Assembly: GCF_013694095.1 (NCBI RefSeq)
Contig: NZ_JACEFB010000006.1
Coordinates: forward strand, 124,001-188,000
Reading direction: 5' to 3'
Length of the DNA stretch: 64,000 nt
DNA from: Thermogemmata fonticola
Lineage (GTDB): Bacteria; Planctomycetota; Planctomycetia; Gemmatales; Gemmataceae
Shown: positions 1 to 64,000 of the stretch, piece after piece
Layout: the number at the start of each line of letters is the position of its first letter
Numbering within the stretch: the first letter of the stretch is position 1
The notes under the pieces: generated by a model
Seen by the model: only the letters and a program-made list of their open reading frames with translations
What the model was told of the DNA's origin: nothing
Databases searched by the model: none
Made by a program: the position numbers and the translations under genes

Positions 1-2
1 TG

Positions 3-890
3 GTGCTGGGTTGGGCTGTTATCTTCGGCTCCACCACCTTGACAGCGCAGGGTTCCCCCAGCTTCACCCCTCAGGACAAAAAACAAGAGGGCAAGACAGG
101 CGATAAGAAAACGGAAGTAAAGAAGGTCAAATCGAAAATCATCGTCAAGGTGCCCGATGAGGATGCTGAACTGAAGATCGAAGGAAAATTGACCAAACCG
201 ACAGGATTGGTCCGCGAGTTTGTAACGCCAGAAATTGAGGAAGGCAAAGCGTATATCTACGAGTTTACAGTCATCTGGCGGCCCAATAACTACACAGAGC
301 TGACCCGCACGAAGGTGGTCAATTTTAAGGGTGGGGACCTCATTCAGGTGGATTTGAGCAAGCCGGATCCCAACAATCCGGATAAAGCCAAAGTGCGTTG
401 GGTTCCTACACCCGATGACATTGTGGCAGAGATGGTCAAACTCGCGGGGGTTAAGAAGGGAGACGTTGTGTATGAGCCAGGGCCAGGGGATGGGCGCGTT
501 CTCATCGCCTGTGTCAAGAGCGGTGCCGATAAGGCCGTTGGCATTGAATTGGATCCGAAAAAGGCCGAGGAAGCGCGAGCCAATGCCAAAAAGGCAGGTG
601 TAGAAGACAAAGTGGAAATCCGTGTCGGCGATGCCCTGCAAGTCAAAGACTACGGCAATGCCACGGTCATCATGTTGTATATGGGCGATGAGTTCAATAA
701 TCTGTTACGCCCCCTCTTGGAAAAACAACTCAAGCCGGGCACGCGGATTGTTTCCCACCGCTTTACGATGGGAGATTGGAAACCGGATAAGACCATCACT
801 GTCATGGGACAGGATGGCGATGAGTATGTCCTTCACCTATGGATCGTCAAGAAACCGCAAGAAACGCCTCCTCCCGAAAACAAAAAATAG
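3..890 (+). CDS. TIGR03000-domain / class I SAM methyltransferase fusion (5' partial)
   Basis: The frame is open to the left edge, so the true start is probably outside the window; the first in-window start-like codon is a GTG at 3. The visible N-terminus is hydrophobic and looks like the end of a signal peptide, followed by a Lys-rich linker (about residues 23-45). Residues 46-122 resemble the TIGR03000 domain, a beta-rich module of planctomycete exported proteins. Residues 130-285 form a Rossmann methyltransferase with the SAM loop EPGPGDG (158-164) and the acidic GIELD strand end (180-184), closest in style to DOT1-like or rRNA-type methylases. The substrate is unknown. The puzzle is a SAM enzyme joined to an apparently exported module. 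The gene stands alone, 218 bases before RNase R. The methyltransferase call is firm, the TIGR03000 call is by pattern. Confidence 0.8.
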   Translation: MLGWAVIFGSTTLTAQGSPSFTPQDKKQEGKTGDKKTEVKKVKSKIIVKVPDEDAELKIEGKLTKPTGLVREFVTPEIEEGKAYIYEFTVIWRPNNYTELTRTKVVNFKGGDLIQVDLSKPDPNNPDKAKVRWVPTPDDIVAEMVKLAGVKKGDVVYEPGPGDGRVLIACVKSGADKAVGIELDPKKAEEARANAKKAGVEDKVEIRVGDALQVKDYGNATVIMLYMGDEFNNLLRPLLEKQLKPGTRIVSHRFTMGDWKPDKTITVMGQDGDEYVLHLWIVKKPQETPPPENKK

Positions 891-1000
891 TAGCCAGGCG
901 TATAAAAAGCCCCATCTCCCCCACAAGGGCGGGTTGGTGAAAGTTTTGCTGGGATCTGGCAATAACTCTCCCTGGACGACACTGCTCCAAATCTGAGAGC

Positions 1001-1009
1001 TGGTATAAT
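1001..1009 (+). promoter_or_regulatory. Candidate extended -10 promoter of the RNase R gene
   Basis: The sequence TGGTATAAT is an exact TGn-TATAAT extended -10 element. No good -35 box lies 16-18 bases upstream, as is common for extended -10 promoters. Transcription would begin near 1016, giving a leader of about 93 bases. It is the only strong promoter-like element between the methyltransferase gene and the RNase R gene. Confidence 0.45.
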
Positions 1010-1108
1010 AGGTGGCAGGGGGGAGCGAGGAGCTTCCCCCGTGCTGTTTTTTGCAGAAAGGTCAAAATTTCCAGCACTCTTCACCGCGGGGAATACTCCC
1101 TCCACATC

Positions 1109-3370
1109 ATGAGTACCAATGACCTAGCAACTCGCATTCTTCAGGTAATTACGGCGGCCAATTATACTCCGCTCAAAGCCAAGGCTCTTTTTTCCCGCTT
1201 GAAGTTGGGAGGTGAGGCGTATGCCGCATTTCGCAAGACGCTCAAGCGGCTGGTCCAAACAGGCCAGGTGGTAATAGGCCGCGGGCATACCATCCGTCCG
1301 GCAGAGCCGTTTGCAACCGTGGTGGGGATTTATCGCCGCGTCCCGACGGGTCATGGTTATGTACGCCCTCACGCTGTGGATGGTACGCCCCAAGCTGCCG
1401 ACATTTTCATCCGTGCGGATCGCGCTTTGGATGCTGCCACAGGCGACGAGGTTCTGGTGCGTGTCCTGCGGCCAGCCAGCAAGACACGCGATGCCTCCGG
1501 AGAAATTGTTCAGGTCCTGGAACGGGCCACACGGACTTTTGTCGGTACTTACTTCGAGCGGGAAGGGCAAGGGTTCGTGCGGGTCGATGGCAATGTCTTT
1601 ACGCATAGCGTATCCGTCGGGGATGCTGGAGCCAAAGGAGCCAAAGCTGGCGATAAGGTCGTGGTAGAAATGCTCCGTTTTCCCACACCGGAAGAGCGCG
1701 GGGAAGGGGTCATCACGGAGGTCCTGGGTCCTTTACATCAGCCCGGTGTGGATACGCTGACAGTGATCCGGGCGTTTGGGTTGCCCGACACCTTTCCAGC
1801 CGAGGTGCTGGCGGAAGCCCGGCAAGTCGCCTCGCAGTTCGAGGATATGCCATTGCAGGGCCGTGAGGACTTCACCCACGAGCTGGTGGTCACTATTGAC
1901 CCCCCTGATGCCAAGGACTTTGACGATGCTGTTAGTGTCAGTGTGGATCCAAAGAGCCGGCATTGGATACTGTCCGTGCACATCGCAGATGTCGGGGCCT
2001 TTGTCAAAGCAGGAGGTGCCCTGGATCAGGAAGCCCGGCGGCGAGGAACCAGCGTTTACCTTCCCCAAAAAGTCCTGCCTATGTTTCCGGAAGTCTTGTC
2101 CAACGGCTTGGCCTCATTACAGGAAGGGAAAGTCCGGTGGGTCAAGACGGTGCGCTTGGAGTACACCCCTCACTTGCAGAAAGGAAGTGTGACGTTTCAC
2201 AATGCGGTAATCCGCAATCGCCGCCGGTTTACTTACGATCAAGTCCAAGCGGTCCTGGACGAATTGGAGCGGCGCGAACAGGCAGGCTGGCCACCGGCGC
2301 GAGTGATTGCAGAACCGGTGGGCCAAGTCGAGGTGGAGTTGGTGGCTTTGATCCGCCGCATGCGAGACTTGGCTCGCTTACTGCGGAAAAAGCGGCTGCG
2401 CCGGGGAGCGCTGGAGCTGGAAATGCCGGAGACTGTGCTGGAATACGATGATCAGGGACGAATCTGTGGCGCTCACTACGCTACCCACACCTTCAGCCAC
2501 CGGATCATCGAGGAGTTCATGTTGGCGGCGAACGAGGCAGTGGCCGAGCATCTGACGGCCCATGGGGTGCTCTTCTTGCGCCGGGTTCACCCTCCGCCAC
2601 AAGAGGATAAATTGGCGGCATTCGCCCAATTCGCCGCCTTGCTTGGTTATCCCCTCCGCCGGCCCCAGGATCGCTTCGAGTTGCAACGGGTCCTGCAAGA
2701 AACCGCCGACAAGCCGGAACGTGCCGCCTTGCACTATGCCCTCCTCCGCAGCCTCAAACAAGCGGTTTATTCCCCCATTGCCGAGGAACATTACGCCTTG
2801 GCCCTCCGTCACTATTGCCACTTCACCTCGCCCATCCGCCGTTACCCGGATTTGCAAGTCCATCGTCAGCTCGACCGCTTGCTCCGCCGCAAGAAACCTG
2901 TGGCACAAAAGGATGAACTGATCGCCCTCGGTGATCATTGCTCCAAAATGGAGCGCCGAGCTGAGTTGGCGGAGCGAGAACTTGTCAAGCTCAAGGTGCT
3001 GACCTATCTCAGCGAACGGATCGGCGAACGCTTTGACGCCGTCATTACTGGGGTGGCCGATTACGGCTTCTATGCCCAGGCAGAAAAATTCCCTGCCGAA
3101 GGGTTGGTGCACATCTCCTCGCTGGTGGACGACTACTACTGGTACGATGCCGACAGCTACACTTTGCAGGGGCAGCGTACCGGCCGCCGCTTTCGATTGG
3201 GAGATCGCGTCCGTGTCGAAGTGGCCCGCGTGGACTTGGTCCGGCGACTGTTGGATTTCCGCTTGGCCGGCGATTTGGACGAATCACCCCGGAAAGCCTC
3301 TCATCGAAAATGGCCGCGCTTGGGGCGATCGCCCCGCCATTTCCGCAGAGGGGACGATGAACAGGATTGA
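1109..3370 (+). CDS. rnr: Ribonuclease R (RNB-family 3'-5' exoribonuclease)
   Basis: A processive 3'-5' exoribonuclease that degrades structured RNA and takes part in mRNA and rRNA quality control in the cytoplasm. At 753 aa it has the usual RNase R length. The N-terminal 70 residues look like the winged-helix module, followed by cold-shock/OB domains. The RNB catalytic centre carries the Asp cluster D264-P-P-D...D270-F-D-D, which binds the two metal ions. A C-terminal S1 domain occupies about 639-715, ending in a basic Lys/Arg tail. RNase II is less likely because the protein is long and has the N-terminal helix-turn-helix. The ATG at 1109 has no clear Shine-Dalgarno sequence. It is transcribed alone, with an extended -10 element about 100 bases upstream. 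Confidence 0.93.
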   Translation: MSTNDLATRILQVITAANYTPLKAKALFSRLKLGGEAYAAFRKTLKRLVQTGQVVIGRGHTIRPAEPFATVVGIYRRVPTGHGYVRPHAVDGTPQAADIFIRADRALDAATGDEVLVRVLRPASKTRDASGEIVQVLERATRTFVGTYFEREGQGFVRVDGNVFTHSVSVGDAGAKGAKAGDKVVVEMLRFPTPEERGEGVITEVLGPLHQPGVDTLTVIRAFGLPDTFPAEVLAEARQVASQFEDMPLQGREDFTHELVVTIDPPDAKDFDDAVSVSVDPKSRHWILSVHIADVGAFVKAGGALDQEARRRGTSVYLPQKVLPMFPEVLSNGLASLQEGKVRWVKTVRLEYTPHLQKGSVTFHNAVIRNRRRFTYDQVQAVLDELERREQAGWPPARVIAEPVGQVEVELVALIRRMRDLARLLRKKRLRRGALELEMPETVLEYDDQGRICGAHYATHTFSHRIIEEFMLAANEAVAEHLTAHGVLFLRRVHPPPQEDKLAAFAQFAALLGYPLRRPQDRFELQRVLQETADKPERAALHYALLRSLKQAVYSPIAEEHYALALRHYCHFTSPIRRYPDLQVHRQLDRLLRRKKPVAQKDELIALGDHCSKMERRAELAERELVKLKVLTYLSERIGERFDAVITGVADYGFYAQAEKFPAEGLVHISSLVDDYYWYDADSYTLQGQRTGRRFRLGDRVRVEVARVDLVRRLLDFRLAGDLDESPRKASHRKWPRLGRSPRHFRRGDDEQD

Positions 3371-3867
3371 TCTTGGCCCTCCCCAAGTGTCCAGTCTTCG
3401 GAGGCTGAACTATCCCGCAGTGGTGATTGTCAACCGGTTGGCTACCGCCGCGGATTTGCGACCGCGGAATGGGGCCACAACGAAGAAAACAACCCAGCAT
3501 CTCTCCATTGTGGCAACGCAACCTTGGATTTGCTCAGGAATGGAACAATCAATGGAACAATCCGTAGCAAAACCGGACCCAATTCAGAACCAGGCATTCG
3601 AGCCAAACCGCAACTTCCCGGCTTCTTCACACAATTTCACCGTTGCACCGCTGGACGCTGGCAGCGGCAGTGCTTACGATAAAAACAAACGGTTGCAGAG
3701 GGCGTGGCCCCGGCTGAATCGGTCAGTCGGCGGCCACATCTAATTTTCGGAGGACTGCTTGCTCAGTCTACGCGCTTCTGCAGCCCAATAACACTCCCCT
3801 TCTATCCAGCAAGGGGAGGGGATTTTCTGTCTTTTGAGGAACCGGTGCACGAACTGGTCGCATAACG
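3371..3867. other. Intergenic region between RNase R and EF-G genes
   Basis: About 500 bases without a convincing gene. An open frame from the ATG at 3357 (128 codons, preceded by GAGGGG) crosses most of it, but its product shows no domain or coding-like composition. The only structure I see is a hairpin at 3794-3818. Confidence 0.4.
3794..3818 (+). terminator. Hairpin before the EF-G gene, possible terminator or attenuator
   Basis: CTCCCCTT and AAGGGGAG form a perfect 8-bp stem around a 9-base loop. GGGATTTT and then a second T-rich run (CTTTT) follow. It lies 50 bases upstream of the EF-G start, so it could end readthrough from upstream or act in the leader. The U-run is short and interrupted, so the call is tentative. 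Confidence 0.35.
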
Positions 3868-6018
3868 ATGCTGAAACTTGACAAAGTACGCAACATTGGC
3901 ATCATGGCTCACGTGGACGCAGGGAAAACTACGACCACGGAGCGCATTCTGTATTACAGCGGAACCAAGCATAAGGTTGGCGATGTCGATACAGGGGATA
4001 CCACCACCGACTTCGATCCGCTGGAGAAGCAGAAAGGGATCACGATCAATTCGGCGGCTGTTTCCGTGGAGTGGGGTGATCACACCATCAATATCATCGA
4101 TACTCCCGGTCACGTTGATTTTACCGCAGAAGTGGAGCGTTCCCTGCGCGTCCTCGATGGAGCGGTCGGTGTATTCTGCGCTGTGGGGGGCGTGGAGGTT
4201 CAGTCGGAGACGGTCTGGCGGCAGGCCAACAAATATAAAGTGCCCCGGATTGCCTACGTCAACAAGCTGGATCGGATGGGGGCGGACTTCTGGGGATGTG
4301 TGCGCCAAATCGAAGAGAAGCTGCTCACCAAGCCTGCCGTGGTCACCATTCCGGCGGGTCAGGATTCCGCCTTCGAGGGGTTGATTGATCTGATCGAAAT
4401 GAAGTTCATCACGCGCGACGAAAACGACGTCACGAAGCGCAACTTCTTTGTCCACCCCATACCGGACAAGTATCGAGCCGAGGCAGAAAAAGCCCGCGAG
4501 CAACTGCTCGATGTCGTCTCGGCGGCCTGTGACGAAATCACCGAGTTGGTTCTGGAGGGTAAGCCCGTACCCGCCGAATTGATCCGTAAAGCATTACGGC
4601 GGGGTACTCTCAGCGGCCAGTTTACTCCTATCCACTGCGGTTCGTCCAAGCTCTTCCAAGGCGTGCAGCAATTGCTGGACTTGATCGTCGATTGTTTGCC
4701 CAGTCCCGTGGATCGTCCTCCGGTGGAAGGGATCAATCCAAAGACCAAGGAAGTGGAATATCGCCGTCCGGATGCCTCGGAGCCATTTACGGCGCTGGCC
4801 TTCAAAACGGTCGCGGAGTCCACGGGCGACCTCGTTTATATTCGGATTTATTCCGGTGAGATGAAACCGGGTGCTACCTACCTGAATACCACCTTGAACA
4901 AATCCGAACGGGTGGTCCGCTTCTATCGCATGATGGGAGATAAACGGATCGAGCTGGAATCGGCAGGGCCGGGAGATATTGTCGCCGCGATTGGTCTAAA
5001 ACAAACGGCGACGGGGCATACCCTCTGCGATCCCGAGTCACCAATTGCCTTGGAATCGATCACCTTCCCCAAGCCGGTGGTGTCTGCCGCTTTGTCCTTC
5101 GCGCGGACCTTAGACAGCGGCAAGGTGGGCGAAGCCCTGTCCCGTTTGGTGCGCGATGATCCGACCCTCAAGGCCCATACCGATGAGGAAACGAAAGAAA
5201 CCATTCTCAGCGGCATGGGGGAATTGCACCTGGAAATCAGTCTGGAGAAACTGCGTCGTTCTCTGAACTTGCCGCAGGGAGACCCCCAAGTGCAGTTGGG
5301 TAAGCCCCGTGTGGCCTATCGCCAGACCTTCGCCAAGGAGGTCGATCTGGAGTACCGCTACATCAAACAGACGGGTGGGCGCGGGAAGTATGCTGTCATC
5401 AATGTACGGTATAAGCCCCTCTCGGCGGAGGATATTGCAGACCGCATTCGGGAGATCGAGCAACGGAATGATCCGAAAATCAAACCCGACCCCAACAATA
5501 TCTACTTCGTTAATTCCATCACTCAAGGGGTGATTCCGAAGGAATATATTCCTTCGGTGGAGGAAGGACTCCGTGATGCCGCCAAGCGGGGATACAAGTA
5601 CCCCTTCCCCTTTGTGGACCTGGAATTTGAGCTGCACTTCGGTAAGTACCATCCTGTGGATTCGTCGCAGGATGCCTTCTATCTGTGCGCTCTAGAGGCC
5701 TTCCGGGACGCCGAGGAAAAGGCCGGCATTGTATTGCTGGAGCCGATCATGAAGGTGGTCGTGGTTTGCCCCAAGCAATATCAGGGTGCTATCAGCGGTG
5801 ACATCAGCCGCCGCCGGGGTATGATCGAGGAAACCAGCGAAGACAAGGGAATCGCTCAGGTGGTTGCCAAGATTCCCTTAGCCAACCTGTTTGGGTATAC
5901 TAATGATTTGCGGGGTGCCACGGGTGGTACAGCGAGCTTCTCGATGGAATTCAGCCATTATGCCCCGGTACCGATCGAGCTGGCGGACCTGCCCAAGAAG
6001 GATGACAAAAAGAAGTAA
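3868..6018 (+). CDS. fusA: Translation elongation factor G
   Basis: A GTPase that drives translocation of tRNA and mRNA through the ribosome and, with RRF, ribosome recycling. The protein has 716 aa. G1 is AHVDAGKT (about 14-21), G3 is DTPGH (78-82) and G4 is NKLD (132-135). The later domains II-V are present, including the domain IV stretch with KYHPVDSSQDAF. The tail is short and Lys-rich (DDKKK). Domain IV and V wording departs from textbook fusA (YPFPFVDLEF and ATGGTASFSMEF in place of the usual residues). Planctomycetes often carry several EF-G paralogues, so this may not be the only copy. It is not next to tufA or the rpsL/rpsG genes. The ATG at 3868 lacks an obvious Shine-Dalgarno sequence. 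Confidence 0.93.
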   Translation: MLKLDKVRNIGIMAHVDAGKTTTTERILYYSGTKHKVGDVDTGDTTTDFDPLEKQKGITINSAAVSVEWGDHTINIIDTPGHVDFTAEVERSLRVLDGAVGVFCAVGGVEVQSETVWRQANKYKVPRIAYVNKLDRMGADFWGCVRQIEEKLLTKPAVVTIPAGQDSAFEGLIDLIEMKFITRDENDVTKRNFFVHPIPDKYRAEAEKAREQLLDVVSAACDEITELVLEGKPVPAELIRKALRRGTLSGQFTPIHCGSSKLFQGVQQLLDLIVDCLPSPVDRPPVEGINPKTKEVEYRRPDASEPFTALAFKTVAESTGDLVYIRIYSGEMKPGATYLNTTLNKSERVVRFYRMMGDKRIELESAGPGDIVAAIGLKQTATGHTLCDPESPIALESITFPKPVVSAALSFARTLDSGKVGEALSRLVRDDPTLKAHTDEETKETILSGMGELHLEISLEKLRRSLNLPQGDPQVQLGKPRVAYRQTFAKEVDLEYRYIKQTGGRGKYAVINVRYKPLSAEDIADRIREIEQRNDPKIKPDPNNIYFVNSITQGVIPKEYIPSVEEGLRDAAKRGYKYPFPFVDLEFELHFGKYHPVDSSQDAFYLCALEAFRDAEEKAGIVLLEPIMKVVVVCPKQYQGAISGDISRRRGMIEETSEDKGIAQVVAKIPLANLFGYTNDLRGATGGTASFSMEFSHYAPVPIELADLPKKDDKKK

Positions 6019-6237
6019 GTCCGAAGGGGAGGGATCCTGTCAGACGGCCAAGAATACCTACCTGGTGTGCGTGAAAGGGGAGGTAAGGTTCGGAAAGACC
6101 GGCTTGCTCAAACTGGCTGTCCTTAGATGAGTCCCAAGAGGAGGGTATTCATCCCAAACTATTTGAGAGATTGATGGCGGTTTCGGAACCGTTGGGTAAG
6201 TTTGCAAGCGATAGGAAGATACGACAGGAGTGCGAAT

Positions 6238-6528
6238 ATGAAGAAGGGAATTCATCCCCAGAATTATCGGCCCGTGGTCTTTCAGGATGCCTCGGCCAAC
6301 TTCGCCTTTCTGACTCGGTCGTGCGTCGAGACCGAGGAAACGATTGTTTGGACGGATGGGAAGGAGTATCCTCTCTATCGTTTGGAAATCTCCAGCGCTA
6401 GCCATCCGTTTTTCACAGGCAAAATGAAGTTTGTGGATACCACGGGACGAGTGCAGAAATTCCAGGACAAGTACAAGAACGCCCGCTATGCCCGTGGCAA
6501 AGGCCCCAGCGAAGGGGAAAAGAGCTAA
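6238..6528 (+). CDS. rpmE: 50S ribosomal protein L31, type B-like
   Basis: A small protein of the large ribosomal subunit, at the bridge to the small subunit. It has 96 aa and begins [17 protein letters not shown], typical of L31. It lacks the zinc-binding CxxC pair of the C+ form: the single Cys lies in [11 protein letters not shown]. It therefore fits the zinc-independent (C-, type B) class, also by the C-terminal [17 protein letters not shown] block. The ATG at 6238 follows ACAGGAG at a good distance, so I prefer it to the longer frame from 6202. The order rpmE-prfA-prmC is widely conserved and supports the call. Confidence 0.9.
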
Positions 6529-6722
6529 GAAAGATCAAGTGCTTTTTGCATGTTGGGTCGTGCTGCGGTATCCCGCTAGTGTGTGATGTTCGACCTGCGG
6601 CGTAGAAGTTCAGGATAGACGACCAGTCTCAGCAGAATAGGAGTACAAAAAGTCCCTCCGTGGTGGTATGGTCCTTTCACTCAAACGTTCCCATGCCAGT
6701 GTAAGGTCAGGCTAACCGATTG

Positions 6723-7802
6723 ATGCACACAGCACTGGATGAGAAACTGGCCCGCTACCGTGAGCTGGAGCAACAGTGGTACGATCCAGCCACAGCAGCA
6801 GATCCCGTACGCGCAGCCGCCGTTGCACGAGAGCGCGGCGCGTTGGCTAAAATTGTGGAGCCGTATTTGGAACTGCAAAAGCTGGACGCAGCCATTCAGG
6901 AAGCCCAAACCTTGGCTGATCAGGAGGAAGATGCCGAGCTTCGCGCCTTGGCTGAAGAAGAACTGGCTGCTTTGCGGCAACGGCGGGAGAAGATCTGGCA
7001 GCGTTTGGAAGAAGAATTGTTGATTGATCCGGCCGAAGATTTCTCGCGAGTGATCATGGAGATTCGCGCCGGCGAAGGAGGCGATGAAGCGGCCCTGTTT
7101 GCCGGTGATCTATACGGCATGTACATTCGCTATGCCCGTTCCAAAGGCTGGACCGTTGAGGATATTGCTCACCAGCCGGGGGATGCAGGTGGGTTCAAGG
7201 AAGTGATCTTTGCTATCGAAGGGGAGAACGTTTACCGTTATCTGCGGCACGAATCCGGCGGGCATCGGGTGCAAAGGGTTCCGGCTACGGAGACGATGGG
7301 TCGGATTCATACCTCCTTAGCCACTGTGGCTGTGCTGCCGGAGCCTGATGAAGTTCAGGTGGTGATCAAGCCCGAGGACATAGAATGGGAACGAATGCGT
7401 GCTGGCGGCGCAGGCGGACAACATGTCAACAAAACCGAATCGGCTGTCCGGATCTGGTATAAGAAAGGGACGCCAGAAGAGCTGGAAGTGAAATGCCAGG
7501 ATGAACGAAGCCAGCACAAAAACTACGAGCGGGCCATGCGCATTTTGCGGACCCGCCTCTTCCAACGCCAGCAGCAGAAACTCCAGCAGGAGCGCGCCGA
7601 TCTGAGGCGAGTCCAAGTCGGCAGTGGAGAGCGCGGCTCGAAGATCCGCACCTATCACTTCAAGGAAAGTCGCGTGACCGATCACCGTATCGGCTTGACC
7701 ATTTACAAGCTCGACGAGATACTCGGTGGCAATCTGGACTTGATTATTGAGCCTCTACGCGAACACTGGAAGCGGCAAAAGTTGGCCAGTTTGGGGGCCT
7801 GA
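6723..7802 (+). CDS. prfA: Peptide chain release factor 1
   Basis: It recognises UAA and UAG in the ribosomal A site and triggers peptidyl-tRNA hydrolysis. The 359-aa product has the RF1 anticodon-mimic tripeptide PAT within RVPATETMGRIHTS, which separates it from RF2 (SPF). The catalytic GGQ lies at 231-233 in AGGAGGQHVNKT. A TTG immediately upstream (6720) is in frame, but the ATG at 6723 is the natural start. The downstream neighbour prmC encodes the enzyme that methylates the Gln of GGQ, so the pair is functionally linked. Confidence 0.95.
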   Translation: MHTALDEKLARYRELEQQWYDPATAADPVRAAAVARERGALAKIVEPYLELQKLDAAIQEAQTLADQEEDAELRALAEEELAALRQRREKIWQRLEEELLIDPAEDFSRVIMEIRAGEGGDEAALFAGDLYGMYIRYARSKGWTVEDIAHQPGDAGGFKEVIFAIEGENVYRYLRHESGGHRVQRVPATETMGRIHTSLATVAVLPEPDEVQVVIKPEDIEWERMRAGGAGGQHVNKTESAVRIWYKKGTPEELEVKCQDERSQHKNYERAMRILRTRLFQRQQQKLQQERADLRRVQVGSGERGSKIRTYHFKESRVTDHRIGLTIYKLDEILGGNLDLIIEPLREHWKRQKLASLGA

Positions 7803-7882
7803 CTTTCTATCTGCTCGGTATCCGCAAGAGGCGGAGTGAAGCCGTATCGAATCGCTTTCCCACTTACAAACGAGCACGACCC

Positions 7883-8809
7883 ATGGCTGATTCCTCGCCA
7901 TTAGCTCCAGCTTCCTCGTCAACTCCCACGCCGACGACCCCCGGTGAAACAGTCTGGACTATCCAGGCCTTACTGACCTGGACGACTGACTATCTGACCC
8001 GCAAGGGGGTGGAATCGCCGCGGACGGAGGCTCAGCTTCTGCTAGCCCATGTTCTGGGCTGCAAACGTGTAGACCTGCTGGTGCGCTACGACGAGGTGCC
8101 CGGAGAAAATCACCGCCGTCAATATCGGGAACTGATCCAGCGGCGGGTGGCAGGTTGGCCTACAGCTTATCTCATCGGAAGTCGCGATTTTTATCTGCTG
8201 ACCTTCGAGGTGACGCCCGCTGTACTGATCCCTCGACCCGATACGGAAACTTTGGTGCTGGAAGCCCTCAAAATCCTCAAGCCGATGAAGGCGCCCCGTG
8301 TCTGGGATATCGGTACAGGTTCGGGATGTATCGCGGTGAGTATTGCTCATCAGAAAAAGGATGCGCAGGTCACGGCAAGCGATATTTCGCCGGATGCCCT
8401 GGAGGTCGCACAGCGCAATGCACTGCGTCACGGTGTGGCCGAGCGAGTTCGTTTCCTCTGCGGGGATCTGGCGGCGCCAATTCCGCCGGGTGAGGTGTTT
8501 GATCTAATTGTGAGTAATCCGCCCTATGTGGCCCAAGGTGAGCTGGCACAACTCGCCCCGGAAGTGCGCGACCATGAACCGCGGATCGCCCTTGATGGAG
8601 GAGCCGACGGCTTGGCGTTCTATCGCCGCCTCGCCGGAAGTGTTGCACCGTACCTAGCCCTCGGGGGTTGCATGCTTCTGGAAATTGGTGCCGGACAGGA
8701 GAGCGCGGTCCAAAACATCTTCGCTGATTTCCCTCAATGGCAGGTGGGGCCGACCTTCAAAGATATGGCAGGTCATCCGCGGGTGGTGGCTTTCCGCCGA
8801 CAGGCATGA
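7883..8809 (+). CDS. prmC: Release factor glutamine N5-methyltransferase PrmC (HemK)
   Basis: A SAM-dependent methylase that modifies the GGQ glutamine of RF1/RF2, here encoded 80 bases after RF1. The 308-aa protein has an N-terminal helical substrate-binding domain (about 25-110) and a Rossmann domain with DIGTGSGCIA (SAM loop, G144-G148). The signature NPPY is at 212-215, and it positions the glutamine amide. The first 20 residues are a Ser/Thr/Pro-rich extension absent from E. coli PrmC. The start is the ATG at 7883. Confidence 0.94.
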   Translation: MADSSPLAPASSSTPTPTTPGETVWTIQALLTWTTDYLTRKGVESPRTEAQLLLAHVLGCKRVDLLVRYDEVPGENHRRQYRELIQRRVAGWPTAYLIGSRDFYLLTFEVTPAVLIPRPDTETLVLEALKILKPMKAPRVWDIGTGSGCIAVSIAHQKKDAQVTASDISPDALEVAQRNALRHGVAERVRFLCGDLAAPIPPGEVFDLIVSNPPYVAQGELAQLAPEVRDHEPRIALDGGADGLAFYRRLAGSVAPYLALGGCMLLEIGAGQESAVQNIFADFPQWQVGPTFKDMAGHPRVVAFRRQA

Positions 8810-8851
8810 AAGAAAACATGTTACGGCTCAAATAGGGAGGGTGATTATCCC

Positions 8852-8880
8852 TTGACAATAGCCGGGGCGATGGGTATTGG
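8852..8880 (+). promoter_or_regulatory. Candidate promoter of the lipoprotein gene at 9000
   Basis: A perfect TTGACA -35 box (8852-8857) is followed after 17 bases by TATTGG (8875-8880), a weak -10 box. It lies just after the prmC stop and about 120 bases before the lipoprotein start. Confidence 0.35.
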
Positions 8881-8999
8881 CGTAAAGCGAAGAGCAGCCC
8901 CATCGTTGATTGAGTGTAACAGTACGCGCGGAGGGGAGAGTCTGGGGGGCGTTTCCGGGGGTATATGAGTATCGTCACCTTGAACCACAGGCGGCAGGG

Positions 9000-9863
9000 A
9001 TGCATTGGGAGCGGACAGGGATAGTGGCGATCCTGGGAGTGGTCTTGTCTCTCGCTTGCGGTTGCTGGCAGGGGGGACTGACAGCGTCCAAGGGGGCGAT
9101 GGCGAGCCGTTCTTTTCTCCCCCAATTACCCGTGGAGCTAGCGGTGGAAAGCGTGGTGCTGGCTTGCCCTGCCAAGGATAGGGAGGAGTATGACTCGCTT
9201 TGGCAGTCTGTGCGACCCGTTGGTGCACCGGAGAGCATTACCCTATGGAGTGAAAACGGACTGCGTCTTGGTGTGCTCCGTTCCCCTTTGCCCGCTCGAC
9301 TGCAACAATGGCTGGAGAACCAATCGGGTCATTTGTCCGGCTCGCTTCAGACTTTTCACCAGCGGCAGGAGGTATTTCTGACAACGACTCCCCTCATCGA
9401 ACGTTGTCGCCTGCGTTTGAGCACGGACTTGGCTGCTCCTGCGGTGGAAAAGGAATGGGAACAGATTGTCGGTGGGATTTGGCTTCAGCCTCGCCTACAC
9501 AAACGCGCTGTTCTGCTCCTTTGCGAACCCCGCTTGCAGTACGAGGAGCGGCACAGTTGGATCCGTCCTGCGCCGGATGCCAGCCGATTCCTCCGGAGTG
9601 AAGAGCCGTTGTTCGAACGGTTTCCCACCTTGCAAATGGAAGTTGAGCTGACCTCCGAAGATTATCTTATCCTCGGAACCTGGAGCGGTGCTGAGACGAA
9701 CTTGGGGGCGTTATTGTTCGGTTCAGGAGCTTCTCCCGCTCCTGTCTCACCAGAGGTTGCTACTCCCTCCGGTTTGCGATTACTCCTTCTGCGCGTACAA
9801 GCTCCCCAATTGGCTTTGAATCAGGATTTGCCGGAGATTCCGCCTCCCTACCTGCGCCGTTAG
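9000..9863 (+). CDS. Hypothetical lipoprotein
   Basis: I do not recognise a family. The frame is open from 8910, but the ATG at 9000, preceded by GGCAGGG, gives a 287-aa product that starts with a basic residue and a hydrophobic stretch (IVAILGVVLSLACGC). Either of the two cysteines could be the lipidated one, so a lipoprotein signal is likely. The rest is a soluble region with no visible catalytic motif, many Leu and Arg residues, and a Pro-rich end (LPEIPPPYLRR). It follows prmC on the same strand but probably has its own promoter, and it converges on hisB. It is probably anchored to a membrane facing the periplasm. Confidence 0.6.
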   Translation: MHWERTGIVAILGVVLSLACGCWQGGLTASKGAMASRSFLPQLPVELAVESVVLACPAKDREEYDSLWQSVRPVGAPESITLWSENGLRLGVLRSPLPARLQQWLENQSGHLSGSLQTFHQRQEVFLTTTPLIERCRLRLSTDLAAPAVEKEWEQIVGGIWLQPRLHKRAVLLLCEPRLQYEERHSWIRPAPDASRFLRSEEPLFERFPTLQMEVELTSEDYLILGTWSGAETNLGALLFGSGASPAPVSPEVATPSGLRLLLLRVQAPQLALNQDLPEIPPPYLRR

Positions 9864-9905
9864 GAGGGCCGGGAAGTGCGGTCCTGTGGGTGGCCATCGA
9901 ATGAT

Positions 9906-10493
9906 TCAGAGCACCCCTTTGGTGGAGGGAATATCGCGAATGCGGGGGTCCAGTTCCACCGCCATGCGTAGGGCGCGGGCGCAGGACTTGAAAATGGCTT
10001 CCACCATATGGTGGACGTTGCGGCCGTGGTGAAGCAAGACATGCAAATTGAAGTGGGCGTGATGGACAACGGCTCGCCAGAATTCCTCGGCCAATTCGGC
10101 AGGAAACGCGCCGAGTTGCACCGAGGGAAGCACGGCATGCCAAACGCATGCTGGCCGACCGCTCAAATCGATAGCCGCGGTTACGAGGGTTTCATCCATG
10201 GGCAAGATGCAATGGCCGAAACGGCGAATGCCCGCCTTGTCTCCGAGAGCCTGATGCAGAGCCTGACCCAGGCATATACCGACATCTTCCACGGTGTGGT
10301 GGGCGTCGATCTGCAGGTCCCCCTGACAACTCACCTGCAAATCGAATAAGCTGTGCCGTCCGAGTTGCTCCAACATGTGGTCAAAAAAGCCGACTCCGGT
10401 GGTTGCCTGCACTTGTCCATGGCCATCGAGGTTCAGTTGAAGGTGGATGGTCGTTTCCCGGGTCGTGCGTTCAACAACCGCTGTGCGTGCCAT
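9906..10493 (-). CDS. hisB: Imidazoleglycerol-phosphate dehydratase
   Basis: The seventh step of histidine synthesis: dehydration of imidazole glycerol phosphate to imidazole acetol phosphate. The 195-aa single-domain enzyme has the usual length of stand-alone HisB, without the phosphatase domain of the E. coli fusion. The metal-binding motifs are visible: FFDHM (H39), DAHHTVED (H65, H66, E69) and VHHMVEAIFK (H161, H162, E165). The typical STKG ending is present. It is the last gene of hisD-hisC-hisB, 55 bases after hisC. Confidence 0.95.
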   Translation of the reverse strand: MARTAVVERTTRETTIHLQLNLDGHGQVQATTGVGFFDHMLEQLGRHSLFDLQVSCQGDLQIDAHHTVEDVGICLGQALHQALGDKAGIRRFGHCILPMDETLVTAAIDLSGRPACVWHAVLPSVQLGAFPAELAEEFWRAVVHHAHFNLHVLLHHGRNVHHMVEAIFKSCARALRMAVELDPRIRDIPSTKGVL

Positions 10494-10548
10494 AGAAGCA
10501 GTGCTCCGCCGAGTATGGGTATGGGGATTGCTGGGAGGGGTGGAGTCC

Positions 10549-11649
10549 CTAGCTTTGGAGGATCAGTTCCAGGGTTTCCACCAACCGATCCATTTCCACA
10601 TCGGTACCGATGGAGATACGGAGTCCGTCATAGCCGTCATAATTCATGTAACGGACGAGGATGTTACGGCTCGCTAGCTCCTGGGCAATAGTCCCGGCGG
10701 GGCGGTCCCTGTGACGGCACCAGAGAAAGTTCGCATGACTGGGTGTCACATCGAACCCTAGATTTGCCAAGGCATGGGTAAGACGTTGGCGTGTTGCACG
10801 AATTCTTCCCCGGATTTGCTCGAAGTATTCCCGATCCTCCAAGGCGGCGGATGCGGCAGCTAAACTCAAGACGTCGCAATTGTAGGAATCCTTCACCTTG
10901 ATCAATTCTCGGATCAATTCGGGACGAGCAATGGCAAAGCCGAAGCGGATGCCCGCAAGGGAATATGATTTACTCAAGCTACGGGTGATGATCAGATTGG
11001 GTAAGTGAGGAAGCAGCGCCAGGCCGTTCCAATCGGCGAAGTCAGCATAGGCTTCATCCAAAACAAGAGGGGCCGGAGCCAAGGTTTCTGCCAAGCGACG
11101 GATCGCTTGGGGTTGGACCACTGTTCCCGAGGGCGAGTTGGGATTGGCCAAGAAGGTTAAGTGGGCGTGGGGTGCAGGCCAGGGATCGGGGAGTTGCCAA
11201 TCGGTGGTGAAGGGCACAGGAACAAAGCGTGCTCCTTGAATCTCAGCGAGCGTGCGATAGAGCAGATAACCGGGCATGGGAGCTGCCAGATACCCTCCGG
11301 CTGGAACGAAAGCACGCGTCAGGATGGTCAGAAGATCATCGGAACCATTGCCAATGAGGAACCAATCCGGTTCCAGTTGGAAGATACGGGCCGCTGTGTG
11401 CCGGAAGTTATCACCGAGCGGAGGGGGATATTTCCGGAGTTTTTCGGCGGTGAGGGTTTCGCGAATGGCCTCGAAGACACGCGGGCTGGGCGGATAAGGA
11501 TTCTCGTTGGTGTTGAGCTTGAGAACGTTAGGGTTGTTGCGCTGTTCACCGGGGACGTACCCCTGCATCGCGCGGATGTCGGGCCGCAAGGCGCTGAGAA
11601 CGGTCAGCGGCGAGGACGGCTCGGATGATGGAGCAGGCGGCAAGCTCAT
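10549..11649 (-). CDS. hisC: Histidinol-phosphate aminotransferase
   Basis: A PLP-dependent class I/II aminotransferase that makes L-histidinol phosphate from imidazole acetol phosphate and glutamate. The 366-aa product starts at the ATG at 11649; the longer frame reaching 11757 would run back into hisD. The PLP lysine is K227 in TRSLSKSYSLAG. The NPNSPSGT (169-176) and DEAYADF (198-204) motifs are typical of HisC. It starts one base after the hisD stop, so translation is probably coupled. No clear Shine-Dalgarno sequence precedes it, which fits coupling. Confidence 0.94.
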   Translation of the reverse strand: MSLPPAPSSEPSSPLTVLSALRPDIRAMQGYVPGEQRNNPNVLKLNTNENPYPPSPRVFEAIRETLTAEKLRKYPPPLGDNFRHTAARIFQLEPDWFLIGNGSDDLLTILTRAFVPAGGYLAAPMPGYLLYRTLAEIQGARFVPVPFTTDWQLPDPWPAPHAHLTFLANPNSPSGTVVQPQAIRRLAETLAPAPLVLDEAYADFADWNGLALLPHLPNLIITRSLSKSYSLAGIRFGFAIARPELIRELIKVKDSYNCDVLSLAAASAALEDREYFEQIRGRIRATRQRLTHALANLGFDVTPSHANFLWCRHRDRPAGTIAQELASRNILVRYMNYDGYDGLRISIGTDVEMDRLVETLELILQS

Positions 11650-11650
11650 G

Positions 11651-13090
11651 TTAGGAGATTGATGACTTCTTCGTGTTCGTGGGTGAAACCTGGCTTTTGA
11701 CGGCTTTCGGTTTCGGGCGAGCTTCCGGCCCTCTGTCGTTCGCTCGAATTTCCACACTGGCTGCGTGAGCTGTGAGGCCTTCCACTTTGGCCATGTAAAT
11801 CACGTCCTCGGCAATTTCCTTGAGTCCATTGCGCGTGAAGCGGAGGATGCTGGTTCGCTTGCGGAAATCGTTGGCGTTGAGACCGCTCGCAAAACGAGCT
11901 GTTCCCCCCGTGGGCAGGACATGGGATGGTCCTGCGGCGTAGTCACCGAGCGCTACAGGAGTGAACGGTCCTAAAAAGATCGCTCCCGCATGCTGAACGT
12001 CATCCGCGAATGCTTCAGGGTCGCGGGTCTGGATATGCAGATGTTCCGGAGCTAGGGTGTTGACGCAGCGCAAGGCTTCCTTTTTATCTGGGGCCAGGAC
12101 TAAAGCCCCATATCGCTCCAGGCTCTCACGTGCTAGATCGCCACGTTCCAATCGGGACAACTGTTTATCCAAGGCGGCTGCCACCTCATCCAACAGCGGC
12201 GCATACCACGTGACCAAGATAGCGACACCGGGTGCATGTTCCGCTTGGGCAATCATATCCAGGGCCAAGTAATCCGGGTGTGCGGAATCGTCCGCTACGA
12301 CTACGATCTCGCTAGGCCCTGCTAGGCAGTCGATGGCGACGTGCCCGAACACATATTTCTTAGCTAGGGCTACATATTGCGAACCAGGACCGATAATCAT
12401 ATCCACCGGCTTCAGCCCTTCAATTCCGTAGGCCATCGCAGCAATGGCCTGGGCACCTCCCAACCGATAGACTTCGCGAATTCCCAATTCGTGACATACA
12501 GCTAGCATGCGGGGGTTGTACGCGCCGCTCGGAGTCGGTGGCAGACACACCGCAATTTCTTCCACCCCTGCTGCCTGGGCTGGGCAGACGGTCATCAAAA
12601 GAGTGGACGGATACGCCGCGGCTCCTCCCGGACAATAGATGCCCACTCGCTGCATCGGACGGTACCGCACGTGCAATTCGTGCTTACCGGACACGCGCAT
12701 CTCGGCATCCCGATGCAACAATCCCGATTGAAATTGCACCACGTTGTATTGAATCTGCCGGATAACTTCTAGAAACTCGGATTCTGCTTGCGCATGGGCT
12801 GCGGCCATCTCTTCGGCGGGAACGCGAATCTGCTCCGGCTTCAGCTTGATTTTGTCCAATTGTTCAGTAAAATGGAGGACAGCAGCCAAGCCTTTGTCAC
12901 GGACGGCTTGGCAAATGCGTTCCACGGCACGGGCTGGTGTCAGGGCTTCCCCAAACACTGCTTGGGTTAGCTTTTTCCCAGCGGGAGTGACAACTTCTGC
13001 ATCCCACCGTAACTGATCACGGAGTTTATACAATTGTTGGGTGGCCGAGGGGGTGCTCAGATCAATCCGCCGCAGCTTCACTATTGGCAT
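11651..13090 (-). CDS. hisD: Histidinol dehydrogenase
   Basis: It performs the last two steps of histidine synthesis, a zinc- and NAD-dependent four-electron oxidation of histidinol to histidine. At 479 aa it is longer than the usual 430. The extra length is a C-terminal Lys/Pro/Ser-rich tail after about residue 450. Family motifs are GPGSQYVALAKKYVFG, the acidic GPSEIVVVADDSAHP segment and GPSHVLPTGGTARF. It is the first gene of the his group on this strand. The rest of the pathway (hisG, hisA, hisF, hisH, hisI) is not in the window. Confidence 0.95.
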   Translation of the reverse strand: MPIVKLRRIDLSTPSATQQLYKLRDQLRWDAEVVTPAGKKLTQAVFGEALTPARAVERICQAVRDKGLAAVLHFTEQLDKIKLKPEQIRVPAEEMAAAHAQAESEFLEVIRQIQYNVVQFQSGLLHRDAEMRVSGKHELHVRYRPMQRVGIYCPGGAAAYPSTLLMTVCPAQAAGVEEIAVCLPPTPSGAYNPRMLAVCHELGIREVYRLGGAQAIAAMAYGIEGLKPVDMIIGPGSQYVALAKKYVFGHVAIDCLAGPSEIVVVADDSAHPDYLALDMIAQAEHAPGVAILVTWYAPLLDEVAAALDKQLSRLERGDLARESLERYGALVLAPDKKEALRCVNTLAPEHLHIQTRDPEAFADDVQHAGAIFLGPFTPVALGDYAAGPSHVLPTGGTARFASGLNANDFRKRTSILRFTRNGLKEIAEDVIYMAKVEGLTAHAASVEIRANDRGPEARPKPKAVKSQVSPTNTKKSSIS

Positions 13091-13432
13091 GGAATTTCCC
13101 TCGCCGCAGTCATGTCACGTTGCAAACAACAATAATCACCCCCCTCGAAGAATTGCGCTGTCCTGGGGAGGGTGAGCTTATTTGCCGTCATGGCATCGAT
13201 GGCCTAGCGCTTATCTCTCCTTTATATGGCTTTTATCTTTCACTTCAACCTGGGTTCCAAGAGGTGGCCGCGTGTCTCACTTGATCGCCCGATAAAAGAT
13301 GGATGGGATGGGGGTATGATTTCTTGCTTATGGCTAATCTCGAATTGGGTTGGAGAGTCGAATAGTTGGCGAATAATTTGGTAAAGTAAAGTGAGCAGGC
13401 TATTTTGTTGAGAAAATGCAGGAGGCATCTTC
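13091..13432. other. Intergenic region upstream of hisD
   Basis: About 340 bases between hisD and the insertion sequence, AT-rich in its right half. It must contain the his promoter, but I see no clear -35/-10 pair and no attenuator-like His-codon leader peptide. Confidence 0.3.
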
Positions 13433-14309
13433 GAGCGCCTAATAAAACCTCTCTTGGCAAGGCATAACGGGAGCCAAGGAGGGGATGCACCACGACCACA
13501 GAGATTGTCTCGGAGGAACTATGGGCGGTGATCCAGCCGCTTCTTCCGCCTCGCAAGCCCAACCCAAGGAGAGGGCGACCGCCTCTCCCAGACCGGCAGG
13601 TGCTGACAGGCATCTTGTTCGTGCTGATGACCGGCCTTCCCTGGAAGAAGCTGCCCAAGGAGATGGCCTGAGACGGCGGCATGACCTGTTGGCGAAGACT
13701 CCGAGGCTGGCAACAGGTCGGGGTCTGGAAGCGTCTCCACCAGGCACTGCTGGACCGTCTGGGCGAGGCGGACAAGATAGACTGGTCGCGGGCGTCGTTG
13801 GACTCCGCTACGGCGCCTGCCTCCAAGGGGGCGAAGCGGCCGGGCCGAATCTGACGGATTGCGGCCGAACGGGCACGAAGCGTCATCCGGTGGTCGATGC
13901 GGACGGCATCCCGTTGGCCGTGACTGTCTGGGCGGCCCACGTCCATGACAGTCAGAGGATGGAAGAGACCCTCGAGGCCGTTGAGCCGATCCGATCCGGC
14001 GGCGTGGAGGGCGCCCCCGCAAGCGGTCTGAGAAGCTGCACGCGGCTAATACCTAGGATTTGGTGGGAGAAGCGCTGGGCTTTGCGGAAGCGGGGGATTC
14101 AGCCGAGGATGGCGCGACGGGGAATCGAAAGCCGGTGAAGACTGGGGCGTTCCCGGTGGGTGGCGGAGCGGACGCATTCCTGGTTGAACCGGTTGTGACG
14201 TCTGAGGATTCGCTTTGAGCTTCGGTCGGATATTCCTCTGGCATTCCTTGGCCTCGGTTGTGCCTTGATTTGCTGGAAGTTCATCCAAACCTGGTTTTGT
14301 TAGGCGCTC
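13433..14309 (+). mobile_element. Decayed IS5-family insertion sequence with both terminal inverted repeats
   Basis: An 877-bp element bounded by imperfect terminal inverted repeats. The left end is 13433-13457 and the right end 14285-14309, both reading GAGCGCCTAAyAAAACC inward. They agree at 20 of 25 positions and at 16 of the first 17. The interior is one transposase gene on the + strand, broken by stops and frameshifts. The size fits the IS5 family (IS427/IS1031-like), which typically makes very short target duplications. TTA lies outside the right end and TTC outside the left, so a 3-bp duplication with one later change is possible but not shown. Confidence 0.8.
13486..14303 (+). pseudogene. 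IS5-family DDE transposase pseudogene
   Basis: Reading across three frames gives a near full-length transposase. It runs from EELWAVIQPLLPPRKPN and GILFVLMTGLPWKKLPKEM, through MTCWRRLRGWQQVGVWKRLHQ and DWSRASLDSATAP (first Asp region). KRHPVVDADGIPLAVT (second Asp region) and RPRKRSEKLHA follow. Then come LRKRGIQPRMARRGIE, WVAERTHSWLN (catalytic Glu region) and the terminal CALICWKF. In-frame TGA stops occur at 13669, 13852, 14136 and 14196. Frame changes are needed near 13810-13860, 14000-14015 and 14045-14085. The original start codon is also lost. All catalytic segments are recognisable, but no functional protein can be made. Confidence 0.82.
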
Positions 14310-15305
14310 TTATTTTTGTATGGCAGGTGAGAGAGGGACACCGCCGAGGGGCAGCAGGGATGTTCCGTTTCCTGTTTCTGGAGAGGATGACGGCGGTTGG
14401 ACCGACGCCGGGTCAGAGTGCAGATGCCCGGCAGGTAAGACAGCCGGTGCGGAGCTGGATGGTTTTGGAAGGGAATAGGCGACCTCTAATTCAGTCAGAA
14501 ACTGTCGGGCTTGTTCACAATTCGGGTCCGATTGTAAGGCTAGGTGAAGCTGTTGCCGGCTGGCCTCCACATATCCCATATGTTCTAGCACGCGGGCCAA
14601 GTGATAACGGGCCAAGCTCTCTGGCATGATTTCTCGGAAGGTTGCTAAGGCTTCGTCATAACGTCCGGCGCGAGCTAGGCAGAAGCCTTTAGTCTTACGA
14701 ATGTTCCGGCTTTCGGGATCCCCGCGTAAAGCTTCGTCGCACCACCGCACTGCCCCTTCCCAGTCTTTCCATTGGGCGTGAACCAAAGCGATTTGGTAAC
14801 GGGCTTGGATGTCCTGGGGATAGTATTGCAAGTAGCGGTGATACACATCCAAGGCCTTCTGCCGTTCTCCCAAGCGGGCATGATATTGAGCTAGCCCCAG
14901 TAGTGCTGTGGGGTTTTTGGGGTCTTGTTGCAGGGCTTTTTGGAATCCTTGACGGGCTTGGTCCAAAAGCAATTCCCGGCTGGCTGGGGCGGTTTCCTCT
15001 GCGAAAGCGGCGTCTAGTTGGACCTGGGCCAGAATCGCGATAGTTTCAGGTTTCGGCGGTCCTTGCGAGGAGTTACTACTGGTGAGGTGCGGTAACTGCA
15101 CCGAGACCTGCGGTGACTGCCCCCACAAGGAGCGCAGACCTCCGCGGGAGGTTGTCGCGGAGTGAAATGCAGGGGTTTGCAAGGCGACGTCAAGTGGGGG
15201 TTGGACAGGGGAATGATTGCAGCCGATCAGGATGAGACAAAGGAAGCAGCCCCACCCCCCCTTCCTGCCCTCTCTGCGGCGCCATCCCTGGCCTTCCATG
15301 TCCAT
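14310..15305 (-). CDS. TPR lipoprotein, TadD-like
   Basis: The likely start is the ATG at 15305 (331 aa; an ATG two codons later is equally possible). An Arg/Lys-rich start leads into FLCLILIGC, a lipobox with C29 as the lipidated residue. A Ser/Pro linker follows. Then comes a run of tetratricopeptide repeats (about 88-285), for example ALLGLAQYHARLGERQKAL, and a Pro/Ser-rich tail. In Tad loci the TPR lipoprotein TadD acts as pilotin for the secretin, and this gene closes the Tad cluster on the same strand, 54 bases after the AAA+ gene. The stop codon TAA (14310-14312) touches the right end of the insertion sequence, so the native C-terminus may have been altered by that insertion. The TadD role is inferred from context and architecture. 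Confidence 0.75.
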   Translation of the reverse strand: MDMEGQGWRRREGRKGGWGCFLCLILIGCNHSPVQPPLDVALQTPAFHSATTSRGGLRSLWGQSPQVSVQLPHLTSSNSSQGPPKPETIAILAQVQLDAAFAEETAPASRELLLDQARQGFQKALQQDPKNPTALLGLAQYHARLGERQKALDVYHRYLQYYPQDIQARYQIALVHAQWKDWEGAVRWCDEALRGDPESRNIRKTKGFCLARAGRYDEALATFREIMPESLARYHLARVLEHMGYVEASRQQLHLALQSDPNCEQARQFLTELEVAYSLPKPSSSAPAVLPAGHLHSDPASVQPPSSSPETGNGTSLLPLGGVPLSPAIQK

Positions 15306-15359
15306 CCTCGGTATTCCATGAGTTCGGGGCGGCAGCTTAGTGATTAGGCCGGACAATCC

Positions 15360-16706
15360 TTATTGAAACTCGGCGATGAAGCTAGCGGCGGCCTCGGCGA
15401 TAAGGTCTCGCGTCAAATGCACTGGCTGCCGTCTATATCGACAAATCGACTGGACAATTTCCAGCAAATCACGGCAATCGCTCGCCCGCGGAGCACGACC
15501 ACGGTTGTAATACCGCTCATATAAGTAATCGACCGCTGACGGATCATAATTCATTCCCAGACGGCGGCAGTGATACTGGAAGATACGCTCGTAAACATCA
15601 CGGGGCGGTGCAGTAACACCCACCTTGTGGCGAATACGGCGGAGAAAGGCATCGTCCACCAGTTGCTTCGGGTCCAAGTTAGTACTGAAAATGATCAATT
15701 GCTCGAAGGGAACCTGGAACTTTTTACCACTGGCGACGGTCAGGAAATCGTGACGATCTTCCAGAGGCAGAATCCAGCGATTGAGCAGTTCGCGGGGACT
15801 GCATTGCTGCCGCCCGAAGTCGTCAATCAGGAAGACCCCGCCATTGGCCTTGAAGTGGATAGGGGCCTGGTAGAAGTTGGAGTCGGAGAAGTAGCGCAAG
15901 TCCAGCATCGAGAGGGTCAATTCACCCCCCGTAACGATAACAGGGCGGCGGATGCGGACCCAGCGCCGGTCATACGAACCGGTGGTCAAAAGCCTCCTTA
16001 CAGCAGCATCCGTGTCTTCTTCTCCATCTGTGGCAGTGTCATCGACGACGTGCAGAGACGGATCGAACACTGTGATGATGTTTTCGTCGGCTAGGAACGC
16101 ATAAGGAACATAGATCGATCCCCCGACATTATTCATGAATTCTCCAATCGCCCGTGCGATGGCCGTCTTACCATTGCCGGGAGGACCATAGATGAATACG
16201 GAGCGGCCACTGACGATCGCCGGTCCTATGGCATTGAACATCTCTTCCTTGAGCACCAGATGGCTGAAGGGAGCCTTCAATGCTTCCGGGTAACAATTCA
16301 AACCCACCACGGTTTGGCGGTAGCATTGCTCCACGTAATCCTCTAGAGGAACAGGTGCCGGACCGATATAGGCACAAAACTCCATAGCCTCTTGCGCCCG
16401 TTTGCGACCAAGGTCGGTCAGGCTAAACCGATAGCTCACCTCGCCGACCAGATCGCCACCGTCCACCTGCAAAGCCTTCTCGTCTTTGAGGAACTTGAGA
16501 CTGTCACGGATCACTTTGAAAGGCAAGCAGAGGAATTGGGCCAAGTCTCGCCCTAACATGGCTCCGCGGGTGTAAATTGTCCGCAGAATCATGTCGCATA
16601 AGAATCCTTGGCTGAGGCCGGATTCACGGAGTGTCTCGGGTGCTGTCGGCGCTTCCGGCGTCGGATTCATTTCCCATTCGGATGCTGAATGATGCGATAA
16701 GGCCAT
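15360..16706 (-). CDS. AAA+ ATPase with N-terminal winged-helix-like region, in the Tad pilus locus
   Basis: The ATG at 16706 follows GGGAGGGAATCGAAC and gives 448 aa. Residues 30-115 look like a winged helix (GAMLGRDLAQFLCLPFKVIRDSLKFL and a wing around YRFSLTDLGRKRA). The AAA+ module has Walker A GPPGNGKT (174-181) and Walker B VFLIDD (291-296, with Asp in place of the usual Glu). It also has sensor 1 in IFSTNLDP and a candidate arginine finger in RRIRH (356-360). The spacing between Walker A and B is long (about 110 residues) and includes an acidic insert (TDGEEDTD). No transmembrane segment is seen. It lies between the pilus platform genes and the TadD-like gene, all on one strand, which suggests a role in assembly or control of the pilus. 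Its true function is unknown to me. Confidence 0.8.
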   Translation of the reverse strand: MALSHHSASEWEMNPTPEAPTAPETLRESGLSQGFLCDMILRTIYTRGAMLGRDLAQFLCLPFKVIRDSLKFLKDEKALQVDGGDLVGEVSYRFSLTDLGRKRAQEAMEFCAYIGPAPVPLEDYVEQCYRQTVVGLNCYPEALKAPFSHLVLKEEMFNAIGPAIVSGRSVFIYGPPGNGKTAIARAIGEFMNNVGGSIYVPYAFLADENIITVFDPSLHVVDDTATDGEEDTDAAVRRLLTTGSYDRRWVRIRRPVIVTGGELTLSMLDLRYFSDSNFYQAPIHFKANGGVFLIDDFGRQQCSPRELLNRWILPLEDRHDFLTVASGKKFQVPFEQLIIFSTNLDPKQLVDDAFLRRIRHKVGVTAPPRDVYERIFQYHCRRLGMNYDPSAVDYLYERYYNRGRAPRASDCRDLLEIVQSICRYRRQPVHLTRDLIAEAAASFIAEFQ

Positions 16707-16903
16707 GTTCGATTCCCTCCCCTGGACGGACCATGTTCGCCAAGACCACCGTTCGCCCCGTTCCCCCTTCACCATCTAACAGTTCGTTCGTGGAACGAGC
16801 CTATTCCCTCGGGTGGTGGTGCATTAACCCCGTGGATCGAAGTCAATCCCGCATGCCGTTGGACGATATGCCAGCACGCCCGTCCGTGGATGTGCTTTGC
16901 GTC

Positions 16904-17152
16904 CTAACCCTTGTTTCCCTTGACACGGGTAATGATGAAGAGGGCTATAGCTCCGGCAATGAGTACGGTCATAATCACGCCATCTTGCCGTCGGAATATC
17001 CCCTCCCAATAGTCCTGAAACTCCTGCCAATAGCCGCTAGCCCAGAGGTTGGCTGATCCTGCGTAACAGGGAGATGCACTCAGCAGCATCCCTAAGGCAG
17101 CGATGGCGAAAACAAAACCGGCCGTGCGAGTTCTACTACCCAGGCATCTCAT
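16904..17152 (-). CDS. Small membrane protein of the Tad locus, function unknown
   Basis: The ATG at 17152 is preceded by GAGGATGCT and gives 82 aa; longer in-frame starts lack ribosome-binding sites. The N-terminus is basic and then hydrophobic (TAGFVFAIAALGMLLSASPCYAG), which is a signal peptide probably cut after AYAG/CYAG. A short polar part follows with an aromatic cluster (WASGYWQEFQDYWEGIF). A C-terminal transmembrane helix (GVIMTVLIAGAIALFIITRV) ends in KGNKG. I do not recognise the family. The layout resembles small pilus-associated membrane proteins, but it has no prepilin cleavage motif. Confidence 0.65.
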   Translation of the reverse strand: MRCLGSRTRTAGFVFAIAALGMLLSASPCYAGSANLWASGYWQEFQDYWEGIFRRQDGVIMTVLIAGAIALFIITRVKGNKG

Positions 17153-17456
17153 AGCATCCTCAGTCCGAATTGTGGAACTTTTCGGAATCGCAGGGGCTGT
17201 GGCAGTGTAAATCGGAACTTGAAAGTGGCTCATGCCCCTGGGCCAGGAATTCGACAACTCCTGTTTCAAGCATAGAATGCGGCTGCGTCGTTTGCGTTAG
17301 CATGGCCGGGGATAAGGAGGACAAAGGCGGCAGATGATGGTGCCAGGTCCAAGAATTGAGAAAATGCAAATAATCCCTGAGCGGGGCAAGGTTTTACCGC
17401 TCAGGGGCTTAACAGTGCTGTAGACAGAGCTTGAATGATCAATGGGAAAGCGGGGA
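17153..17456. other. Intergenic region within the Tad locus
   Basis: About 300 bases between the small membrane protein and the OmpA-like lipoprotein gene. No supported gene, promoter or clear terminator was seen. Confidence 0.3.
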
Positions 17457-18113
17457 CTAGCGTCCCATGCTACCTGTGGTTCCGCCCGCGGTGCCGGGAG
17501 TGGCTCCCCCAGTAGATGTTCCACCGGTAGTGGGACCAGCACCACCGCCGCCCAAACCTCCGCCGATGCCGCCTTGGTAACCTGTGGCACTGTCTGCGAA
17601 GGCTCGAGCGCCGAAGCGGGCTGGCATGCCAGGCGGTGGAGCATCGTGGACGTACACTTCAATCTCGACATTCGGTCCTAATTGGGTAGTCATGTATTTA
17701 CGGATGGTCGCAGCCCGGCGGGCATTCAGATCGTCGCGTAGGGCGCTGAGCTTGTCCAGGTTTTCCGGAGTGGGGGCAATATCTCGCGCCGTTTGCAGGT
17801 AGATACGAGTCGGTGGTTGAGGAGTAGCCCGAGCCAGACTGTTAAGTTTTTCAATTCCTGCTCCGTTGAGGCGATCAGTTCCCGTCTCGAAGTGCCAATT
17901 CCATACCGTATGGTTCAGGAACTGACCGTTGAGGGCCTGCTGGGCAAACGGAGCTAATACAGCTTGGCGAGCGGCATAGTTGTAACGTTGCGGCCAGGCT
18001 GGATCGACCCAGTTCCGATAGTGGTCTCCCAGGGTACTCTGGCTATGCACGCAACCAAGGGGTGCAACACTGAGAAGCACCCCCGCCCACAGTATGGAAC
18101 AACAACGTGACAT
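17457..18113 (-). CDS. OmpA-like lipoprotein of the Tad locus
   Basis: The ATG at 18113 follows GGAGGAGAAAGTG and gives 218 aa. The start (SRCCSILWAGVLLSVAPLGC) is a lipoprotein signal with lipobox PLGC. A middle region (about 60-160) has the beta-alpha pattern of OmpA C-terminal peptidoglycan-associated domains: a strand near RIYLQTARD, then a helix LDKLSALRDDLNARRAATIRKYM, then a strand VEIEVYVHD. The last 40 residues are Gly/Thr-rich low complexity. Many Tad loci carry an OmpA-family or CpaD-like lipoprotein that ties the machine to the outer membrane or peptidoglycan, and this may be its counterpart. The domain call is by pattern only. Confidence 0.65.
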   Translation of the reverse strand: MSRCCSILWAGVLLSVAPLGCVHSQSTLGDHYRNWVDPAWPQRYNYAARQAVLAPFAQQALNGQFLNHTVWNWHFETGTDRLNGAGIEKLNSLARATPQPPTRIYLQTARDIAPTPENLDKLSALRDDLNARRAATIRKYMTTQLGPNVEIEVYVHDAPPPGMPARFGARAFADSATGYQGGIGGGLGGGGAGPTTGGTSTGGATPGTAGGTTGSMGR

Positions 18114-18278
18114 CACTTTCTCCTCCATGAGTTTCACGGCAGAACTGCGAACAGTTCGGCCGGTAGCTTCCTTGGCACATCCGGTCGCCTTCCCCTCCGA
18201 TCACTCGCGCAGGGCTGAGTGGACGGCGCCCTTTTCTCACATCTGTCAAGTCACATCGATTTGACTTATCGATACTGT

Positions 18279-19241
18279 TCATCCTCCCTTGCTTAGCAGT
18301 CCCTTTTGAATTTGAATGGCCGCTGGACCCACCAGGACGACGAAAATGGCCGGGAAGATGAAGAGCACCAATGGGAAAATCAGTTGCACGGCAGTCTTGG
18401 CGGCTTTTTCCTCAGCCAATTGACGCCGGCGCGTCCGCATCGAGTCGGATTGGACGCGCAGAGCGTGGGCGATGCTGGAACCGAAACGGTCCGCCTGGAT
18501 CAGGATGGCTGCCAAAGCGCGGACATCATCTACCCCAGTACGAACTCCCAAGTCGTGCAGCACTTCCCGCCGCGGCCGCCCCATTTGCAACTGCATATTG
18601 GCCAAGGAAAACTCCTCGCAGATAACCTTAGCGTGGTTCTTCATTTCCTCGGTTACCTTGCGCATCGCAGCATCCAATCCTAAGCCGGATTCTACGCACA
18701 CCACCAAAAGGTCCAGAGCATCTGGCAGGGTCAGGAAAATTTCCTTCTGCCGGCTGGTACGCAAATACCATAATGCTACTTGGGGCAAATAAAAACCGAT
18801 ACCTCCGAGGATCACTACCCATTGAATCGACCGAAGAGTAAAGCCATCTTTGAGCAAGAAGAAGAAAATGGCGGGAATGAGGAAGAGGACTAGGCAAAGA
18901 AGGCGGATGCCCTGGTAGATCGCCACGGCGCTGTCACTGCGGAAACCAGCATTAGCCAGTTTCACACGCAGCGAGTTCTTCTCCATTTCATTGCCGCTAT
19001 CCATTGCTCCGCCCAACTGCCCGATGAGTTCTTTGAGACCGGCGAAACGCTGCTGGGATTTGTGGGCTTCGACTTCCAGTTCGACCAATGATTTGGGACG
19101 CCCGATGCGTTCCAGCCGCTCCTCCGCTAAGCTGTTCCGTTGGGAGATGGTGGAAAGCAGCCAGAATACGCCGGCCACGATGGCACCAAAAACTAGTACC
19201 GGCAATAACTCTTCGGCGGACAAGAAAGCGAAAAGTTCCAC
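18279..19241 (-). CDS. tadC: Tad pilus inner-membrane platform protein TadC
   Basis: A type II secretion F-domain membrane protein, the second platform component that works with TadB and the TadA motor. I choose the GTG at 19241, preceded by GGGGG, giving 320 aa; a TTG nine codons upstream is an alternative. A transmembrane helix lies near the N-terminus (LLPVLVFGAIVAGVFWLL). Two helices lie mid-protein (LLCLVLFLIPAIFFFLL and WVVILGGIGFYLPQVALWYL) and one at the end (LIFPLVLFIFPAIFVVLVG). The T2SSF domain contains DALDLLVVCVESGLGLDAAM. It follows tadB in the same order as in most tad operons. Confidence 0.88.
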   Translation of the reverse strand: MELFAFLSAEELLPVLVFGAIVAGVFWLLSTISQRNSLAEERLERIGRPKSLVELEVEAHKSQQRFAGLKELIGQLGGAMDSGNEMEKNSLRVKLANAGFRSDSAVAIYQGIRLLCLVLFLIPAIFFFLLKDGFTLRSIQWVVILGGIGFYLPQVALWYLRTSRQKEIFLTLPDALDLLVVCVESGLGLDAAMRKVTEEMKNHAKVICEEFSLANMQLQMGRPRREVLHDLGVRTGVDDVRALAAILIQADRFGSSIAHALRVQSDSMRTRRRQLAEEKAAKTAVQLIFPLVLFIFPAIFVVLVGPAAIQIQKGLLSKGG

Positions 19242-19431
19242 GGTAGCTACCCCCCTGATGTCAAACAACGGTTGATGGCCTGGATTTTCCTTCCTTGAGT
19301 CCTTGGTATTTCCGTGAACTTGGAGCTGTTAGCTCTGCAGTTCGGAAACCTGTCGGTTCCATTTCCGAAGCGGAGTGTTTGCACAGACCGTTCGGTGCCC
19401 CTTCCACGGAGCCTCCATTCCGGAGCAAAGT

Positions 19432-20400
19432 CTACACCTTGATATCCACAATCTTCTTGATGGCGTAAGAGCCAATGATCACCAATACGATGGCACCCAC
19501 AGACATGCGGATGCCCATGGGGTCAGTCCAGAGCAGCCGGATGTAGTCAGGTTTCATCCACAGCATCAGGAAAAATAGGCCAATTGGCATGGCGATCAGG
19601 ACGATACCTGAAAGCCGCCCTTCGGCGGTAAGTGCCTTGACCTGACCGAGGATTTTGAAGCGTTCGCGAATGACATGTCCGATACGGTCTAGGATTTCGG
19701 CCAGATCACCGCCAGTTTGCCTTTGAATCGCGACACTGGTCACGAAGAAGCGCAAGTCCAAATTGGGCACGCGGTCGCAGAGATTCTTCAAGGCTTCTTC
19801 CAAGGGGATGCCGAGGTTTTGCTCCTCGTAAACGCGGGCGAATTCTTTGGCGATAGGATCAGGCATCTCCTCGGCGACGACATGCAAACCAGCGGCCAGG
19901 GAGTGACCGGCACGCAAGGCCCGTGCCACCAATTCCATAGCATCGGGAAGCTGAGCTGCAAAGTTCTTCAACCGTGTTGCCCGTTTGTTGTAAAGCCAGA
20001 TCCACGGCAGGCTGAAAAAGATCAGCACCACCACAGGCAAGACGTAGATGTTGATGAGCCACAAACTCAGCGCTGCTCCCACGAGACTTAAGAGGATAGA
20101 GATGCCGAAGAGTACACTGGGTTTGATGTTGCAGTCGGCTTGCTCAAACAGGCGGGTCAGATTCAGGAAGGAAGGTGTTAGGCGATCCAAAAGGTTTTGT
20201 TTGTCGGCCTCCATAAGGGCCTGCTTGAGCAGGATGTCTGCGGAGGAGTCATGGCGGCGGCTCCGGCCGACCAGTGCATCCAAGCGGCGGTCCCCTTTCC
20301 CTTGGCTACCGGATTGAAAGGCAAGGAAAAGGGCTGTGATGGCACCGACGACTAGCAATCCTACAAGCAACGGTAGAAGCAGTTCATTCATGGTGGACAT
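19432..20400 (-). CDS. tadB: Tad pilus inner-membrane platform protein TadB
   Basis: A polytopic T2SSF-domain protein that forms the assembly platform in the inner membrane with TadC. The ATG at 20400 (or that at 20391) gives about 322 aa. It begins with a transmembrane segment (LLPLLVGLLVVGAITALFL). The T2SSF core carries PDAMELVARALRAGHSLAAGLHVVAEEMPDP, the usual TadB signature, and two helices precede it around FGISILLSLVGAALSLWLI. The end is hydrophobic (ISVGAIVLVIIGSYAIKKIVDIKV region). It lies 110 bases after tadA, followed by tadC. Confidence 0.9.
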   Translation of the reverse strand: MSTMNELLLPLLVGLLVVGAITALFLAFQSGSQGKGDRRLDALVGRSRRHDSSADILLKQALMEADKQNLLDRLTPSFLNLTRLFEQADCNIKPSVLFGISILLSLVGAALSLWLINIYVLPVVVLIFFSLPWIWLYNKRATRLKNFAAQLPDAMELVARALRAGHSLAAGLHVVAEEMPDPIAKEFARVYEEQNLGIPLEEALKNLCDRVPNLDLRFFVTSVAIQRQTGGDLAEILDRIGHVIRERFKILGQVKALTAEGRLSGIVLIAMPIGLFFLMLWMKPDYIRLLWTDPMGIRMSVGAIVLVIIGSYAIKKIVDIKV

Positions 20401-20510
20401 CCCGTTTGAGGGGCGACGGTGATTCGCAAACTCTGTCTGGTTTCCCCCGTATGGTGACCCCCTTCCTGCTGTTATTGGCGGTGAGGATGGGGGGCCTAGC
20501 ATTCCGAATT

Positions 20511-21896
20511 TCAGTCCTTGAGCAATATCCGTTCGGCAAACAAGTTGGCCGGTAGTTTGATCCCTTTGGCTTCCAAGCGGTTGATGAAGGTCGGGCGTAC
20601 ACCGGTGGCTTCGAATTGTCCATAAGCCCGGCCGTTCTGGTCCACGCCCAACTGGCGGTAGCGGAAGATTTCCTGCATGGTAATGATATCTTGTTCCATA
20701 TTGAGAACTTCCGTGATGCTGGTGATTTTGCGGGGTCCTCCTTGGAGGCGGTTCGCCTGAATGATCAGATCGATGGCGGAGCTGATCTGCTGCCGCATCG
20801 CTTTGACCGGCAGCTCGAAGCCACCCATCATAATCATGGTTTCCAAGCGGCTCAGGGCTTCGCGCGGGCTATTGGCGTGCAGCGTGGCCATCGAACCGCC
20901 GTGGCCGGTGTTCATGGCTTGCAGCATGTCGAGGGCTTCCGCGCCACGCACTTCGCCAATGATGATCCGTTCTGGGCGCATGCGGAGAGCATTGCGAACA
21001 CAATCACGAGTGGTGATCGCCCCTTTCCCCTCGATGTTGGGAGGTCGAGTTTCCAAGCGCACGACGTGTTCCTGCTGGAGTTGCAATTCGCAGGCATCTT
21101 CGATGGTGATCACCCGCTCATCGTTGGGTATAAAACTGGAGAGGGTGTTGAGAAGCGTGGTCTTCCCGCAACCGGTACCGCCACTGATAAGGACATTGAG
21201 GCGAGCTTTAATGCACGCTTCCATGAGCATGGCCATTTCCGGAGTGAAGGCCTTGTAGTTGAGCAGGTCTTCCAGCTTGAGAGGATTGGTGCCGAAGCGC
21301 CGGATACTCAAGCAGGGGCCATCGACAGCAATCGGCGGAATGACGGCGTTGACGCGGGAACCGTCAGGCAGGCGGGCATCTACCATAGGGCTGGTTTCAT
21401 CCACGCGCCGACCGACCTTGGACACGATTCGATCGATAATCTGAAGCAGGTGATCATTGTCGCGGAATTTGACGTCAGTCTTTTCCAACTTGCCGCGGCG
21501 CTCAACATACACCTGGTATGGGCCATTGACGAGGATATCGCTGATTGTTGGGTCTTTCAGAAGAACTTCGAGGGGGCCGAAGCCCAGCGTTTCATCCAAA
21601 ATCTCTTCGATCAGCTTTTCCCGTTCGAGCCGGTTGAGCAGGGGGTTTTCGGTGTCGCAGAGGTGCTCGACGACCCGGCGGATATCGCGACGTAGGGCAT
21701 CACTGGCCAGATCACGCACGCGGGTAAAGTCTAGTCTTTCGACCAGTTTGGCGTGAATCTGTCGCTTGAGTTCTTCGTAATTGCGGCCATTTCCGGTGCT
21801 GCCACCCATGCTAGGGCTGGACAAGCGGGAGATGCTGCTCCCGTAGTTGCTCATCTGATTGAGCTTGGAAATACCCTGCTGGAGTCGGCTGTTCAT
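20511..21896 (-). CDS. tadA: Tad pilus assembly ATPase TadA (CpaF)
   Basis: A hexameric secretion-type ATPase that powers Flp pilus assembly at the cytoplasmic face. The 461-aa protein has the N-terminal domain typical of CpaF ([20 protein letters not shown], about 106-125). Walker A is GGTGCGKT (239-246). The Asp box/Walker B is [20 protein letters not shown], followed by the His-box [14 protein letters not shown]. The start at 21896 is preceded by AGGAGGAGATGACCG. It sits between cpaE and tadB as in classic tad loci. Confidence 0.95.
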
Positions 21897-22059
21897 CGGT
21901 CATCTCCTCCTGGTTGCGATCTCCACAGATGCTCGTGACACAAAAGCAACCGATCCACTGCGAGAGCAATTTCGCCGCGAGAGAAATTACACTCCCTTTG
22001 GGCACCCAAGGTATCTCACCGACTTGAACGGTGAGATGGGTCGGCTCCGTAGCAGCGAG

Positions 22060-23283
22060 TCAGGCATGCTTACTTCCCTCGCGGCCAAACAAGTTCCAAA
22101 AACTCCTACTGCTACGGGAATCTTGCGTAGTCGGTTTACCAATCAGTGTTTGCACCAGATTGTGAAGGCTCCGTTGAATGTTGCTTTTCGGGGCATAGCG
22201 GAGAAGGGGCTGGCCGGCGATGCGTGCTCCGAGCACTGCTTTAGGATCATCTGGAATCTGCCAGAAGATCGGCTTGCCGATGACCTCTTCTGCTTTTTTG
22301 AGACTGATCCCTTCTTCGATGGTTTCTGCACCATAACGATTGATAACCACACGGGTTTTGTCCGCAATGGCAGGCTCGTGATTGAGGAAATGTAAGATTC
22401 GCACCACGTTGCGCAGACTGCCCAAGGTCAGTTGAGCCACCAACAGTATTACGTCGGCTTGCCGGAGAGCTGCCCGATCCGTAGGGAGCAAGGTTTTGCT
22501 TAAATCTAGCACCAAGTAGCTGTAATTCATTCGAAGGAGGTTGAGGATACGTTCGACGTGTTGCTCGTGAACATCAGTGTATTCGATGATTTCCAAGGGA
22601 TGGCGTAGAATGGCCAAGTTGGAGCTATCGTAGGGGGCCATAGCCCGCTTAAGGAAGTTCAGGTCCAGCCGCTCGAAGTTCCGGGATAGATCGGCGATGC
22701 TGATGTTGTCGTTGGCCTGGAATTCTAAGACAACGTCCGCATCTCCAAGAACTAAGTCCAAGTCGATGAGAGCAGCAGTCTGAGATGGTTCGGCGGCTAG
22801 GGTGGCAGCGATGTTGACGGCCAGAGTGGTACAGCCGACGCCGCCGCGTGAGCCGAGAATGGCGAGAACGCCCCCGCCGCCGCTTCGATAGCCGTACGCA
22901 CTGCCCCCGCTGACTTCATCCCCGATTTGCCCGCAGGCTTTGCGCAACGCGGTCAGCAGGTTTTCCAGAGCGATGGGTTGGGTCAGGAAGTAGCGTGCGC
23001 CGCGCTGAAGCGATTCCAGCAAGGCTCCATGATCCCGGCTGACCGTGATGATCGGCAGGTGCGGATACTCCGCCGCCAACTGAGCAATCATCTGTAATGC
23101 GCGGTCCTTATCCGCATCCAGGGAGATCACCACTAGATCGGGGACCGACTCGGCCACGACATCGAAGAAATACTCATAGCGCGAGCAAATCGCATCGAGG
23201 AAGATAAAGTCAATTCCCATGAGCAGGGTACGCAGAGACTCACGGGTGGATTCGTTCGGGTCGACAATAGCGACACGTTGCAT
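22060..23283 (-). CDS. cpaE: Tad pilus localisation ATPase CpaE/TadZ
   Basis: A MinD/ParA-type ATPase with an N-terminal receiver-like domain; in other bacteria CpaE/TadZ directs the pilus machine to the cell pole. The 407-aa product has a receiver-like half (1-120, VAIVDPNESTRESLRTLLMG, with Asp in VVISLDAD). The ATPase half carries a degenerate deviant Walker A, SRGGVGCTT (145-153), in which both usual lysines are missing, as is frequent in this family. The next motif, AALIDLDLVLGDADVVL, is intact. The start at 23283 follows AAGGAACTGGGATT. It lies between the secretin and tadA. Confidence 0.9.
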   Translation of the reverse strand: MQRVAIVDPNESTRESLRTLLMGIDFIFLDAICSRYEYFFDVVAESVPDLVVISLDADKDRALQMIAQLAAEYPHLPIITVSRDHGALLESLQRGARYFLTQPIALENLLTALRKACGQIGDEVSGGSAYGYRSGGGGVLAILGSRGGVGCTTLAVNIAATLAAEPSQTAALIDLDLVLGDADVVLEFQANDNISIADLSRNFERLDLNFLKRAMAPYDSSNLAILRHPLEIIEYTDVHEQHVERILNLLRMNYSYLVLDLSKTLLPTDRAALRQADVILLVAQLTLGSLRNVVRILHFLNHEPAIADKTRVVINRYGAETIEEGISLKKAEEVIGKPIFWQIPDDPKAVLGARIAGQPLLRYAPKSNIQRSLHNLVQTLIGKPTTQDSRSSRSFWNLFGREGSKHA

Positions 23284-23398
23284 AATCCCAGTTCCTTTTC
23301 CAGTGGTCGCTGAGGTTTGTCCCCCGTGTCGGCCTCGGGGAAAAGCCGGTCCGGCAGGCGACGACCGAACCGGCTAGCCATTCGTTTGCTAGCGGCAT

Positions 23399-25204
23399 TC
23401 ATTGCCGGCGCATTTCAGGGATTTCCATTTTCGGCGGCATCCCCGAAACGCTGGTGGGCACAGGATCCTGGGAAGTACTCCCTTGGAATTGGGGTGATGT
23501 TCCCCCTCCTGCTTCCTGCGAGAGATTAGGGTTGGCAGAGGAACCAAGGGGTGTTCCCGTGGTGCTAGGCGGTGTCAAGGGGGGTAATGGAGCGGGAGCC
23601 GGGGTAGCAACTTTGCCCGTACCGTTATGGCTGGGTTGTCCTGTCCCCATGGCACCACCTTGTCCGGTACACACATCGCCGACGCAAGGGAAGATGGCCG
23701 CTGTTGGATCGCACTTGTAGGGCGCGTTGTAGCAGCGTCCATTCCACACCTTGCGTTGGCCGCGGGGTGCTTCCAGGATGTTCTCCAAGAATAGCTCATA
23801 ATCATCCGGCTCGCGGGTCTCTCGACCTGGTACACGTTGAGGAACCTGATCGCAATTGAGCGGTCCTACCAGCCGAGGTGTGACCAGAATGATCAATTCC
23901 TGTTCGCGAATTTCGTGACGTAGCCGGCTGAAACCCACGCCGATAAACGGCAGATCACCCAGAACAGGGATTTTGGAATTGTTGGCTTCGATGCTGTTCT
24001 GGATCAGCCCGCCGATAGCATAGGTCTGCCCGGATTCTAGCATCACGGCGGTGCGTACCGACTGCTCGGTGAAACCGGGAGTGGCCTGGCCATTGATGAT
24101 GATCCCCAAGCCGAAGTTGACGGCGGAGATGCGCGGTTGAATCTCCAACCAGATCATGCCGTTGCCATAGACGATGGGCAGAACCTCAAGTTCCGTACCG
24201 AAGGGTTGCAATTGGGCACCGGGCCCGACTAGCCCTGCCTGCGGACTGACAATCGCCTGCTGTCCTCCCGCTCGGAAGAAGGCCGGACGCCCACTCTGGG
24301 TAACCACACGCGGCTCAGCAATGAACTTGGCCACCCCTTCATTGCGCAGAGCTTGCAAACCGGCAATGAAACTGGCGGGTGTGATCCCCAATTGCAAGTT
24401 AGCATTGGGACTGACACCTCGTATCCGGCCTGGAATGTTTTGCTGCTGCTGTTGCTGGACGCCGATTAAGCCGCTGACTAGGCTGCTGATCTGTACGGTA
24501 GTGCCGCTCACTGCGAAGTCGAAGCCTCGCTGGCGTAACAGATTGCGGTCTACTGAGGCGACCACAACATCGATTTGGACCTGCTGGCCGCCGCCGATTT
24601 GCATGGCATTGATGATATTGGGTTGTCCCCCCGCAGCTTGGCCTGGGACCTGTCCCGCGGCATTGGCCGCCAGTTGCAGGATAATCTCGGCGTCTTGCGG
24701 ACTGGTCACATAGCCGCTGAGAATGATCGTATTCCCTAAACCAGGAGTCACCTCGACATTGGCAGTCGGGACAGTTCGACGGATCAAGCTTCGCAAGAGT
24801 GCCAAGTCGGGTTGCACTACGACGTCGTAGACGATCGGCGGTCGTTCCTTGAAGACGAGGGTGAGCTGGACCTGACCGGTGGTCCGTCCAGTCAAGAGCA
24901 ATTCGCGAGGATCGGTAGCGCTGACGCGAACCTGGAGAATATCTTCCCGGCTGACGACCACGTCGCTGAACGCGTCTTTGCCGGTATCTGGTTTGAAAGA
25001 GACAACACCACCCAAGGGGACAATAACGGCACCGGTTTTGGGGTCCACTTGGGCAGCCGGCGGTTTAGGGACAGCGGGTGGTTGAGCCGCCGGTGCAGGT
25101 TGGGGCGCGGGAGCAGGGGGTTGCTGGGCCTGCAGGGCCGTCATCCACAGGCCCAGAGCCAGCGTCAATCCCCCAAGGCTTTTCTGGTATAGTTTCGGGT
25201 GCAT
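23399..25204 (-). CDS. cpaC: Tad pilus outer-membrane secretin CpaC/RcpA
   Basis: It forms the outer-membrane channel for the Flp pilus. The ATG at 25204, preceded by GGAGGAGAGGTGAGG, gives 601 aa with a signal peptide (GGLTLALGLWMTALQAQQ) and an Ala/Pro/Gln-rich linker. The N-terminal pilus domain spans about 45-130. A BON-like section follows (NTIILSGYVTSPQDAEIILQ). The secretin core runs from VAKFIAEPRVVTQSGRPAFF to IPVLGDLPFIGVGFSRLR and ELIILVTPRLV. After the core comes an unusual tail of about 135 residues with four Cys (CYNAPYKCDPTAAIFPCVGDVC) and then Pro/Thr-rich low complexity. Longer than most CpaC proteins because of that tail. Confidence 0.92.
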   Translation of the reverse strand: MHPKLYQKSLGGLTLALGLWMTALQAQQPPAPAPQPAPAAQPPAVPKPPAAQVDPKTGAVIVPLGGVVSFKPDTGKDAFSDVVVSREDILQVRVSATDPRELLLTGRTTGQVQLTLVFKERPPIVYDVVVQPDLALLRSLIRRTVPTANVEVTPGLGNTIILSGYVTSPQDAEIILQLAANAAGQVPGQAAGGQPNIINAMQIGGGQQVQIDVVVASVDRNLLRQRGFDFAVSGTTVQISSLVSGLIGVQQQQQQNIPGRIRGVSPNANLQLGITPASFIAGLQALRNEGVAKFIAEPRVVTQSGRPAFFRAGGQQAIVSPQAGLVGPGAQLQPFGTELEVLPIVYGNGMIWLEIQPRISAVNFGLGIIINGQATPGFTEQSVRTAVMLESGQTYAIGGLIQNSIEANNSKIPVLGDLPFIGVGFSRLRHEIREQELIILVTPRLVGPLNCDQVPQRVPGRETREPDDYELFLENILEAPRGQRKVWNGRCYNAPYKCDPTAAIFPCVGDVCTGQGGAMGTGQPSHNGTGKVATPAPAPLPPLTPPSTTGTPLGSSANPNLSQEAGGGTSPQFQGSTSQDPVPTSVSGMPPKMEIPEMRRQ

Positions 25205-25486
25205 CCTCTCACCTCTCCTCCCTTTTGGACAAGGGCGGACCTTAGTTTTCCGCCCGATACACTCGATCACCCATCACGTTCATGCCGTTGGGGACTGGAG
25301 AGAAAACCGATGAGTGAGCTTGGAAGGGCGTGTTACAGAGTCGTCCCTCATGGTTTCTCACCAATACCCCAGACCCAGGCTTGTCACAACCTCCTGGAGC
25401 AATCCGCATCGAGCCACCTTCGGTTCAAAACACTTGACTTTGGGGCGAATGTCTGCGACAGGATTGCTCACCCGCCAGCGCAAGGC

Positions 25487-26815
25487 TTACTCCACTTTCG
25501 ATCCTCCGGCCTTATCGTCGGGTTTAGGTTGAGTGTTAGGAGACGAGCCTTCCTTGGGCTGTTCGTGTGTGTCCCCAGCCGAGGACGGATTATTTTGCTC
25601 CGGGGTCACTTTTTCTTTGAGTCGCCATTCACCAGGCCGGACCTCCTCGTAGCGGTAAATCTCAGTGCGGTTGGCCGTGTGGACAGCAATTTCGCGGATA
25701 GGCCGGCGTGGCGGAGCCGCGGGTTGTTTGGGTTCGGGCTGGGTTGAGGGTGGTTTTGTTGGCCCGGCCACCTCGGTTTTGGGGGGTTGGAATTCATCGC
25801 GTGGTGCGGGCTTGGGCGGGGGAGGACCAAGCATTCCCTCTGCGAGCCACTGGTTCCGCGTGACCATTGTTTTCAGGGCGAGTTGGCCGATAGCGGCGGA
25901 CGGATCGCTGATGGCCCCGGAGGCAAACTCCTTGGGTATTTCCTTTTCGATGAATTTCTCTTTGAGCAACTCTTTGGTAAGCAAGGTCCCTGCTGGTATT
26001 TCGTCGGTCGCGACCCACACCTTGACCGTTTCCACGGGAGGCGATGATGCCGGGGGAGTGGGAGCACTGCTATCGCCGCTGGAAGATGGCTCTTCGACAC
26101 GGCTGGGTAGGATCAACGCCCGCAACCGCTTCTTAACCTGTTCCAGATCGTATGCCTCCTCCTCTTTTTTGTTTGGATTGCGCAGGAGGAGCGAGAGATG
26201 ACAGCCCGCATGCTCCGCCATCTTGAGAATGAGGGCTTGCTCTTGAGTTACGGCGAAGGAAACGGAACTGACATTGGTGAAAGCTCCGCCTCCTTTATTC
26301 GGGGTGGATTCGTAGGAGGCGTGAGTGTCAACGGCTAGCACCAACATATCGACCAGTAATGGGAAAGCTTCCAGCCGGTTCCCCTGGCGATAAGTGGCGA
26401 GTACGTCGACCCGCGTACCCGGCCCGACGAAGCCGGCAACCGCTGCCGTCGTGTTGACCGGCAGTGTGACCATGTCCATGCCGTCCGGCAGGGTAATGAC
26501 ACTACCCTTTGTCAAAGCGTTGCTGGTGATAAACTCGCCAGCTTGGATCGAGCGAGTCAGACGGCGATCCAGCAAATCCTCCTCTTTCAACACAACTGTG
26601 GGGGGTAAAGCATCCTTGGGAACAGCCTTTTTGGCAACCAGGTTCTTTTGCAATTCTTCCTTGCTCAGCACAGTGCCCACAGGCAGATTTTTGGCTGCTA
26701 CATAGACTTCGATCTGCTCGATCTTCGGTTTGGCGCTAATGCGGGTGGTCAGGAAAGCGGCGCCCAAACCGCATCCCACCGCGACGACCATAAGAAGTAA
26801 GTTGCGTTGTGCCAT
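25487..26815 (-). CDS. cpaB: Flp pilus assembly protein CpaB/RcpC with two SAF-like segments
   Basis: A periplasmic partner of the secretin. The 442-aa protein starts with a signal anchor (LLLMVVAVGCGLGAAFLTT). SAF-like segment 1 is at about 33-95 (VYVAAKNLPVGTVLSKEEL...RRLTRSIQAGEFI). The RcpC region follows (about 105-225, VTLPVNTTAAVAGFVGPGTRVDVLATY). A second segment at about 258-320 (VKVWVATDEIPAGTLLTKELL) repeats the SAF pattern. The last 110 residues are Pro/Lys/Glu-rich with one small folded-looking stretch (IREIAVHTANRTEIYRYEEVRPGEW). Usual CpaB proteins are 250-300 aa, so the duplication and tail are notable. It lies 282 bases before the secretin gene. Confidence 0.88.
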   Translation of the reverse strand: MAQRNLLLMVVAVGCGLGAAFLTTRISAKPKIEQIEVYVAAKNLPVGTVLSKEELQKNLVAKKAVPKDALPPTVVLKEEDLLDRRLTRSIQAGEFITSNALTKGSVITLPDGMDMVTLPVNTTAAVAGFVGPGTRVDVLATYRQGNRLEAFPLLVDMLVLAVDTHASYESTPNKGGGAFTNVSSVSFAVTQEQALILKMAEHAGCHLSLLLRNPNKKEEEAYDLEQVKKRLRALILPSRVEEPSSSGDSSAPTPPASSPPVETVKVWVATDEIPAGTLLTKELLKEKFIEKEIPKEFASGAISDPSAAIGQLALKTMVTRNQWLAEGMLGPPPPKPAPRDEFQPPKTEVAGPTKPPSTQPEPKQPAAPPRRPIREIAVHTANRTEIYRYEEVRPGEWRLKEKVTPEQNNPSSAGDTHEQPKEGSSPNTQPKPDDKAGGSKVE

Positions 26816-27330
26816 AGATGCAAACCCTCACAAGCGGGCGAACGGTTCGTCATGTGCAAATCCGCGATCGACGAATGACCGCGAACTTTACCTCCCTACC
26901 ATCGCTGAGCGATGCTCGCTTAGGCGCGTTGCCCTCTCTCCTTGACACCTTCTCGCCGTAAATCGAAGGCACCTTTTCCCCGCCAATCAAACTCACCTGC
27001 GGTGTCCTGGAGAGTTTTCCAGTACAATCACGCCCGTGGGCATACCTTTCGGCGGCCGATTCACTTTCACCGAAGTTGCTGTGCCGATCGGTTCTCCTCT
27101 TCCTTGCCGCACCCTGACCTGTCCGTCCTGTCCATAACTTCGACCGCCTTTCCGGTGCCGCTTCACTTTTTTCCGGTTGCTCCAGTTGTCCGGAACAAGT
27201 TTAACTTGACTGTTTTTCCAACGTCTCGATGTTGTCCAGCATTGCGAGTCATACATGTTTTCCCGATTAATCTGGGAGAAGGCTCAGCTCAATACAAAAG
27301 TCGCTTTTCGGCCAGAGTCTCATTGCAGTC
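26816..27330. other. Intergenic region between prepilin peptidase and CpaB genes
   Basis: About 515 bases without a supported gene. A minus-strand frame at 26993-27256 (87 codons, very basic) has no good start site or recognisable content. The length suggests that cpaB has its own promoter, but I could not pick one. Confidence 0.35.
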
Positions 27331-28131
27331 TCAGTTTCTTAAGGCGACTAGCACCACCCACAGATAAAAAAGGAAGCCGACACAGAGCGGTATTCCATAG
27401 GGCAAGCGAACCCAGCGGCTTCGTCGCTGCTCAGCCTGGATAGTGGCCTGATGCAATTGCCCTTGGGTTACCAACAACAGGTCCTGAGCCATAGCTTGGA
27501 ACATCTGGGCATTGTCGCGGAAGCGCCGTCGCAGAAGGATCATGGCCAAGCCGAATAGGCCACCGAAAAGTGCTCCGCAGGTAAAAGCCCAGAAGACGAC
27601 TCCCAGAGCGTGCAAACGGATGTCCATACCGGCGGCTAAGGTTGTATCGCCTGTGCCAAAGTACGCCCCCATCCACGCGGCAAATCCCATCTGCATCTTG
27701 ACATCCCCTTCGCCTACCCCGCGAAGAACCAACATGGGCAGCAGCAAACCGAAACCGAACAAGGTTGCCAGCAAGCTGATGCCAAGCCCGCCTGTGCCCG
27801 AATCAATGGACCAGCCGAGAGTATGGCACAGACCAGCCAGCCATCCGCTGAGGATGAGGGGAAGGGTCAGCCAGTTCGGAACCTTGAAAGCCCAACCGTC
27901 GATAATCGCAGCCAGAATCATCCCGAAACTGACCACGAGTAGAGGTCCAGCATTGAGTCCCACGGGACAGTACCATTGCCACATGTGGTGGGCCAAAACC
28001 GATGCCAGGAGCCAGAGCAAGGCCCATAGCGGTACCCTCGACAGTTGGCGTCCTAGTTCCCGATCCCACCCCGGCTCCGTTTGGGCGACTGCCACGGCGC
28101 TGCTGAGCGGGGACGTCGTTGGCATGCTCAT
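27331..28131 (-). CDS. cpaA: Prepilin peptidase CpaA/TadV (A24 family)
   Basis: An inner-membrane aspartic protease that cleaves the Flp prepilins before assembly. The 266-aa protein has the two catalytic aspartates of the A24 family: D78 in IIDGWAFKVPN and D143 in GVGEGDVKMQMG (GxGD motif). It has about six hydrophobic helices and lacks the N-terminal Cys-containing methylase domain of PilD-type enzymes, as is typical for TadV. The start at 28131 follows GGAGGTAATCCATCA. It lies 393 bases downstream of the second pilin gene, beyond a strong terminator. Confidence 0.9.
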   Translation of the reverse strand: MSMPTTSPLSSAVAVAQTEPGWDRELGRQLSRVPLWALLWLLASVLAHHMWQWYCPVGLNAGPLLVVSFGMILAAIIDGWAFKVPNWLTLPLILSGWLAGLCHTLGWSIDSGTGGLGISLLATLFGFGLLLPMLVLRGVGEGDVKMQMGFAAWMGAYFGTGDTTLAAGMDIRLHALGVVFWAFTCGALFGGLFGLAMILLRRRFRDNAQMFQAMAQDLLLVTQGQLHQATIQAEQRRSRWVRLPYGIPLCVGFLFYLWVVLVALRN

Positions 28132-28262
28132 TGATGGATTACCTCCGACGCAACCCTAGAGCGCGATTCACCGACTCGCAAAGGAAAGTGATGCGTTTCC
28201 CAGCAGCCATGCCGGTAAAACCGACACCTATTCCACTTCGCGCAAAAGTTTGACGCCGGGTC

Positions 28263-28307
28263 GAAGTTTCTGTCTTCTGCTCAGTACTGGAAGTTTTTGT
28301 CTTCTGC
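28263..28307. repeat. Pair of 18-bp direct repeats
   Basis: GAAGTTTyTGTCTTCTGC occurs at 28263-28280 and 28290-28307, with one mismatch and a 27-base period. It lies between the pilin terminator and the prepilin peptidase gene. The spacing could place two binding sites nearly in phase on the helix, but no function is shown. Confidence 0.5.
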
Positions 28308-28407
28308 CTAACACTAAGTCTGACCACAGGCTCGACATGACTGAGAAGGGTCAACCTTGGCCTTGGGTATTGGGGTGAAGTGACAGAGCCAATATTTTCA
28401 TCTTCTG

Positions 28408-28456
28408 AAAAAAGCTCACGGGTCAGATTGTCGGTGTGATCCGGATCTGACCCGTG
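28408..28456 (-). terminator. Rho-independent terminator after the Flp pilin genes
   Basis: CACGGGTCAGAT (28417-28428) and ATCTGACCCGTG (28445-28456) form a perfect 12-bp stem with a 16-base loop. Read on the minus strand, the stem is followed by AGC and six T (28413-28408). It lies 69 bases beyond the stop of the second pilin gene. It probably ends a short, abundant pilin transcript and separates it from the rest of the Tad locus. Confidence 0.85.
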
Positions 28457-28524
28457 CCTCGATGGCTGTCGCGAGAGGTTATGGCTAACCCAGGAGAGAA
28501 ACAGGAAGGGGGGTGAGCCACAAC

Positions 28525-28710
28525 TCAGTTCGTCTTGGGTGCGATGTTGGAACCGACGAAGCTGAAGGTGTCGTTGGCGTTCTGGCCGAGAGTGGTAATG
28601 GCCGCAATGCAGACGACGATAATCAGGGCCAGCATCACGGCATACTCGACGGCGGTGGGGCCATCTTCCTTCTTGAGGAACGACACGACGCTGTGGAACA
28701 GGCTGCGCAT
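28525..28710 (-). CDS. flp: Flp-type prepilin (second copy)
   Basis: Major or minor subunit of the Tad pilus. The ATG at 28710 is preceded by AAAGGAGTTGTTGCC; the longer frame to 28758 has no such site. The 61-aa product has a short leader, the cleavage site DG/PTAVEYAVMLALI (Glu at +5 and Tyr at +6, as in Flp pilins), a hydrophobic helix and a short polar end (NDTFSFVGSNIAPKTN). The core around the cleavage site is identical to that of the neighbouring pilin. It is followed by a strong terminator. Confidence 0.92.
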   Translation of the reverse strand: MRSLFHSVVSFLKKEDGPTAVEYAVMLALIIVVCIAAITTLGQNANDTFSFVGSNIAPKTN

Positions 28711-28811
28711 GGCAACAACTCCTTTAGGTACAGACGGACCGTTGAAACAATCGCTCACAGTACCGTCCTGCGAGCGTACAATCCGCCGACACGCGTCAGC
28801 GGGTGGGCGCT

Positions 28812-29003
28812 CTAAGGCACCTTGACCTTGACTCCTTGGAGGGACAGGTCGTTGTACATGTCACTGGTGTAACCGCCGATTTGGGTGACAGCGGCGAAGA
28901 CCGCCATCAGGATCAAAGCAAGCATAACGGCGTACTCCACGGCGGTGGGACCATCCTCGCTGTGCAAGAAGGCGTACGCTCTTTGGACAATCCGGCCGAG
29001 CAT
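28812..29003 (-). CDS. flp: Flp-type prepilin (first copy)
   Basis: The first gene of the Tad locus. The ATG at 29003 is preceded by GCGGGAGCCAGCC and gives 63 aa. It has the same processing and helix motif as the second copy (DG/PTAVEYAVMLAL) but a different mature end (GGYTSDMYNDLSLQGVKVKVP). It lies 101 bases before the second pilin and about 130 bases downstream of a candidate promoter. Two similar pilins might be a major/minor pair or alternative subunits. Confidence 0.92.
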   Translation of the reverse strand: MLGRIVQRAYAFLHSEDGPTAVEYAVMLALILMAVFAAVTQIGGYTSDMYNDLSLQGVKVKVP

Positions 29004-29405
29004 GGCTGGCTCCCGCATAGTCGGGCGTGGGTCGGGGCAGGGGTATTTCCGCGTCGTTCACTGCCCGGTGGAGCATCAATCACCCGTCGGCTTCCGTTTG
29101 CTCTGCTGGGTGATGGACTCCACTCTCTCATCCCCACACCAACCCTAGTGCGTCTTGCCAAGCTGTCAAACGGCAAGAAGGTAAAAAAATGCCGGTTCTT
29201 CCGAGATATCTGACAGTTTGCGATCCCAGACACGATCCGAGAAAGAGTCTATGCGCCCATCGAAATCCCACCTTCTCCTGAGGCGGCCAAGTACAGCGGT
29301 TACTGCAGGAGATTCGGACACTCTGCCGGTATCTGAACGGGGAATTGCGCTGCTGGAGGGTAGAACAGCTCTTTGCGACGTGTGGTCAGGCGCTTCGGAA
29401 GCCGA
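29004..29405. other. Upstream region of the Tad locus
   Basis: About 400 bases between the first pilin gene and the kinase gene. It contains the candidate pilin promoter (29142-29169) and a short perfect palindrome CAGATATCTG near 29205. No gene is supported. Confidence 0.4.
29142..29169 (-). promoter_or_regulatory. Candidate promoter of the Flp pilin genes
   Basis: On the minus strand a perfect TTGACA (29169-29164) is followed after 16 bases by TAGGGT (29147-29142). The start point would lie near 29135, leaving a leader of about 130 bases before the first pilin. The -35 is perfect and the -10 weak, which suggests a regulated promoter. Confidence 0.42.
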
Positions 29406-30428
29406 TCACAACCAGAGACGAAACAATTCGTGTATGCGCTGGAAGACAACCTCGGTAGAAGCCGGAATCGCCATATCGCGTTCCAGTCGGTCTAACCAAC
29501 GGATCCCAGCAGCGAGTGCTCCAGCTTGACTCAAAAGCGACACGCAATCCCGCCACTGTCCCAGGTATCGTCCTGTGGTTTCATAGGCTTGCACTCCTGC
29601 CGCGAAAAACTCATCGGATTGAGCTGGAGCAGAGGCAGCATAATCTCCAAGCAGACGGGCGAGATCGACGATGGGATGATCCACCTGGGCGGCCCCGAAG
29701 TCCACGATTCCGCTGACCATCAGTGTTCCCTCGACATCGGTGAAAAGCACATGTTCCGCTCGCAGGTCACGCACGCACACTTGCAATGGCCCTTCTAATT
29801 TTGTCCAGTATACCAACCGCTTCAACACGGGTTCTGCATGTTCACGCAGGATCCGTTCGGCGTCGCGGAGAATGGATTCCCACCGAGGGTAGCGGCGAAG
29901 CAATGCCTCGCTCAGGCGAGGCGATCTGAGCCACCGGCTCAACCAATCCATGCGTGACTGAATAGCAGGACATGGGCCATACCGTTGCACAGGCCAAGCG
30001 GTGTGCAAGAGGCCGACGGCTTGACAAGCCAATTCCACTTCCTTCAACGTGGGCTTGTCGCGAGGTTGTCCCGGTTGCCAACGGGTGAGGTCCCAGCAAA
30101 CACCCTCATGTGTCCATATGGTTCCGCCATGCACCCAAGTATGGATGCGGGGGACGAAAGGAAGGTGATGCGCCTGCTGCATCCACTTGTGGATTTGTGC
30201 AAGGCGTTGGGGTGTCATCTCTGCGGGCCAACATTTCAAGGCAACACGAATATGTCCCGTTGGGTCTAAACCTTGCCAGATAACGGCACCGCTTAGACCC
30301 CCGCGGCATAATTCCCATCTCCACCCTGCCATTGGTGCGGTCAACGATTGTCGCACGGGGTCAGGAATGGTTTTCACGTTATACCCGTGGATTATGTGTT
30401 CCTGATGGTGTAATGGTGGATTGATCAT
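29406..30428 (-). CDS. Aminoglycoside phosphotransferase (APH)-family kinase
   Basis: A small-molecule kinase of the APH/choline-kinase fold. Of the 340 aa, residues 35-70 form the glycine-rich N-lobe with a lysine (K65, RVALKCW). The catalytic loop VRDLRAEHVLF has D221 as the likely base, and the metal-binding DFG is at 243-245 in GIVDFGAAQVDHPIVDLARL. The family includes antibiotic kinases but also kinases of sugars, choline and amino acids, so resistance is not implied. The loop reads RDLRAEH instead of the common HGDLHPGN. It stands alone, next to but not obviously part of the Tad locus. Confidence 0.82.
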   Translation of the reverse strand: MINPPLHHQEHIIHGYNVKTIPDPVRQSLTAPMAGWRWELCRGGLSGAVIWQGLDPTGHIRVALKCWPAEMTPQRLAQIHKWMQQAHHLPFVPRIHTWVHGGTIWTHEGVCWDLTRWQPGQPRDKPTLKEVELACQAVGLLHTAWPVQRYGPCPAIQSRMDWLSRWLRSPRLSEALLRRYPRWESILRDAERILREHAEPVLKRLVYWTKLEGPLQVCVRDLRAEHVLFTDVEGTLMVSGIVDFGAAQVDHPIVDLARLLGDYAASAPAQSDEFFAAGVQAYETTGRYLGQWRDCVSLLSQAGALAAGIRWLDRLERDMAIPASTEVVFQRIHELFRLWL

Positions 30429-30723
30429 ACCAGCAGATCCAGGAGCCTCAAATAACGACTGCAGCTAGCAATTGCACATCCTACTGTAGATGTTCGGAAC
30501 AGATATATAGTACGAACGGAACGAGTGAGGTTCTTTCCGCTCGGTTTGTCCTATCTACCATTCCCATTTACTCCATGTTTGCCGTTTCATAACTTGTAAC
30601 CGGGGAAAAGATAAACTGGAGGCCAGCAAATCGACTCATATTCAGCGATGCCCAGAGGGCATTAAGAGGTACGACGGAGGGGGATATCTGTAGGTCCGCC
30701 AATAGTACGTGAGGGCTGTCGCC

Positions 30724-31551
30724 ATGAAATTGGGGCTGATCAATTCCGCATGGGTGCAAGCGGGTAAAGGAACGGCCTGGGGCATTCGCCAGACCAAGGC
30801 CATTGGGTTCGACAGCATCGACATATTTGCTGATCCGTTGGAGATTGATGCGAAAGAACGGCGGCTGATCCGCAAGGAGTGTAATCAAGCGGGTTTACCT
30901 GTCATCAGTGTGGCTTGCGTGGCAGTCGGTTTGATCGACTTCAATCCCAGTGTCCAGCGTTTCCATTGGCAACGCTGCAAGGCGTATCTGGATTTCTGTT
31001 ACGAACTGGAAGCCCGCAATTTGCTTCTGGTGCTAGGAGAGTATATCTGGGAGCAGCAGGTTATCCCGCCGGCTGAACAATGGCGTACTGCGGTGCGTCA
31101 CCTGCAATCCTTGGGCGATTACGCGGCGGACCTGGGATTGCAAATCGCCTTGGAATTGGAACCTTTCCGCTTGTCTTTGCTCAACAACGTACCGAACATG
31201 GTCCGCTTTTTGGATGAGGTGAACCATCCGGCGGTACGAGCCAACATTGACATCAGCCATTTGCAGCTTTCTGGAACGAAGCCCGAAGAACTGCGCGCGC
31301 TCAAGGGGAAGGCGATCCACGTGCACATCTCGGACTGCGACGGGAAGGTTCACGGGGACCTGCCACCTGGACGAGGTGTGGTTCCTTTCGAGCCATATTT
31401 GCGTGAGATTGCTGCTCTGGGGCTTGAGGATGGAGCCATGAGCATCGAGTTGGAATACTCTCCGGAACCGGACAAAATTGTGGAGTGGGTCGAAGAAGCC
31501 TATGTGGCCACCGACCGACTCATGCGTCAGGTCGGCATCCCGCGAGGTTGA
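30724..31551 (+). CDS. Sugar phosphate isomerase/epimerase-like TIM-barrel protein
   Basis: It belongs to the AP-endonuclease-2/xylose-isomerase-like TIM-barrel superfamily, which binds two metal ions through Glu, Asp and His residues. The ATG at 30724 gives 275 aa starting MKLGLINSAWVQ. Family features are ELEPFRLSLLNN (metal Glu), ANIDISHLQLSG (Asp/His), IHVHISDCDGKVHGD (the His-x-His-x-x-Asp segment) and the terminal SIELEY (Glu). These residues suggest an active isomerase or epimerase, for example of a keto sugar or inositol derivative. The substrate cannot be told. A GTG at 30709 is an alternative start. It stands alone on the + strand. Confidence 0.8.
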   Translation: MKLGLINSAWVQAGKGTAWGIRQTKAIGFDSIDIFADPLEIDAKERRLIRKECNQAGLPVISVACVAVGLIDFNPSVQRFHWQRCKAYLDFCYELEARNLLLVLGEYIWEQQVIPPAEQWRTAVRHLQSLGDYAADLGLQIALELEPFRLSLLNNVPNMVRFLDEVNHPAVRANIDISHLQLSGTKPEELRALKGKAIHVHISDCDGKVHGDLPPGRGVVPFEPYLREIAALGLEDGAMSIELEYSPEPDKIVEWVEEAYVATDRLMRQVGIPRG

Positions 31552-31657
31552 AGTTCCACCGAATCGTTCCCCGCTAGCAGCTCAGGGGGTTGACAGGGGG
31601 AGCGGAAATCCACGGCATCTCTACAAGGCCTCGGATTGTTCGGGCGTTAGGGCCGCA

Positions 31658-32197
31658 TCAGTGGTTGAGATACGAATCGTAAGTGCAGCGATTGGCGCCC
31701 GTGCCATATGGATGGCCAAAAGGAGAAGTGGGACATTTCTTGCATCCAAGCGGCAGGGGTCCACAGGGGTCGAAGAAGGATCGACACGACCCAAAAATGA
31801 AGCCGCAATTGCCTGCCCAACTGCCGCAACCATTGGCACACTGCCGCCCATACTGACCGAACTGAATGTGGGCTTTACCGGCACCCAAAGCCGTGCCTGG
31901 CCCGCCATTGCAAGCCGTGCCACTGCTCGTACCCAGAGCGGAACCATTTCCCCCGTTTACCAGTAGCCGAGATGGGGTGGATACCGCTCCGGCTTGGGCC
32001 GCGGGTACTGCCGGCAGACTCTGAACCGCAACCGGAACTGGTGTTGCCAATACAGGGGCGTTATTTTGGGGTATCCCCGCCGGCATTGGCTGCGGAATGA
32101 TCACCGGAGCCGGCTGTTGAGCTTGGGCCGACCCGACTGGCCAGAGCACCACTATCCCCAAACCCAATGTTCCTAGGAATCGTCGCATTGTGATCAT
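31658..32197 (-). CDS. Secreted Cys/Gly-rich protein, function unknown
   Basis: The start at 32197 follows AAGGAAG; a second Met lies three codons in. The 179-aa product has a signal peptide (GTLGLGIVVLWPVGSAQAQQ), then a Pro/Ala/Val-rich linker (to about 85). A Gly/Ser-rich section and a Cys-rich end follow, with nine Cys (CANGCGSWAGNC, CRSFFDPCGP, CKKC and others). The even spread of Cys suggests disulfides outside the cytoplasm. I do not recognise the family. Similar small, low-complexity secreted proteins are common in planctomycetes. It converges on the isomerase-like gene. Confidence 0.65.
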   Translation of the reverse strand: MITMRRFLGTLGLGIVVLWPVGSAQAQQPAPVIIPQPMPAGIPQNNAPVLATPVPVAVQSLPAVPAAQAGAVSTPSRLLVNGGNGSALGTSSGTACNGGPGTALGAGKAHIQFGQYGRQCANGCGSWAGNCGFIFGSCRSFFDPCGPLPLGCKKCPTSPFGHPYGTGANRCTYDSYLNH

Positions 32198-32802
32198 CGG
32201 AAGCTTCCTTTCTCAAGATTCGGAAGATGGACCGTCTTTCCACTGCGGTCTTTGTTCCCATCGGCCGGGGTGAGTGAGAGTATCACACTTTCGTCTCCCG
32301 ATTGTGTACATTGCCTCCTGATGCCGACACTTCACGTCAGACGCACTGTCTGCAACGGTTCGCTCCTTTTTCTGTATCCTGCTGACTCTGCGGGAGAGAG
32401 GGATTGTACCGGCGCTGTTCCCGTAACAGGAGACGAGACAAAGGCGTGACCGCAACCTTCGTCTATGCGAGGAAGATCGGGAATACCCACCTCTGCCTGT
32501 TTTGACCTGCGAACACACGGAATGCGACTTTTTCCGAGGCTAGGTTTATCCAGAAACATCCTACCCTATTGAAGCCGTCGTTTAGCCGGAAACTTCGCTT
32601 CTGGTCGCTAGGCGGACCAATTGTTAGCATGATTCTCACAAGCGGTCGGGCTTCCGAGTCCCCAAAAACGGGATTGAGTAGAAGGCCTGAAAACTTCGGG
32701 ATGGCTTGTGCTGACGTGCGCTGCTTGGGGTAGCTTGCTCGCCCCCGCAACCGTTGGAAGCCGCCGTAGAACACCCATTGTTCCCTCAATGTGAGTTGAC
32801 CC
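32198..32802. other. Divergent intergenic region
   Basis: About 600 bases between the secreted protein (minus) and the dehydrogenase (plus). Some open frames overlap it, but none has coding features. It presumably holds both promoters; none could be picked with confidence. Confidence 0.35.
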
Positions 32803-33714
32803 ATGAACGTGAATGTAGCCCAACCTGGAAAGACTCGCATCGGCTGGATTGGCACGGGTGTGATGGGCCGGTGGATGTGCCAGCATGTGATGAACAAGGG
32901 TTATAAGGCCGTGGTGTATAACCGCAGTGTGGAAAAGGCCCAACCCTTATTGGACCAGGGAGCACAATTGGCCGCTTCGCCGAAAGAGGTGGCGGAGCAA
33001 AGTGATATGGTCTTCGCCATCGTCGGCTATCCGAAGGATGTTCGGGAAGTGTTCTTGGGTCCGCAAGGAGTGCTGGCGGGCAGCCGAGCGGGGATGGTCG
33101 TGGTGGATATGACGACCAGCGAACCCAGTCTGGCGGTCGAAATCTATGAGGCAGCTAAAGCCCGCGGAGTTGCCGCCTTGGATGCGCCGGTTTCCGGCGG
33201 AGACCTCGGAGCCAGAAACGCTACGTTGTCGATTATGATCGGCGGTGATGCCGAGGCGGTGGCAGCTGTTCGCCCTGTTTTGGAAGCTATGGGGAAGACC
33301 ATCGTCCACCAGGGGCCTGCTGGCGCCGGGCAGCATACCAAAATGGTCAATCAGATTCTCATCTCCTCCACCATGATTGCGCTGTGTGAAGGGTTGCTCT
33401 ACGCCTACAAAGCCGGCTTGAATTTGGAAACTGTGTTGCAAAGCGTGAGTGTGGGAGCGGCAGGGAGTCGTTCCTTGGACCTATATGGGCCGCGCCTGCT
33501 CAAGCGAGATTTCGAGCCGGGCTTCTATGTCGAGCATTTCATCAAAGATATGGGTATCGCCTTAGCTGAGGCGGAACGGATGAACCTCTGCCTTCCTGGG
33601 CTAGCCCTAGCCAAGCAGTTGTACGAAGCTGTCCGTGCTCACGGTTATGGCCGCAAAGGAACCCAAGCACTCCTGCTAGCTTTGGAGAAAATCAACAACG
33701 TCCAACGGAGTTGA
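32803..33714 (+). CDS. NAD(P)-dependent beta-hydroxyacid dehydrogenase
   Basis: A member of the 3-hydroxyisobutyrate/tartronate semialdehyde/6-phosphogluconate dehydrogenase-like family. The 303-aa protein has the dinucleotide motif [13 protein letters not shown] (about 13-25) and the substrate segment [22 protein letters not shown]. The catalytic lysine is in [13 protein letters not shown]. The C-terminal helical domain has [23 protein letters not shown] in place of GAxxGTLTIM is close to the succinic or glyoxylate reductase subgroup, so the exact substrate is open. It converges on the VOC gene with three bases between. Confidence 0.88.
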
Positions 33715-33717
33715 GGA

Positions 33718-34143
33718 TCAGGCAGCAAATCGCTGCTGTTGTGTCCCGGAGTGTGCAAACGACCACTCATGCCCGAAGGGATCCCGAATGCGGGCATAGC
33801 GGTCTCCCCAGCTCATATCCCGTGGAGGAAAGATCACCTCCGCTCCAGCGGCGACAGCCCGCGCCAGCACATGATCGCAGTCCTCTACTTCCAGATGGAG
33901 AGTCACAGAAACATGGGAATGTTTTTCCCATTCCGGTCCGCAACCCCCTTCCGGAAAAACATCACATACATGAAACATAGCCGGGCCAATCCGCAATGCC
34001 ACACATGCCGGCTCGCCTCCATTCTCCAGGGCAGATCGAGTGTCTTCTTCAGCCCCCAAGGCACGCTTGTAGAACTCCACGGCTCGTGCCACATCCGCTA
34101 CGACCAGATGCGGGATCAACCGCTGCCGTTGTAACGCCACCAT
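33718..34143 (-). CDS. VOC (glyoxalase/bleomycin-resistance fold) protein
   Basis: The ATG at 34143 gives 141 aa beginning MVALQRQRLIPHLVVADVARAVEFYKRALGAEE. This is the beta-alpha-beta opening typical of the PhnB-like VOC group. A second half repeats the fold (VTLHLEVEDCDHVLARAVAAGAEVIFPPRDMSWGDRYARIRDPFGHEWSF). The metal ligands are probably His12, a Glu of the strand LHLEVED and the terminal Glu of GHEW. The substrate is unknown; a dismutase-like or isomerase role is possible. Confidence 0.85.
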   Translation of the reverse strand: MVALQRQRLIPHLVVADVARAVEFYKRALGAEEDTRSALENGGEPACVALRIGPAMFHVCDVFPEGGCGPEWEKHSHVSVTLHLEVEDCDHVLARAVAAGAEVIFPPRDMSWGDRYARIRDPFGHEWSFAHSGTQQQRFAA

Positions 34144-34601
34144 GACATCCACTCCCACCGGACATTCGCTTCCATCAGGGCGGCTCCTGCGTTCCTTTTA
34201 CCACACCTTCGGCTTAGCTCGATATGTCAGTAGGCAAGCCAGACGTTCCAGCAAACGACCTTTCCCCTCCCGTCTCGTTTCCACTCCTATTCTCGATAAG
34301 TCGGGATTGAGTCGTCCCGATCCCGAAAATCTAAATAAATGGGAGATGAGAAGGGGCACTACCCCTGCTGGGCCAATAAGGGAAACAATTCTTCCTCAAC
34401 GTTGCCAAAGCGAACGGGCAAGTACTCCCTGGCGGGTCAGTGGGAGAGTTGGCTGAAAATGGAATTACGCGTCATCCCTTCTCCGCCGGCAGCGGCAATA
34501 GAGGCAGCCAGCCTTGCCGGCGGATGGATCAAAGTGTTCCGCCAGAGAAAAGGAAGTAGCCTTACCGCCATGCGAGATCAGGAAGTCCCTCACCCTACGT
34601 G
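34144..34601. other. Intergenic region between VOC and superoxide dismutase genes
   Basis: About 460 bases with no supported gene. Two overlapping small frames occur but neither has a plausible start or coding signature. No clear terminator is visible. Confidence 0.3.
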
Positions 34602-35231
34602 TTAGAGGGCTTTGCCTGATTTGGCGGCGATATAGCGATCTTCCACGGCTTTCCAGTTGACGACATTCCACCAGGCATCGATGTAGTCCCCCCGCAGGTT
34701 TTGGTACTTCAGATAGTAGGCGTGTTCCCAGACATCGACGCCCAGAACGGGAATCAACCCTTCCATGAGAGGGCTGTCTTGATTCGGTCGTTTGATGGCT
34801 TCCAGCTTGCCGGAGGCAGGGTTATAGACCACCCAGCTCCAGCCGCTGCCGAATTGGGTCAAACCGTTAGTTTTCACGACTTGTTTGAAGTTGGCAAAGT
34901 CGTTGAATGCCTCGCGGATGGCCTCGGCGATTTGACCGCTGGGTTCGCCCCCACATTTGGGTCCCATAATCTCCCAGAATAGCGAGTGGTTGTGATGCCC
35001 ACCGCCGTTATTGATGACCGTCTGACGAATGGATTCCGGAACTTTCTTGATCTCGCGTAGCAAAGTCACGATGTCGAGTTGGGCGAAATCCGGTGCGCTT
35101 TCGAGAGCTTTGTTCAGGTTATCCACATAAGCCTTGTGGTGCCTTTGAGAGTGGATCTCCATCGTGCGGGCATCGATGTAAGGTTCCAAGGCATCGAAGG
35201 GGTAAGGCAAAGCAGGGAGTGTGTGGGGCAT
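34602..35231 (-). CDS. sodA: Superoxide dismutase, Fe/Mn family (Mn-type features)
   Basis: It converts superoxide to hydrogen peroxide and oxygen. The ATG at 35231 follows AAGGAGAACACC and gives 209 aa, the usual length. Metal ligands lie in [17 protein letters not shown] (His27), [13 protein letters not shown] (His of the second site) and [14 protein letters not shown] (Asp and His). [10 protein letters not shown] and MGPKCGGEP are more typical of the Mn enzyme than of the Fe enzyme, but metal choice cannot be proved from sequence. No signal peptide is present, so it is cytoplasmic. Confidence 0.93.
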
Positions 35232-35363
35232 GGTGTTCTCCTTAGAGTTTGAGGCCACGGGTTCCAGAACCAGTGAGCGCTGGGACAGGCCCCGCTAGCC
35301 GACCCGCGCCAACATTGCAGGCGTAATTAGTGTAGGCACAAAGCGGAGCATGGAGGAGACAGC

Positions 35364-36206
35364 ATGCGTCCCCTCGTGGCGGTTAGTGTCGGAGGATTGC
35401 TCATCTTCCTGGTGGCATCCTTTGTGCTGACCTATACGCAGAGGTTCCGGTTGGATGCTGCACGCATGCAAAGCCAACATAACTTGAGACAGTTAGCCCT
35501 TGCGGCTCTGGAAGTGCAAACCGAGAGGAACGATGCATCATTAGCGGCTAGCCAAGCGATTCCACCAGCGACTGTAGTATTGGCGGGCATTCCTGCGGAG
35601 GATCGGCTCAGTTGGTATGCTCTGATTCTGGCTCGATTGGATCAACAGACGTCGGGAGCAGCTCAAGCTTTGGCATTACTCGATCGAGAAGCGCCATGGT
35701 CGGCAGAGGCCAATCAACAAGCCAGTACGGTCCGTTTGCGTTGTGCCCTAAATCCGCTCGCACCGCTCCGCGATGAAACCTTTCCTGCTGGTGGAGCGGC
35801 TCCTGCCCATTACGTCGCCATAGCGGGCATCGGACGCGAGGCTGCCCTCTTGACTTTGCCAGAAAATGCCCCTCCATCTCCCCAGGCGGGTGCCTGGCGC
35901 TATGATGCTCCCACACCCCTATCGCGTGTTCAAAAGGGGCTGAGCAACACACTTCTTTTGGCAGAGACAGCACATGAGAACGGCCCGTGGCTGCGGGGAG
36001 GTTGGGCGACGACTCGTGGTATAGATCCCACGGAAGATGCACCGCCATTTCTGGGAACAAAGGGGCAATTTGGTGGCTTTTTCCCGCACGGCGGCCATTT
36101 CGCCCTCTGTGACGGCTCCGTTCGATTCCTGAGTATTCACACGACGCCGGAAATTCTCCTGAGGTTGGCTACCATCGCGGATCAGCGCGCAGCACCGCCA
36201 GAGTGA
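35364..36206 (+). CDS. DUF1559-like membrane-anchored protein with H-X9-DG-type ending
   Basis: The ATG at 35364 follows GGAGGAGACAGC and gives 280 aa. An N-terminal transmembrane helix (VAVSVGGLLIFLVASFVLTY) is followed by RMQSQHNLRQLALAALEVQ. That matches the region after the pilin-like helix in DUF1559 proteins (the usual SxxNLKQIGLA). The end has FFPHGGHFALCDGSVRFLS, the H-X-DG signature of this planctomycete family. Unlike standard members it lacks the G/FTLIE prepilin cleavage site, so it may be anchored but not processed. Its function is unknown. Confidence 0.78.
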   Translation: MRPLVAVSVGGLLIFLVASFVLTYTQRFRLDAARMQSQHNLRQLALAALEVQTERNDASLAASQAIPPATVVLAGIPAEDRLSWYALILARLDQQTSGAAQALALLDREAPWSAEANQQASTVRLRCALNPLAPLRDETFPAGGAAPAHYVAIAGIGREAALLTLPENAPPSPQAGAWRYDAPTPLSRVQKGLSNTLLLAETAHENGPWLRGGWATTRGIDPTEDAPPFLGTKGQFGGFFPHGGHFALCDGSVRFLSIHTTPEILLRLATIADQRAAPPE

Positions 36207-36458
36207 CATTCCAAAACATAATGTCATTCTCCCTGCATACTTTTTGATAAGGTTCTGGAAAGCAAACTTTTCCATCGAATGAGGGTAAAACATCTTTTTA
36301 TGCTTTAGTGCGGTTAGCATAAATTTTGCAGAAGTGCGAGAATCGACGCGATTTTTTAGCCAAAAGATCGAAAAACTTCTCCCCAGCGGAGTAAAAATAT
36401 TCTAAACTTTCGTTGAAATAGATAGCGATTTACGGTCTTGTCGTGGCAGGGGAATGAC

Positions 36459-37874
36459 ATGCCGCCGCCGACGACTGTGGAAGAGATGCTGGATCGCGTC
36501 CGCCGCAGCGGCATAATCCCGTCTGAGCGGCTGGAACAATTTCTGACCCAGCAGTCACAGTTTCCCACCACACCTTCGGAACTGCTGGAGCGTTTACAAG
36601 CCGCAGGGTTGATCACAGCCTTCCATGCTGAGAAGCTGGCTGCGGGGAAGTACAAAGGCTTCATCCTCGGCAGTTATCTCATTCTGGAGCAAATTGGCAG
36701 CGGGGGGATGGGTCAGGTTTTCCTGGCCGAGCATGTCCGCATGCAGCGTTTGGTGGCCTTGAAAGTTCTGCCGCCCCATGCCTATGACGACAACACAGCT
36801 CGCACCCGCTTCTTCCGCGAAGCTCGTGCAGCCGCCCAATTGGATCACCCCAACATTGTCCGCATCTATGACCTTTGCGAGGAAGGCCGCCTCCTATTCC
36901 TGGTTCTGGAATACGTGGATGGTACCAGTTTGCAACACATTGTAGCCCGCCATGGACCGCTCCCTGTCTCCTTGGCTTGCGACTACATCCGCCAAGCGGC
37001 CTTTGGGTTACTTCACGCCACGGAGCTGGGATTTGTCCATCGGGACATTAAACCTGCCAACCTACTGTTAGACCGGCACGGCATCATCAAAATCCTGGAC
37101 TTTGGATTGGTGCGCTCTCTCCATGACGGAGATGGAGGGATTACCCGCCGCCTTGATAATGCGGTTTTGGGAACCGCGGACTACGTGGCACCGGAACAAG
37201 CGATCGATAGCTCGACGGTCGATGTGCGAGCAGACCTCTACTCGTTGGGGGCCACCTTTTACTTTTTATTGGCTGGCCACCCTTTGTTTCCCGAAGGCAA
37301 GACGGCCCAGAAACTCCTTTGGCAACAGATGCGTGAGCCAACGCCAATCCACGAGATCCGGCCTGAAGTGCCACGAGAACTGTCAGACATCCTCCACCGC
37401 CTGCTGCGGAAAAAACCTGAGGAGCGTTATCAACACCCCACGGAACTTTTAGAGGCTCTAGCTCCCTTTGTACCTGCGGAAGTGCCGTTACCAGACCCAG
37501 CTTGGTTTCCCGATCGTACAGGACGAGTGGCAGCTCGTCTCTCGACTAATCCGGGTCCGGCTAGCTTCGCTGGTTCCGCTTCCCAAGTTCTCGTGGCGGC
37601 CTTACGGAGTAATCCCCCCTCTTTTGCCGGACCCCCGAGCAGTGGCATTCGGCCTCAACCCCGTCCTGCGGCCCCAACGACTTCTTCCTTGAGTTTCGAG
37701 GAAACCCAGCCTGCTGCGCCTCGTCCTCAACCCTCATCTGTCGTAGCTGCTCCTGTACATGCCCCTTCCCCACCCCCTCCTACGTCACCTTACGTACGCC
37801 TCGTCATTCTTATTCTCTCGGCGGCTCTCTTTCTGGCGCTCGTTACTATCATCATCCTGCTGCTGTTCCGTTAG
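36459..37874 (+). CDS. Membrane-anchored Ser/Thr protein kinase
   Basis: The ATG at 36459, after GGCAGGGGAATGAC, gives 471 aa. Residues 1-65 are a helical module (VEEMLDRVRRSGIIPSERLEQF and ELLERLQAAGLITAFHAEKL) found before the kinase domain in many planctomycete kinases. The kinase domain (about 72-340) has the Gly loop IGSGGMGQVF, K102, HRDIKPANLLLD (D196), DFG (214-216) and the APE-like segment ADYVAPEQ. A Pro/Ser-rich linker leads to a single C-terminal helix (VRLVILILSAALFLALVTIIILLLF), so the kinase faces the cytoplasm with almost nothing outside. No sensor domain is visible. It converges on csrA. Confidence 0.93.
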   Translation: MPPPTTVEEMLDRVRRSGIIPSERLEQFLTQQSQFPTTPSELLERLQAAGLITAFHAEKLAAGKYKGFILGSYLILEQIGSGGMGQVFLAEHVRMQRLVALKVLPPHAYDDNTARTRFFREARAAAQLDHPNIVRIYDLCEEGRLLFLVLEYVDGTSLQHIVARHGPLPVSLACDYIRQAAFGLLHATELGFVHRDIKPANLLLDRHGIIKILDFGLVRSLHDGDGGITRRLDNAVLGTADYVAPEQAIDSSTVDVRADLYSLGATFYFLLAGHPLFPEGKTAQKLLWQQMREPTPIHEIRPEVPRELSDILHRLLRKKPEERYQHPTELLEALAPFVPAEVPLPDPAWFPDRTGRVAARLSTNPGPASFAGSASQVLVAALRSNPPSFAGPPSSGIRPQPRPAAPTTSSLSFEETQPAAPRPQPSSVVAAPVHAPSPPPPTSPYVRLVILILSAALFLALVTIIILLLFR

Positions 37875-38056
37875 AAGTGAAACGCCGAATTGAATGACCG
37901 AAAAGCTTTGGAATAAGTGCTCGGCTTCGCTGAAAAAGCCGCTCAAGGTCTGAGTCCAGATGAATAGTCAATCACCGAAAGGCTTGATGGAAATGATGTG
38001 GGCGAGTGGTCGATAGTTTTGCAAGAAAACGGGAGGAGGTACTAACTCATCGGTGC

Positions 38057-38075
38057 TCCTGATAGTTTCAGGAGT
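38057..38075. other. Small hairpin between convergent kinase and csrA genes
   Basis: CTCCTGA (38057-38063) and TCAGGAG (38069-38075) form a perfect 7-bp stem with a 5-base loop. GTGCTC/GAGCAC around it can form an alternative longer pairing. No U-run follows on either strand, so a terminator role is uncertain. Confidence 0.3.
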
Positions 38076-38108
38076 TGAGCACAAACTTCGGTGTTTCGAT
38101 CCTCAGTG

Positions 38109-38318
38109 TTAGCGGGGCGGCTCTTCGTGTTTTGTTACAATAGATGGTACGCTACCGGGACCGTGGATCGCCTCATAGACTTCTTCCCGATGCACCGGTA
38201 CATCCTTAGGCGCAACAATTCCCAGCCGCACCTTATCACCCCGGATCTCGATCACCGTGATGATAATGTCATTGTTGATGATCACCGATTCATTCTTTTT
38301 TCTGGACAGTACGAGCAT
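38109..38318 (-). CDS. csrA: Carbon storage regulator CsrA
   Basis: A small dimeric RNA-binding protein that represses or stabilises mRNAs by binding GGA motifs near ribosome-binding sites; it controls carbon flow, motility and attachment. The 69-aa product starts MLVLSRKKNESVIINNDI and contains IRGDKVRLGIVAPKDVPVHREEVYEAI, including the key R44 and the L4 region. Its C-terminal tail (about 56-69) is Pro/Glu-rich. In other bacteria CsrA regulates surface appendages, so mRNAs of the Tad pilus here could be targets, though nothing in the sequence proves this. Confidence 0.96.
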   Translation of the reverse strand: MLVLSRKKNESVIINNDIIITVIEIRGDKVRLGIVAPKDVPVHREEVYEAIHGPGSVPSIVTKHEEPPR

Positions 38319-39039
38319 AGGTGTCTATCTTTCCCAACAGGGCGTTGAGACGGTTGCGGCATACCGCCAGCTCCTCGATATTGGCTCAGGAGGTGGTTCA
38401 GTCGCTCCGCCGCGACTCCCTCCGTGAGTGCACTCGTAATAGAATCCGCAGGTGAATCGCAGCCCTTCCACCAGGGAGGCGGCACCATTTTAGTTTCCTG
38501 CCTATGTATCTCCTTGTTCATACCTGAGATACAAAGGCCGTCCTACACCACTGTAAAGCAGTGTCCAAGGAGTCGTCAAGGACCACTTCGTGCCAAATTC
38601 ATGAAAATTTGCCCCTTGCACGGTTTAAAGGCCATTTTTGCCTACCGCCTGTTCAGTTTTTGGACATTTGGGGGTGTTATCGGAATCTTCCACTTCATGA
38701 GGTGTCGCCAGTACCTTTTACATCTGAAAGCGAAGTGAGGCGAATTCTCGCATTATGATTCTGGTCTGATGGGTGGTCGTGGAACACTGTTCGTTTTCAC
38801 TCGCTCGCCGGAGAACGATTCCAAGTGAGGGAATGGGGAATAACGGAAGAGTTTTTTCAAGCCCGACGCTTCTCGTTGACTCAGTATGTTAGAATGAACT
38901 GTGATGAAGTGCCCCGTGCGGGTTTCCTAAAGCTTCGGTCGCCAAACCTGCTATTATCTCCCTTGTGAAGACCCGCACAATGACAGCTAAACGGTGGAAG
39001 TGGCAATTGACCGGATGAATCAGAGGAGCAGAGAAGTAA
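38319..39039. other. Intergenic region upstream of csrA and the phosphoesterase gene
   Basis: About 720 bases without a supported gene. It contains a perfect 10-bp palindrome GAGTGCACTC near 38424 and an AT-rich stretch (38580-38760). Small open frames are present but look random. The divergent promoters of csrA and the phosphoesterase must lie here. Confidence 0.35.
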
Positions 39040-39939
39040 GTGCCTGAGATACACACCCCCCTGTCGCGTTGGTCAGGTCGCTTGGCACGAGCGGTGGGCC
39101 GAACCTGGGCACGGCTGCACTATGCCTATTGTGTGGAACCGACCTGGCTGGAAATCAACTATCACCGGCTGGCTCTTCCCCATTGGCCGGCGACCTTGGA
39201 TGGGTTGCGGGTGGCTCATCTGACCGACTTTCACTGTGGTAAACATCTTCCTCTAAGCTACCTGGAGGAAACCCTGGCCCGCACCGTGGCAGAACAACCG
39301 GACCTGATTGCTCTTACGGGGGATTACATCCACAAGGGGTATCGATACGTATCCACAGTCGCTCGCTTGCTTGGCCAATTACAAGCGCCACTCGGGGTAT
39401 TTGCTGTCCTCGGCAATCATGATTTTGCAGTGCGCAATGCCTTGGGGTGGCGCCGTTATCCTCGCTTGCACCAAGCGGTAACTGAGGCTTTGACCCACGC
39501 CGGGATTCAGGTGTTGCGGAACCAGGCTGTGACGGTGCAGTATCGAGGTGCGCGATTCCTAGTCGCCGGTTTGGATGATTTATGGAGCGGTACGGTGGAT
39601 CCGCATGCGACCTTTGCCCAAGCATGTCCTGCCACACCGCGTCTGGTCTTGGCTCATAATCCACGGACTGTGGAACTCCTCCACCCGCACCGCTGCGATC
39701 TGATCCTAGCTGGACACACCCACGGCGGGCAAATCAACTGGCCGGGGTTGGGGCGGTTTATGCTTCCGCGTCAAGCTCGCCGCTATGCGGCCGGATTGTT
39801 TCAACTTCCCCACGGCCATCTTTATGTCAACAAAGGTATCGGCTACGGTTGGCGCTTCCGTTTCAACTCACGCCCAGAGATTGCCATCTTTTCCTTGCAT
39901 GCACCAGCTTCCCCTGTTCCTTCCTGTCCTCTAGATTAG
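39040..39939 (+). CDS. Metallophosphoesterase, YkuE/YaeI-like
   Basis: A calcineurin-like phosphoesterase with two metal ions. The GTG at 39040 follows GAGGAGCAGAGAA and gives 299 aa. All five family motifs are visible: LTDFHCGKH, LTGDYIH, VLGNHDFAV, the later LAHNP and AGHTHGGQINWPG. GHTHGGQ with PGLGRF is characteristic of the YaeI/YkuE branch, whose known members act on lipid or nucleotide substrates such as UDP-diacylglucosamine. No transmembrane helix is visible, unlike some relatives. It lies 74 bases before an epimerase gene and may be cotranscribed with it. Confidence 0.88.
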   Translation: MPEIHTPLSRWSGRLARAVGRTWARLHYAYCVEPTWLEINYHRLALPHWPATLDGLRVAHLTDFHCGKHLPLSYLEETLARTVAEQPDLIALTGDYIHKGYRYVSTVARLLGQLQAPLGVFAVLGNHDFAVRNALGWRRYPRLHQAVTEALTHAGIQVLRNQAVTVQYRGARFLVAGLDDLWSGTVDPHATFAQACPATPRLVLAHNPRTVELLHPHRCDLILAGHTHGGQINWPGLGRFMLPRQARRYAAGLFQLPHGHLYVNKGIGYGWRFRFNSRPEIAIFSLHAPASPVPSCPLD

Positions 39940-40012
39940 TCCTTGCCTCAGCGGTTGGGGGTAAAGCTGCGGGTAAAGGAGGCGATCCCGCAGGAGCATA
40001 AACGGACCAGAC

Positions 40013-40957
40013 ATGGACGGCATCATCCTGGTTACGGGCGGCGCGGGTTTCATCGGTTCGCATCTGGTGGAAGCTCTCATTCACCGCGGCTACGCCGTCC
40101 GCATTCTCGACGATCTGAGCACGGGTCATCTTGATAACCTGCGGCACTTACCCTCCCGCCCGGAACTGATTCAGGCATCTGTTACAGACCCTGATGCCTT
40201 GGACCAAGCTTTACGCAATGTCCGCATTGTATTCCACCTTGCCGCGTTGGCTTCTGTGGCCCGCAGTATAGAACATCCCGCTGCCACCCATCATGCTTGT
40301 GCTACCGGTACGCTTTTGCTCCTGGATCATGCCCGGCGGCACCGCGTCCAGCGTATCGTCTATGCTGCCAGTTCCAGTGCGTATGGTGGATTGCAGGGAG
40401 CGGACCAAACCCAAAGTGAGTCCCTACCTGTTCAGCCCAAATCCCCCTACGCGGCTGCCAAGCTCGCCGGGGAACTGTATCTCCAGGCCTTTGCCCACTC
40501 CTTTGGACTGCAAGCGGTCGCTCTACGCTTTTTCAACATCTTCGGGCCGCGGCAGCGCGCCGATAGTCCTTACTCCGGCGTCATCCCGCTTTTTATCGCC
40601 GCTATGTTACAACACCAGCCTCCTACCATTTACGGGGATGGCACTCAATCACGAGACTTTACGTATGTGGAGAATGCGGTCCAGGCCCTCCTGCGTGCTG
40701 CGTTCACCCCATCCCTGCCCGCTCCCACCTACAACGTCGGCACAGGGCGTTCCATCTCGATCCTTCAGCTCGTAGATGCTCTCAATCGCATACTTGGCAC
40801 CCATCTTCTGCCACGCTTTGCTCCGCCCCGACCCGGCGATGTCCGCTATTCCTGTGCCGACATCCGACGAATCCAGAAGGACCTCGGCTATCAACCGACC
40901 GTCTCATTTGAGGAAGGTCTGGAACGCACTGTCCACTGGTTCCGTTCCTCCGCCTGA
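40013..40957 (+). CDS. NAD-dependent nucleotide-sugar epimerase (GalE/WbpP-like)
   Basis: A short-chain dehydrogenase-type epimerase acting on UDP-sugars for exopolysaccharide or glycan synthesis. The 314-aa protein has the NAD-binding TGGAGFIGSH (8-17) and the catalytic serines in YAASSSAYGG. The YxxxK pair is in SPYAAAKLAGELY. The substrate segment is ALRFFNIFGPRQ, followed by YGDGTQSRDFTYVENAV. The SSSAYG and RFFNIFGPRQ wording is nearer UDP-GlcNAc 4-epimerases than GalE, but substrate cannot be fixed. It follows the phosphoesterase gene on the same strand. Confidence 0.88.
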   Translation: MDGIILVTGGAGFIGSHLVEALIHRGYAVRILDDLSTGHLDNLRHLPSRPELIQASVTDPDALDQALRNVRIVFHLAALASVARSIEHPAATHHACATGTLLLLDHARRHRVQRIVYAASSSAYGGLQGADQTQSESLPVQPKSPYAAAKLAGELYLQAFAHSFGLQAVALRFFNIFGPRQRADSPYSGVIPLFIAAMLQHQPPTIYGDGTQSRDFTYVENAVQALLRAAFTPSLPAPTYNVGTGRSISILQLVDALNRILGTHLLPRFAPPRPGDVRYSCADIRRIQKDLGYQPTVSFEEGLERTVHWFRSSA

Positions 40958-41106
40958 CCTCATTCCGCATTTCGGTCCCAGACGGAGGGGTACTCCAAGT
41001 AACAAATCAGTGCGTGCGAATACGGCACGTGATGATCGAGAATCAGTCGACTAGGTTGCCCACGAAGTCGACAGTGGGATGCCGCTGGTGCCATAAGGGA
41101 GCGGGG

Positions 41107-41136
41107 TTGCAGGAAAACAAGTGGGGAGAGTATAGT
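41107..41136 (+). promoter_or_regulatory. Candidate promoter of the second phosphoesterase gene
   Basis: TTGCAG (41107-41112) and TATAGT (41131-41136) are separated by 18 bases. The start point would lie near 41143, which leaves a leader of about 40 bases to the preferred GTG start and makes the GTG at 41151 unlikely. Confidence 0.42.
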
Positions 41137-41183
41137 AGATAAATGGGGAAGTGTTGGTTCAGGGTACTCAGCGGGAAGCAGGC

Positions 41184-41939
41184 GTGAGCAAGGCAATCAT
41201 CAGCGATATTCACGGGAACCTAGAAGCTTTGGAGGCGGTGCTCGCCGATATCCGATCACAAGGGATCGCGGACATTTATTGCCTAGGAGATATCGTGGGT
41301 TATGGCCCAAATCCGCGGGAGTGCATCGATCGCGTGATGGAAACCTGCAAAGTGGTTCTGTTGGGAAACCACGATCAGGGAGCCATGTTCGACCCCGATG
41401 GGTTCAACCAATCCGCGGAACGGGCGATATTTTGGACCCGTTCGCAACTGGAGCATTCTCCGGAGCCGCGCCAGGTGCGGGAGCGCCGCTGGGAGTTTCT
41501 GGCCGAACGGCCGCGCACCCACAAGGAAAACGGCTATTTGTATGTCCACGGGTCGGCTCGCAATCCTCTCAATGAATATGTTTTCCCAGAGGATGTTTAC
41601 AATCAACGTAAGATGGAACGCATATTTGCTTTAGTCGAACGATATTGTTTCCAAGGACACACACACGTCCCTGGGATATTTACAGAAGATTTGCAATTCC
41701 TCAGCCCCGAAGATGTAGACCATGTCTATAAGCTCGATGGTCGAAAAACCTTGTGTAATGTAGGTTCTGTCGGCCAACCTCGTGATGGCAATTGGCGTGC
41801 TTGTTATGTTGTCTTACATGATGATGATACGATTCAGTTTCGGCGTGTGGAATATGACTGGCAGAAGACACGCGACAAGATTTACGCCATTCCCGAATTG
41901 GATCGCTTCTTAGGGGACAGACTGGGCGAAGGCAAGTAA
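41184..41939 (+). CDS. Metallophosphoesterase, ApaH/YfcE-like
   Basis: A second calcineurin-fold enzyme, from a different branch. I choose the GTG at 41184 (product 251 aa, [20 protein letters not shown]). It follows a GCGGGAAGCAG stretch and begins right at the first motif; a GTG at 41151 is also in frame. Motifs are [27 protein letters not shown], a His motif in VHGSA and [10 protein letters not shown]. The order and the GYGPNP stretch match proteins often annotated as diadenosine-tetraphosphatase-like or YfcE/MJ0936-type phosphodiesterases. The real substrate is unknown. Confidence 0.86.
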
Positions 41940-42048
41940 ACGATTGGCGGTGTCTAAGTGTGGGAATGGGAGATCGTGACCCTGCTGCGGGGATTCGTAA
42001 GATAACGCTAGTTGAAAGCCACGCCTCGCCCCCTGGGTTCACCAGCAC

Positions 42049-44400
42049 ATGCGTCAAAATCTCATCAATATTGGCTTATTTCTGGTGGCGGCTGCAATTC
42101 TGACCTTCCTTTGGCAGTATGCCGAGAAACACTGGATTCCTCGCCCTAAACCCCAAGCGGCGAAAAAACAATCGCCAGACCGCCCCTCCCAGGAAGATTC
42201 CCAGAAGCGGCCAGAAGAGTCAAGACGGCAGGCGATCGCCGCAATTGCCAGTGCCGTAGCGAGTGTGGCTGTCCCCCAGCGGGTCGCCGCTCCTCCACCT
42301 CCGCCTCCTCCCTCGCCCACCCTCATCCCCCTTGGCAACGCTGACTACTACTTGCAAGTCCTGCTTAGCACCCGCGGCGGGGGAGTGCAACAGGTGGTGC
42401 TGACACGCTTTGACGCGGCAGATCGGTTGGGGCGAGAAGTCCGCCGCAAAGATGTCAATGGCCAGCCGACAGGCGAGAAGGTGCCGCTGTACCTCATCCC
42501 CGGTGTGCGTACTGTTCGGACCAAATACCTGCGCGAAGACTATGTGGAACCAATTCTGACACCTGGAATTGTCACGGAACCATACAAATTGGCGGAACCT
42601 TCATATCGTGTTTTTCACTATAGTACCCCCGAGGACAAATATCCGGATCCATATTTGGGGGAAACAGAATGGCGTGTTGTGGAAAAAGACTATCCGGAAA
42701 ATGGCATTCATAAAGTGGTCTTTGAAAAAGAGTTGGGCGATCCCTACTACTTGCGTATCCGCAAGACCTATACATTGGGTCCCAAGGACTACCATATAGG
42801 CTTTCAACTGGATATCACGCGCCTGCCTTTGCCAGACTCTGGGGTAGCACGCGTACCTATCCGCCTTCAAGTAGAAGGACCCCGGGGTCTTCCGATCGAA
42901 GGGGAGTGGTACACGTGGATTTATCGAGTAGCGTTGATTGGCTGGCGGGACAGCAAAGGTGGAATGCATCGCCAATACGAAGATGCTGCTACAGTGGCTG
43001 TGCGCCGGGGAGGAGAGGTTGTACTAAAAGGTGAAAACACCTTCAAATACATTGCCATAATGTCACCATATTTTACATCAGCTTTGGCGATTGATGATGA
43101 AGCAGAGCAACACGGGGCCGTAAAGCAGCCATGGGCCTATGCTCGTGCTACCACGGAGCTGCCCTTCGACAAACAAGCTGACCCCAACCAACCCTTTTTC
43201 ACGGATCTCACTATACGAGCGGCGACGGAAGCGCTCAACCCTGCGCCGGGTGAAACCATCACCCATCGGTACCTCATTTACAACGGACCCGCCAAGGTGG
43301 GACTGTTGGGTCTGATGAATGCGCCCAACGAGGTAGACCCGCAGTTGGTAGAACGATATAAGAATCAACTCGATTTGCGCACCATTACGGATTTCCATTC
43401 ACCTTCGTGGTTAGGACGGTTTGCATATGCCATATATTGGAGTGATTTGGTTATAGCTTTTACTAATCTGATGCATTGGCTGTTAGCGACAATTCACAAG
43501 GTTATACCCAGTTGGGCAATGAGTATCTTCATACTGACCATTATGGTGCGTCTGATTCTCTTCATCCCTAGTAAGAAGCAGACGCAAATGAATCTGCGAA
43601 TGATGGAAGTCCAAAAGAAGTTGGCACCTCAATTGGAGGAACTCAAAAAGAAATATGCCCATGATCCAGCAGAGTTCAACAGGGAAAAGATGCGGCTCCT
43701 CATGGCTCATGGTGTCAATCCCTTTGCGGCAATGGGGGGCTGCCTGCTGTTGCTGGCGCAAATGCCAGTGATGATGGGCCTCTACTTCTGTTTGCAAGAG
43801 AGTATCTTCTTCCGCTTGCAGTCGTTTTTGTGGATCGAGAACTTGGCAGCTCCGGATATGTTGTTTTGGTGGGGTGAGAAAATCCCATTTATCAGCACTC
43901 CTGAGGACATCGGAAGTATCTTTTATCTTGGTCCCTATTTCAATTTGCTACCTATCCTTGCTGTAGGATTGATGCTTTGGCAGCAGAACAAAATGATGCC
44001 GCCACCCACTGATGAACAAATGGCACAGCAGCAGCAAATGATGAAAATCATGTTGATCCTTATGGGAATATTCTTTTATAAAATTGCTGCGGGATTGGTT
44101 CTTTATTTCATCATTAGCACAATATGGGGAATGGTCGAACGGCAATTCATTCCGAAGCTGTCAGACACCTCGGTTGTGAGCGATGGTAGGCCCATAGTCA
44201 GTGGTGTCAAAAGTGCGAACGCTTCTCGTGACAGCAGTAGCGTTTCCGAACAACAGGTAGGATTTTTGGGAAGACTTAAAGCGCGGCTTCAGGAACGTTT
44301 AGAGGAGTTGCAGCGCCAGGCCGATGAACAGGCCAAGCGCCAAATACGAAATACCAAGCCGTCCACAGAGGAGCCGAAGAGGCGTCGGAAGAAAAGGTGA
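42049..44400 (+). CDS. yidC: Membrane protein insertase YidC
   Basis: It inserts and folds inner-membrane proteins, with or without SecYEG. The 783-aa protein is longer than E. coli YidC (548). An N-terminal helix (NIGLFLVAAAILTFLWQYA) is followed by an Ala/Pro/Arg-rich linker and a large periplasmic beta domain (about 95-440). The conserved C-terminal membrane core has MSIFILTIMVRLILFIPSKKQTQMN, the loop NREKMRLLMAHGVNPFAAMGGCLLLLAQMPVMM, and later helices. The basic arginine in the first core helix (IMVRL) is present. The last 90 residues are charged, ending in RRRKKR, as often in ribosome-binding YidC tails. The usual neighbours rnpA and rpmH are absent. Confidence 0.95.
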   Translation: MRQNLINIGLFLVAAAILTFLWQYAEKHWIPRPKPQAAKKQSPDRPSQEDSQKRPEESRRQAIAAIASAVASVAVPQRVAAPPPPPPPSPTLIPLGNADYYLQVLLSTRGGGVQQVVLTRFDAADRLGREVRRKDVNGQPTGEKVPLYLIPGVRTVRTKYLREDYVEPILTPGIVTEPYKLAEPSYRVFHYSTPEDKYPDPYLGETEWRVVEKDYPENGIHKVVFEKELGDPYYLRIRKTYTLGPKDYHIGFQLDITRLPLPDSGVARVPIRLQVEGPRGLPIEGEWYTWIYRVALIGWRDSKGGMHRQYEDAATVAVRRGGEVVLKGENTFKYIAIMSPYFTSALAIDDEAEQHGAVKQPWAYARATTELPFDKQADPNQPFFTDLTIRAATEALNPAPGETITHRYLIYNGPAKVGLLGLMNAPNEVDPQLVERYKNQLDLRTITDFHSPSWLGRFAYAIYWSDLVIAFTNLMHWLLATIHKVIPSWAMSIFILTIMVRLILFIPSKKQTQMNLRMMEVQKKLAPQLEELKKKYAHDPAEFNREKMRLLMAHGVNPFAAMGGCLLLLAQMPVMMGLYFCLQESIFFRLQSFLWIENLAAPDMLFWWGEKIPFISTPEDIGSIFYLGPYFNLLPILAVGLMLWQQNKMMPPPTDEQMAQQQQMMKIMLILMGIFFYKIAAGLVLYFIISTIWGMVERQFIPKLSDTSVVSDGRPIVSGVKSANASRDSSSVSEQQVGFLGRLKARLQERLEELQRQADEQAKRQIRNTKPSTEEPKRRRKKR

Positions 44401-44463
44401 CCGCCGCCAGCCATTGAGATGGATTGAATCCCCCTCTCAGTCGGCATAGTGATATTGCCAGAC

Positions 44464-45321
44464 TTACGGGGCGCGATTGCTAGGTGCGATGGGTTTTACG
44501 GCCTTGACAACATAAACGCGTCCCATCAATCTTTCCAGTAAACTCAGCGGTAGTAGCCTCCAGGGATGTGGCAATTCAGAACGCCGGAGGTGGCGCCGAG
44601 TGATTGTGATCTCCGAGAAGCCATCGAGCATGTGTCTTAGTTGTCGGGAGGTCAGTTTCGGGGCTGTTGTTGGGTCAGGGGGGCGGGTCCAATACACTCG
44701 CTGGAATGGCAACAAAAGGTCTTGCCAATACGCCACATCGTAATAAGCCGGGGTAAGGCAGATCAATTTTCCTCCAGGCTTGAGCAGACGGCGCACCTCT
44801 ATGACCCGGCTGGATTGGAGTTGCCAGGGGTCATAGAGCGCATTCCAACAGATCACGTCTAAGGACGCTGAGGGGAAAGGCGAAAGTATCCCATCGTCCC
44901 ACTGGACGATGTCGATCGGCCAGCTATAGCGAGAAAGATTCTGATGCAATCGTGCGACCGGGTCCTGAGGGTAGACGGCGATGATTGGCTTTGCCCCATT
45001 GCGTGCGTAGCGGATGGCGTCATTGCCCAGCCCCGCTCCAAGCAGGAGAACGCTTTCGCCAGGATGACGGTCGAATTCCAAGGCGTGGGGTAGCCACCAG
45101 CCGTGACGCTGGTACCGTTTTTGTTCCAACTCATCAAACCACGCCGACGAGAAGGGGACTAATCCCGGTGCAGCCCTGCGATACTCAATGGGGCGGATCA
45201 GCTCCTGATTAGCCAAGATGACCGCCTCGCGGTTGTCACTCTCATCGAGATCAAAGGCTGGAGACAGTTCGGCTTTTCCCTGGCTCGTCATCCACAGCCA
45301 TTGATGTCCGAGACCATTCAT
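44464..45321 (-). CDS. SAM-dependent methyltransferase (class I)
   Basis: The ATG at 45321 gives 285 aa; a longer frame to 45387 would place the start on top of a perfect operator-like palindrome. The SAM loop is VLLLGAGLGND (about 95-105). A late acidic step (IIAVYPQDP) and a strand near SASLDVICWNALYDPW follow. The LRRLLKPGGKLICLTPAY block then gives the standard Rossmann end. The C-terminal third (RHLRRSELPHPWRLLPLSLLERLMG) is basic. The substrate is unknown. It converges on yidC and may be controlled through the palindrome upstream. Confidence 0.8.
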   Translation of the reverse strand: MNGLGHQWLWMTSQGKAELSPAFDLDESDNREAVILANQELIRPIEYRRAAPGLVPFSSAWFDELEQKRYQRHGWWLPHALEFDRHPGESVLLLGAGLGNDAIRYARNGAKPIIAVYPQDPVARLHQNLSRYSWPIDIVQWDDGILSPFPSASLDVICWNALYDPWQLQSSRVIEVRRLLKPGGKLICLTPAYYDVAYWQDLLLPFQRVYWTRPPDPTTAPKLTSRQLRHMLDGFSEITITRRHLRRSELPHPWRLLPLSLLERLMGRVYVVKAVKPIAPSNRAP

Positions 45322-45674
45322 GCTTATCCCAAGCGTGCTTTTTCTGTTTCGGTGGTAATTGAGATGGGTGCATATCGCTGTTGACACACTGTGTCAAGAG
45401 TTATTTTTTCGAAAATCCAACTGCTATTCGGGGAGAACGGAAAGCCCTGACAGTGACTCACCGCTTCGATTCCCCTTGCAGTCCCGAAGCCTGGGGCGAT
45501 ATGGTCGCCGCTGACCATATGCAAGCGCTTCTGGAGATCATTCGTGTGAGAGAGGGATATTGGTGCCCTCTGTAGTGTGCAAAGCTGTGGAAATGTTCGC
45601 AGATAGCTAGTGATTTCTTGTTAAACAGACTCTGGTTATCCCCTGAAATTCGGGGAACCGAGGAGGTGGCAGCG
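45322..45674. other. Divergent intergenic region with operator-like palindrome
   Basis: About 350 bases between the methyltransferase (minus) and the HEAT-type protein (plus). The left part carries a candidate promoter and a 17-base palindrome. The right part has no supported gene. Confidence 0.4.
45369..45397 (-). promoter_or_regulatory. Candidate promoter with 17-base perfect palindrome over its -35 box
   Basis: TTGACACA-C-TGTGTCAA (45381-45397) is a perfect dyad of 8+1+8 bases. Each arm starts with TTGACA. On the minus strand that TTGACA (45397-45392) is followed after 17 bases by TATGCA (45374-45369), giving a promoter about 40 bases before the methyltransferase start. A dimeric repressor or activator bound to the dyad would cover the -35 box. 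Confidence 0.5.
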
Positions 45675-46715
45675 ATGTCGGGTTTAGGATCGAGGCGATG
45701 GAAATACGGCGGCATTTTGGCTGGCGGCTTCCTATTCGGTGTGATCCTTGCGGTAGTGCTGGCACAGAGACAGCACCTGCAGGCGTGGTACGCCGCCCAT
45801 CAGCTCCGGACGGCTACGGAGTTATCGCAGAAAGTGCGGGCAGCGGAGCGATTGATGGAACTCCAAGAGATAGGGCAGCGAAGGGTGCTTAATATCCTCA
45901 TCGCCGGGGATGAGACGTCCCGCCAGGCCGTGCTGCACGCCTGGCAATGCCGGGTGGAGGAGTGGCCTGAAGAAGTGATCCAGAAATGGTTGGATGCGGC
46001 CGCGACGGTGTGGGATGAAGCGGATGAGCAGGGACAGAAAGCCCTCTTAGAAATGGCCCGGCCCGTGTTGGGGCGGCCAGGATGGGCGGAGGTCCCAGCA
46101 TGCCGGCGGATCGTCTGCTGCGGATTGAGCAGTAGGCATGCTTCGGTGCGACGAGACGCTGTGGGAATGGCTCGGCATTACGGTTCCCAGTTGCGTCAGC
46201 AGTGGCTGGAATTGCTGAAGGACTCGGAAGCGGAGGTGCGGCGGGCGGCGCTGTTTACAGTGGCGGCCTTTGGTGATTCGTCCGTATGGCTTGCGGATGA
46301 AGAACTGTTCCATTGGTTGCACGACCCCGATGAGGGGGTACGCCGTATTTGTCATGATGCTCTTTTGTCCCGCGGACGCACAGTGCTGGAGATCGATTTG
46401 GGCCGCCGCTTGACTCATCCGGATGCCCAGGAGCGGCTCAAACTCATCGCAGAATTGCGTTATGATGATGGGGTGGCGGATCCGGAACCGTGGTTGCACT
46501 ACCTCGTGCGGGATCCGGAGGCCGCGGTGCGGGTGGCAGCCGTGCGTGCCGTGGCGGAACTCCGGCTCCAGCGCCGCTCCTTATGCCCCCCTTGGGTGGA
46601 GAGCGTAGTTCGGACAGACCCTGATGCGCTGGCTCGCAGGATTATGCAGTATTATCAGGAGCTTCCGCTCCAGATGAGGAATGGGGAGGTGCGTCCCGCA
46701 GGTGGTCCTCCCTGA
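45675..46715 (+). CDS. Membrane-anchored HEAT-repeat-like protein
   Basis: The ATG at 45675 follows GAGGAGGTGGCAGCG and gives 346 aa; the frame is open from 45618. A signal anchor (YGGILAGGFLFGVILAVVLA, about 11-30) leads to an all-helical region. Repeated HEAT-like units appear, for example SRHASVRRDAVGMARHYGSQLRQQWLE, DSEAEVRRAALFTVAAFGD, DPDEGVRRICHDALLSRG and DPEAAVRVAAVRAVAEL. The pattern D/S-x-x-VRRxA is typical of HEAT/PBS lyase repeats, which are protein-binding scaffolds. No catalytic residue is visible. It is located 99 bases before the PII-like gene on the same strand. Confidence 0.75.
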   Translation: MSGLGSRRWKYGGILAGGFLFGVILAVVLAQRQHLQAWYAAHQLRTATELSQKVRAAERLMELQEIGQRRVLNILIAGDETSRQAVLHAWQCRVEEWPEEVIQKWLDAAATVWDEADEQGQKALLEMARPVLGRPGWAEVPACRRIVCCGLSSRHASVRRDAVGMARHYGSQLRQQWLELLKDSEAEVRRAALFTVAAFGDSSVWLADEELFHWLHDPDEGVRRICHDALLSRGRTVLEIDLGRRLTHPDAQERLKLIAELRYDDGVADPEPWLHYLVRDPEAAVRVAAVRAVAELRLQRRSLCPPWVESVVRTDPDALARRIMQYYQELPLQMRNGEVRPAGGPP

Positions 46716-46814
46716 TCCTGATACTGAGCCTGGTCTTGAAAGGCCGTCGGTGGTGCATCCCTGGAGACGAAGGCGGAAGGAGCGGCCGCTCAGAGGAGGG
46801 GATGGGAGAAGAAC

Positions 46815-47135
46815 ATGGCGATGAAAGAGTTGATCATCGTCGTCAAGCCGTTTCGAGCGGAGGCAGTGCTGCAGGTCGTGACCGAGGTGGGTGTGGCAGC
46901 CTGTGTGGTGCGCGAGGCGAAGGGGTTTGGACGACAAAAGGGCTATCTGGATCGCTACCGGGGTTCCGAGTTCAGTACAGCCTATTTGCCCAAGGTGGAA
47001 ATCACGGTGTGGGCAACCGAGGACCAAGTGGCTGAATTGCTGGAACGTATTCCCAAAGCAGCGCGGACAGGCCGGATCGGCGACGGAAAAATCTTTGTGA
47101 TACCCCTGGCTTGGCCGGAAATCATTGAGTTCTGA
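46815..47135 (+). CDS. PII-family nitrogen regulator with altered T-loop and no C-loop
   Basis: PII proteins sense ATP/ADP and 2-oxoglutarate and control ammonium uptake and glutamine synthesis. The start at 46815 follows GGAGGGGATGGGAGAAG. The 106-aa product has the PII opening MKELIIVVKPF, the T-loop block GFGRQKGYLDRYRGSEF...LPKVEI and the B-loop TGRIGDGKIFV. Two points differ from GlnB/GlnK. The uridylylated Tyr51 is Phe here (F53 in RGSEF). The end reads FVIPLAWPEIIEF and stops short, without the C-loop RxR that contacts ATP. K60 (LPK) and the B-loop lysine are present. No amtB or glnA lies beside it, although glutamine synthetase III is encoded 7.4 kb away. Confidence 0.9.
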   Translation: MAMKELIIVVKPFRAEAVLQVVTEVGVAACVVREAKGFGRQKGYLDRYRGSEFSTAYLPKVEITVWATEDQVAELLERIPKAARTGRIGDGKIFVIPLAWPEIIEF

Positions 47136-47408
47136 GGAGGGAAGACGGGATAAATACCAGACAAGTGACAACAGGCGAAACGCAGGAGATGGCGAAATCA
47201 CGAGAATGGCATCAGGGGAGCGATGAACTCAAGCAACAAAATGGGAAAAACCCCCCTTGGGCAAGTGACTACATCCCACCTGTTTTCTAAGATGATGGGG
47301 TATGGTGGTTTGGCAGGCGCCGGCGATTGGGTTGCCGGGAGCAGCTTGCCCGGAGAAGTTACTGTCTGTGTCTCGCGCAAGATGTTGAATCGAGGGAGAG
47401 CACAAGCG

Positions 47409-48167
47409 ATGATGAACCGTCTGCGTGTGTGGTTGGGGGCCGGTATCCTAACCGTTGTTGCCGGGGGGGTATCGATGTGGGCAGCTCCACCCCAATTGAG
47501 CCGGGGAACTTACGAGCGCCTGGCGGCGGCTGATATCGCTCAATTGCAAGGCAGCATTGCCAAGTGTCAGGAAAGTGCGGCAGAGGCCCGGCGAAATCTC
47601 CCGACAGCCCGTGCTCTTGCCATGCTCTTGGTTCTAGAGGCGGAAGCGCTCGGTGATGCCAACTTGCAAAAGCAAGCCTTACAGATTGCCGAAGTCCTCA
47701 ACAAAAAGGATTTTGCCGCTGCGGAGAAGCTGGCCAAGAGCCTCAAGGCCAATCCGGGTACGGCGCCGTTGCCTAGCCAACCCCTTCATAAACTCAACGA
47801 CTTCCACCTGGAAGAAGTGATGTCCCCCTATCGCTTGGGTCGTAGCGGGGGCTTAAACATCGAAAAGGACATCCGGGATTGGAGCAAAAAGGGAGTCAAA
47901 CTCGATCCCGCCGCGGTAGAAATCCTCGCGGCTCGCACAGCCCTCCTTAGCGAATACACTATGCACATGCCTAACGATAAGGCTGATGTGAATAAGGCCA
48001 ATTTGGAGCAATGGAAAAAGTATTCGCAAGAGCTGATCGACCTGAGCCGGCAATTGGCGGAAGAGGCGGCAAAAGGCAAGTCCGCTAATGGGAATGCTAT
48101 GGCGAGCCTGCTCAGCAAGATCAACAACAAATGCACCGATTGCCACAATAAATTCCGGGACGATTGA
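47409..48167 (+). CDS. Secreted cytochrome c (C-terminal CxxCH)
   Basis: The ATG at 47409, after GGGAGAGCACAAGCG, gives 252 aa; the frame is open from 47223 but that part is noncoding in look. A signal peptide (LRVWLGAGILTVVAGGVSMWAAPP) is followed by a helical protein. A single haem-binding motif CTDCH (242-246) lies six residues from the end. A haem motif near the C-terminus of a helical bundle is the layout of class II cytochromes (cytochrome c prime-like). It is thus a periplasmic electron carrier or gas-binding protein, and the partner is unknown. Confidence 0.8.
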   Translation: MMNRLRVWLGAGILTVVAGGVSMWAAPPQLSRGTYERLAAADIAQLQGSIAKCQESAAEARRNLPTARALAMLLVLEAEALGDANLQKQALQIAEVLNKKDFAAAEKLAKSLKANPGTAPLPSQPLHKLNDFHLEEVMSPYRLGRSGGLNIEKDIRDWSKKGVKLDPAAVEILAARTALLSEYTMHMPNDKADVNKANLEQWKKYSQELIDLSRQLAEEAAKGKSANGNAMASLLSKINNKCTDCHNKFRDD

Positions 48168-48373
48168 ACTGGAATAACACTCTCCAGCAGGTATCCCGAC
48201 TGGCTGTCCGTCCAATAACTGTCCGTCCAGCCCCAAACGGACCGGGTAGTTATCTCCTTGGTCCTGGCTACGGTTATTTTCCTCGAATGGACTATGGCGG
48301 TCGCACTCAGGAAGGTTTAGTGTGAGATCACCGCCTGGATTTTCGGGTGCCATAGATTAGGGATGTGTTGAAG

Positions 48374-49567
48374 ATGACAAGCCCTACCAGTGCAAAGCCC
48401 CCTGGTGCTGTTCCGCCTGGGGCGACTCCTCCCTGGCGTGACCCGCGGCTGGAACCGATTCGTGAGAAAGTGTATTCCGGCCAGCGCCTGAGTTTTGAAG
48501 ATGGTCTGCTACTCGAGGAGACGCACGATCTGCTGACTCTAGGAGAACTGGCCAACTATGTTAGGGAGCAGAAAAACGGACATGTGACGTACTACAACGT
48601 CAACATGCATCTCAATCCGACGAATGTGTGTGTGTACCGTTGTGCCTTCTGTTCGTTCCGCGCCGATTTGAAAGCTGCGAATGCCTATGTGATGACGGAT
48701 GAGGAAATTTTAGCCCGTGCTCGAGAGGCCGCGGAACGCGGAGCGACAGAACTGCACATCGTCGGCGGATTGCATCATCTGCTCCCCTACGAGTGGTACT
48801 ACAACATCATCGCCAATATCCACAGGCATTATCCTCAGTTGCATTTGAAAGCCTGGACCGCGGTGGAGTGGGACTGGTTCTCCCGCTTGACGAAACGACC
48901 CATTCGAGAATTGATGCTCGAGATGCGAGATGCGGGTTTAGGTTCCTTGCCGGGAGGGGGGGCAGAAATCTTCCATCCCGAAATCCGCCGCCAGATCTGC
49001 GATTACAAGGCTGACGCGGAGCAATGGCTGGAGGTGCATCGGCAATGGCACGAACTGGGCGGGAAGTCGAACGCTACCATGCTCTACGGCCATATCGAGA
49101 AACCGTATCACCGGATTGATCACTTGCTCCGCTTACGTGCTTTGCAGGACCAAACTGGCGGATTCCAAACATTCATCCCCTTGGCCTTCCACCCCGCAAA
49201 CAATCCGCTAGGTCGCAATCTCCCCAAGCCTTCGGGGATGATGGACCTGAAGATGATCGCCATAGCTCGACTGATGCTCGATAATTTTCCCCACATCAAG
49301 GCGTATTGGCAGATGCTGGGTGTCAAAACCGCTCAGGTGGCCCAAAGTTGGGGAGCGGATGACATCGATGGGACAGTCGTTTACGAGAGGATTTATCATG
49401 CCGCGGGAAGCGACGCACCGCAGGAATTGACTGTGGCCGAGTTAGAGCGGCTGATCCGCGAAGCGGGACGTATTCCCGTTGAACGAGACACCCTGTACCG
49501 CCCAGTCCTCCGTTCCCAATCACGGAATCCGATCGCAGACAGCACACCTGTCGCTACGTTGGCGTGA
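48374..49567 (+). CDS. mqnE: Aminofutalosine synthase
   Basis: A radical SAM enzyme of the futalosine pathway for menaquinone: it joins 3-(1-carboxyvinyloxy)benzoate with adenosyl to make 6-amino-6-deoxyfutalosine. The 397-aa product carries the cluster motif C86-VYR-C90-AF-C93. It has VNMHLNPTNVCVYRCAFCSF before it and GGLHHLLPYEWYY and GGGAEIFHPEIR after it, which fit MqnE better than MqnC or CofH. The N-terminal 20 residues are Pro/Ala-rich. A GTG three codons upstream (48365) is an alternative start. The other mqn genes are not in the window. Confidence 0.9.
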   Translation: MTSPTSAKPPGAVPPGATPPWRDPRLEPIREKVYSGQRLSFEDGLLLEETHDLLTLGELANYVREQKNGHVTYYNVNMHLNPTNVCVYRCAFCSFRADLKAANAYVMTDEEILARAREAAERGATELHIVGGLHHLLPYEWYYNIIANIHRHYPQLHLKAWTAVEWDWFSRLTKRPIRELMLEMRDAGLGSLPGGGAEIFHPEIRRQICDYKADAEQWLEVHRQWHELGGKSNATMLYGHIEKPYHRIDHLLRLRALQDQTGGFQTFIPLAFHPANNPLGRNLPKPSGMMDLKMIAIARLMLDNFPHIKAYWQMLGVKTAQVAQSWGADDIDGTVVYERIYHAAGSDAPQELTVAELERLIREAGRIPVERDTLYRPVLRSQSRNPIADSTPVATLA

Positions 49568-49666
49568 TGTTTCGTTCCGCGCAGCAGGATCGCGTGGGTG
49601 GATATCCTATTGAGGGTTCCTCCCAAAACGGGCAGGAGATCCCCCGGAGTTCGGTTCAACCTCCGG

Positions 49667-50485
49667 TCATGCTGTTTCGGTTACAAACAGCGGCTCCCTG
49701 TCCTCTGGGTCTTCCGGGAACTGAATTGTTGGTAGTGTGTAAAATTGTATGTTATTCGATTCAGGGGCGAGAGCTATCCACGATTGTGGAGCTACTGGTA
49801 CAAGAGACGATACCTCGGGGACTTTGATAGGCAGCACATTCATTGTTATTATCTGCGATGATGATAGAGAGGGATCCACCTCGGGAATGATTGTTGTTCC
49901 TAAATCTCCCGCACGGCGGATACTAAAGTTTGGAACCTCCATGACTTCGTCTGGGAAAGAGGACAACAACTCCAGTCTCGGCAGCTCCAAGGTCGGAGGA
50001 ACTACCTCCTTCAACGAACCGTTGGGGTGAACAAGGGGAAAATTCGGGACTTCGTAGGTGTCCTCGCCTTCCTCGACCATGAGCGGAAGAACATCCACGA
50101 TGATTCCTGTATCGTCACAAAGAGTATTGCCCGCTCCGTCCTCTTCATCGCCAAACCACGGCATGTACCAAACGATCTGGTCATCCTCAGTGAACCATTG
50201 GTCTTCATCCTCCCAACCGGAATCGACACCCAATGGCGGAACCTCGTCACCCGGCTGCTGGGAAGCTTCCGGCTCTTCCACGATCCCTATGTCTACAGCT
50301 TCGGGTATTTCGTCAACTATAGGCGTGGGTTCGACAGGAGCCAAGTCAATCATTCCCCCCAATCCCCACCAAGACTGAACACCGCTGATCGAGAATGCAA
50401 GCCGGTCCTCCAAGCGCTCACAGCGCAAAACACAACCGTGGATCCGGCGGGAAATGTAAGGGGAAAGTAGCATTTCTTGGTTCAT
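49667..50485 (-). CDS. Acidic protein with LEDR-type N-terminal motif
   Basis: The 272-aa product starts near SRRIHGCVLRCERLEDRLAFS, which matches the short RLEDR motif found at the N-terminus of many planctomycete exported proteins, there usually followed by LLS. The rest is very acidic and Pro-rich (EDEDQWFTEDDQ and similar), with no enzymatic motif. A role outside the cytoplasm is likely but only by analogy. Start at 50485 after AAAGGGTCGCCC. A candidate promoter lies just upstream. Confidence 0.7.
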   Translation of the reverse strand: MNQEMLLSPYISRRIHGCVLRCERLEDRLAFSISGVQSWWGLGGMIDLAPVEPTPIVDEIPEAVDIGIVEEPEASQQPGDEVPPLGVDSGWEDEDQWFTEDDQIVWYMPWFGDEEDGAGNTLCDDTGIIVDVLPLMVEEGEDTYEVPNFPLVHPNGSLKEVVPPTLELPRLELLSSFPDEVMEVPNFSIRRAGDLGTTIIPEVDPSLSSSQIITMNVLPIKVPEVSSLVPVAPQSWIALAPESNNIQFYTLPTIQFPEDPEDREPLFVTETA

Positions 50486-50878
50486 GGGCGACCCTTTGCC
50501 AAGGAATTGACGGTTCAGAACAATTTTACTCGCTTAGCATAACGCGCCTGATCAATCAGTCAAGACCAAATCAGCGTTCAGCAGATGTTTTTTGTCGTGA
50601 CAAAGGGGATGGGGTAATCGGCGGTAGCTATGACTGGAACTCGGCGCTAGCCATGAGCAGAAGCGATAACGGTAGCCGTAACCAGGAGCGATCGGGAGAA
50701 ATCCCCAAGTAAGCGTAGGGACCAGCAGCTGGCCGTAGGACAGTTTCTGGGAGTGCGTTTATCAGGTGGATCGGTTGAGCTGGAATAGACGGAAACAATA
50801 CTTGAACGCCTAACAGCGATAGAAGCAGATACCCCCAACGACGATAGAGGCACCATAGTAGTGATGGCAGCGGTCTGG
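50486..50878. other. Intergenic region between LEDR-type and TPR-like genes
   Basis: About 390 bases. A minus-strand open frame (50628-50912) would encode a short hydrophobic protein, but it has no plausible start codon. The region also holds the candidate promoter at 50536-50563. Confidence 0.35.
50536..50563 (-). promoter_or_regulatory. Candidate promoter of the LEDR-type gene
   Basis: On the minus strand TTGACT (50563-50558) is followed after 16 bases by TATGCT (50541-50536). The start point would lie near 50530, about 45 bases before the ATG at 50485. Confidence 0.4.
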
Positions 50879-52000
50879 TTAGAGGGTGAGGGGCCGTAGT
50901 CTCTGGGACCAAGTGTCCAGTTGTGTCCAGAGAGAGTGGTAGTAGTTGTTGCCATTACGCGCGTCAAAAGCTTGAGCCATTTGTTGGGCTTGGTTGCGAA
51001 AGTATTGGGCGAGTGAGAGATAATCCTGGGGATCAAGACCCTCCGGGAGGGGGAAATGCGCGGGCCAACGTAGGCGGAGGGAGGGTGAAACCTGAGCGAG
51101 ACGCTGGCAGACAAAAGCCAGAATGCGTTCGAAATCGAAACGCCAGGCTGGACAGCGGCTGGCTGCGTAGATCGGCAAGTACCGTTGGGTGAGGCGAACG
51201 GCGGCGGCAAGATTGTCCGTGATGGTTAGGAAGAGAATATGTCGGGCGGCTTCCTGGAGGAAACCGGGCTGGACTTTGATCAGGCGTAATCCGCTGCGGT
51301 GGTACGCCTTCGCTAATTCCGCAGCATTGTTCTCCAGAAGAGGCAGCAGGAACATGGCGTAGGTGCGATGAGGTACTTCTGCACACTTCAAGCGTTTTTC
51401 AAAGATAGGTTTGGCGGCGGCTTCCGCTTGAGCCAAATCGCCGGTTTCCAGATGGAGTCGCACGACAGAATCTTGCTCACAGGCGATGCAGTCACTCATG
51501 AAGTTGCGCTCATGGCGTAACACCTGTTCGTGGTCCTTTTGGGCTGCGGGGATGTCGCCCATGAACAGATGGGCGTTGCGCCGGGTCTGATAGAAGGGAT
51601 GCAGCCCGATGCCGGCGGCCACATAGCGTCGATACATGTCGTCGAGCAACTGCTCAATCTGGACGCGGGAGATCGTAGGGAATTTCGGCGCCGCTGTGGC
51701 AATCCACTTGTATTTCCAGTAGAGAGGCTCCGGGTCAAAACTGTCTGGATCCTCATCGTAGCGGGCTACACACCAAGCAAAGGCTACGAGGGAGATGTCG
51801 GGAGAGCCGCCGAACGTAGCAGCGTCGACCAGATATTGGCGGACCTCGTATCCCAGCTCAACATCGTTATGGGCGTCCGCCAGTTGGACAGCTTCTTCCA
51901 GAAGAGCAATTTTTGCCGGTCCGTAATCTAGCTCAAAAGCAGCATCACACAGTTCGTGGATGCGTTGAACGTACTCCTGGGTCTCTTTCTTCTTGGCCAT
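50879..52000 (-). CDS. TPR-like helical protein, partner gene of Hsp90
   Basis: The 373-aa protein is all-helical with repeated TPR-like pairs (AKIALLEEAVQLADAHNDVELGYEVRQYL, HLFMGDIPAAQKDHEQVLRHERN, LHLETGDLAQAEAAAKPIFEKRL). No signal peptide or transmembrane segment is present, so it is cytoplasmic. It starts with a Lys-rich stretch (MAKKKETQEYVQRIHELC). It follows the Hsp90-family gene by 46 bases on the same strand, so the two are probably one transcript. A co-chaperone or substrate-adaptor role is an inference from that linkage and from the TPR pattern. Repeat count and family are not certain. Confidence 0.7.
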   Translation of the reverse strand: MAKKKETQEYVQRIHELCDAAFELDYGPAKIALLEEAVQLADAHNDVELGYEVRQYLVDAATFGGSPDISLVAFAWCVARYDEDPDSFDPEPLYWKYKWIATAAPKFPTISRVQIEQLLDDMYRRYVAAGIGLHPFYQTRRNAHLFMGDIPAAQKDHEQVLRHERNFMSDCIACEQDSVVRLHLETGDLAQAEAAAKPIFEKRLKCAEVPHRTYAMFLLPLLENNAAELAKAYHRSGLRLIKVQPGFLQEAARHILFLTITDNLAAAVRLTQRYLPIYAASRCPAWRFDFERILAFVCQRLAQVSPSLRLRWPAHFPLPEGLDPQDYLSLAQYFRNQAQQMAQAFDARNGNNYYHSLWTQLDTWSQRLRPLTL

Positions 52001-52046
52001 AGCGTTAGCTCTCCGAGGGGAAGAAGAAGATAGGCGATGGGAAACT

Positions 52047-53855
52047 TCAGGAGTTCAGGAGATCGTCCAGTAAATGAAGGAGACCCTGATTGAACAGTTG
52101 CCATTCTCGGGCGTTGAGGGGGTGGTGACCCAAGAGCAGGGCTTGAACGTAAAGGATTTCGATGAAGCGCTGGCGGCGTTGGGGCGAACGCAACGACAGC
52201 AGGCGGCGGATCAAGGGATTCCGGAAATTGAAGCACAAGGTCCCAGCTTGCACAATGTCCCGCTGAACAAGTCCATCCAGCACGCTGGACCAGAGGGTAT
52301 TGCTGAGCGCACGGGTGTGTTCCACCTGTCTCTGGAAACGGCCCTCTCGGCTGATGCTGTAAAGCGCGGGGAGGTCCTCCGGTTGGAACTTCTTGATATC
52401 CGCACGGCAGCGGAAGGGACGCAGGATTTTCTCTGCTTGTAGGGTAAAAGACTCGCAATCGGCTTGCTCTTCGACAGTCAGCTCGTCGAACTCTTGGGTG
52501 AGGGTATCGCTGTTGATCTCTTCCAAACTCAAATCCGGGAAGAGTTCCGGAATTCGGCTGATCAGATCGAGGTCATAAGCATATCCGGCATTGAGCAGGC
52601 ACAAGTTCTGGGCAGCGGCGACATTGGCCAGTTGCCGGAAGGTATCCACGTCGGCTACATAACGAACAATCGCATAGTTCTGCCGGTATTCTCCGAAGGT
52701 CATCGTGCCCAGCGAGGTCTCAAACGGCAAATGATCTAGAATCATAGCGCAAAAGTTGTCATCTTCGGCAGCCAGCGCCTTGAGGGCACGGTGGTGCAGT
52801 TGCACGAACTGTTCGAGTTTCTCCGGTTGCTGCTCTGCGAGATTGACAAGATAACGGCGCAGGCGCTCGCCGATGAGAGTGCGAGTCCTCGCCAGATTTT
52901 CGTCTTCGAAAAACGACTCGCGGGAAGCTGTCGGCCGCAAGGTGGTGGCATTGAGGATCACGCGGACGAAAAAAGCCCATTCGGGCAGAAGATTGTCGGC
53001 GGTTTCCGAGAGGAACATGTTTTTGAGATAAATCCGGTGTCCCTTATGGCGGGCCGATAATGGGGGAGTGAAGGGAAGTATGTAGGCCACCCCATCCAAG
53101 CCATCCACTTCGGATGACAAGAGCACGGCATCTAAGAACGAGATGCCAAACGTTTCGCGTCCGTAAGCGAGCAAAGCCTTATGTCGTTGGGCGGGTGTGG
53201 CGTAATGTTTGCGCCACGGGGGCGTCTGGGTGTTGAGGATTTCCTGGACCCTTCCGGCATGAAAATGCAACGGCACAGGTAACAGGCTGCCATAGTGCAG
53301 GACGAGGCGGCGCACCTCCTCGGCGGTGAGCCAACGCTCTTTATCCTGCCGCGCCGTCAGCCAGACTTGCGTACCGACTGGCAGGTCCCGTTCCAATTCC
53401 CGCACGGTGTAGGAACCATCGGCACGTGCTCGCCACTCCACGGGGGCTGCGGTGGGGTTACGGGCGGATCGGGTTAGCACCACGATCTCTTCACTTACGA
53501 TAAAACAGGATAATATGCCGATCCCGAACTGACCGAGAAAATCCGCCGGCTGGGTCCAATTGTCGGAGGTCTTGGAACTCCGGCCAATGGTGGCCAAAAA
53601 GTGATGGACTTCTTCCAAAGTCAGGCCGATACCATTGTCCCGTATACTCAGCGTAGGCGGTCGCCCCGTGCTCGGACTGTGGCATTCAATGACGATCTCG
53701 CCCCGCATAGCCGGTTCGTACTGTTGCCGAGCCGTGATGGCATCCACTGCATTTTGTAACAATTCGCGAATATAAACCTCCGGGCCACTGTATAAATGCT
53801 CGGACAACAGGTCGATGATCCCACGCAGATGGACCTGGAATTTGTGTTGTGCCAT
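52047..53855 (-). CDS. Hsp90-family chaperone
   Basis: An ATP-dependent GHKL-fold chaperone. The ATG at 53855, after GACAGGAGAAGAC, gives 602 aa. ATP-site residues are clear: E31 and N35 in IRELLQNAVDAI, D73/G75/G77 in RDNGIGL, and GQFGIGILSCF (108-118) in place of the canonical GxFGVGFYS. The middle domain can be followed to about residue 480. The C-terminal third departs strongly from HtpG, and there is no MEEVD end (it finishes LLDDLLNS). This and the QNAVDA wording place it in a divergent bacterial Hsp90 group rather than canonical HtpG. It is paired with the TPR-like gene downstream. Confidence 0.88.
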   Translation of the reverse strand: MAQHKFQVHLRGIIDLLSEHLYSGPEVYIRELLQNAVDAITARQQYEPAMRGEIVIECHSPSTGRPPTLSIRDNGIGLTLEEVHHFLATIGRSSKTSDNWTQPADFLGQFGIGILSCFIVSEEIVVLTRSARNPTAAPVEWRARADGSYTVRELERDLPVGTQVWLTARQDKERWLTAEEVRRLVLHYGSLLPVPLHFHAGRVQEILNTQTPPWRKHYATPAQRHKALLAYGRETFGISFLDAVLLSSEVDGLDGVAYILPFTPPLSARHKGHRIYLKNMFLSETADNLLPEWAFFVRVILNATTLRPTASRESFFEDENLARTRTLIGERLRRYLVNLAEQQPEKLEQFVQLHHRALKALAAEDDNFCAMILDHLPFETSLGTMTFGEYRQNYAIVRYVADVDTFRQLANVAAAQNLCLLNAGYAYDLDLISRIPELFPDLSLEEINSDTLTQEFDELTVEEQADCESFTLQAEKILRPFRCRADIKKFQPEDLPALYSISREGRFQRQVEHTRALSNTLWSSVLDGLVQRDIVQAGTLCFNFRNPLIRRLLSLRSPQRRQRFIEILYVQALLLGHHPLNAREWQLFNQGLLHLLDDLLNS

Positions 53856-54145
53856 GTCTTCTCCTGTCCTGGTAAATCCTTTGGTTACCCGGGACAATGC
53901 TTGGCGGTCAGCAGACTTCCCCATTGTACACTGAATCTGTGAGCTATGCCAATGTTCGCAGGGGAAAGCCGAATCCAGCTATCTTGACTATGGCCTGTTC
54001 CATCTTGGGTTTCATTTCCGACCAACAGCGAAAAAACGAATCATCTCAGAATATCTGGTACATCTCTGGCATTCGTAGCGTTTATCTTTTGAGGGGAAAG
54101 TAGATGACGAAGTTGGCACCATGATTCGACAGTGGAGGAGCTGCG

Positions 54146-54370
54146 ATGGCGCTCTTGGGGCTGGGAGAGTTGAAATGGCGTATGTTGCGGCGGGTATTGC
54201 GAAAGAAACGTTTCCGCTTTGAAGAGGCTCGCAACATGAGCCGGAATGACAAGCAACACTTCCAATGGCTCCTGGAGAACGGCTTTTTTGAGGACTTGGG
54301 TAACGGTTGGTATCGCATTACGGAGAAAGGTCGGGCTGCGGCGGAGTTAGGCCAGTATGAAGTTCCCTAA
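54146..54370 (+). CDS. Small winged-helix-like protein, function unknown
   Basis: The ATG at 54146 follows GGAGGAGCTGCG, a strong ribosome-binding site, and the 74-aa product looks coding. The middle (NDKQHFQWLLENGFFEDLGNGWYRITEKGRAAAELG) resembles the second half of a winged helix, with a wing of aromatic residues and the typical xITEKGRxAA end. The N-terminus is basic (RRVLRKKRFRFEE). It may bind DNA or RNA. I do not know its family name. Confidence 0.65.
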   Translation: MALLGLGELKWRMLRRVLRKKRFRFEEARNMSRNDKQHFQWLLENGFFEDLGNGWYRITEKGRAAAELGQYEVP

Positions 54371-54553
54371 TGACGGCAAAACTGGAGCTGAAGTGTGTCC
54401 GCTTTGCTCGGAACAATCCCATCCATTTCCAAGCCATTCTGAGAACGGGTCGTTCCGGGTCAGGGAGGAGGGATGTTGAATAGAGGGATTCGAGGGGGGA
54501 GGGAAGGAGAACCCACCCGCCACCCAGCGACGGCAGTCCGACCTGTGTGTCTT

Positions 54554-56734
54554 TTATTTGATGAAGAGCATTTCCCGGTAGGTGGGCAGAGGCCAGAGTT
54601 CATCGGCGACAAGGGTTTCGAGTGTGTCCCCCCATTTGCGAAGCTCGGCCATCTTGGGTAAGACAGCATCCCTGACGTACTTCGCATGGGCGTAGGCATC
54701 ACCTTCCGGATGGTAATGGACAGCCTTGTCCAGGGCAGCAATAGCGGCCTGGAAGTGAGATATGGCCTCGGTTAACTCGCGGAGATGCTCGGCTTGGGCC
54801 GCGGGATCAATTCCGGCGGACTTAACCGTGGCCACAGTTTGGGCCACTCGCCCCTGATACTCTAACGCAGCCGGTAGGATCATCGTCCGCGCCATCATCA
54901 GCATCATGTTGGCTTCGATGGTGACCTCTTTGACATACTTTTCGCTGAAAATGACATAGCGGCTCTGGAGTTCGCGTTCATTGAACACCTTGTATTTAGT
55001 AAACAGTTCCACCGAGTCTTTCCGGATGATGACCGGGATGGCGTCCACGGTATTGCGCAAGTTGGGCAAGCCGCGCCGCTCGGCCTCGCGGTGCCACTCT
55101 TCGGAGTAATTGTCACCGTTGAACAGCACCTTCTTCGATTCCTTGATGATTCCCGGCAACAATTCCTGGATAGCTCGGTGGAGCGGTTTGCCCGCCTTGA
55201 CCGCCGCCTCCAAGTGGGTAGCGATGTAATCCAGGGATTCGGCGACGATCGTGTTGAGAACTGTATTAGGACCAGCGATGCTGAACGAACTGCCGACTGC
55301 ACGAAACTCGAACTTGTTCCCCGTAAAGGCGAAGGGAGAAGTTCGATTGCGATCGCCCGCATCGCGGGGGAGTTTGGGTAGGACACTCACACCAATTTCC
55401 ATGTAGCCGCCTTGACGGGTACCTTTCAGGTCAGCTCGTTCGAGTTGATCCATAACATCCTGAAGCTGTTCGCCAAGGAACACGGAGATGATCGCCGGCG
55501 GCGCTTCGTTGGCTCCGAGACGGTGGTCGTTGCCGGCACTGGCTACGGAGACGCGGAGCAGTTCCGGATAGCGGGCCACGGCCCGGATGACGGCGACGCA
55601 GAAGACCAAAAACTGAGCGTTCTCGTGGGGGCTATCCCCCGGATTGAGCAGATTTTCTCCTGTATCTGTCGCCATAGACCAATTGTTGTGCTTGCCGGAA
55701 CCGTTGATCCCTGCAAATGGCTTCTCATGAAGCAGGCATACCAGGCCATATCGATCCGCGGTTTGCCGCAGAATGTCCATCACGAGTTGATTGTGGTCGC
55801 AGGCGAGGTTGGCGTCCTCATAGGTGACCGCGATTTCATATTGGCTCGGAGCCACTTCATTGTGCCGGGTTTTGACCGGTACACCGAGGCGGAAGAGTTG
55901 GGCCTCGCAATCGGCCATGCAGGCTAAGACGCGTTCCGGAATGGCACCGAAGTATTGATCCTCTAGCTCCTGCCCTTTGGGGGGCTTGGCTCCGAAGAGG
56001 GTCCGCCCGCAGTTGACCAGGTCGGGACGGGCATAGAAGAAATGCTTGTCGATCAGGAAATACTCTTGTTCTGGTCCCACCGTGCTAAAAACCTTTTGGG
56101 CCTCAGTGTTGCCGAAGAGGCGTAGGATACGCAGGGCATGAGTGGAGAGAGCCTCCATCGAGCGGAGCAGGGGGGTCTTTTTGTCGAGTGCTTCGCCTGT
56201 GTAGGAAACGAACACAGTGGGGATCACCAGAGTAGCCCCGTTTGGCGCCTCCCGGATGTAAGCCGGGGAGGTAGGATCCCAAGCCGTGTAGCCGCGTGCC
56301 TCGAAGGTAGCTCGCAGGCCGCCGCTGGGAAAGCTGGAGGCATCGGGTTCGCCCTTGACCAGCTCCTTGCCGCTGAACTCCGCGATAGCGCGGCCCGTTC
56401 CCGTCGGAGTGAGGAAACTATCGTGCTTTTCTGCAGTCAGGCCCGTCATGGGCTGGAACAAGTGGGTGAAGTGAGTGGCACCGTGTTCGATAGCCCAGTC
56501 CTTCATGGCGGCGGCAATTGTGTCAGCCATCGAAGGGTCCAACGGCACACCCTGGCGAATTGTGCGCTGCAGGGCCTTGAATACCGGCTTGGGCAGGCGC
56601 GCCCGCTGTTCTTCTTCGCTAAAAACCAGTTCGCCGAAGAGTTCCTTCAAATGGGTGGTCCGGAAGTCAATCCGGTTGAGTTGGTAACGGGCGTTAGCGA
56701 TAGCAATAATCGCCTGCTGACGCAAATTAGCCAT
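54554..56734 (-). CDS. glnN: Glutamine synthetase type III
   Basis: It makes glutamine from glutamate, ammonia and ATP. The ATG at 56734 follows GAGGAGAGTTGTATAC and gives 726 aa, the usual GSIII length; the open frame upstream (to 57046) is noncoding in look. GSIII motifs include [33 protein letters not shown] and [25 protein letters not shown] lacks the adenylylated Tyr loop of type I and is often the nitrogen-starvation enzyme. It is divergent from the ParA-type gene, with a good promoter candidate between. A PII-like protein encoded 7.4 kb away could regulate it, but that is speculation. Confidence 0.95.
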
Positions 56735-56854
56735 GTATACAACTCTCCTCAAGCGCGAGAGCAGCGGAGGGAAAAGGGGTGAGGTTACGCTCAACTTGCC
56801 AACCGACATCAGCTTGTTGCCCGCGGTTGGCCTAGTCGTGGAGAGGCTGTTGTG

Positions 56855-56882
56855 GTTATAAGGATGCTCGCCGCCGTGGCAA
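56855..56882 (-). promoter_or_regulatory. Candidate promoter of glnN
   Basis: On the minus strand TTGCCA (56882-56877) is followed after 16 bases by TATAAC (56860-56855); each box matches consensus at five of six positions. The start point would lie near 56848, giving a leader of about 114 bases. Confidence 0.55.
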
Positions 56883-57011
56883 GCGGCATCGAGAAAAATG
56901 ATCGGTCTGTTTGGTGATGAGGGGGTATGTGCGGCTGCATGCAGGCGGTTTATCCCGCCCCAGGAACCTGAGCAGGCCGGCAGTTTCGGACGAATCCCAT
57001 GCAACGGGGGG

Positions 57012-58085
57012 ATGAAGAATACCATGCGACGGATCGCAGTGATCAATCAAAAAGGCGGCGTAGGTAAGACTACGACAACAGTCAACTTGGGAGCGGCCTT
57101 AGCTCGGCGAGGGCGGAGGGTCTGCCTGGTGGACTTGGATCCGCAAGCCCATGCGACGACCCACTTAGGAGTGGAACCGGATGGCCAAAAACCTTCAATT
57201 TACCATGTCCTTTTGGGCCAGTGCTACATTCAGCAGGTGCGCCGGCAGGTGGCCGAGGGGCTGTGGCTAGTCCCTGCTGATCTCGATTTGGCCGCTGCGG
57301 AGGTGGAATTGGCCGGCGTAGTGGGCCGGGAAGTCATTCTCCGCGAAGCGTTGCAAAAGGATGAGGAAACGTTTGACTATCTGCTCATGGATTGCGGCCC
57401 GTCCCTGGGAGTATTGACTCTCAATGCCTTGGCTGCGGCGGATGAAGTGCTTATTCCCCTCCAACCGCATTTTCTGGCCCTCCATGGCCTGTCCAAGCTC
57501 CTGGAGACAACCGCTTTGGTCGCTCGTCGCATCCATCCGGGTTTACGGGTGTCCGGCATAGTCATTTGCCTCTTCGATTCCTCCACCCGTTTGGCCCAGG
57601 AAGTCGTAGCAGACCTCCACACCTTCCTAGAGCGTAGTCGCGGGCAGGGATTACCTTGGTCTTGTGCCCGGATCTTCGCGAGCAAAATCCGGCGAAACAT
57701 CAAGTTGGCTGAATGCCCTAGCCATGGGCAGACGATTTTCTCCTATGCTCCGAAAAGCCCAGGTGCCGCTGATTATGCCGCCTTGGCCGAGGAAATCGAC
57801 GGGGCTGGCGCGACCAGTTTCCCCGTTGGCATGTCGGCGACGGAGGTAGAAAAGTATTCTGCTCAGGACGCACCGCTTGGCGGATCCACAGAAGATGGAA
57901 CAGGGATTGTTCTGGGACCGGTACAACTCTCCGCGACCCTGGAGAGAACCACCCTTGAGACGATTGCAGAAAAACCTTTCCCACCAGGGCCAGAGAACAA
58001 CCACTTTAACCCGGAAACGACGGAGCAACTCTTGCCAAGTGCTACTCCTCAGGGAGCTTTGCCGTCCCTGAGCATTCCCGGCTAA
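57012..58085 (+). CDS. ParA-family ATPase with C-terminal extension
   Basis: A MinD/ParA-type ATPase. I choose the ATG at 57012 (357 aa), preceded by a G-run; an ATG four codons later is possible, and the frame is open from 56898. The deviant Walker A is [11 protein letters not shown] (13-23), followed by [16 protein letters not shown] and [19 protein letters not shown]. The ATPase domain ends near residue 260. The last 95 residues are a Ser/Thr/Pro-rich, low-complexity tail without domain. No parB or parS-like sequence lies next to it, so chromosome or plasmid partition cannot be assigned; such orphan ATPases often position other cellular machines. Confidence 0.85.
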
Positions 58086-58134
58086 TACCCCAAAACATGA
58101 TCAAATTCACCATCGGATTCAGAAAGTCCTCTTC

Positions 58135-58140
58135 TATAAT
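58135..58140 (+). promoter_or_regulatory. Perfect TATAAT box directly before ybeY
   Basis: TATAAT ends six bases before the ATG at 58147. If used as a -10 element, transcription would begin at or next to the A of the start codon and produce a leaderless mRNA. No clear -35 box is visible 16-18 bases upstream. Confidence 0.35.
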
Positions 58141-58146
58141 GAGGGT

Positions 58147-58605
58147 ATGATCCGTGTGCGAATAGCGAACCCCTACGAATGGCCGCTAGATTATGCGCGC
58201 CTCAAGGCGGCGGCCCGAACAGTCCTGGAAGGCGAAAAAATCAGCACTGCTGTCCTCACTTTGGCGTTTGTCACCGATGAGCATATTCATCGGTTAAACC
58301 GGCAGTTCCTTCAACATGATGAGCCGACCGATGTTTTGACATTCCCTTATTCCTCTCCTTCCGCCGCACGATTGGAAGGGGAGGTGGTGATCAGCTACGA
58401 GACGGCCCAGAGAGAGGCGCAGGAACGCGGGCACCCTCTCGATGCCGAATTGGGCCTGTACGTGATCCACGGTTGCTTGCATCTCTGCGGCTATGACGAT
58501 ACCACAACTCCCTCGGCTGCCGCTATGCGGGGGCGTGAACGCCACTATTTACTCCTCCTCGGTTGGCCGGATATTACACATTCTGACGACACAGACCAGC
58601 GATGA
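58147..58605 (+). CDS. ybeY: Endoribonuclease YbeY
   Basis: A single-strand endoribonuclease for 16S rRNA 3'-end maturation and ribosome quality control. The 152-aa protein has the family layout, with TDVLTFPY (61-68), a conserved Glu/Leu stretch and the metal motif HGCLHLCGYDD. The canonical motif is HGxLHLLGYDH; H108 and H112 are present, but the third zinc ligand (equivalent to H124 of E. coli) is Asp118 here. Asp can bind zinc, so activity is plausible. The stop overlaps the start of the rhodanese gene (ATGA), so the two are translated together. Confidence 0.92.
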   Translation: MIRVRIANPYEWPLDYARLKAAARTVLEGEKISTAVLTLAFVTDEHIHRLNRQFLQHDEPTDVLTFPYSSPSAARLEGEVVISYETAQREAQERGHPLDAELGLYVIHGCLHLCGYDDTTTPSAAAMRGRERHYLLLLGWPDITHSDDTDQR

Positions 58606-58925
58606 TCCCGCAGATTCAGCCCCAGGAATTGAAACTTCTCTTAGAGCGCGGTGTTCCCGTGCTGCTGCTGGACGTTCGAGAACCTCAGGAATATGCCTGG
58701 TGTCACCTGCCAGGCAGTCTCCATATCCCCTTGGGGGAATTACCGAGTCGGGTTGGAGAATTGAACGTCGGGGAGGAACTCGTGGTGGTGTATTGCCACC
58801 ACGGCATTCGGAGTTTGAGTGGGGCGGCCATCCTGCTCCAAGCCGGTTTTCCTAAGGTTGCTTCACTGGCTGGCGGAATTGACCGTTGGTCTGTGCAGAT
58901 TGATCCTTCCATGCCACGGTACTAG
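58602..58925 (+). CDS. Rhodanese-like sulfurtransferase
   Basis: A single-domain rhodanese of 107 aa. The active-site cysteine is C65 in VVYCHHGIRS, the usual CxxGxRS loop. The N-terminal VLLLDVREPQEYAWCHLPGS with IP around 41 matches the domain. Single-domain rhodaneses supply sulfur to biosynthetic or repair enzymes. It overlaps ybeY by four bases (ATGA). No link between the two functions is established. Confidence 0.9.
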   Translation: MIPQIQPQELKLLLERGVPVLLLDVREPQEYAWCHLPGSLHIPLGELPSRVGELNVGEELVVVYCHHGIRSLSGAAILLQAGFPKVASLAGGIDRWSVQIDPSMPRY

Positions 58926-58990
58926 CCTCTTTTCTGTTTTGCAACTTTTTGAATGTTCGGCGCTAGGAGGCGGACTACTGTTTCTTTGCC

Positions 58991-60700
58991 TCACCGTACG
59001 CCATGCATCCATCGCTTGATGATCGGTGACAGAGCCAGCAGTATCCCCGCCGAAACCAGCGCGAACATTCCGACCATGTTGAACACCTCGATGGATTTCT
59101 GCAAACTTTCCTCTCGGCTGGAGCCTTCCGGAACCACTGTCAAGCGGGAAATCCACTTGCCTGCCTGATGGGCGATGGCAGAGGAGAGGAACCAGAAGCC
59201 CATGCATAACCCCGCAATGCGGGCTGGAGCCAGTTTGGTCACGAGAGATAGTCCGACAGGCGAAAGGGCCAATTCTCCGAGCGTGTGTAGCAAGTACATG
59301 AGGATGAGGAACAAGGCCGGGACCATCGCCTCCACAGCGGCGGCTTTCCCCAAATTGAGCACTAAAAATCCAGCGCCAAGGAGGGCCAAGCCGATGGCAA
59401 ACTTCACTGGGGCGGCTGGTTCCCATCCCCGACGCGCCAGCCAGACCCACATGACGGAGAAGAACGGAGCGAACACCATGATGAACAGAGGATTCACCGC
59501 CTGGAAATTGCTCGTTGTCAACTGAATGCCCCACCATAGGTTCTTGTTCACGTTCTGTAAGGTGAAAATGTTGATGGCGCTGCCGGCGAGTTCAAAGAAG
59601 CTCCAGAAAACTGTGGTGAAAAAGAGAAGCAGAATGATGACCCACATTCGTTGCCGCTCGACCAGATCGTAAGCCAGGGAAATGCGGATCATGTACGCCA
59701 CGGTGATCAAACCTAGGCCCAGCAGAATCCAGTCCATCACTTCATTGTGGTGGATCAGCCACATGGCCAGCGGAATCGCTGCGAAGGTACCGAGATAGAC
59801 AACGCTGGCGGTCAGATACCACGGTTGGGCGGGAGTCGTAGTAGCGAAGCTTTGCGTGTTGTTTCCCTCAAGGTTTGCTACTTCCTCGTTGGTTGTCGAG
59901 GATGTCGCCGATCCTGCCGCAGGCATGGGCGGTTCGGCATGGGGACCCAGATATCCCTGAGCAGCGGTGTACAAGAAAATGGTCAGTCCCAAGCACATTC
60001 CCAGCCCGGCGGTCATAAAACCGTAACTCCAGCCTTCGATCTCCGCGATGGTGCCGCACGTCAAGGGGGTCAGGAAAGCGCCGATATTGATGCCCATGTA
60101 AAAGATGGTGAAAGCTCCATCCCGCCGTGGGTCCCCCTGTTCGTAGTACCGGCCGATCAGACTGGAGATGTTCGGTTTGAAAAAGCCGTTGCCCAAAACC
60201 AGTAGTGCCAGTCCCAGGTACATGAGCAAAAAATTACCGCTTCCCTCCGTAGTTCCCGCCAGGACAGTGTTACCAGTCAGGGCGGGCAGGGCTTGTACGT
60301 CCGTTTGAGGTATCTTCTGCTGGCCTGTGCTCAGAGCCAGGGTGAACTGGCCAGCAGCCATGAGGACGGCGCCCCAGAAAATGGCTTTGCGGAAGCCTAA
60401 TATCCGGTCGGCCAGAATGCCGCCGGCCAAGGGTGTCAGGTACACCAGTGCACCGTAGGCGGCGTATATGCCATAAGCTTGGTCCTTGGGAATGTTGAAG
60501 CCGCCGGTAATAGCCAGGGAGGTCAAGTAGAGGATTAACAAGGCCCGCATTCCGTAGTAACTGAAACGCTCCCACAACTCGACCATGAACAGCAGGAACA
60601 AGACTTTGGGATGAACTTTGCGATTCGCCGCAATGACCAAGGCGACCCAGATGCCAACTACTAGCCACGCGATGGCCATGATCAGATACTCGGTACGCAT
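58991..60700 (-). CDS. POT-family (PTR) peptide transporter
   Basis: A proton-coupled di/tripeptide importer of the major facilitator superfamily. The start at 60700 follows AAGGAGCCGCTT. The 569-aa protein has the ExxERFxYYG motif of the first helix (VELWERFSYYGMRALLILYL), and the PTR2 signature FTIFYMGINIGAF. About 12-14 membrane helices are visible. A polar insert between helices (about 280-310, Asn/Thr-rich) is longer than in E. coli DtpA. It faces a divergent start and does not share an operon. The transporter is inner-membrane. Confidence 0.92.
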   Translation of the reverse strand: MRTEYLIMAIAWLVVGIWVALVIAANRKVHPKVLFLLFMVELWERFSYYGMRALLILYLTSLAITGGFNIPKDQAYGIYAAYGALVYLTPLAGGILADRILGFRKAIFWGAVLMAAGQFTLALSTGQQKIPQTDVQALPALTGNTVLAGTTEGSGNFLLMYLGLALLVLGNGFFKPNISSLIGRYYEQGDPRRDGAFTIFYMGINIGAFLTPLTCGTIAEIEGWSYGFMTAGLGMCLGLTIFLYTAAQGYLGPHAEPPMPAAGSATSSTTNEEVANLEGNNTQSFATTTPAQPWYLTASVVYLGTFAAIPLAMWLIHHNEVMDWILLGLGLITVAYMIRISLAYDLVERQRMWVIILLLFFTTVFWSFFELAGSAINIFTLQNVNKNLWWGIQLTTSNFQAVNPLFIMVFAPFFSVMWVWLARRGWEPAAPVKFAIGLALLGAGFLVLNLGKAAAVEAMVPALFLILMYLLHTLGELALSPVGLSLVTKLAPARIAGLCMGFWFLSSAIAHQAGKWISRLTVVPEGSSREESLQKSIEVFNMVGMFALVSAGILLALSPIIKRWMHGVR

Positions 60701-61039
60701 AAGCGGCTCCTTGTGGTCGTCTGCTGGTTCTGGAGTTACACCGCGGAGAATGGAAAAATCCTATCGTAGAAAGGTGCCAATGGGTAGCGGAAAATGGCTA
60801 GTCCTCCGGCTTGTGAGCCATCCTTTGGGGGGAACATAGTCTGTCGCAGAGATTACACCATGTTTCCAGCTTCCCAACTTTGCTCTTGGCTCATCTCGCT
60901 CGTAGGAGGATTAATTATTTTTGTGGCGTAAACGGTTGTTTTGAGCATCGGTCGTGTTACCATCGAGAAGGAATGCGGCCTGACGGTGAGGTTCCAAGTG
61001 AAGTATGGAGACTGTGTCCCAAACGAAGGAGTTGAAGAC
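60701..61039. other. Divergent intergenic region upstream of the amidohydrolase
   Basis: About 340 bases between the transporter and the amidohydrolase. Frames open across it but no separate gene is supported; AT-rich stretches near 60900 (ATTATTTTTGTGG) may be part of a promoter. Confidence 0.35.
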
Positions 61040-62059
61040 ATGCAGCGATTCCAACATGATCTGACACGGCGGGAGTTTCTGGTGATGTCTGGAGTTGGTA
61101 TGACAACGGCAATGACGGGCTTTCCGGTCCGGGCAGAACAGGTTCTATCCAGCCCGACATCCTCATCCAAGGAGAGCGCCATGATTCCGATCGTGGACAC
61201 GCACCAGCATCTGTGGGATTTGAGCAAGTTCCGGCTGGCGTGGTTAGACCCTAACACGGATGCCGGGAAAATACTAGGCCGTAATTTCACGCCCAAGGAA
61301 TACGAGGAAGCGACGCGGGGGTTGAATGTGGTCAAAGCTGTGTATATGGAGGTCGATGTAGTGCCGGAACAACAGCAAGCAGAGGCTGACTATATCATCG
61401 CGTTGTGTGAGAGTGGCAAGACCCCGACATGTGCCGCTGTGGTCTCTGGACGTCCCGCAGCCGACAATTTCGCTGCCTACGTGCGCCAGTTTAAGGATCA
61501 CAAGTATGTCAAAGGTTTACGCCAGGTGTTGCATGTCAAAGATACGCCACCAGGGTACTGCTTGCAGCCCGCTTTCATTCGGGGCATCCGATTGCTGGGG
61601 GAGCTAGGTTTGAGTTTCGACTTGTGCATTCGCCCAGCCGAATTGCCTGACTACGTCAAGCTGATTGACCAATGTCCGCATACACGTTTCATTCTGGATC
61701 ACTGTGGGAACGCCGACCTGAAACACACCCGTGAGCAGCGGGAAAAGTGGAAAAAAGACATGGCGGAGATCGCCAAGCGCAAGCATATCGTTTGCAAGGT
61801 CAGTGGTTTTTTGGCTTCGGCTCCCAAACGAGGTGAGTGGAAACTGGAAGATGTGGCGGATATCGTTCATCACACCCTTGATGTATTCGGACCGGACCGT
61901 GTTATGTTTGGTGGAGATTGGCCGGTGTGCTTGTTGGGGGTCGAGAAGTACGCCGACTGGGTCAACGCTCTCAAGGAAGTCATCCGCGATCGACCAGAAG
62001 AGGTGCAACGCAAGCTGTTCCACGATAATGCGGTGAAGTTCTACGGCCTGCCGAAATGA
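61040..62059 (+). CDS. Tat-exported amidohydrolase (amidohydrolase-2 family)
   Basis: A TIM-barrel metal-dependent hydrolase of the family that includes fuconolactonase and related sugar lactonases. The ATG at 61040 follows AAGGAGTTGAAGAC and gives 339 aa. A twin-arginine signal (TRREFLVMSGVGMTTAMTGF) is at residues 9-28. The barrel begins at IPIVDTHQHLWDL (HxH metal pair). Later motifs are FILDHCGNAD, VCKVSGF and VMFGGDWPVCL (terminal Asp), ending in FYGLPK. The HxH and the terminal GGDWP Asp suggest a functional site. An in-frame Met right before IPIVDTHQH could give a cytoplasmic form. The real substrate, probably a sugar lactone, is unknown. Confidence 0.85.
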   Translation: MQRFQHDLTRREFLVMSGVGMTTAMTGFPVRAEQVLSSPTSSSKESAMIPIVDTHQHLWDLSKFRLAWLDPNTDAGKILGRNFTPKEYEEATRGLNVVKAVYMEVDVVPEQQQAEADYIIALCESGKTPTCAAVVSGRPAADNFAAYVRQFKDHKYVKGLRQVLHVKDTPPGYCLQPAFIRGIRLLGELGLSFDLCIRPAELPDYVKLIDQCPHTRFILDHCGNADLKHTREQREKWKKDMAEIAKRKHIVCKVSGFLASAPKRGEWKLEDVADIVHHTLDVFGPDRVMFGGDWPVCLLGVEKYADWVNALKEVIRDRPEEVQRKLFHDNAVKFYGLPK

Positions 62060-62306
62060 GGGTGAGAGGGCATGGGCGGTACCGGGTAGCCAGAAAGATG
62101 CCACGAGTGTGAGCTATTGGATCAGGCCGGTGTGACGAACGGGGCCGGCAAGCCGGTCCTCAATTCCTAGTCCGCGGAAATGTTCCCTAGCTAGGCGTTC
62201 TTCACCGACAGTCGGTTCGCAGCAGAGGCCGATTGTCTCCGTGTTTCATCTCCGCTGACTTATGCGGGTGAGGCGATAGAGAGGCGGGAAGGACAATTGC
62301 GTTTCC

Positions 62307-64000
62307 TCAGCCCGAACGAGGCTTTTCCCGCACGTTGTATTCAAGCTTCCAGCGGTGGGAACCATCGCGGGAGTGGAGCCACAGTTCGAGTTGGCCCACA
62401 GGTGTCACCTTGCTATGAAGGTGGACGGGAACGATCTGGCCGGCGGCAGCAGCGCCTTGGGGATCGAGCGTGGCGCGGATCGGTGTCAGCTCTTCGATTT
62501 GTCCTTCCCAATCCTCGACGAGAGTGCCGGGGACATCTTCACGGCGCGTGGTGGAGCCGAGGAAACGGAACTCAGCTTCGGTTCCAACTCGCAGTCCGAC
62601 TTCATAACCGGGAATATCGGTCTGGCTCCCTTCTTCCATCCCAAAGGGGGCGACACACAGGGCCTTGATGGGTGGGGGAAAACCCGGCACAGCCGGTAGA
62701 TTGGCAGCGACACCGATGTAGTAGGCACGGGCGGTACCGCCCCGGATGCGTACCCCTTTGCCGCGGCGTGCCAATCCGTAGTAGGCAGCTCCCCGTGCGA
62801 CGGCGAGATCAAAATCCGCTCCGGGAAGTTCTCGTGGCGTTTCGGAGTTTTCTGGCTCACTCCAACGGTGAAGCACCTCGCAAAGTCGTTGCCGGAGTAA
62901 GTCGGATTTGAAGACTCCCCCGTTGAAGAGTAAAGCCGTGGGGAGGAGCCGCCCCGTCTTTTTGCGGCCCTTGCTTTCCCGGCGGGCGAGAGCTTCCCCG
63001 TGACGCTGGAGGAATTCTGCCAGATGCCGTGTAATGGCAGGATCGCTGGCATAAGGGAGGCCAAGCTCTTCCAAGCCCACGGCACTTCCGGTTTGTGGGG
63101 TAGCATCGGGCGGACAATAGGGGAAGAAACCATCCAGAATCACTTGTTCCACCAGGGATCGCGGCAATTCGTAGGTGATAGTGCCTCCCACAACAGCGCG
63201 CCCTTTGCCCAGCAAGGTGACCGGTGCACTGCCCAATTGAGGGGATGCCAGGAGCGACTCTTTGGCTATCCGGCACGCGTGGGTAAGTTGGGCCAGTTGT
63301 ACAGCATCTAGCCGCAGGCCGCGCTCTTTTTGCAGTTGCTGGGCGACATGATAGGCCAGCGTCAGGTCCATGTTATCGCCGCCCAGGAGCAGGTGTTCGC
63401 CAACCGCCAGCCGGGTCAGAACGAGTGAGCCATTTTCTTCGCCAACTTCAATGAGAGTGAAGTCAGTAGTGCCGCCGCCTACGTCTGCGACCAAGACCAG
63501 ATCGCCGACGTGGACCAAGTCTCGCCAAGTGTCGCCGCAATGGTCGATCCAGGCATAAAAGGCGGCCTGCGGTTCCTCCAGGAGGGTCAGATGTTCGAGG
63601 CCGGCGGCCCGTGCGGCCTCGACGGTCAGGTCACGGGCTGCCGCATCGAAGGAAGCCGGAACGGTTAGGATAATCTCTTGAAGTTCCAGCCGGTGATCTG
63701 GAACATCGCGGCCGATCGTATAATTCCACGCTTCTGCCAGATGCCGGAGGTAGCGGATACTGGCTTCCACAGGCGAAACTTTCCGCACAGAGTCCGGAGC
63801 ACGCAACGGGAGGAATGCAGCTCGGCGATCGACATGGGGATGGCATAACCACGACTTGGCAGATGCTACCAAGCGGGTCGGTACCTGTGACCCGAATTGC
63901 CGGGCAAATTCGCCGACGCAGTAGTCCCTCTGTTTGTCCCAAGGCAGTTGTAAGGCTCCAGCAGGTTGCTCACCTGGGGCTGGTAAATACAGAAATGATG
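62307..64000 (-). CDS. Hsp70/DnaK-family protein (5' partial)
   Basis: The frame stays open to the right edge, so the N-terminus is missing; no start codon is assigned. At least 564 residues are visible. The ATPase motifs are EIILTVPASFDAAARDLTVEAARAAGLEHLTLL (phosphate-2-like), the connect-like VADVGGGTTDFTLIEVG and EHLLLGGDNMD. The region after about residue 330 departs from DnaK and has no normal peptide-binding domain order. It resembles the larger Hsp70-like proteins of planctomycetes rather than DnaK itself. No grpE or dnaJ lies in the window. Confidence 0.82.
   Translation of the reverse strand, partial: SFLYLPAPGEQPAGALQLPWDKQRDYCVGEFARQFGSQVPTRLVASAKSWLCHPHVDRRAAFLPLRAPDSVRKVSPVEASIRYLRHLAEAWNYTIGRDVPDHRLELQEIILTVPASFDAAARDLTVEAARAAGLEHLTLLEEPQAAFYAWIDHCGDTWRDLVHVGDLVLVADVGGGTTDFTLIEVGEENGSLVLTRLAVGEHLLLGGDNMDLTLAYHVAQQLQKERGLRLDAVQLAQLTHACRIAKESLLASPQLGSAPVTLLGKGRAVVGGTITYELPRSLVEQVILDGFFPYCPPDATPQTGSAVGLEELGLPYASDPAITRHLAEFLQRHGEALARRESKGRKKTGRLLPTALLFNGGVFKSDLLRQRLCEVLHRWSEPENSETPRELPGADFDLAVARGAAYYGLARRGKGVRIRGGTARAYYIGVAANLPAVPGFPPPIKALCVAPFGMEEGSQTDIPGYEVGLRVGTEAEFRFLGSTTRREDVPGTLVEDWEGQIEELTPIRATLDPQGAAAAGQIVPVHLHSKVTPVGQLELWLHSRDGSHRWKLEYNVREKPRSG

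Follow-up and report, generated by a model that had tools for sequence, protein, structure and literature searches.

The locus raised the question of what a soluble AAA+ ATPase with a DNA-binding-type domain contributes to an operon for Tad/Flp (type IVc) pili. The gene encodes a protein of 448 amino acids and occupies exactly positions 15360..16706 on the reverse strand of the window, by which is meant the whole 64,000-nucleotide stretch of Thermogemmata fonticola DNA that was analysed. The start codon, ATG at 16706, is preceded by a GGAGGG-like ribosome-binding stretch; the frame stays open up to an ATG at 16775, and the alignment of orthologues begins at 16706. The first-pass annotation had placed this gene in a pilus locus and had offered three roles for its product, a regulator, a remodelling ATPase for pilus parts or a second motor.

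The pilus locus was borne out as a complete Tad operon, running from about 29018 down to 14310, in which the ATPase gene is penultimate (all operon features lie on the reverse strand). The operon opens with two Flp pilins (28812..29018 and 28525..28758), both with the motif GPTAVEYA in their translations, and a CpaA/TadV-like prepilin peptidase (27331..28131), which was assigned by sequence and position and for which frames at the equivalent position in other tad loci gave matches. These are followed by RcpC/CpaB (25487..26815, PF16976), the RcpA/CpaC secretin (23399..25270, PF00263), CpaE/TadZ with a receiver domain (22060..23283, PF00072 and MinD-type matches), the CpaF/TadA motor ATPase (20511..21896, PF00437, 4.9e-67) and the platform proteins TadB (19432..20502) and TadC (18279..19268), both matching PF00482. 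An OmpA-like protein (17457..18137, weak PF00691), recurrent upstream of the ATPase gene, precedes a small protein of 121 amino acids (16904..17269) with a hydrophobic segment at its C-terminus and no family match, which recurs in many Gemmataceae loci. Only 3 bases separate the ATPase gene from the last frame, a TadD-like TPR lipoprotein (14310..15356) recognised by its Pfam TPR match and lipobox LIGC, the start codon of which is uncertain. A transposase-like frame, resembling the IS5 type on reading only, lies immediately beyond the TPR gene, where the operon ends (window 13485-14138 on the forward strand). The host genome also carries a second, distinct Tad locus (L148, G000:C10:122000-141000) with a CpaF 56% identical and no gene for a winged-helix AAA+ protein.

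Upstream of the first pilin gene lies a sigma-70-like promoter, TTTGACA-N15-CTAGGGTT (29141..29170, reverse strand). The exact pattern is also present upstream of the first pilin in four relatives (L153, L154, L156 and L160), giving with the window the consensus TTTGACW-N15/16-CTASGGTT, and imperfect look-alikes were seen in two more. It is rare genome-wide, and the backward controls yielded 0 copies. Two further exact copies in the genome, at C2:260504 and C9:65952, may mark co-regulated genes. No shared operator-like inverted repeat was obvious upstream of eight tad operons when these were compared by eye, without statistics, and sigma-54-like sites are few and scattered in the window, with none in the 350 bases ahead of the first pilin gene.

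The full-length protein was modelled with AlphaFold2 at a mean pLDDT of 89.7 and a pTM of 0.85, from an alignment of 55 sequences that left out those derived from plasmids. In the model a linker joins an N-terminal winged helix to a complete AAA+ module with its lid at residues 148-446, an assignment that fold comparison supports. Walker A, GPPGNGKT (residues 174-181, 16164..16187), and Walker B, VFLIDD (residues 291-296, 15819..15836), are conserved in 59 homologues. D295 and D296 are invariant among these, Walker B thereby ending in DD in place of the usual DE, as are the arginine-finger candidates R356 and R357 (15636..15641), while sensor 1 (N343) and sensor 2 (R412) are conserved in at least 90%. 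Walker A and B, sensor 1, arginine finger and helical lid are thus all present in these sequences and in the fold. Residues 213-247 (15966..16070) form an acidic, partly disordered insert, with a median net charge of -5 among orthologues and with low pLDDT around residues 221-240. The protein lacks a membrane segment, the highest Kyte-Doolittle mean over any 19-residue window being 1.04. The AAA+ motor, the acidic insert and the lack of a membrane segment described in the first-pass annotation were therefore all confirmed. Judged from these residues the protein would hydrolyse ATP, and it is probably hexameric. No Pfam or NCBIfam model scored above its cut-off, and a sequence search of solved structures returned generic P-loop matches only.

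The DNA-binding-like N-terminus that had also been noted proved to be a MarR-like winged helix at residues 26-112 (16371..16631), and no other fold was indicated. Modelled alone the domain reached a pLDDT of 89.2, its highest Z against MarR-family regulators was 12.2, with about 80 residues aligned (Foldseek E 3e-4), and the predicted structure has the H1-H2-H3-strand-wing-strand-H4 topology of this fold; homologues gave weak Pfam matches to TrmB, MarR, GntR and PadR. MarR-type winged helices usually bind DNA. Unlike them, the domain is fused to an AAA+ module, and its wing is acidic or neutral in all clades (median net charge -2 to 0), while the median charge of the recognition helix goes from +2 in the Gemmatales-type orthologues (A1) to -1 in those of Planctomycetaceae (A2). 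The conserved basic recognition helix and wing of DNA-binding MarR regulators were not found in this comparison across clades, which tests charge and not binding. The charges appear unlike those of a conserved DNA-reading surface and lean against DNA, suggestively only.

The closest structural match to the ATPase was an uncharacterised Pyrococcus furiosus protein, Q8U0N8 (entry 8p49; Z 17.4, rmsd 2.9 over 254 residues, 15% identity), for which no literature was found under either accession. The match spans the linker, AAA+ and lid, with the winged helix outside it. Lon, MCM, ComM, PspF, CbbQ, RuvB and NorQ followed at Z 13.7-15. A common fold is no proof of function, and matches of a predicted model cannot tell remodelling of a pilus machine from gene regulation. 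MoxR-type ATPases (RavA, CbbQ, NorQ) have a comparable AAA+ core (CbbQ Z 14.3, NorQ Z 13.8) and may act alike, as remodellers; the protein gives a weak bpMoxR match and differs from them by its N-terminal winged helix. Membership was not supported by the family models, as bpMoxR scored 20.8 bits against a cut-off of 27 over 44 residues around the P-loop and AAA_3 was not among the matches. No vWA match was found in a scan of nine neighbours, all of them in the window. The sigma-54 activators (PspF, NtrC1, FleQ, FlrC) have a similar AAA+ fold, at Z about 14, and carry a DNA-binding-type domain in the same chain, but they differ in the GAFTGA loop, which is missing here, in the N-terminal position of our winged helix and in the sigma-70-type tad promoter. 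Membership of this class was not supported either: Sigma54_activat reached 16.7 bits against a cut-off of 20.2, in the P-loop part only, and a GAFTGA-like string occurs in no collected member of the family. PilT/VirB11-like ATPases such as CpaF are likewise ATPases of tad operons without a membrane segment, but they form another ATPase family, and the protein gave no PF00437 match at E 0.1.

By its nearest relatives the host is a planctomycete of Gemmataceae type, and homologues were found in 55 of 59 sampled relatives of the same class. The phylum-wide sample beyond that class yielded one full-length match (G136), the others being weak and mostly confined to the P-loop. No phage homologue was found, and 75 plasmid records, all proteobacterial, contained one; the distribution beyond Planctomycetota is based on plasmid records only. 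A tree built by a quick method with SH-aLRT support separated an orthologous clade A (support 100) from a paralogous group B and the proteobacterial members, and relations among these three are unsure, the deeper joins being weak and some terminal branches long. Upstream DNA of 2.5 kb or more was available for 35 A1 loci, of which 33 contained a core tad gene and 31 three or more, while the TPR gene adjoins the ATPase gene in 40/42 orthologous loci. Zavarzinella (L035) has its ATPase-TPR pair oriented divergently to the tad operon. Across 37 Gemmataceae genomes, a clade A orthologue and a CpaF of the window type (CpaF-1) occurred together in 32, neither in five and one alone in none (Fisher p 2e-6, which overstates independence, the genomes being related). 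In G001, of the same genus as the host, the sole Tad type is the other one and the sole homologue is a B paralogue. A contig titled Bacteroidales (L044) bears a Gemmataceae-type tad operon with the ATPase gene and is probably mis-binned or a contaminant.

Full-length proteobacterial homologues, 33-40% identical, lay inside tad clusters in all ten loci examined, from nine organisms of the Alpha-, Beta- and Gammaproteobacteria. The position of the gene varied: it is downstream of TadC in the rhizobia (Rhizobium etli, Sinorhizobium chiapasense, S. fredii) and Pseudorhodobacter turbinis, and convergent with TadC in Salipiger sp. In Burkholderia pyrrocinia, B. stagnalis, two Paraburkholderia terrae plasmids and Photobacterium sp. 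it is flanked by CpaA and CpaB. The homologue in R. etli CFN42 is RHE_RS25680, and S. fredii NGR234 has one as well. The gene sits inside a full Tad operon in the window and is found again in the Tad loci of other phyla. The first-pass annotation would have been damaged by homologues that were MoxR-type or generic and unlinked to pili; the orthologues are linked to tad at the frequencies given, and the MoxR models remained below cut-off. Alphaproteobacterial tad clusters bearing the AAA+ gene also contain an L,D-transpeptidase gene between CpaE and CpaF (annotated in L110 and L134, by similarity in L113).

The linkage breaks in several places. In Planctomycetaceae (L115, L117, L121) the A2 orthologue keeps its TPR neighbour, the tad genes being not adjacent but elsewhere in the genome. 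A Pirellulales-like genome (G047, L141) has a collinear CpaA-CpaB-secretin-CpaE-CpaF-TadB-TadC-OmpA-TPR operon without the ATPase gene; because of this operon and the second locus of the host, the ATPase is regarded as an accessory part and not as core. The clade B paralogues, about 41% identical, are mostly not linked to tad; among the loci examined the exception is L118, with CpaF and TadB at a distance of about 4-5 kb. In Pirellulales-type genomes (L047:5823-13602, L050, L051, L131 and partly L133) clade B members belong to a conserved group of neighbours that also includes REC-GGDEF-CBS, FHA-EAL and a Ser/Thr-kinase-like gene, the last assigned by reading its sequence and not by family search, and with no tad genes. 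By its gene content this cluster appears to be a c-di-GMP and kinase signalling module, a tie that is compatible with a remodeller or controller and equally with a regulator.

These data point to a family that probably serves Tad pili as an accessory part or controller not described before. Our preferred reading, to which we give a rough probability of 0.45, is that the protein is an accessory factor which uses ATP to remodel or control one type of Tad pilus machine. The main task of the winged helix would be to dock onto a cytosolic partner, with CpaE/TadZ, CpaF or the TadB/TadC platform as candidates, and ATP hydrolysis by the ring would alter the assembly or activity of the docked partner. 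The reading is favoured because of the tad linkage in orthologous and proteobacterial loci in three arrangements, the exact co-occurrence with CpaF-1 in Gemmataceae, the complete AAA+ signature and fold, a gene that abuts and travels with that of the TadD-like lipoprotein, and the charges of wing and helix together with the sigma-70-like tad promoter. Counted against it are the DNA habit of MarR-type domains, the two Tad loci without the gene and the Planctomycetaceae orthologue that stands apart from tad.

Ranked second, as a tentative alternative that is nonetheless quite possible, is an ATP-dependent regulator of tad-operon transcription, in which the winged helix would sit on DNA and the AAA+ ring would set the oligomeric state or act on RNA polymerase in a manner unlike that of sigma-54 activators. 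The confident MarR-like fold and the weak TrmB, MarR, GntR and PadR matches of homologues speak for it, as do the signalling genes beside the Pirellulales paralogues, which suggest a family wired to signalling, and an accessory gene within an otherwise collinear operon would suit a regulator. These points are set against an acidic or neutral wing, a helix charge that is not conserved, the lack of a GAFTGA loop in any member, a sigma-70-like promoter with no shared operator-like repeat visible by eye and a gene position near the end of the operon, almost touching the TPR gene. Sequence evidence cannot separate the regulator from the remodeller, and both of these first-pass options stand.

That a general-purpose ATPase merely hitch-hikes in tad loci would agree with the mostly unlinked B clade and with the Planctomycetaceae orthologues, but it is quite unlikely given the independent placement in tad clusters of Planctomycetota and of Alpha-, Beta- and Gammaproteobacteria with differing gene orders, and its occurrence with one Tad type without exception in the Gemmataceae sample. 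The third first-pass option, a second pilus motor beside CpaF for retraction or extension, is suggested by the location in the operon but is very improbable, the protein having no T2SSE/PilT-VirB11 signature (4.9e-67 for CpaF) and its best structural matches among AAA+ ATPases of other kinds, and CpaF alone doing both jobs in Caulobacter according to the accessible part of PMC12019362.

The view that such a protein is not described for standard Tad systems agreed with the component lists and open literature, as far as these sources were accessible. The Tad model of Denise et al. 2019 (PMC6668835) comprises key components and the accessories tadD, rcpB and rcpC, and a winged-helix AAA+ protein is not mentioned in the accessible portions of that paper or of the CpaF structure study (PMC12019362). 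The sections available of a rhizobial Tad survey (PMC10934763) treat the S. fredii Locus 3 genes on the same plasmid, pNGR234b, and do not discuss the homologue gene. The Myxococcus Kil system, in the partial description at hand, has a CpaF-type ATPase (KilF) and a cytoplasmic multidomain protein (KilD), with no equivalent of the winged-helix AAA+ protein mentioned. No description of the family was found in the open literature, most subscription papers and all preprints being outside this coverage; the claim of novelty is limited accordingly, as absence from the open literature is not proof.

There is as yet no explanation of how one Tad motor alternates between extending and retracting the pilus, and an unknown regulatory element is mentioned as a possible cause of directional switching in the accessible part of PMC12019362. 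In a more specific form, which we consider unlikely as it stands, the ATPase would be a switch dedicated to some Tad pili, the ring reading a cytosolic signal through the winged helix, possibly c-di-GMP or phosphorylation as the neighbours of the paralogues suggest, and flipping the CpaF-TadB-TadC motor from extension to retraction and back. As surface fibres Tad pili are widespread, and an AAA+ family that recurs in their operons in planctomycetes, rhizobia, Burkholderia relatives and Photobacterium, and to which no family model is assigned, offers a concrete candidate for a missing control or assembly factor.
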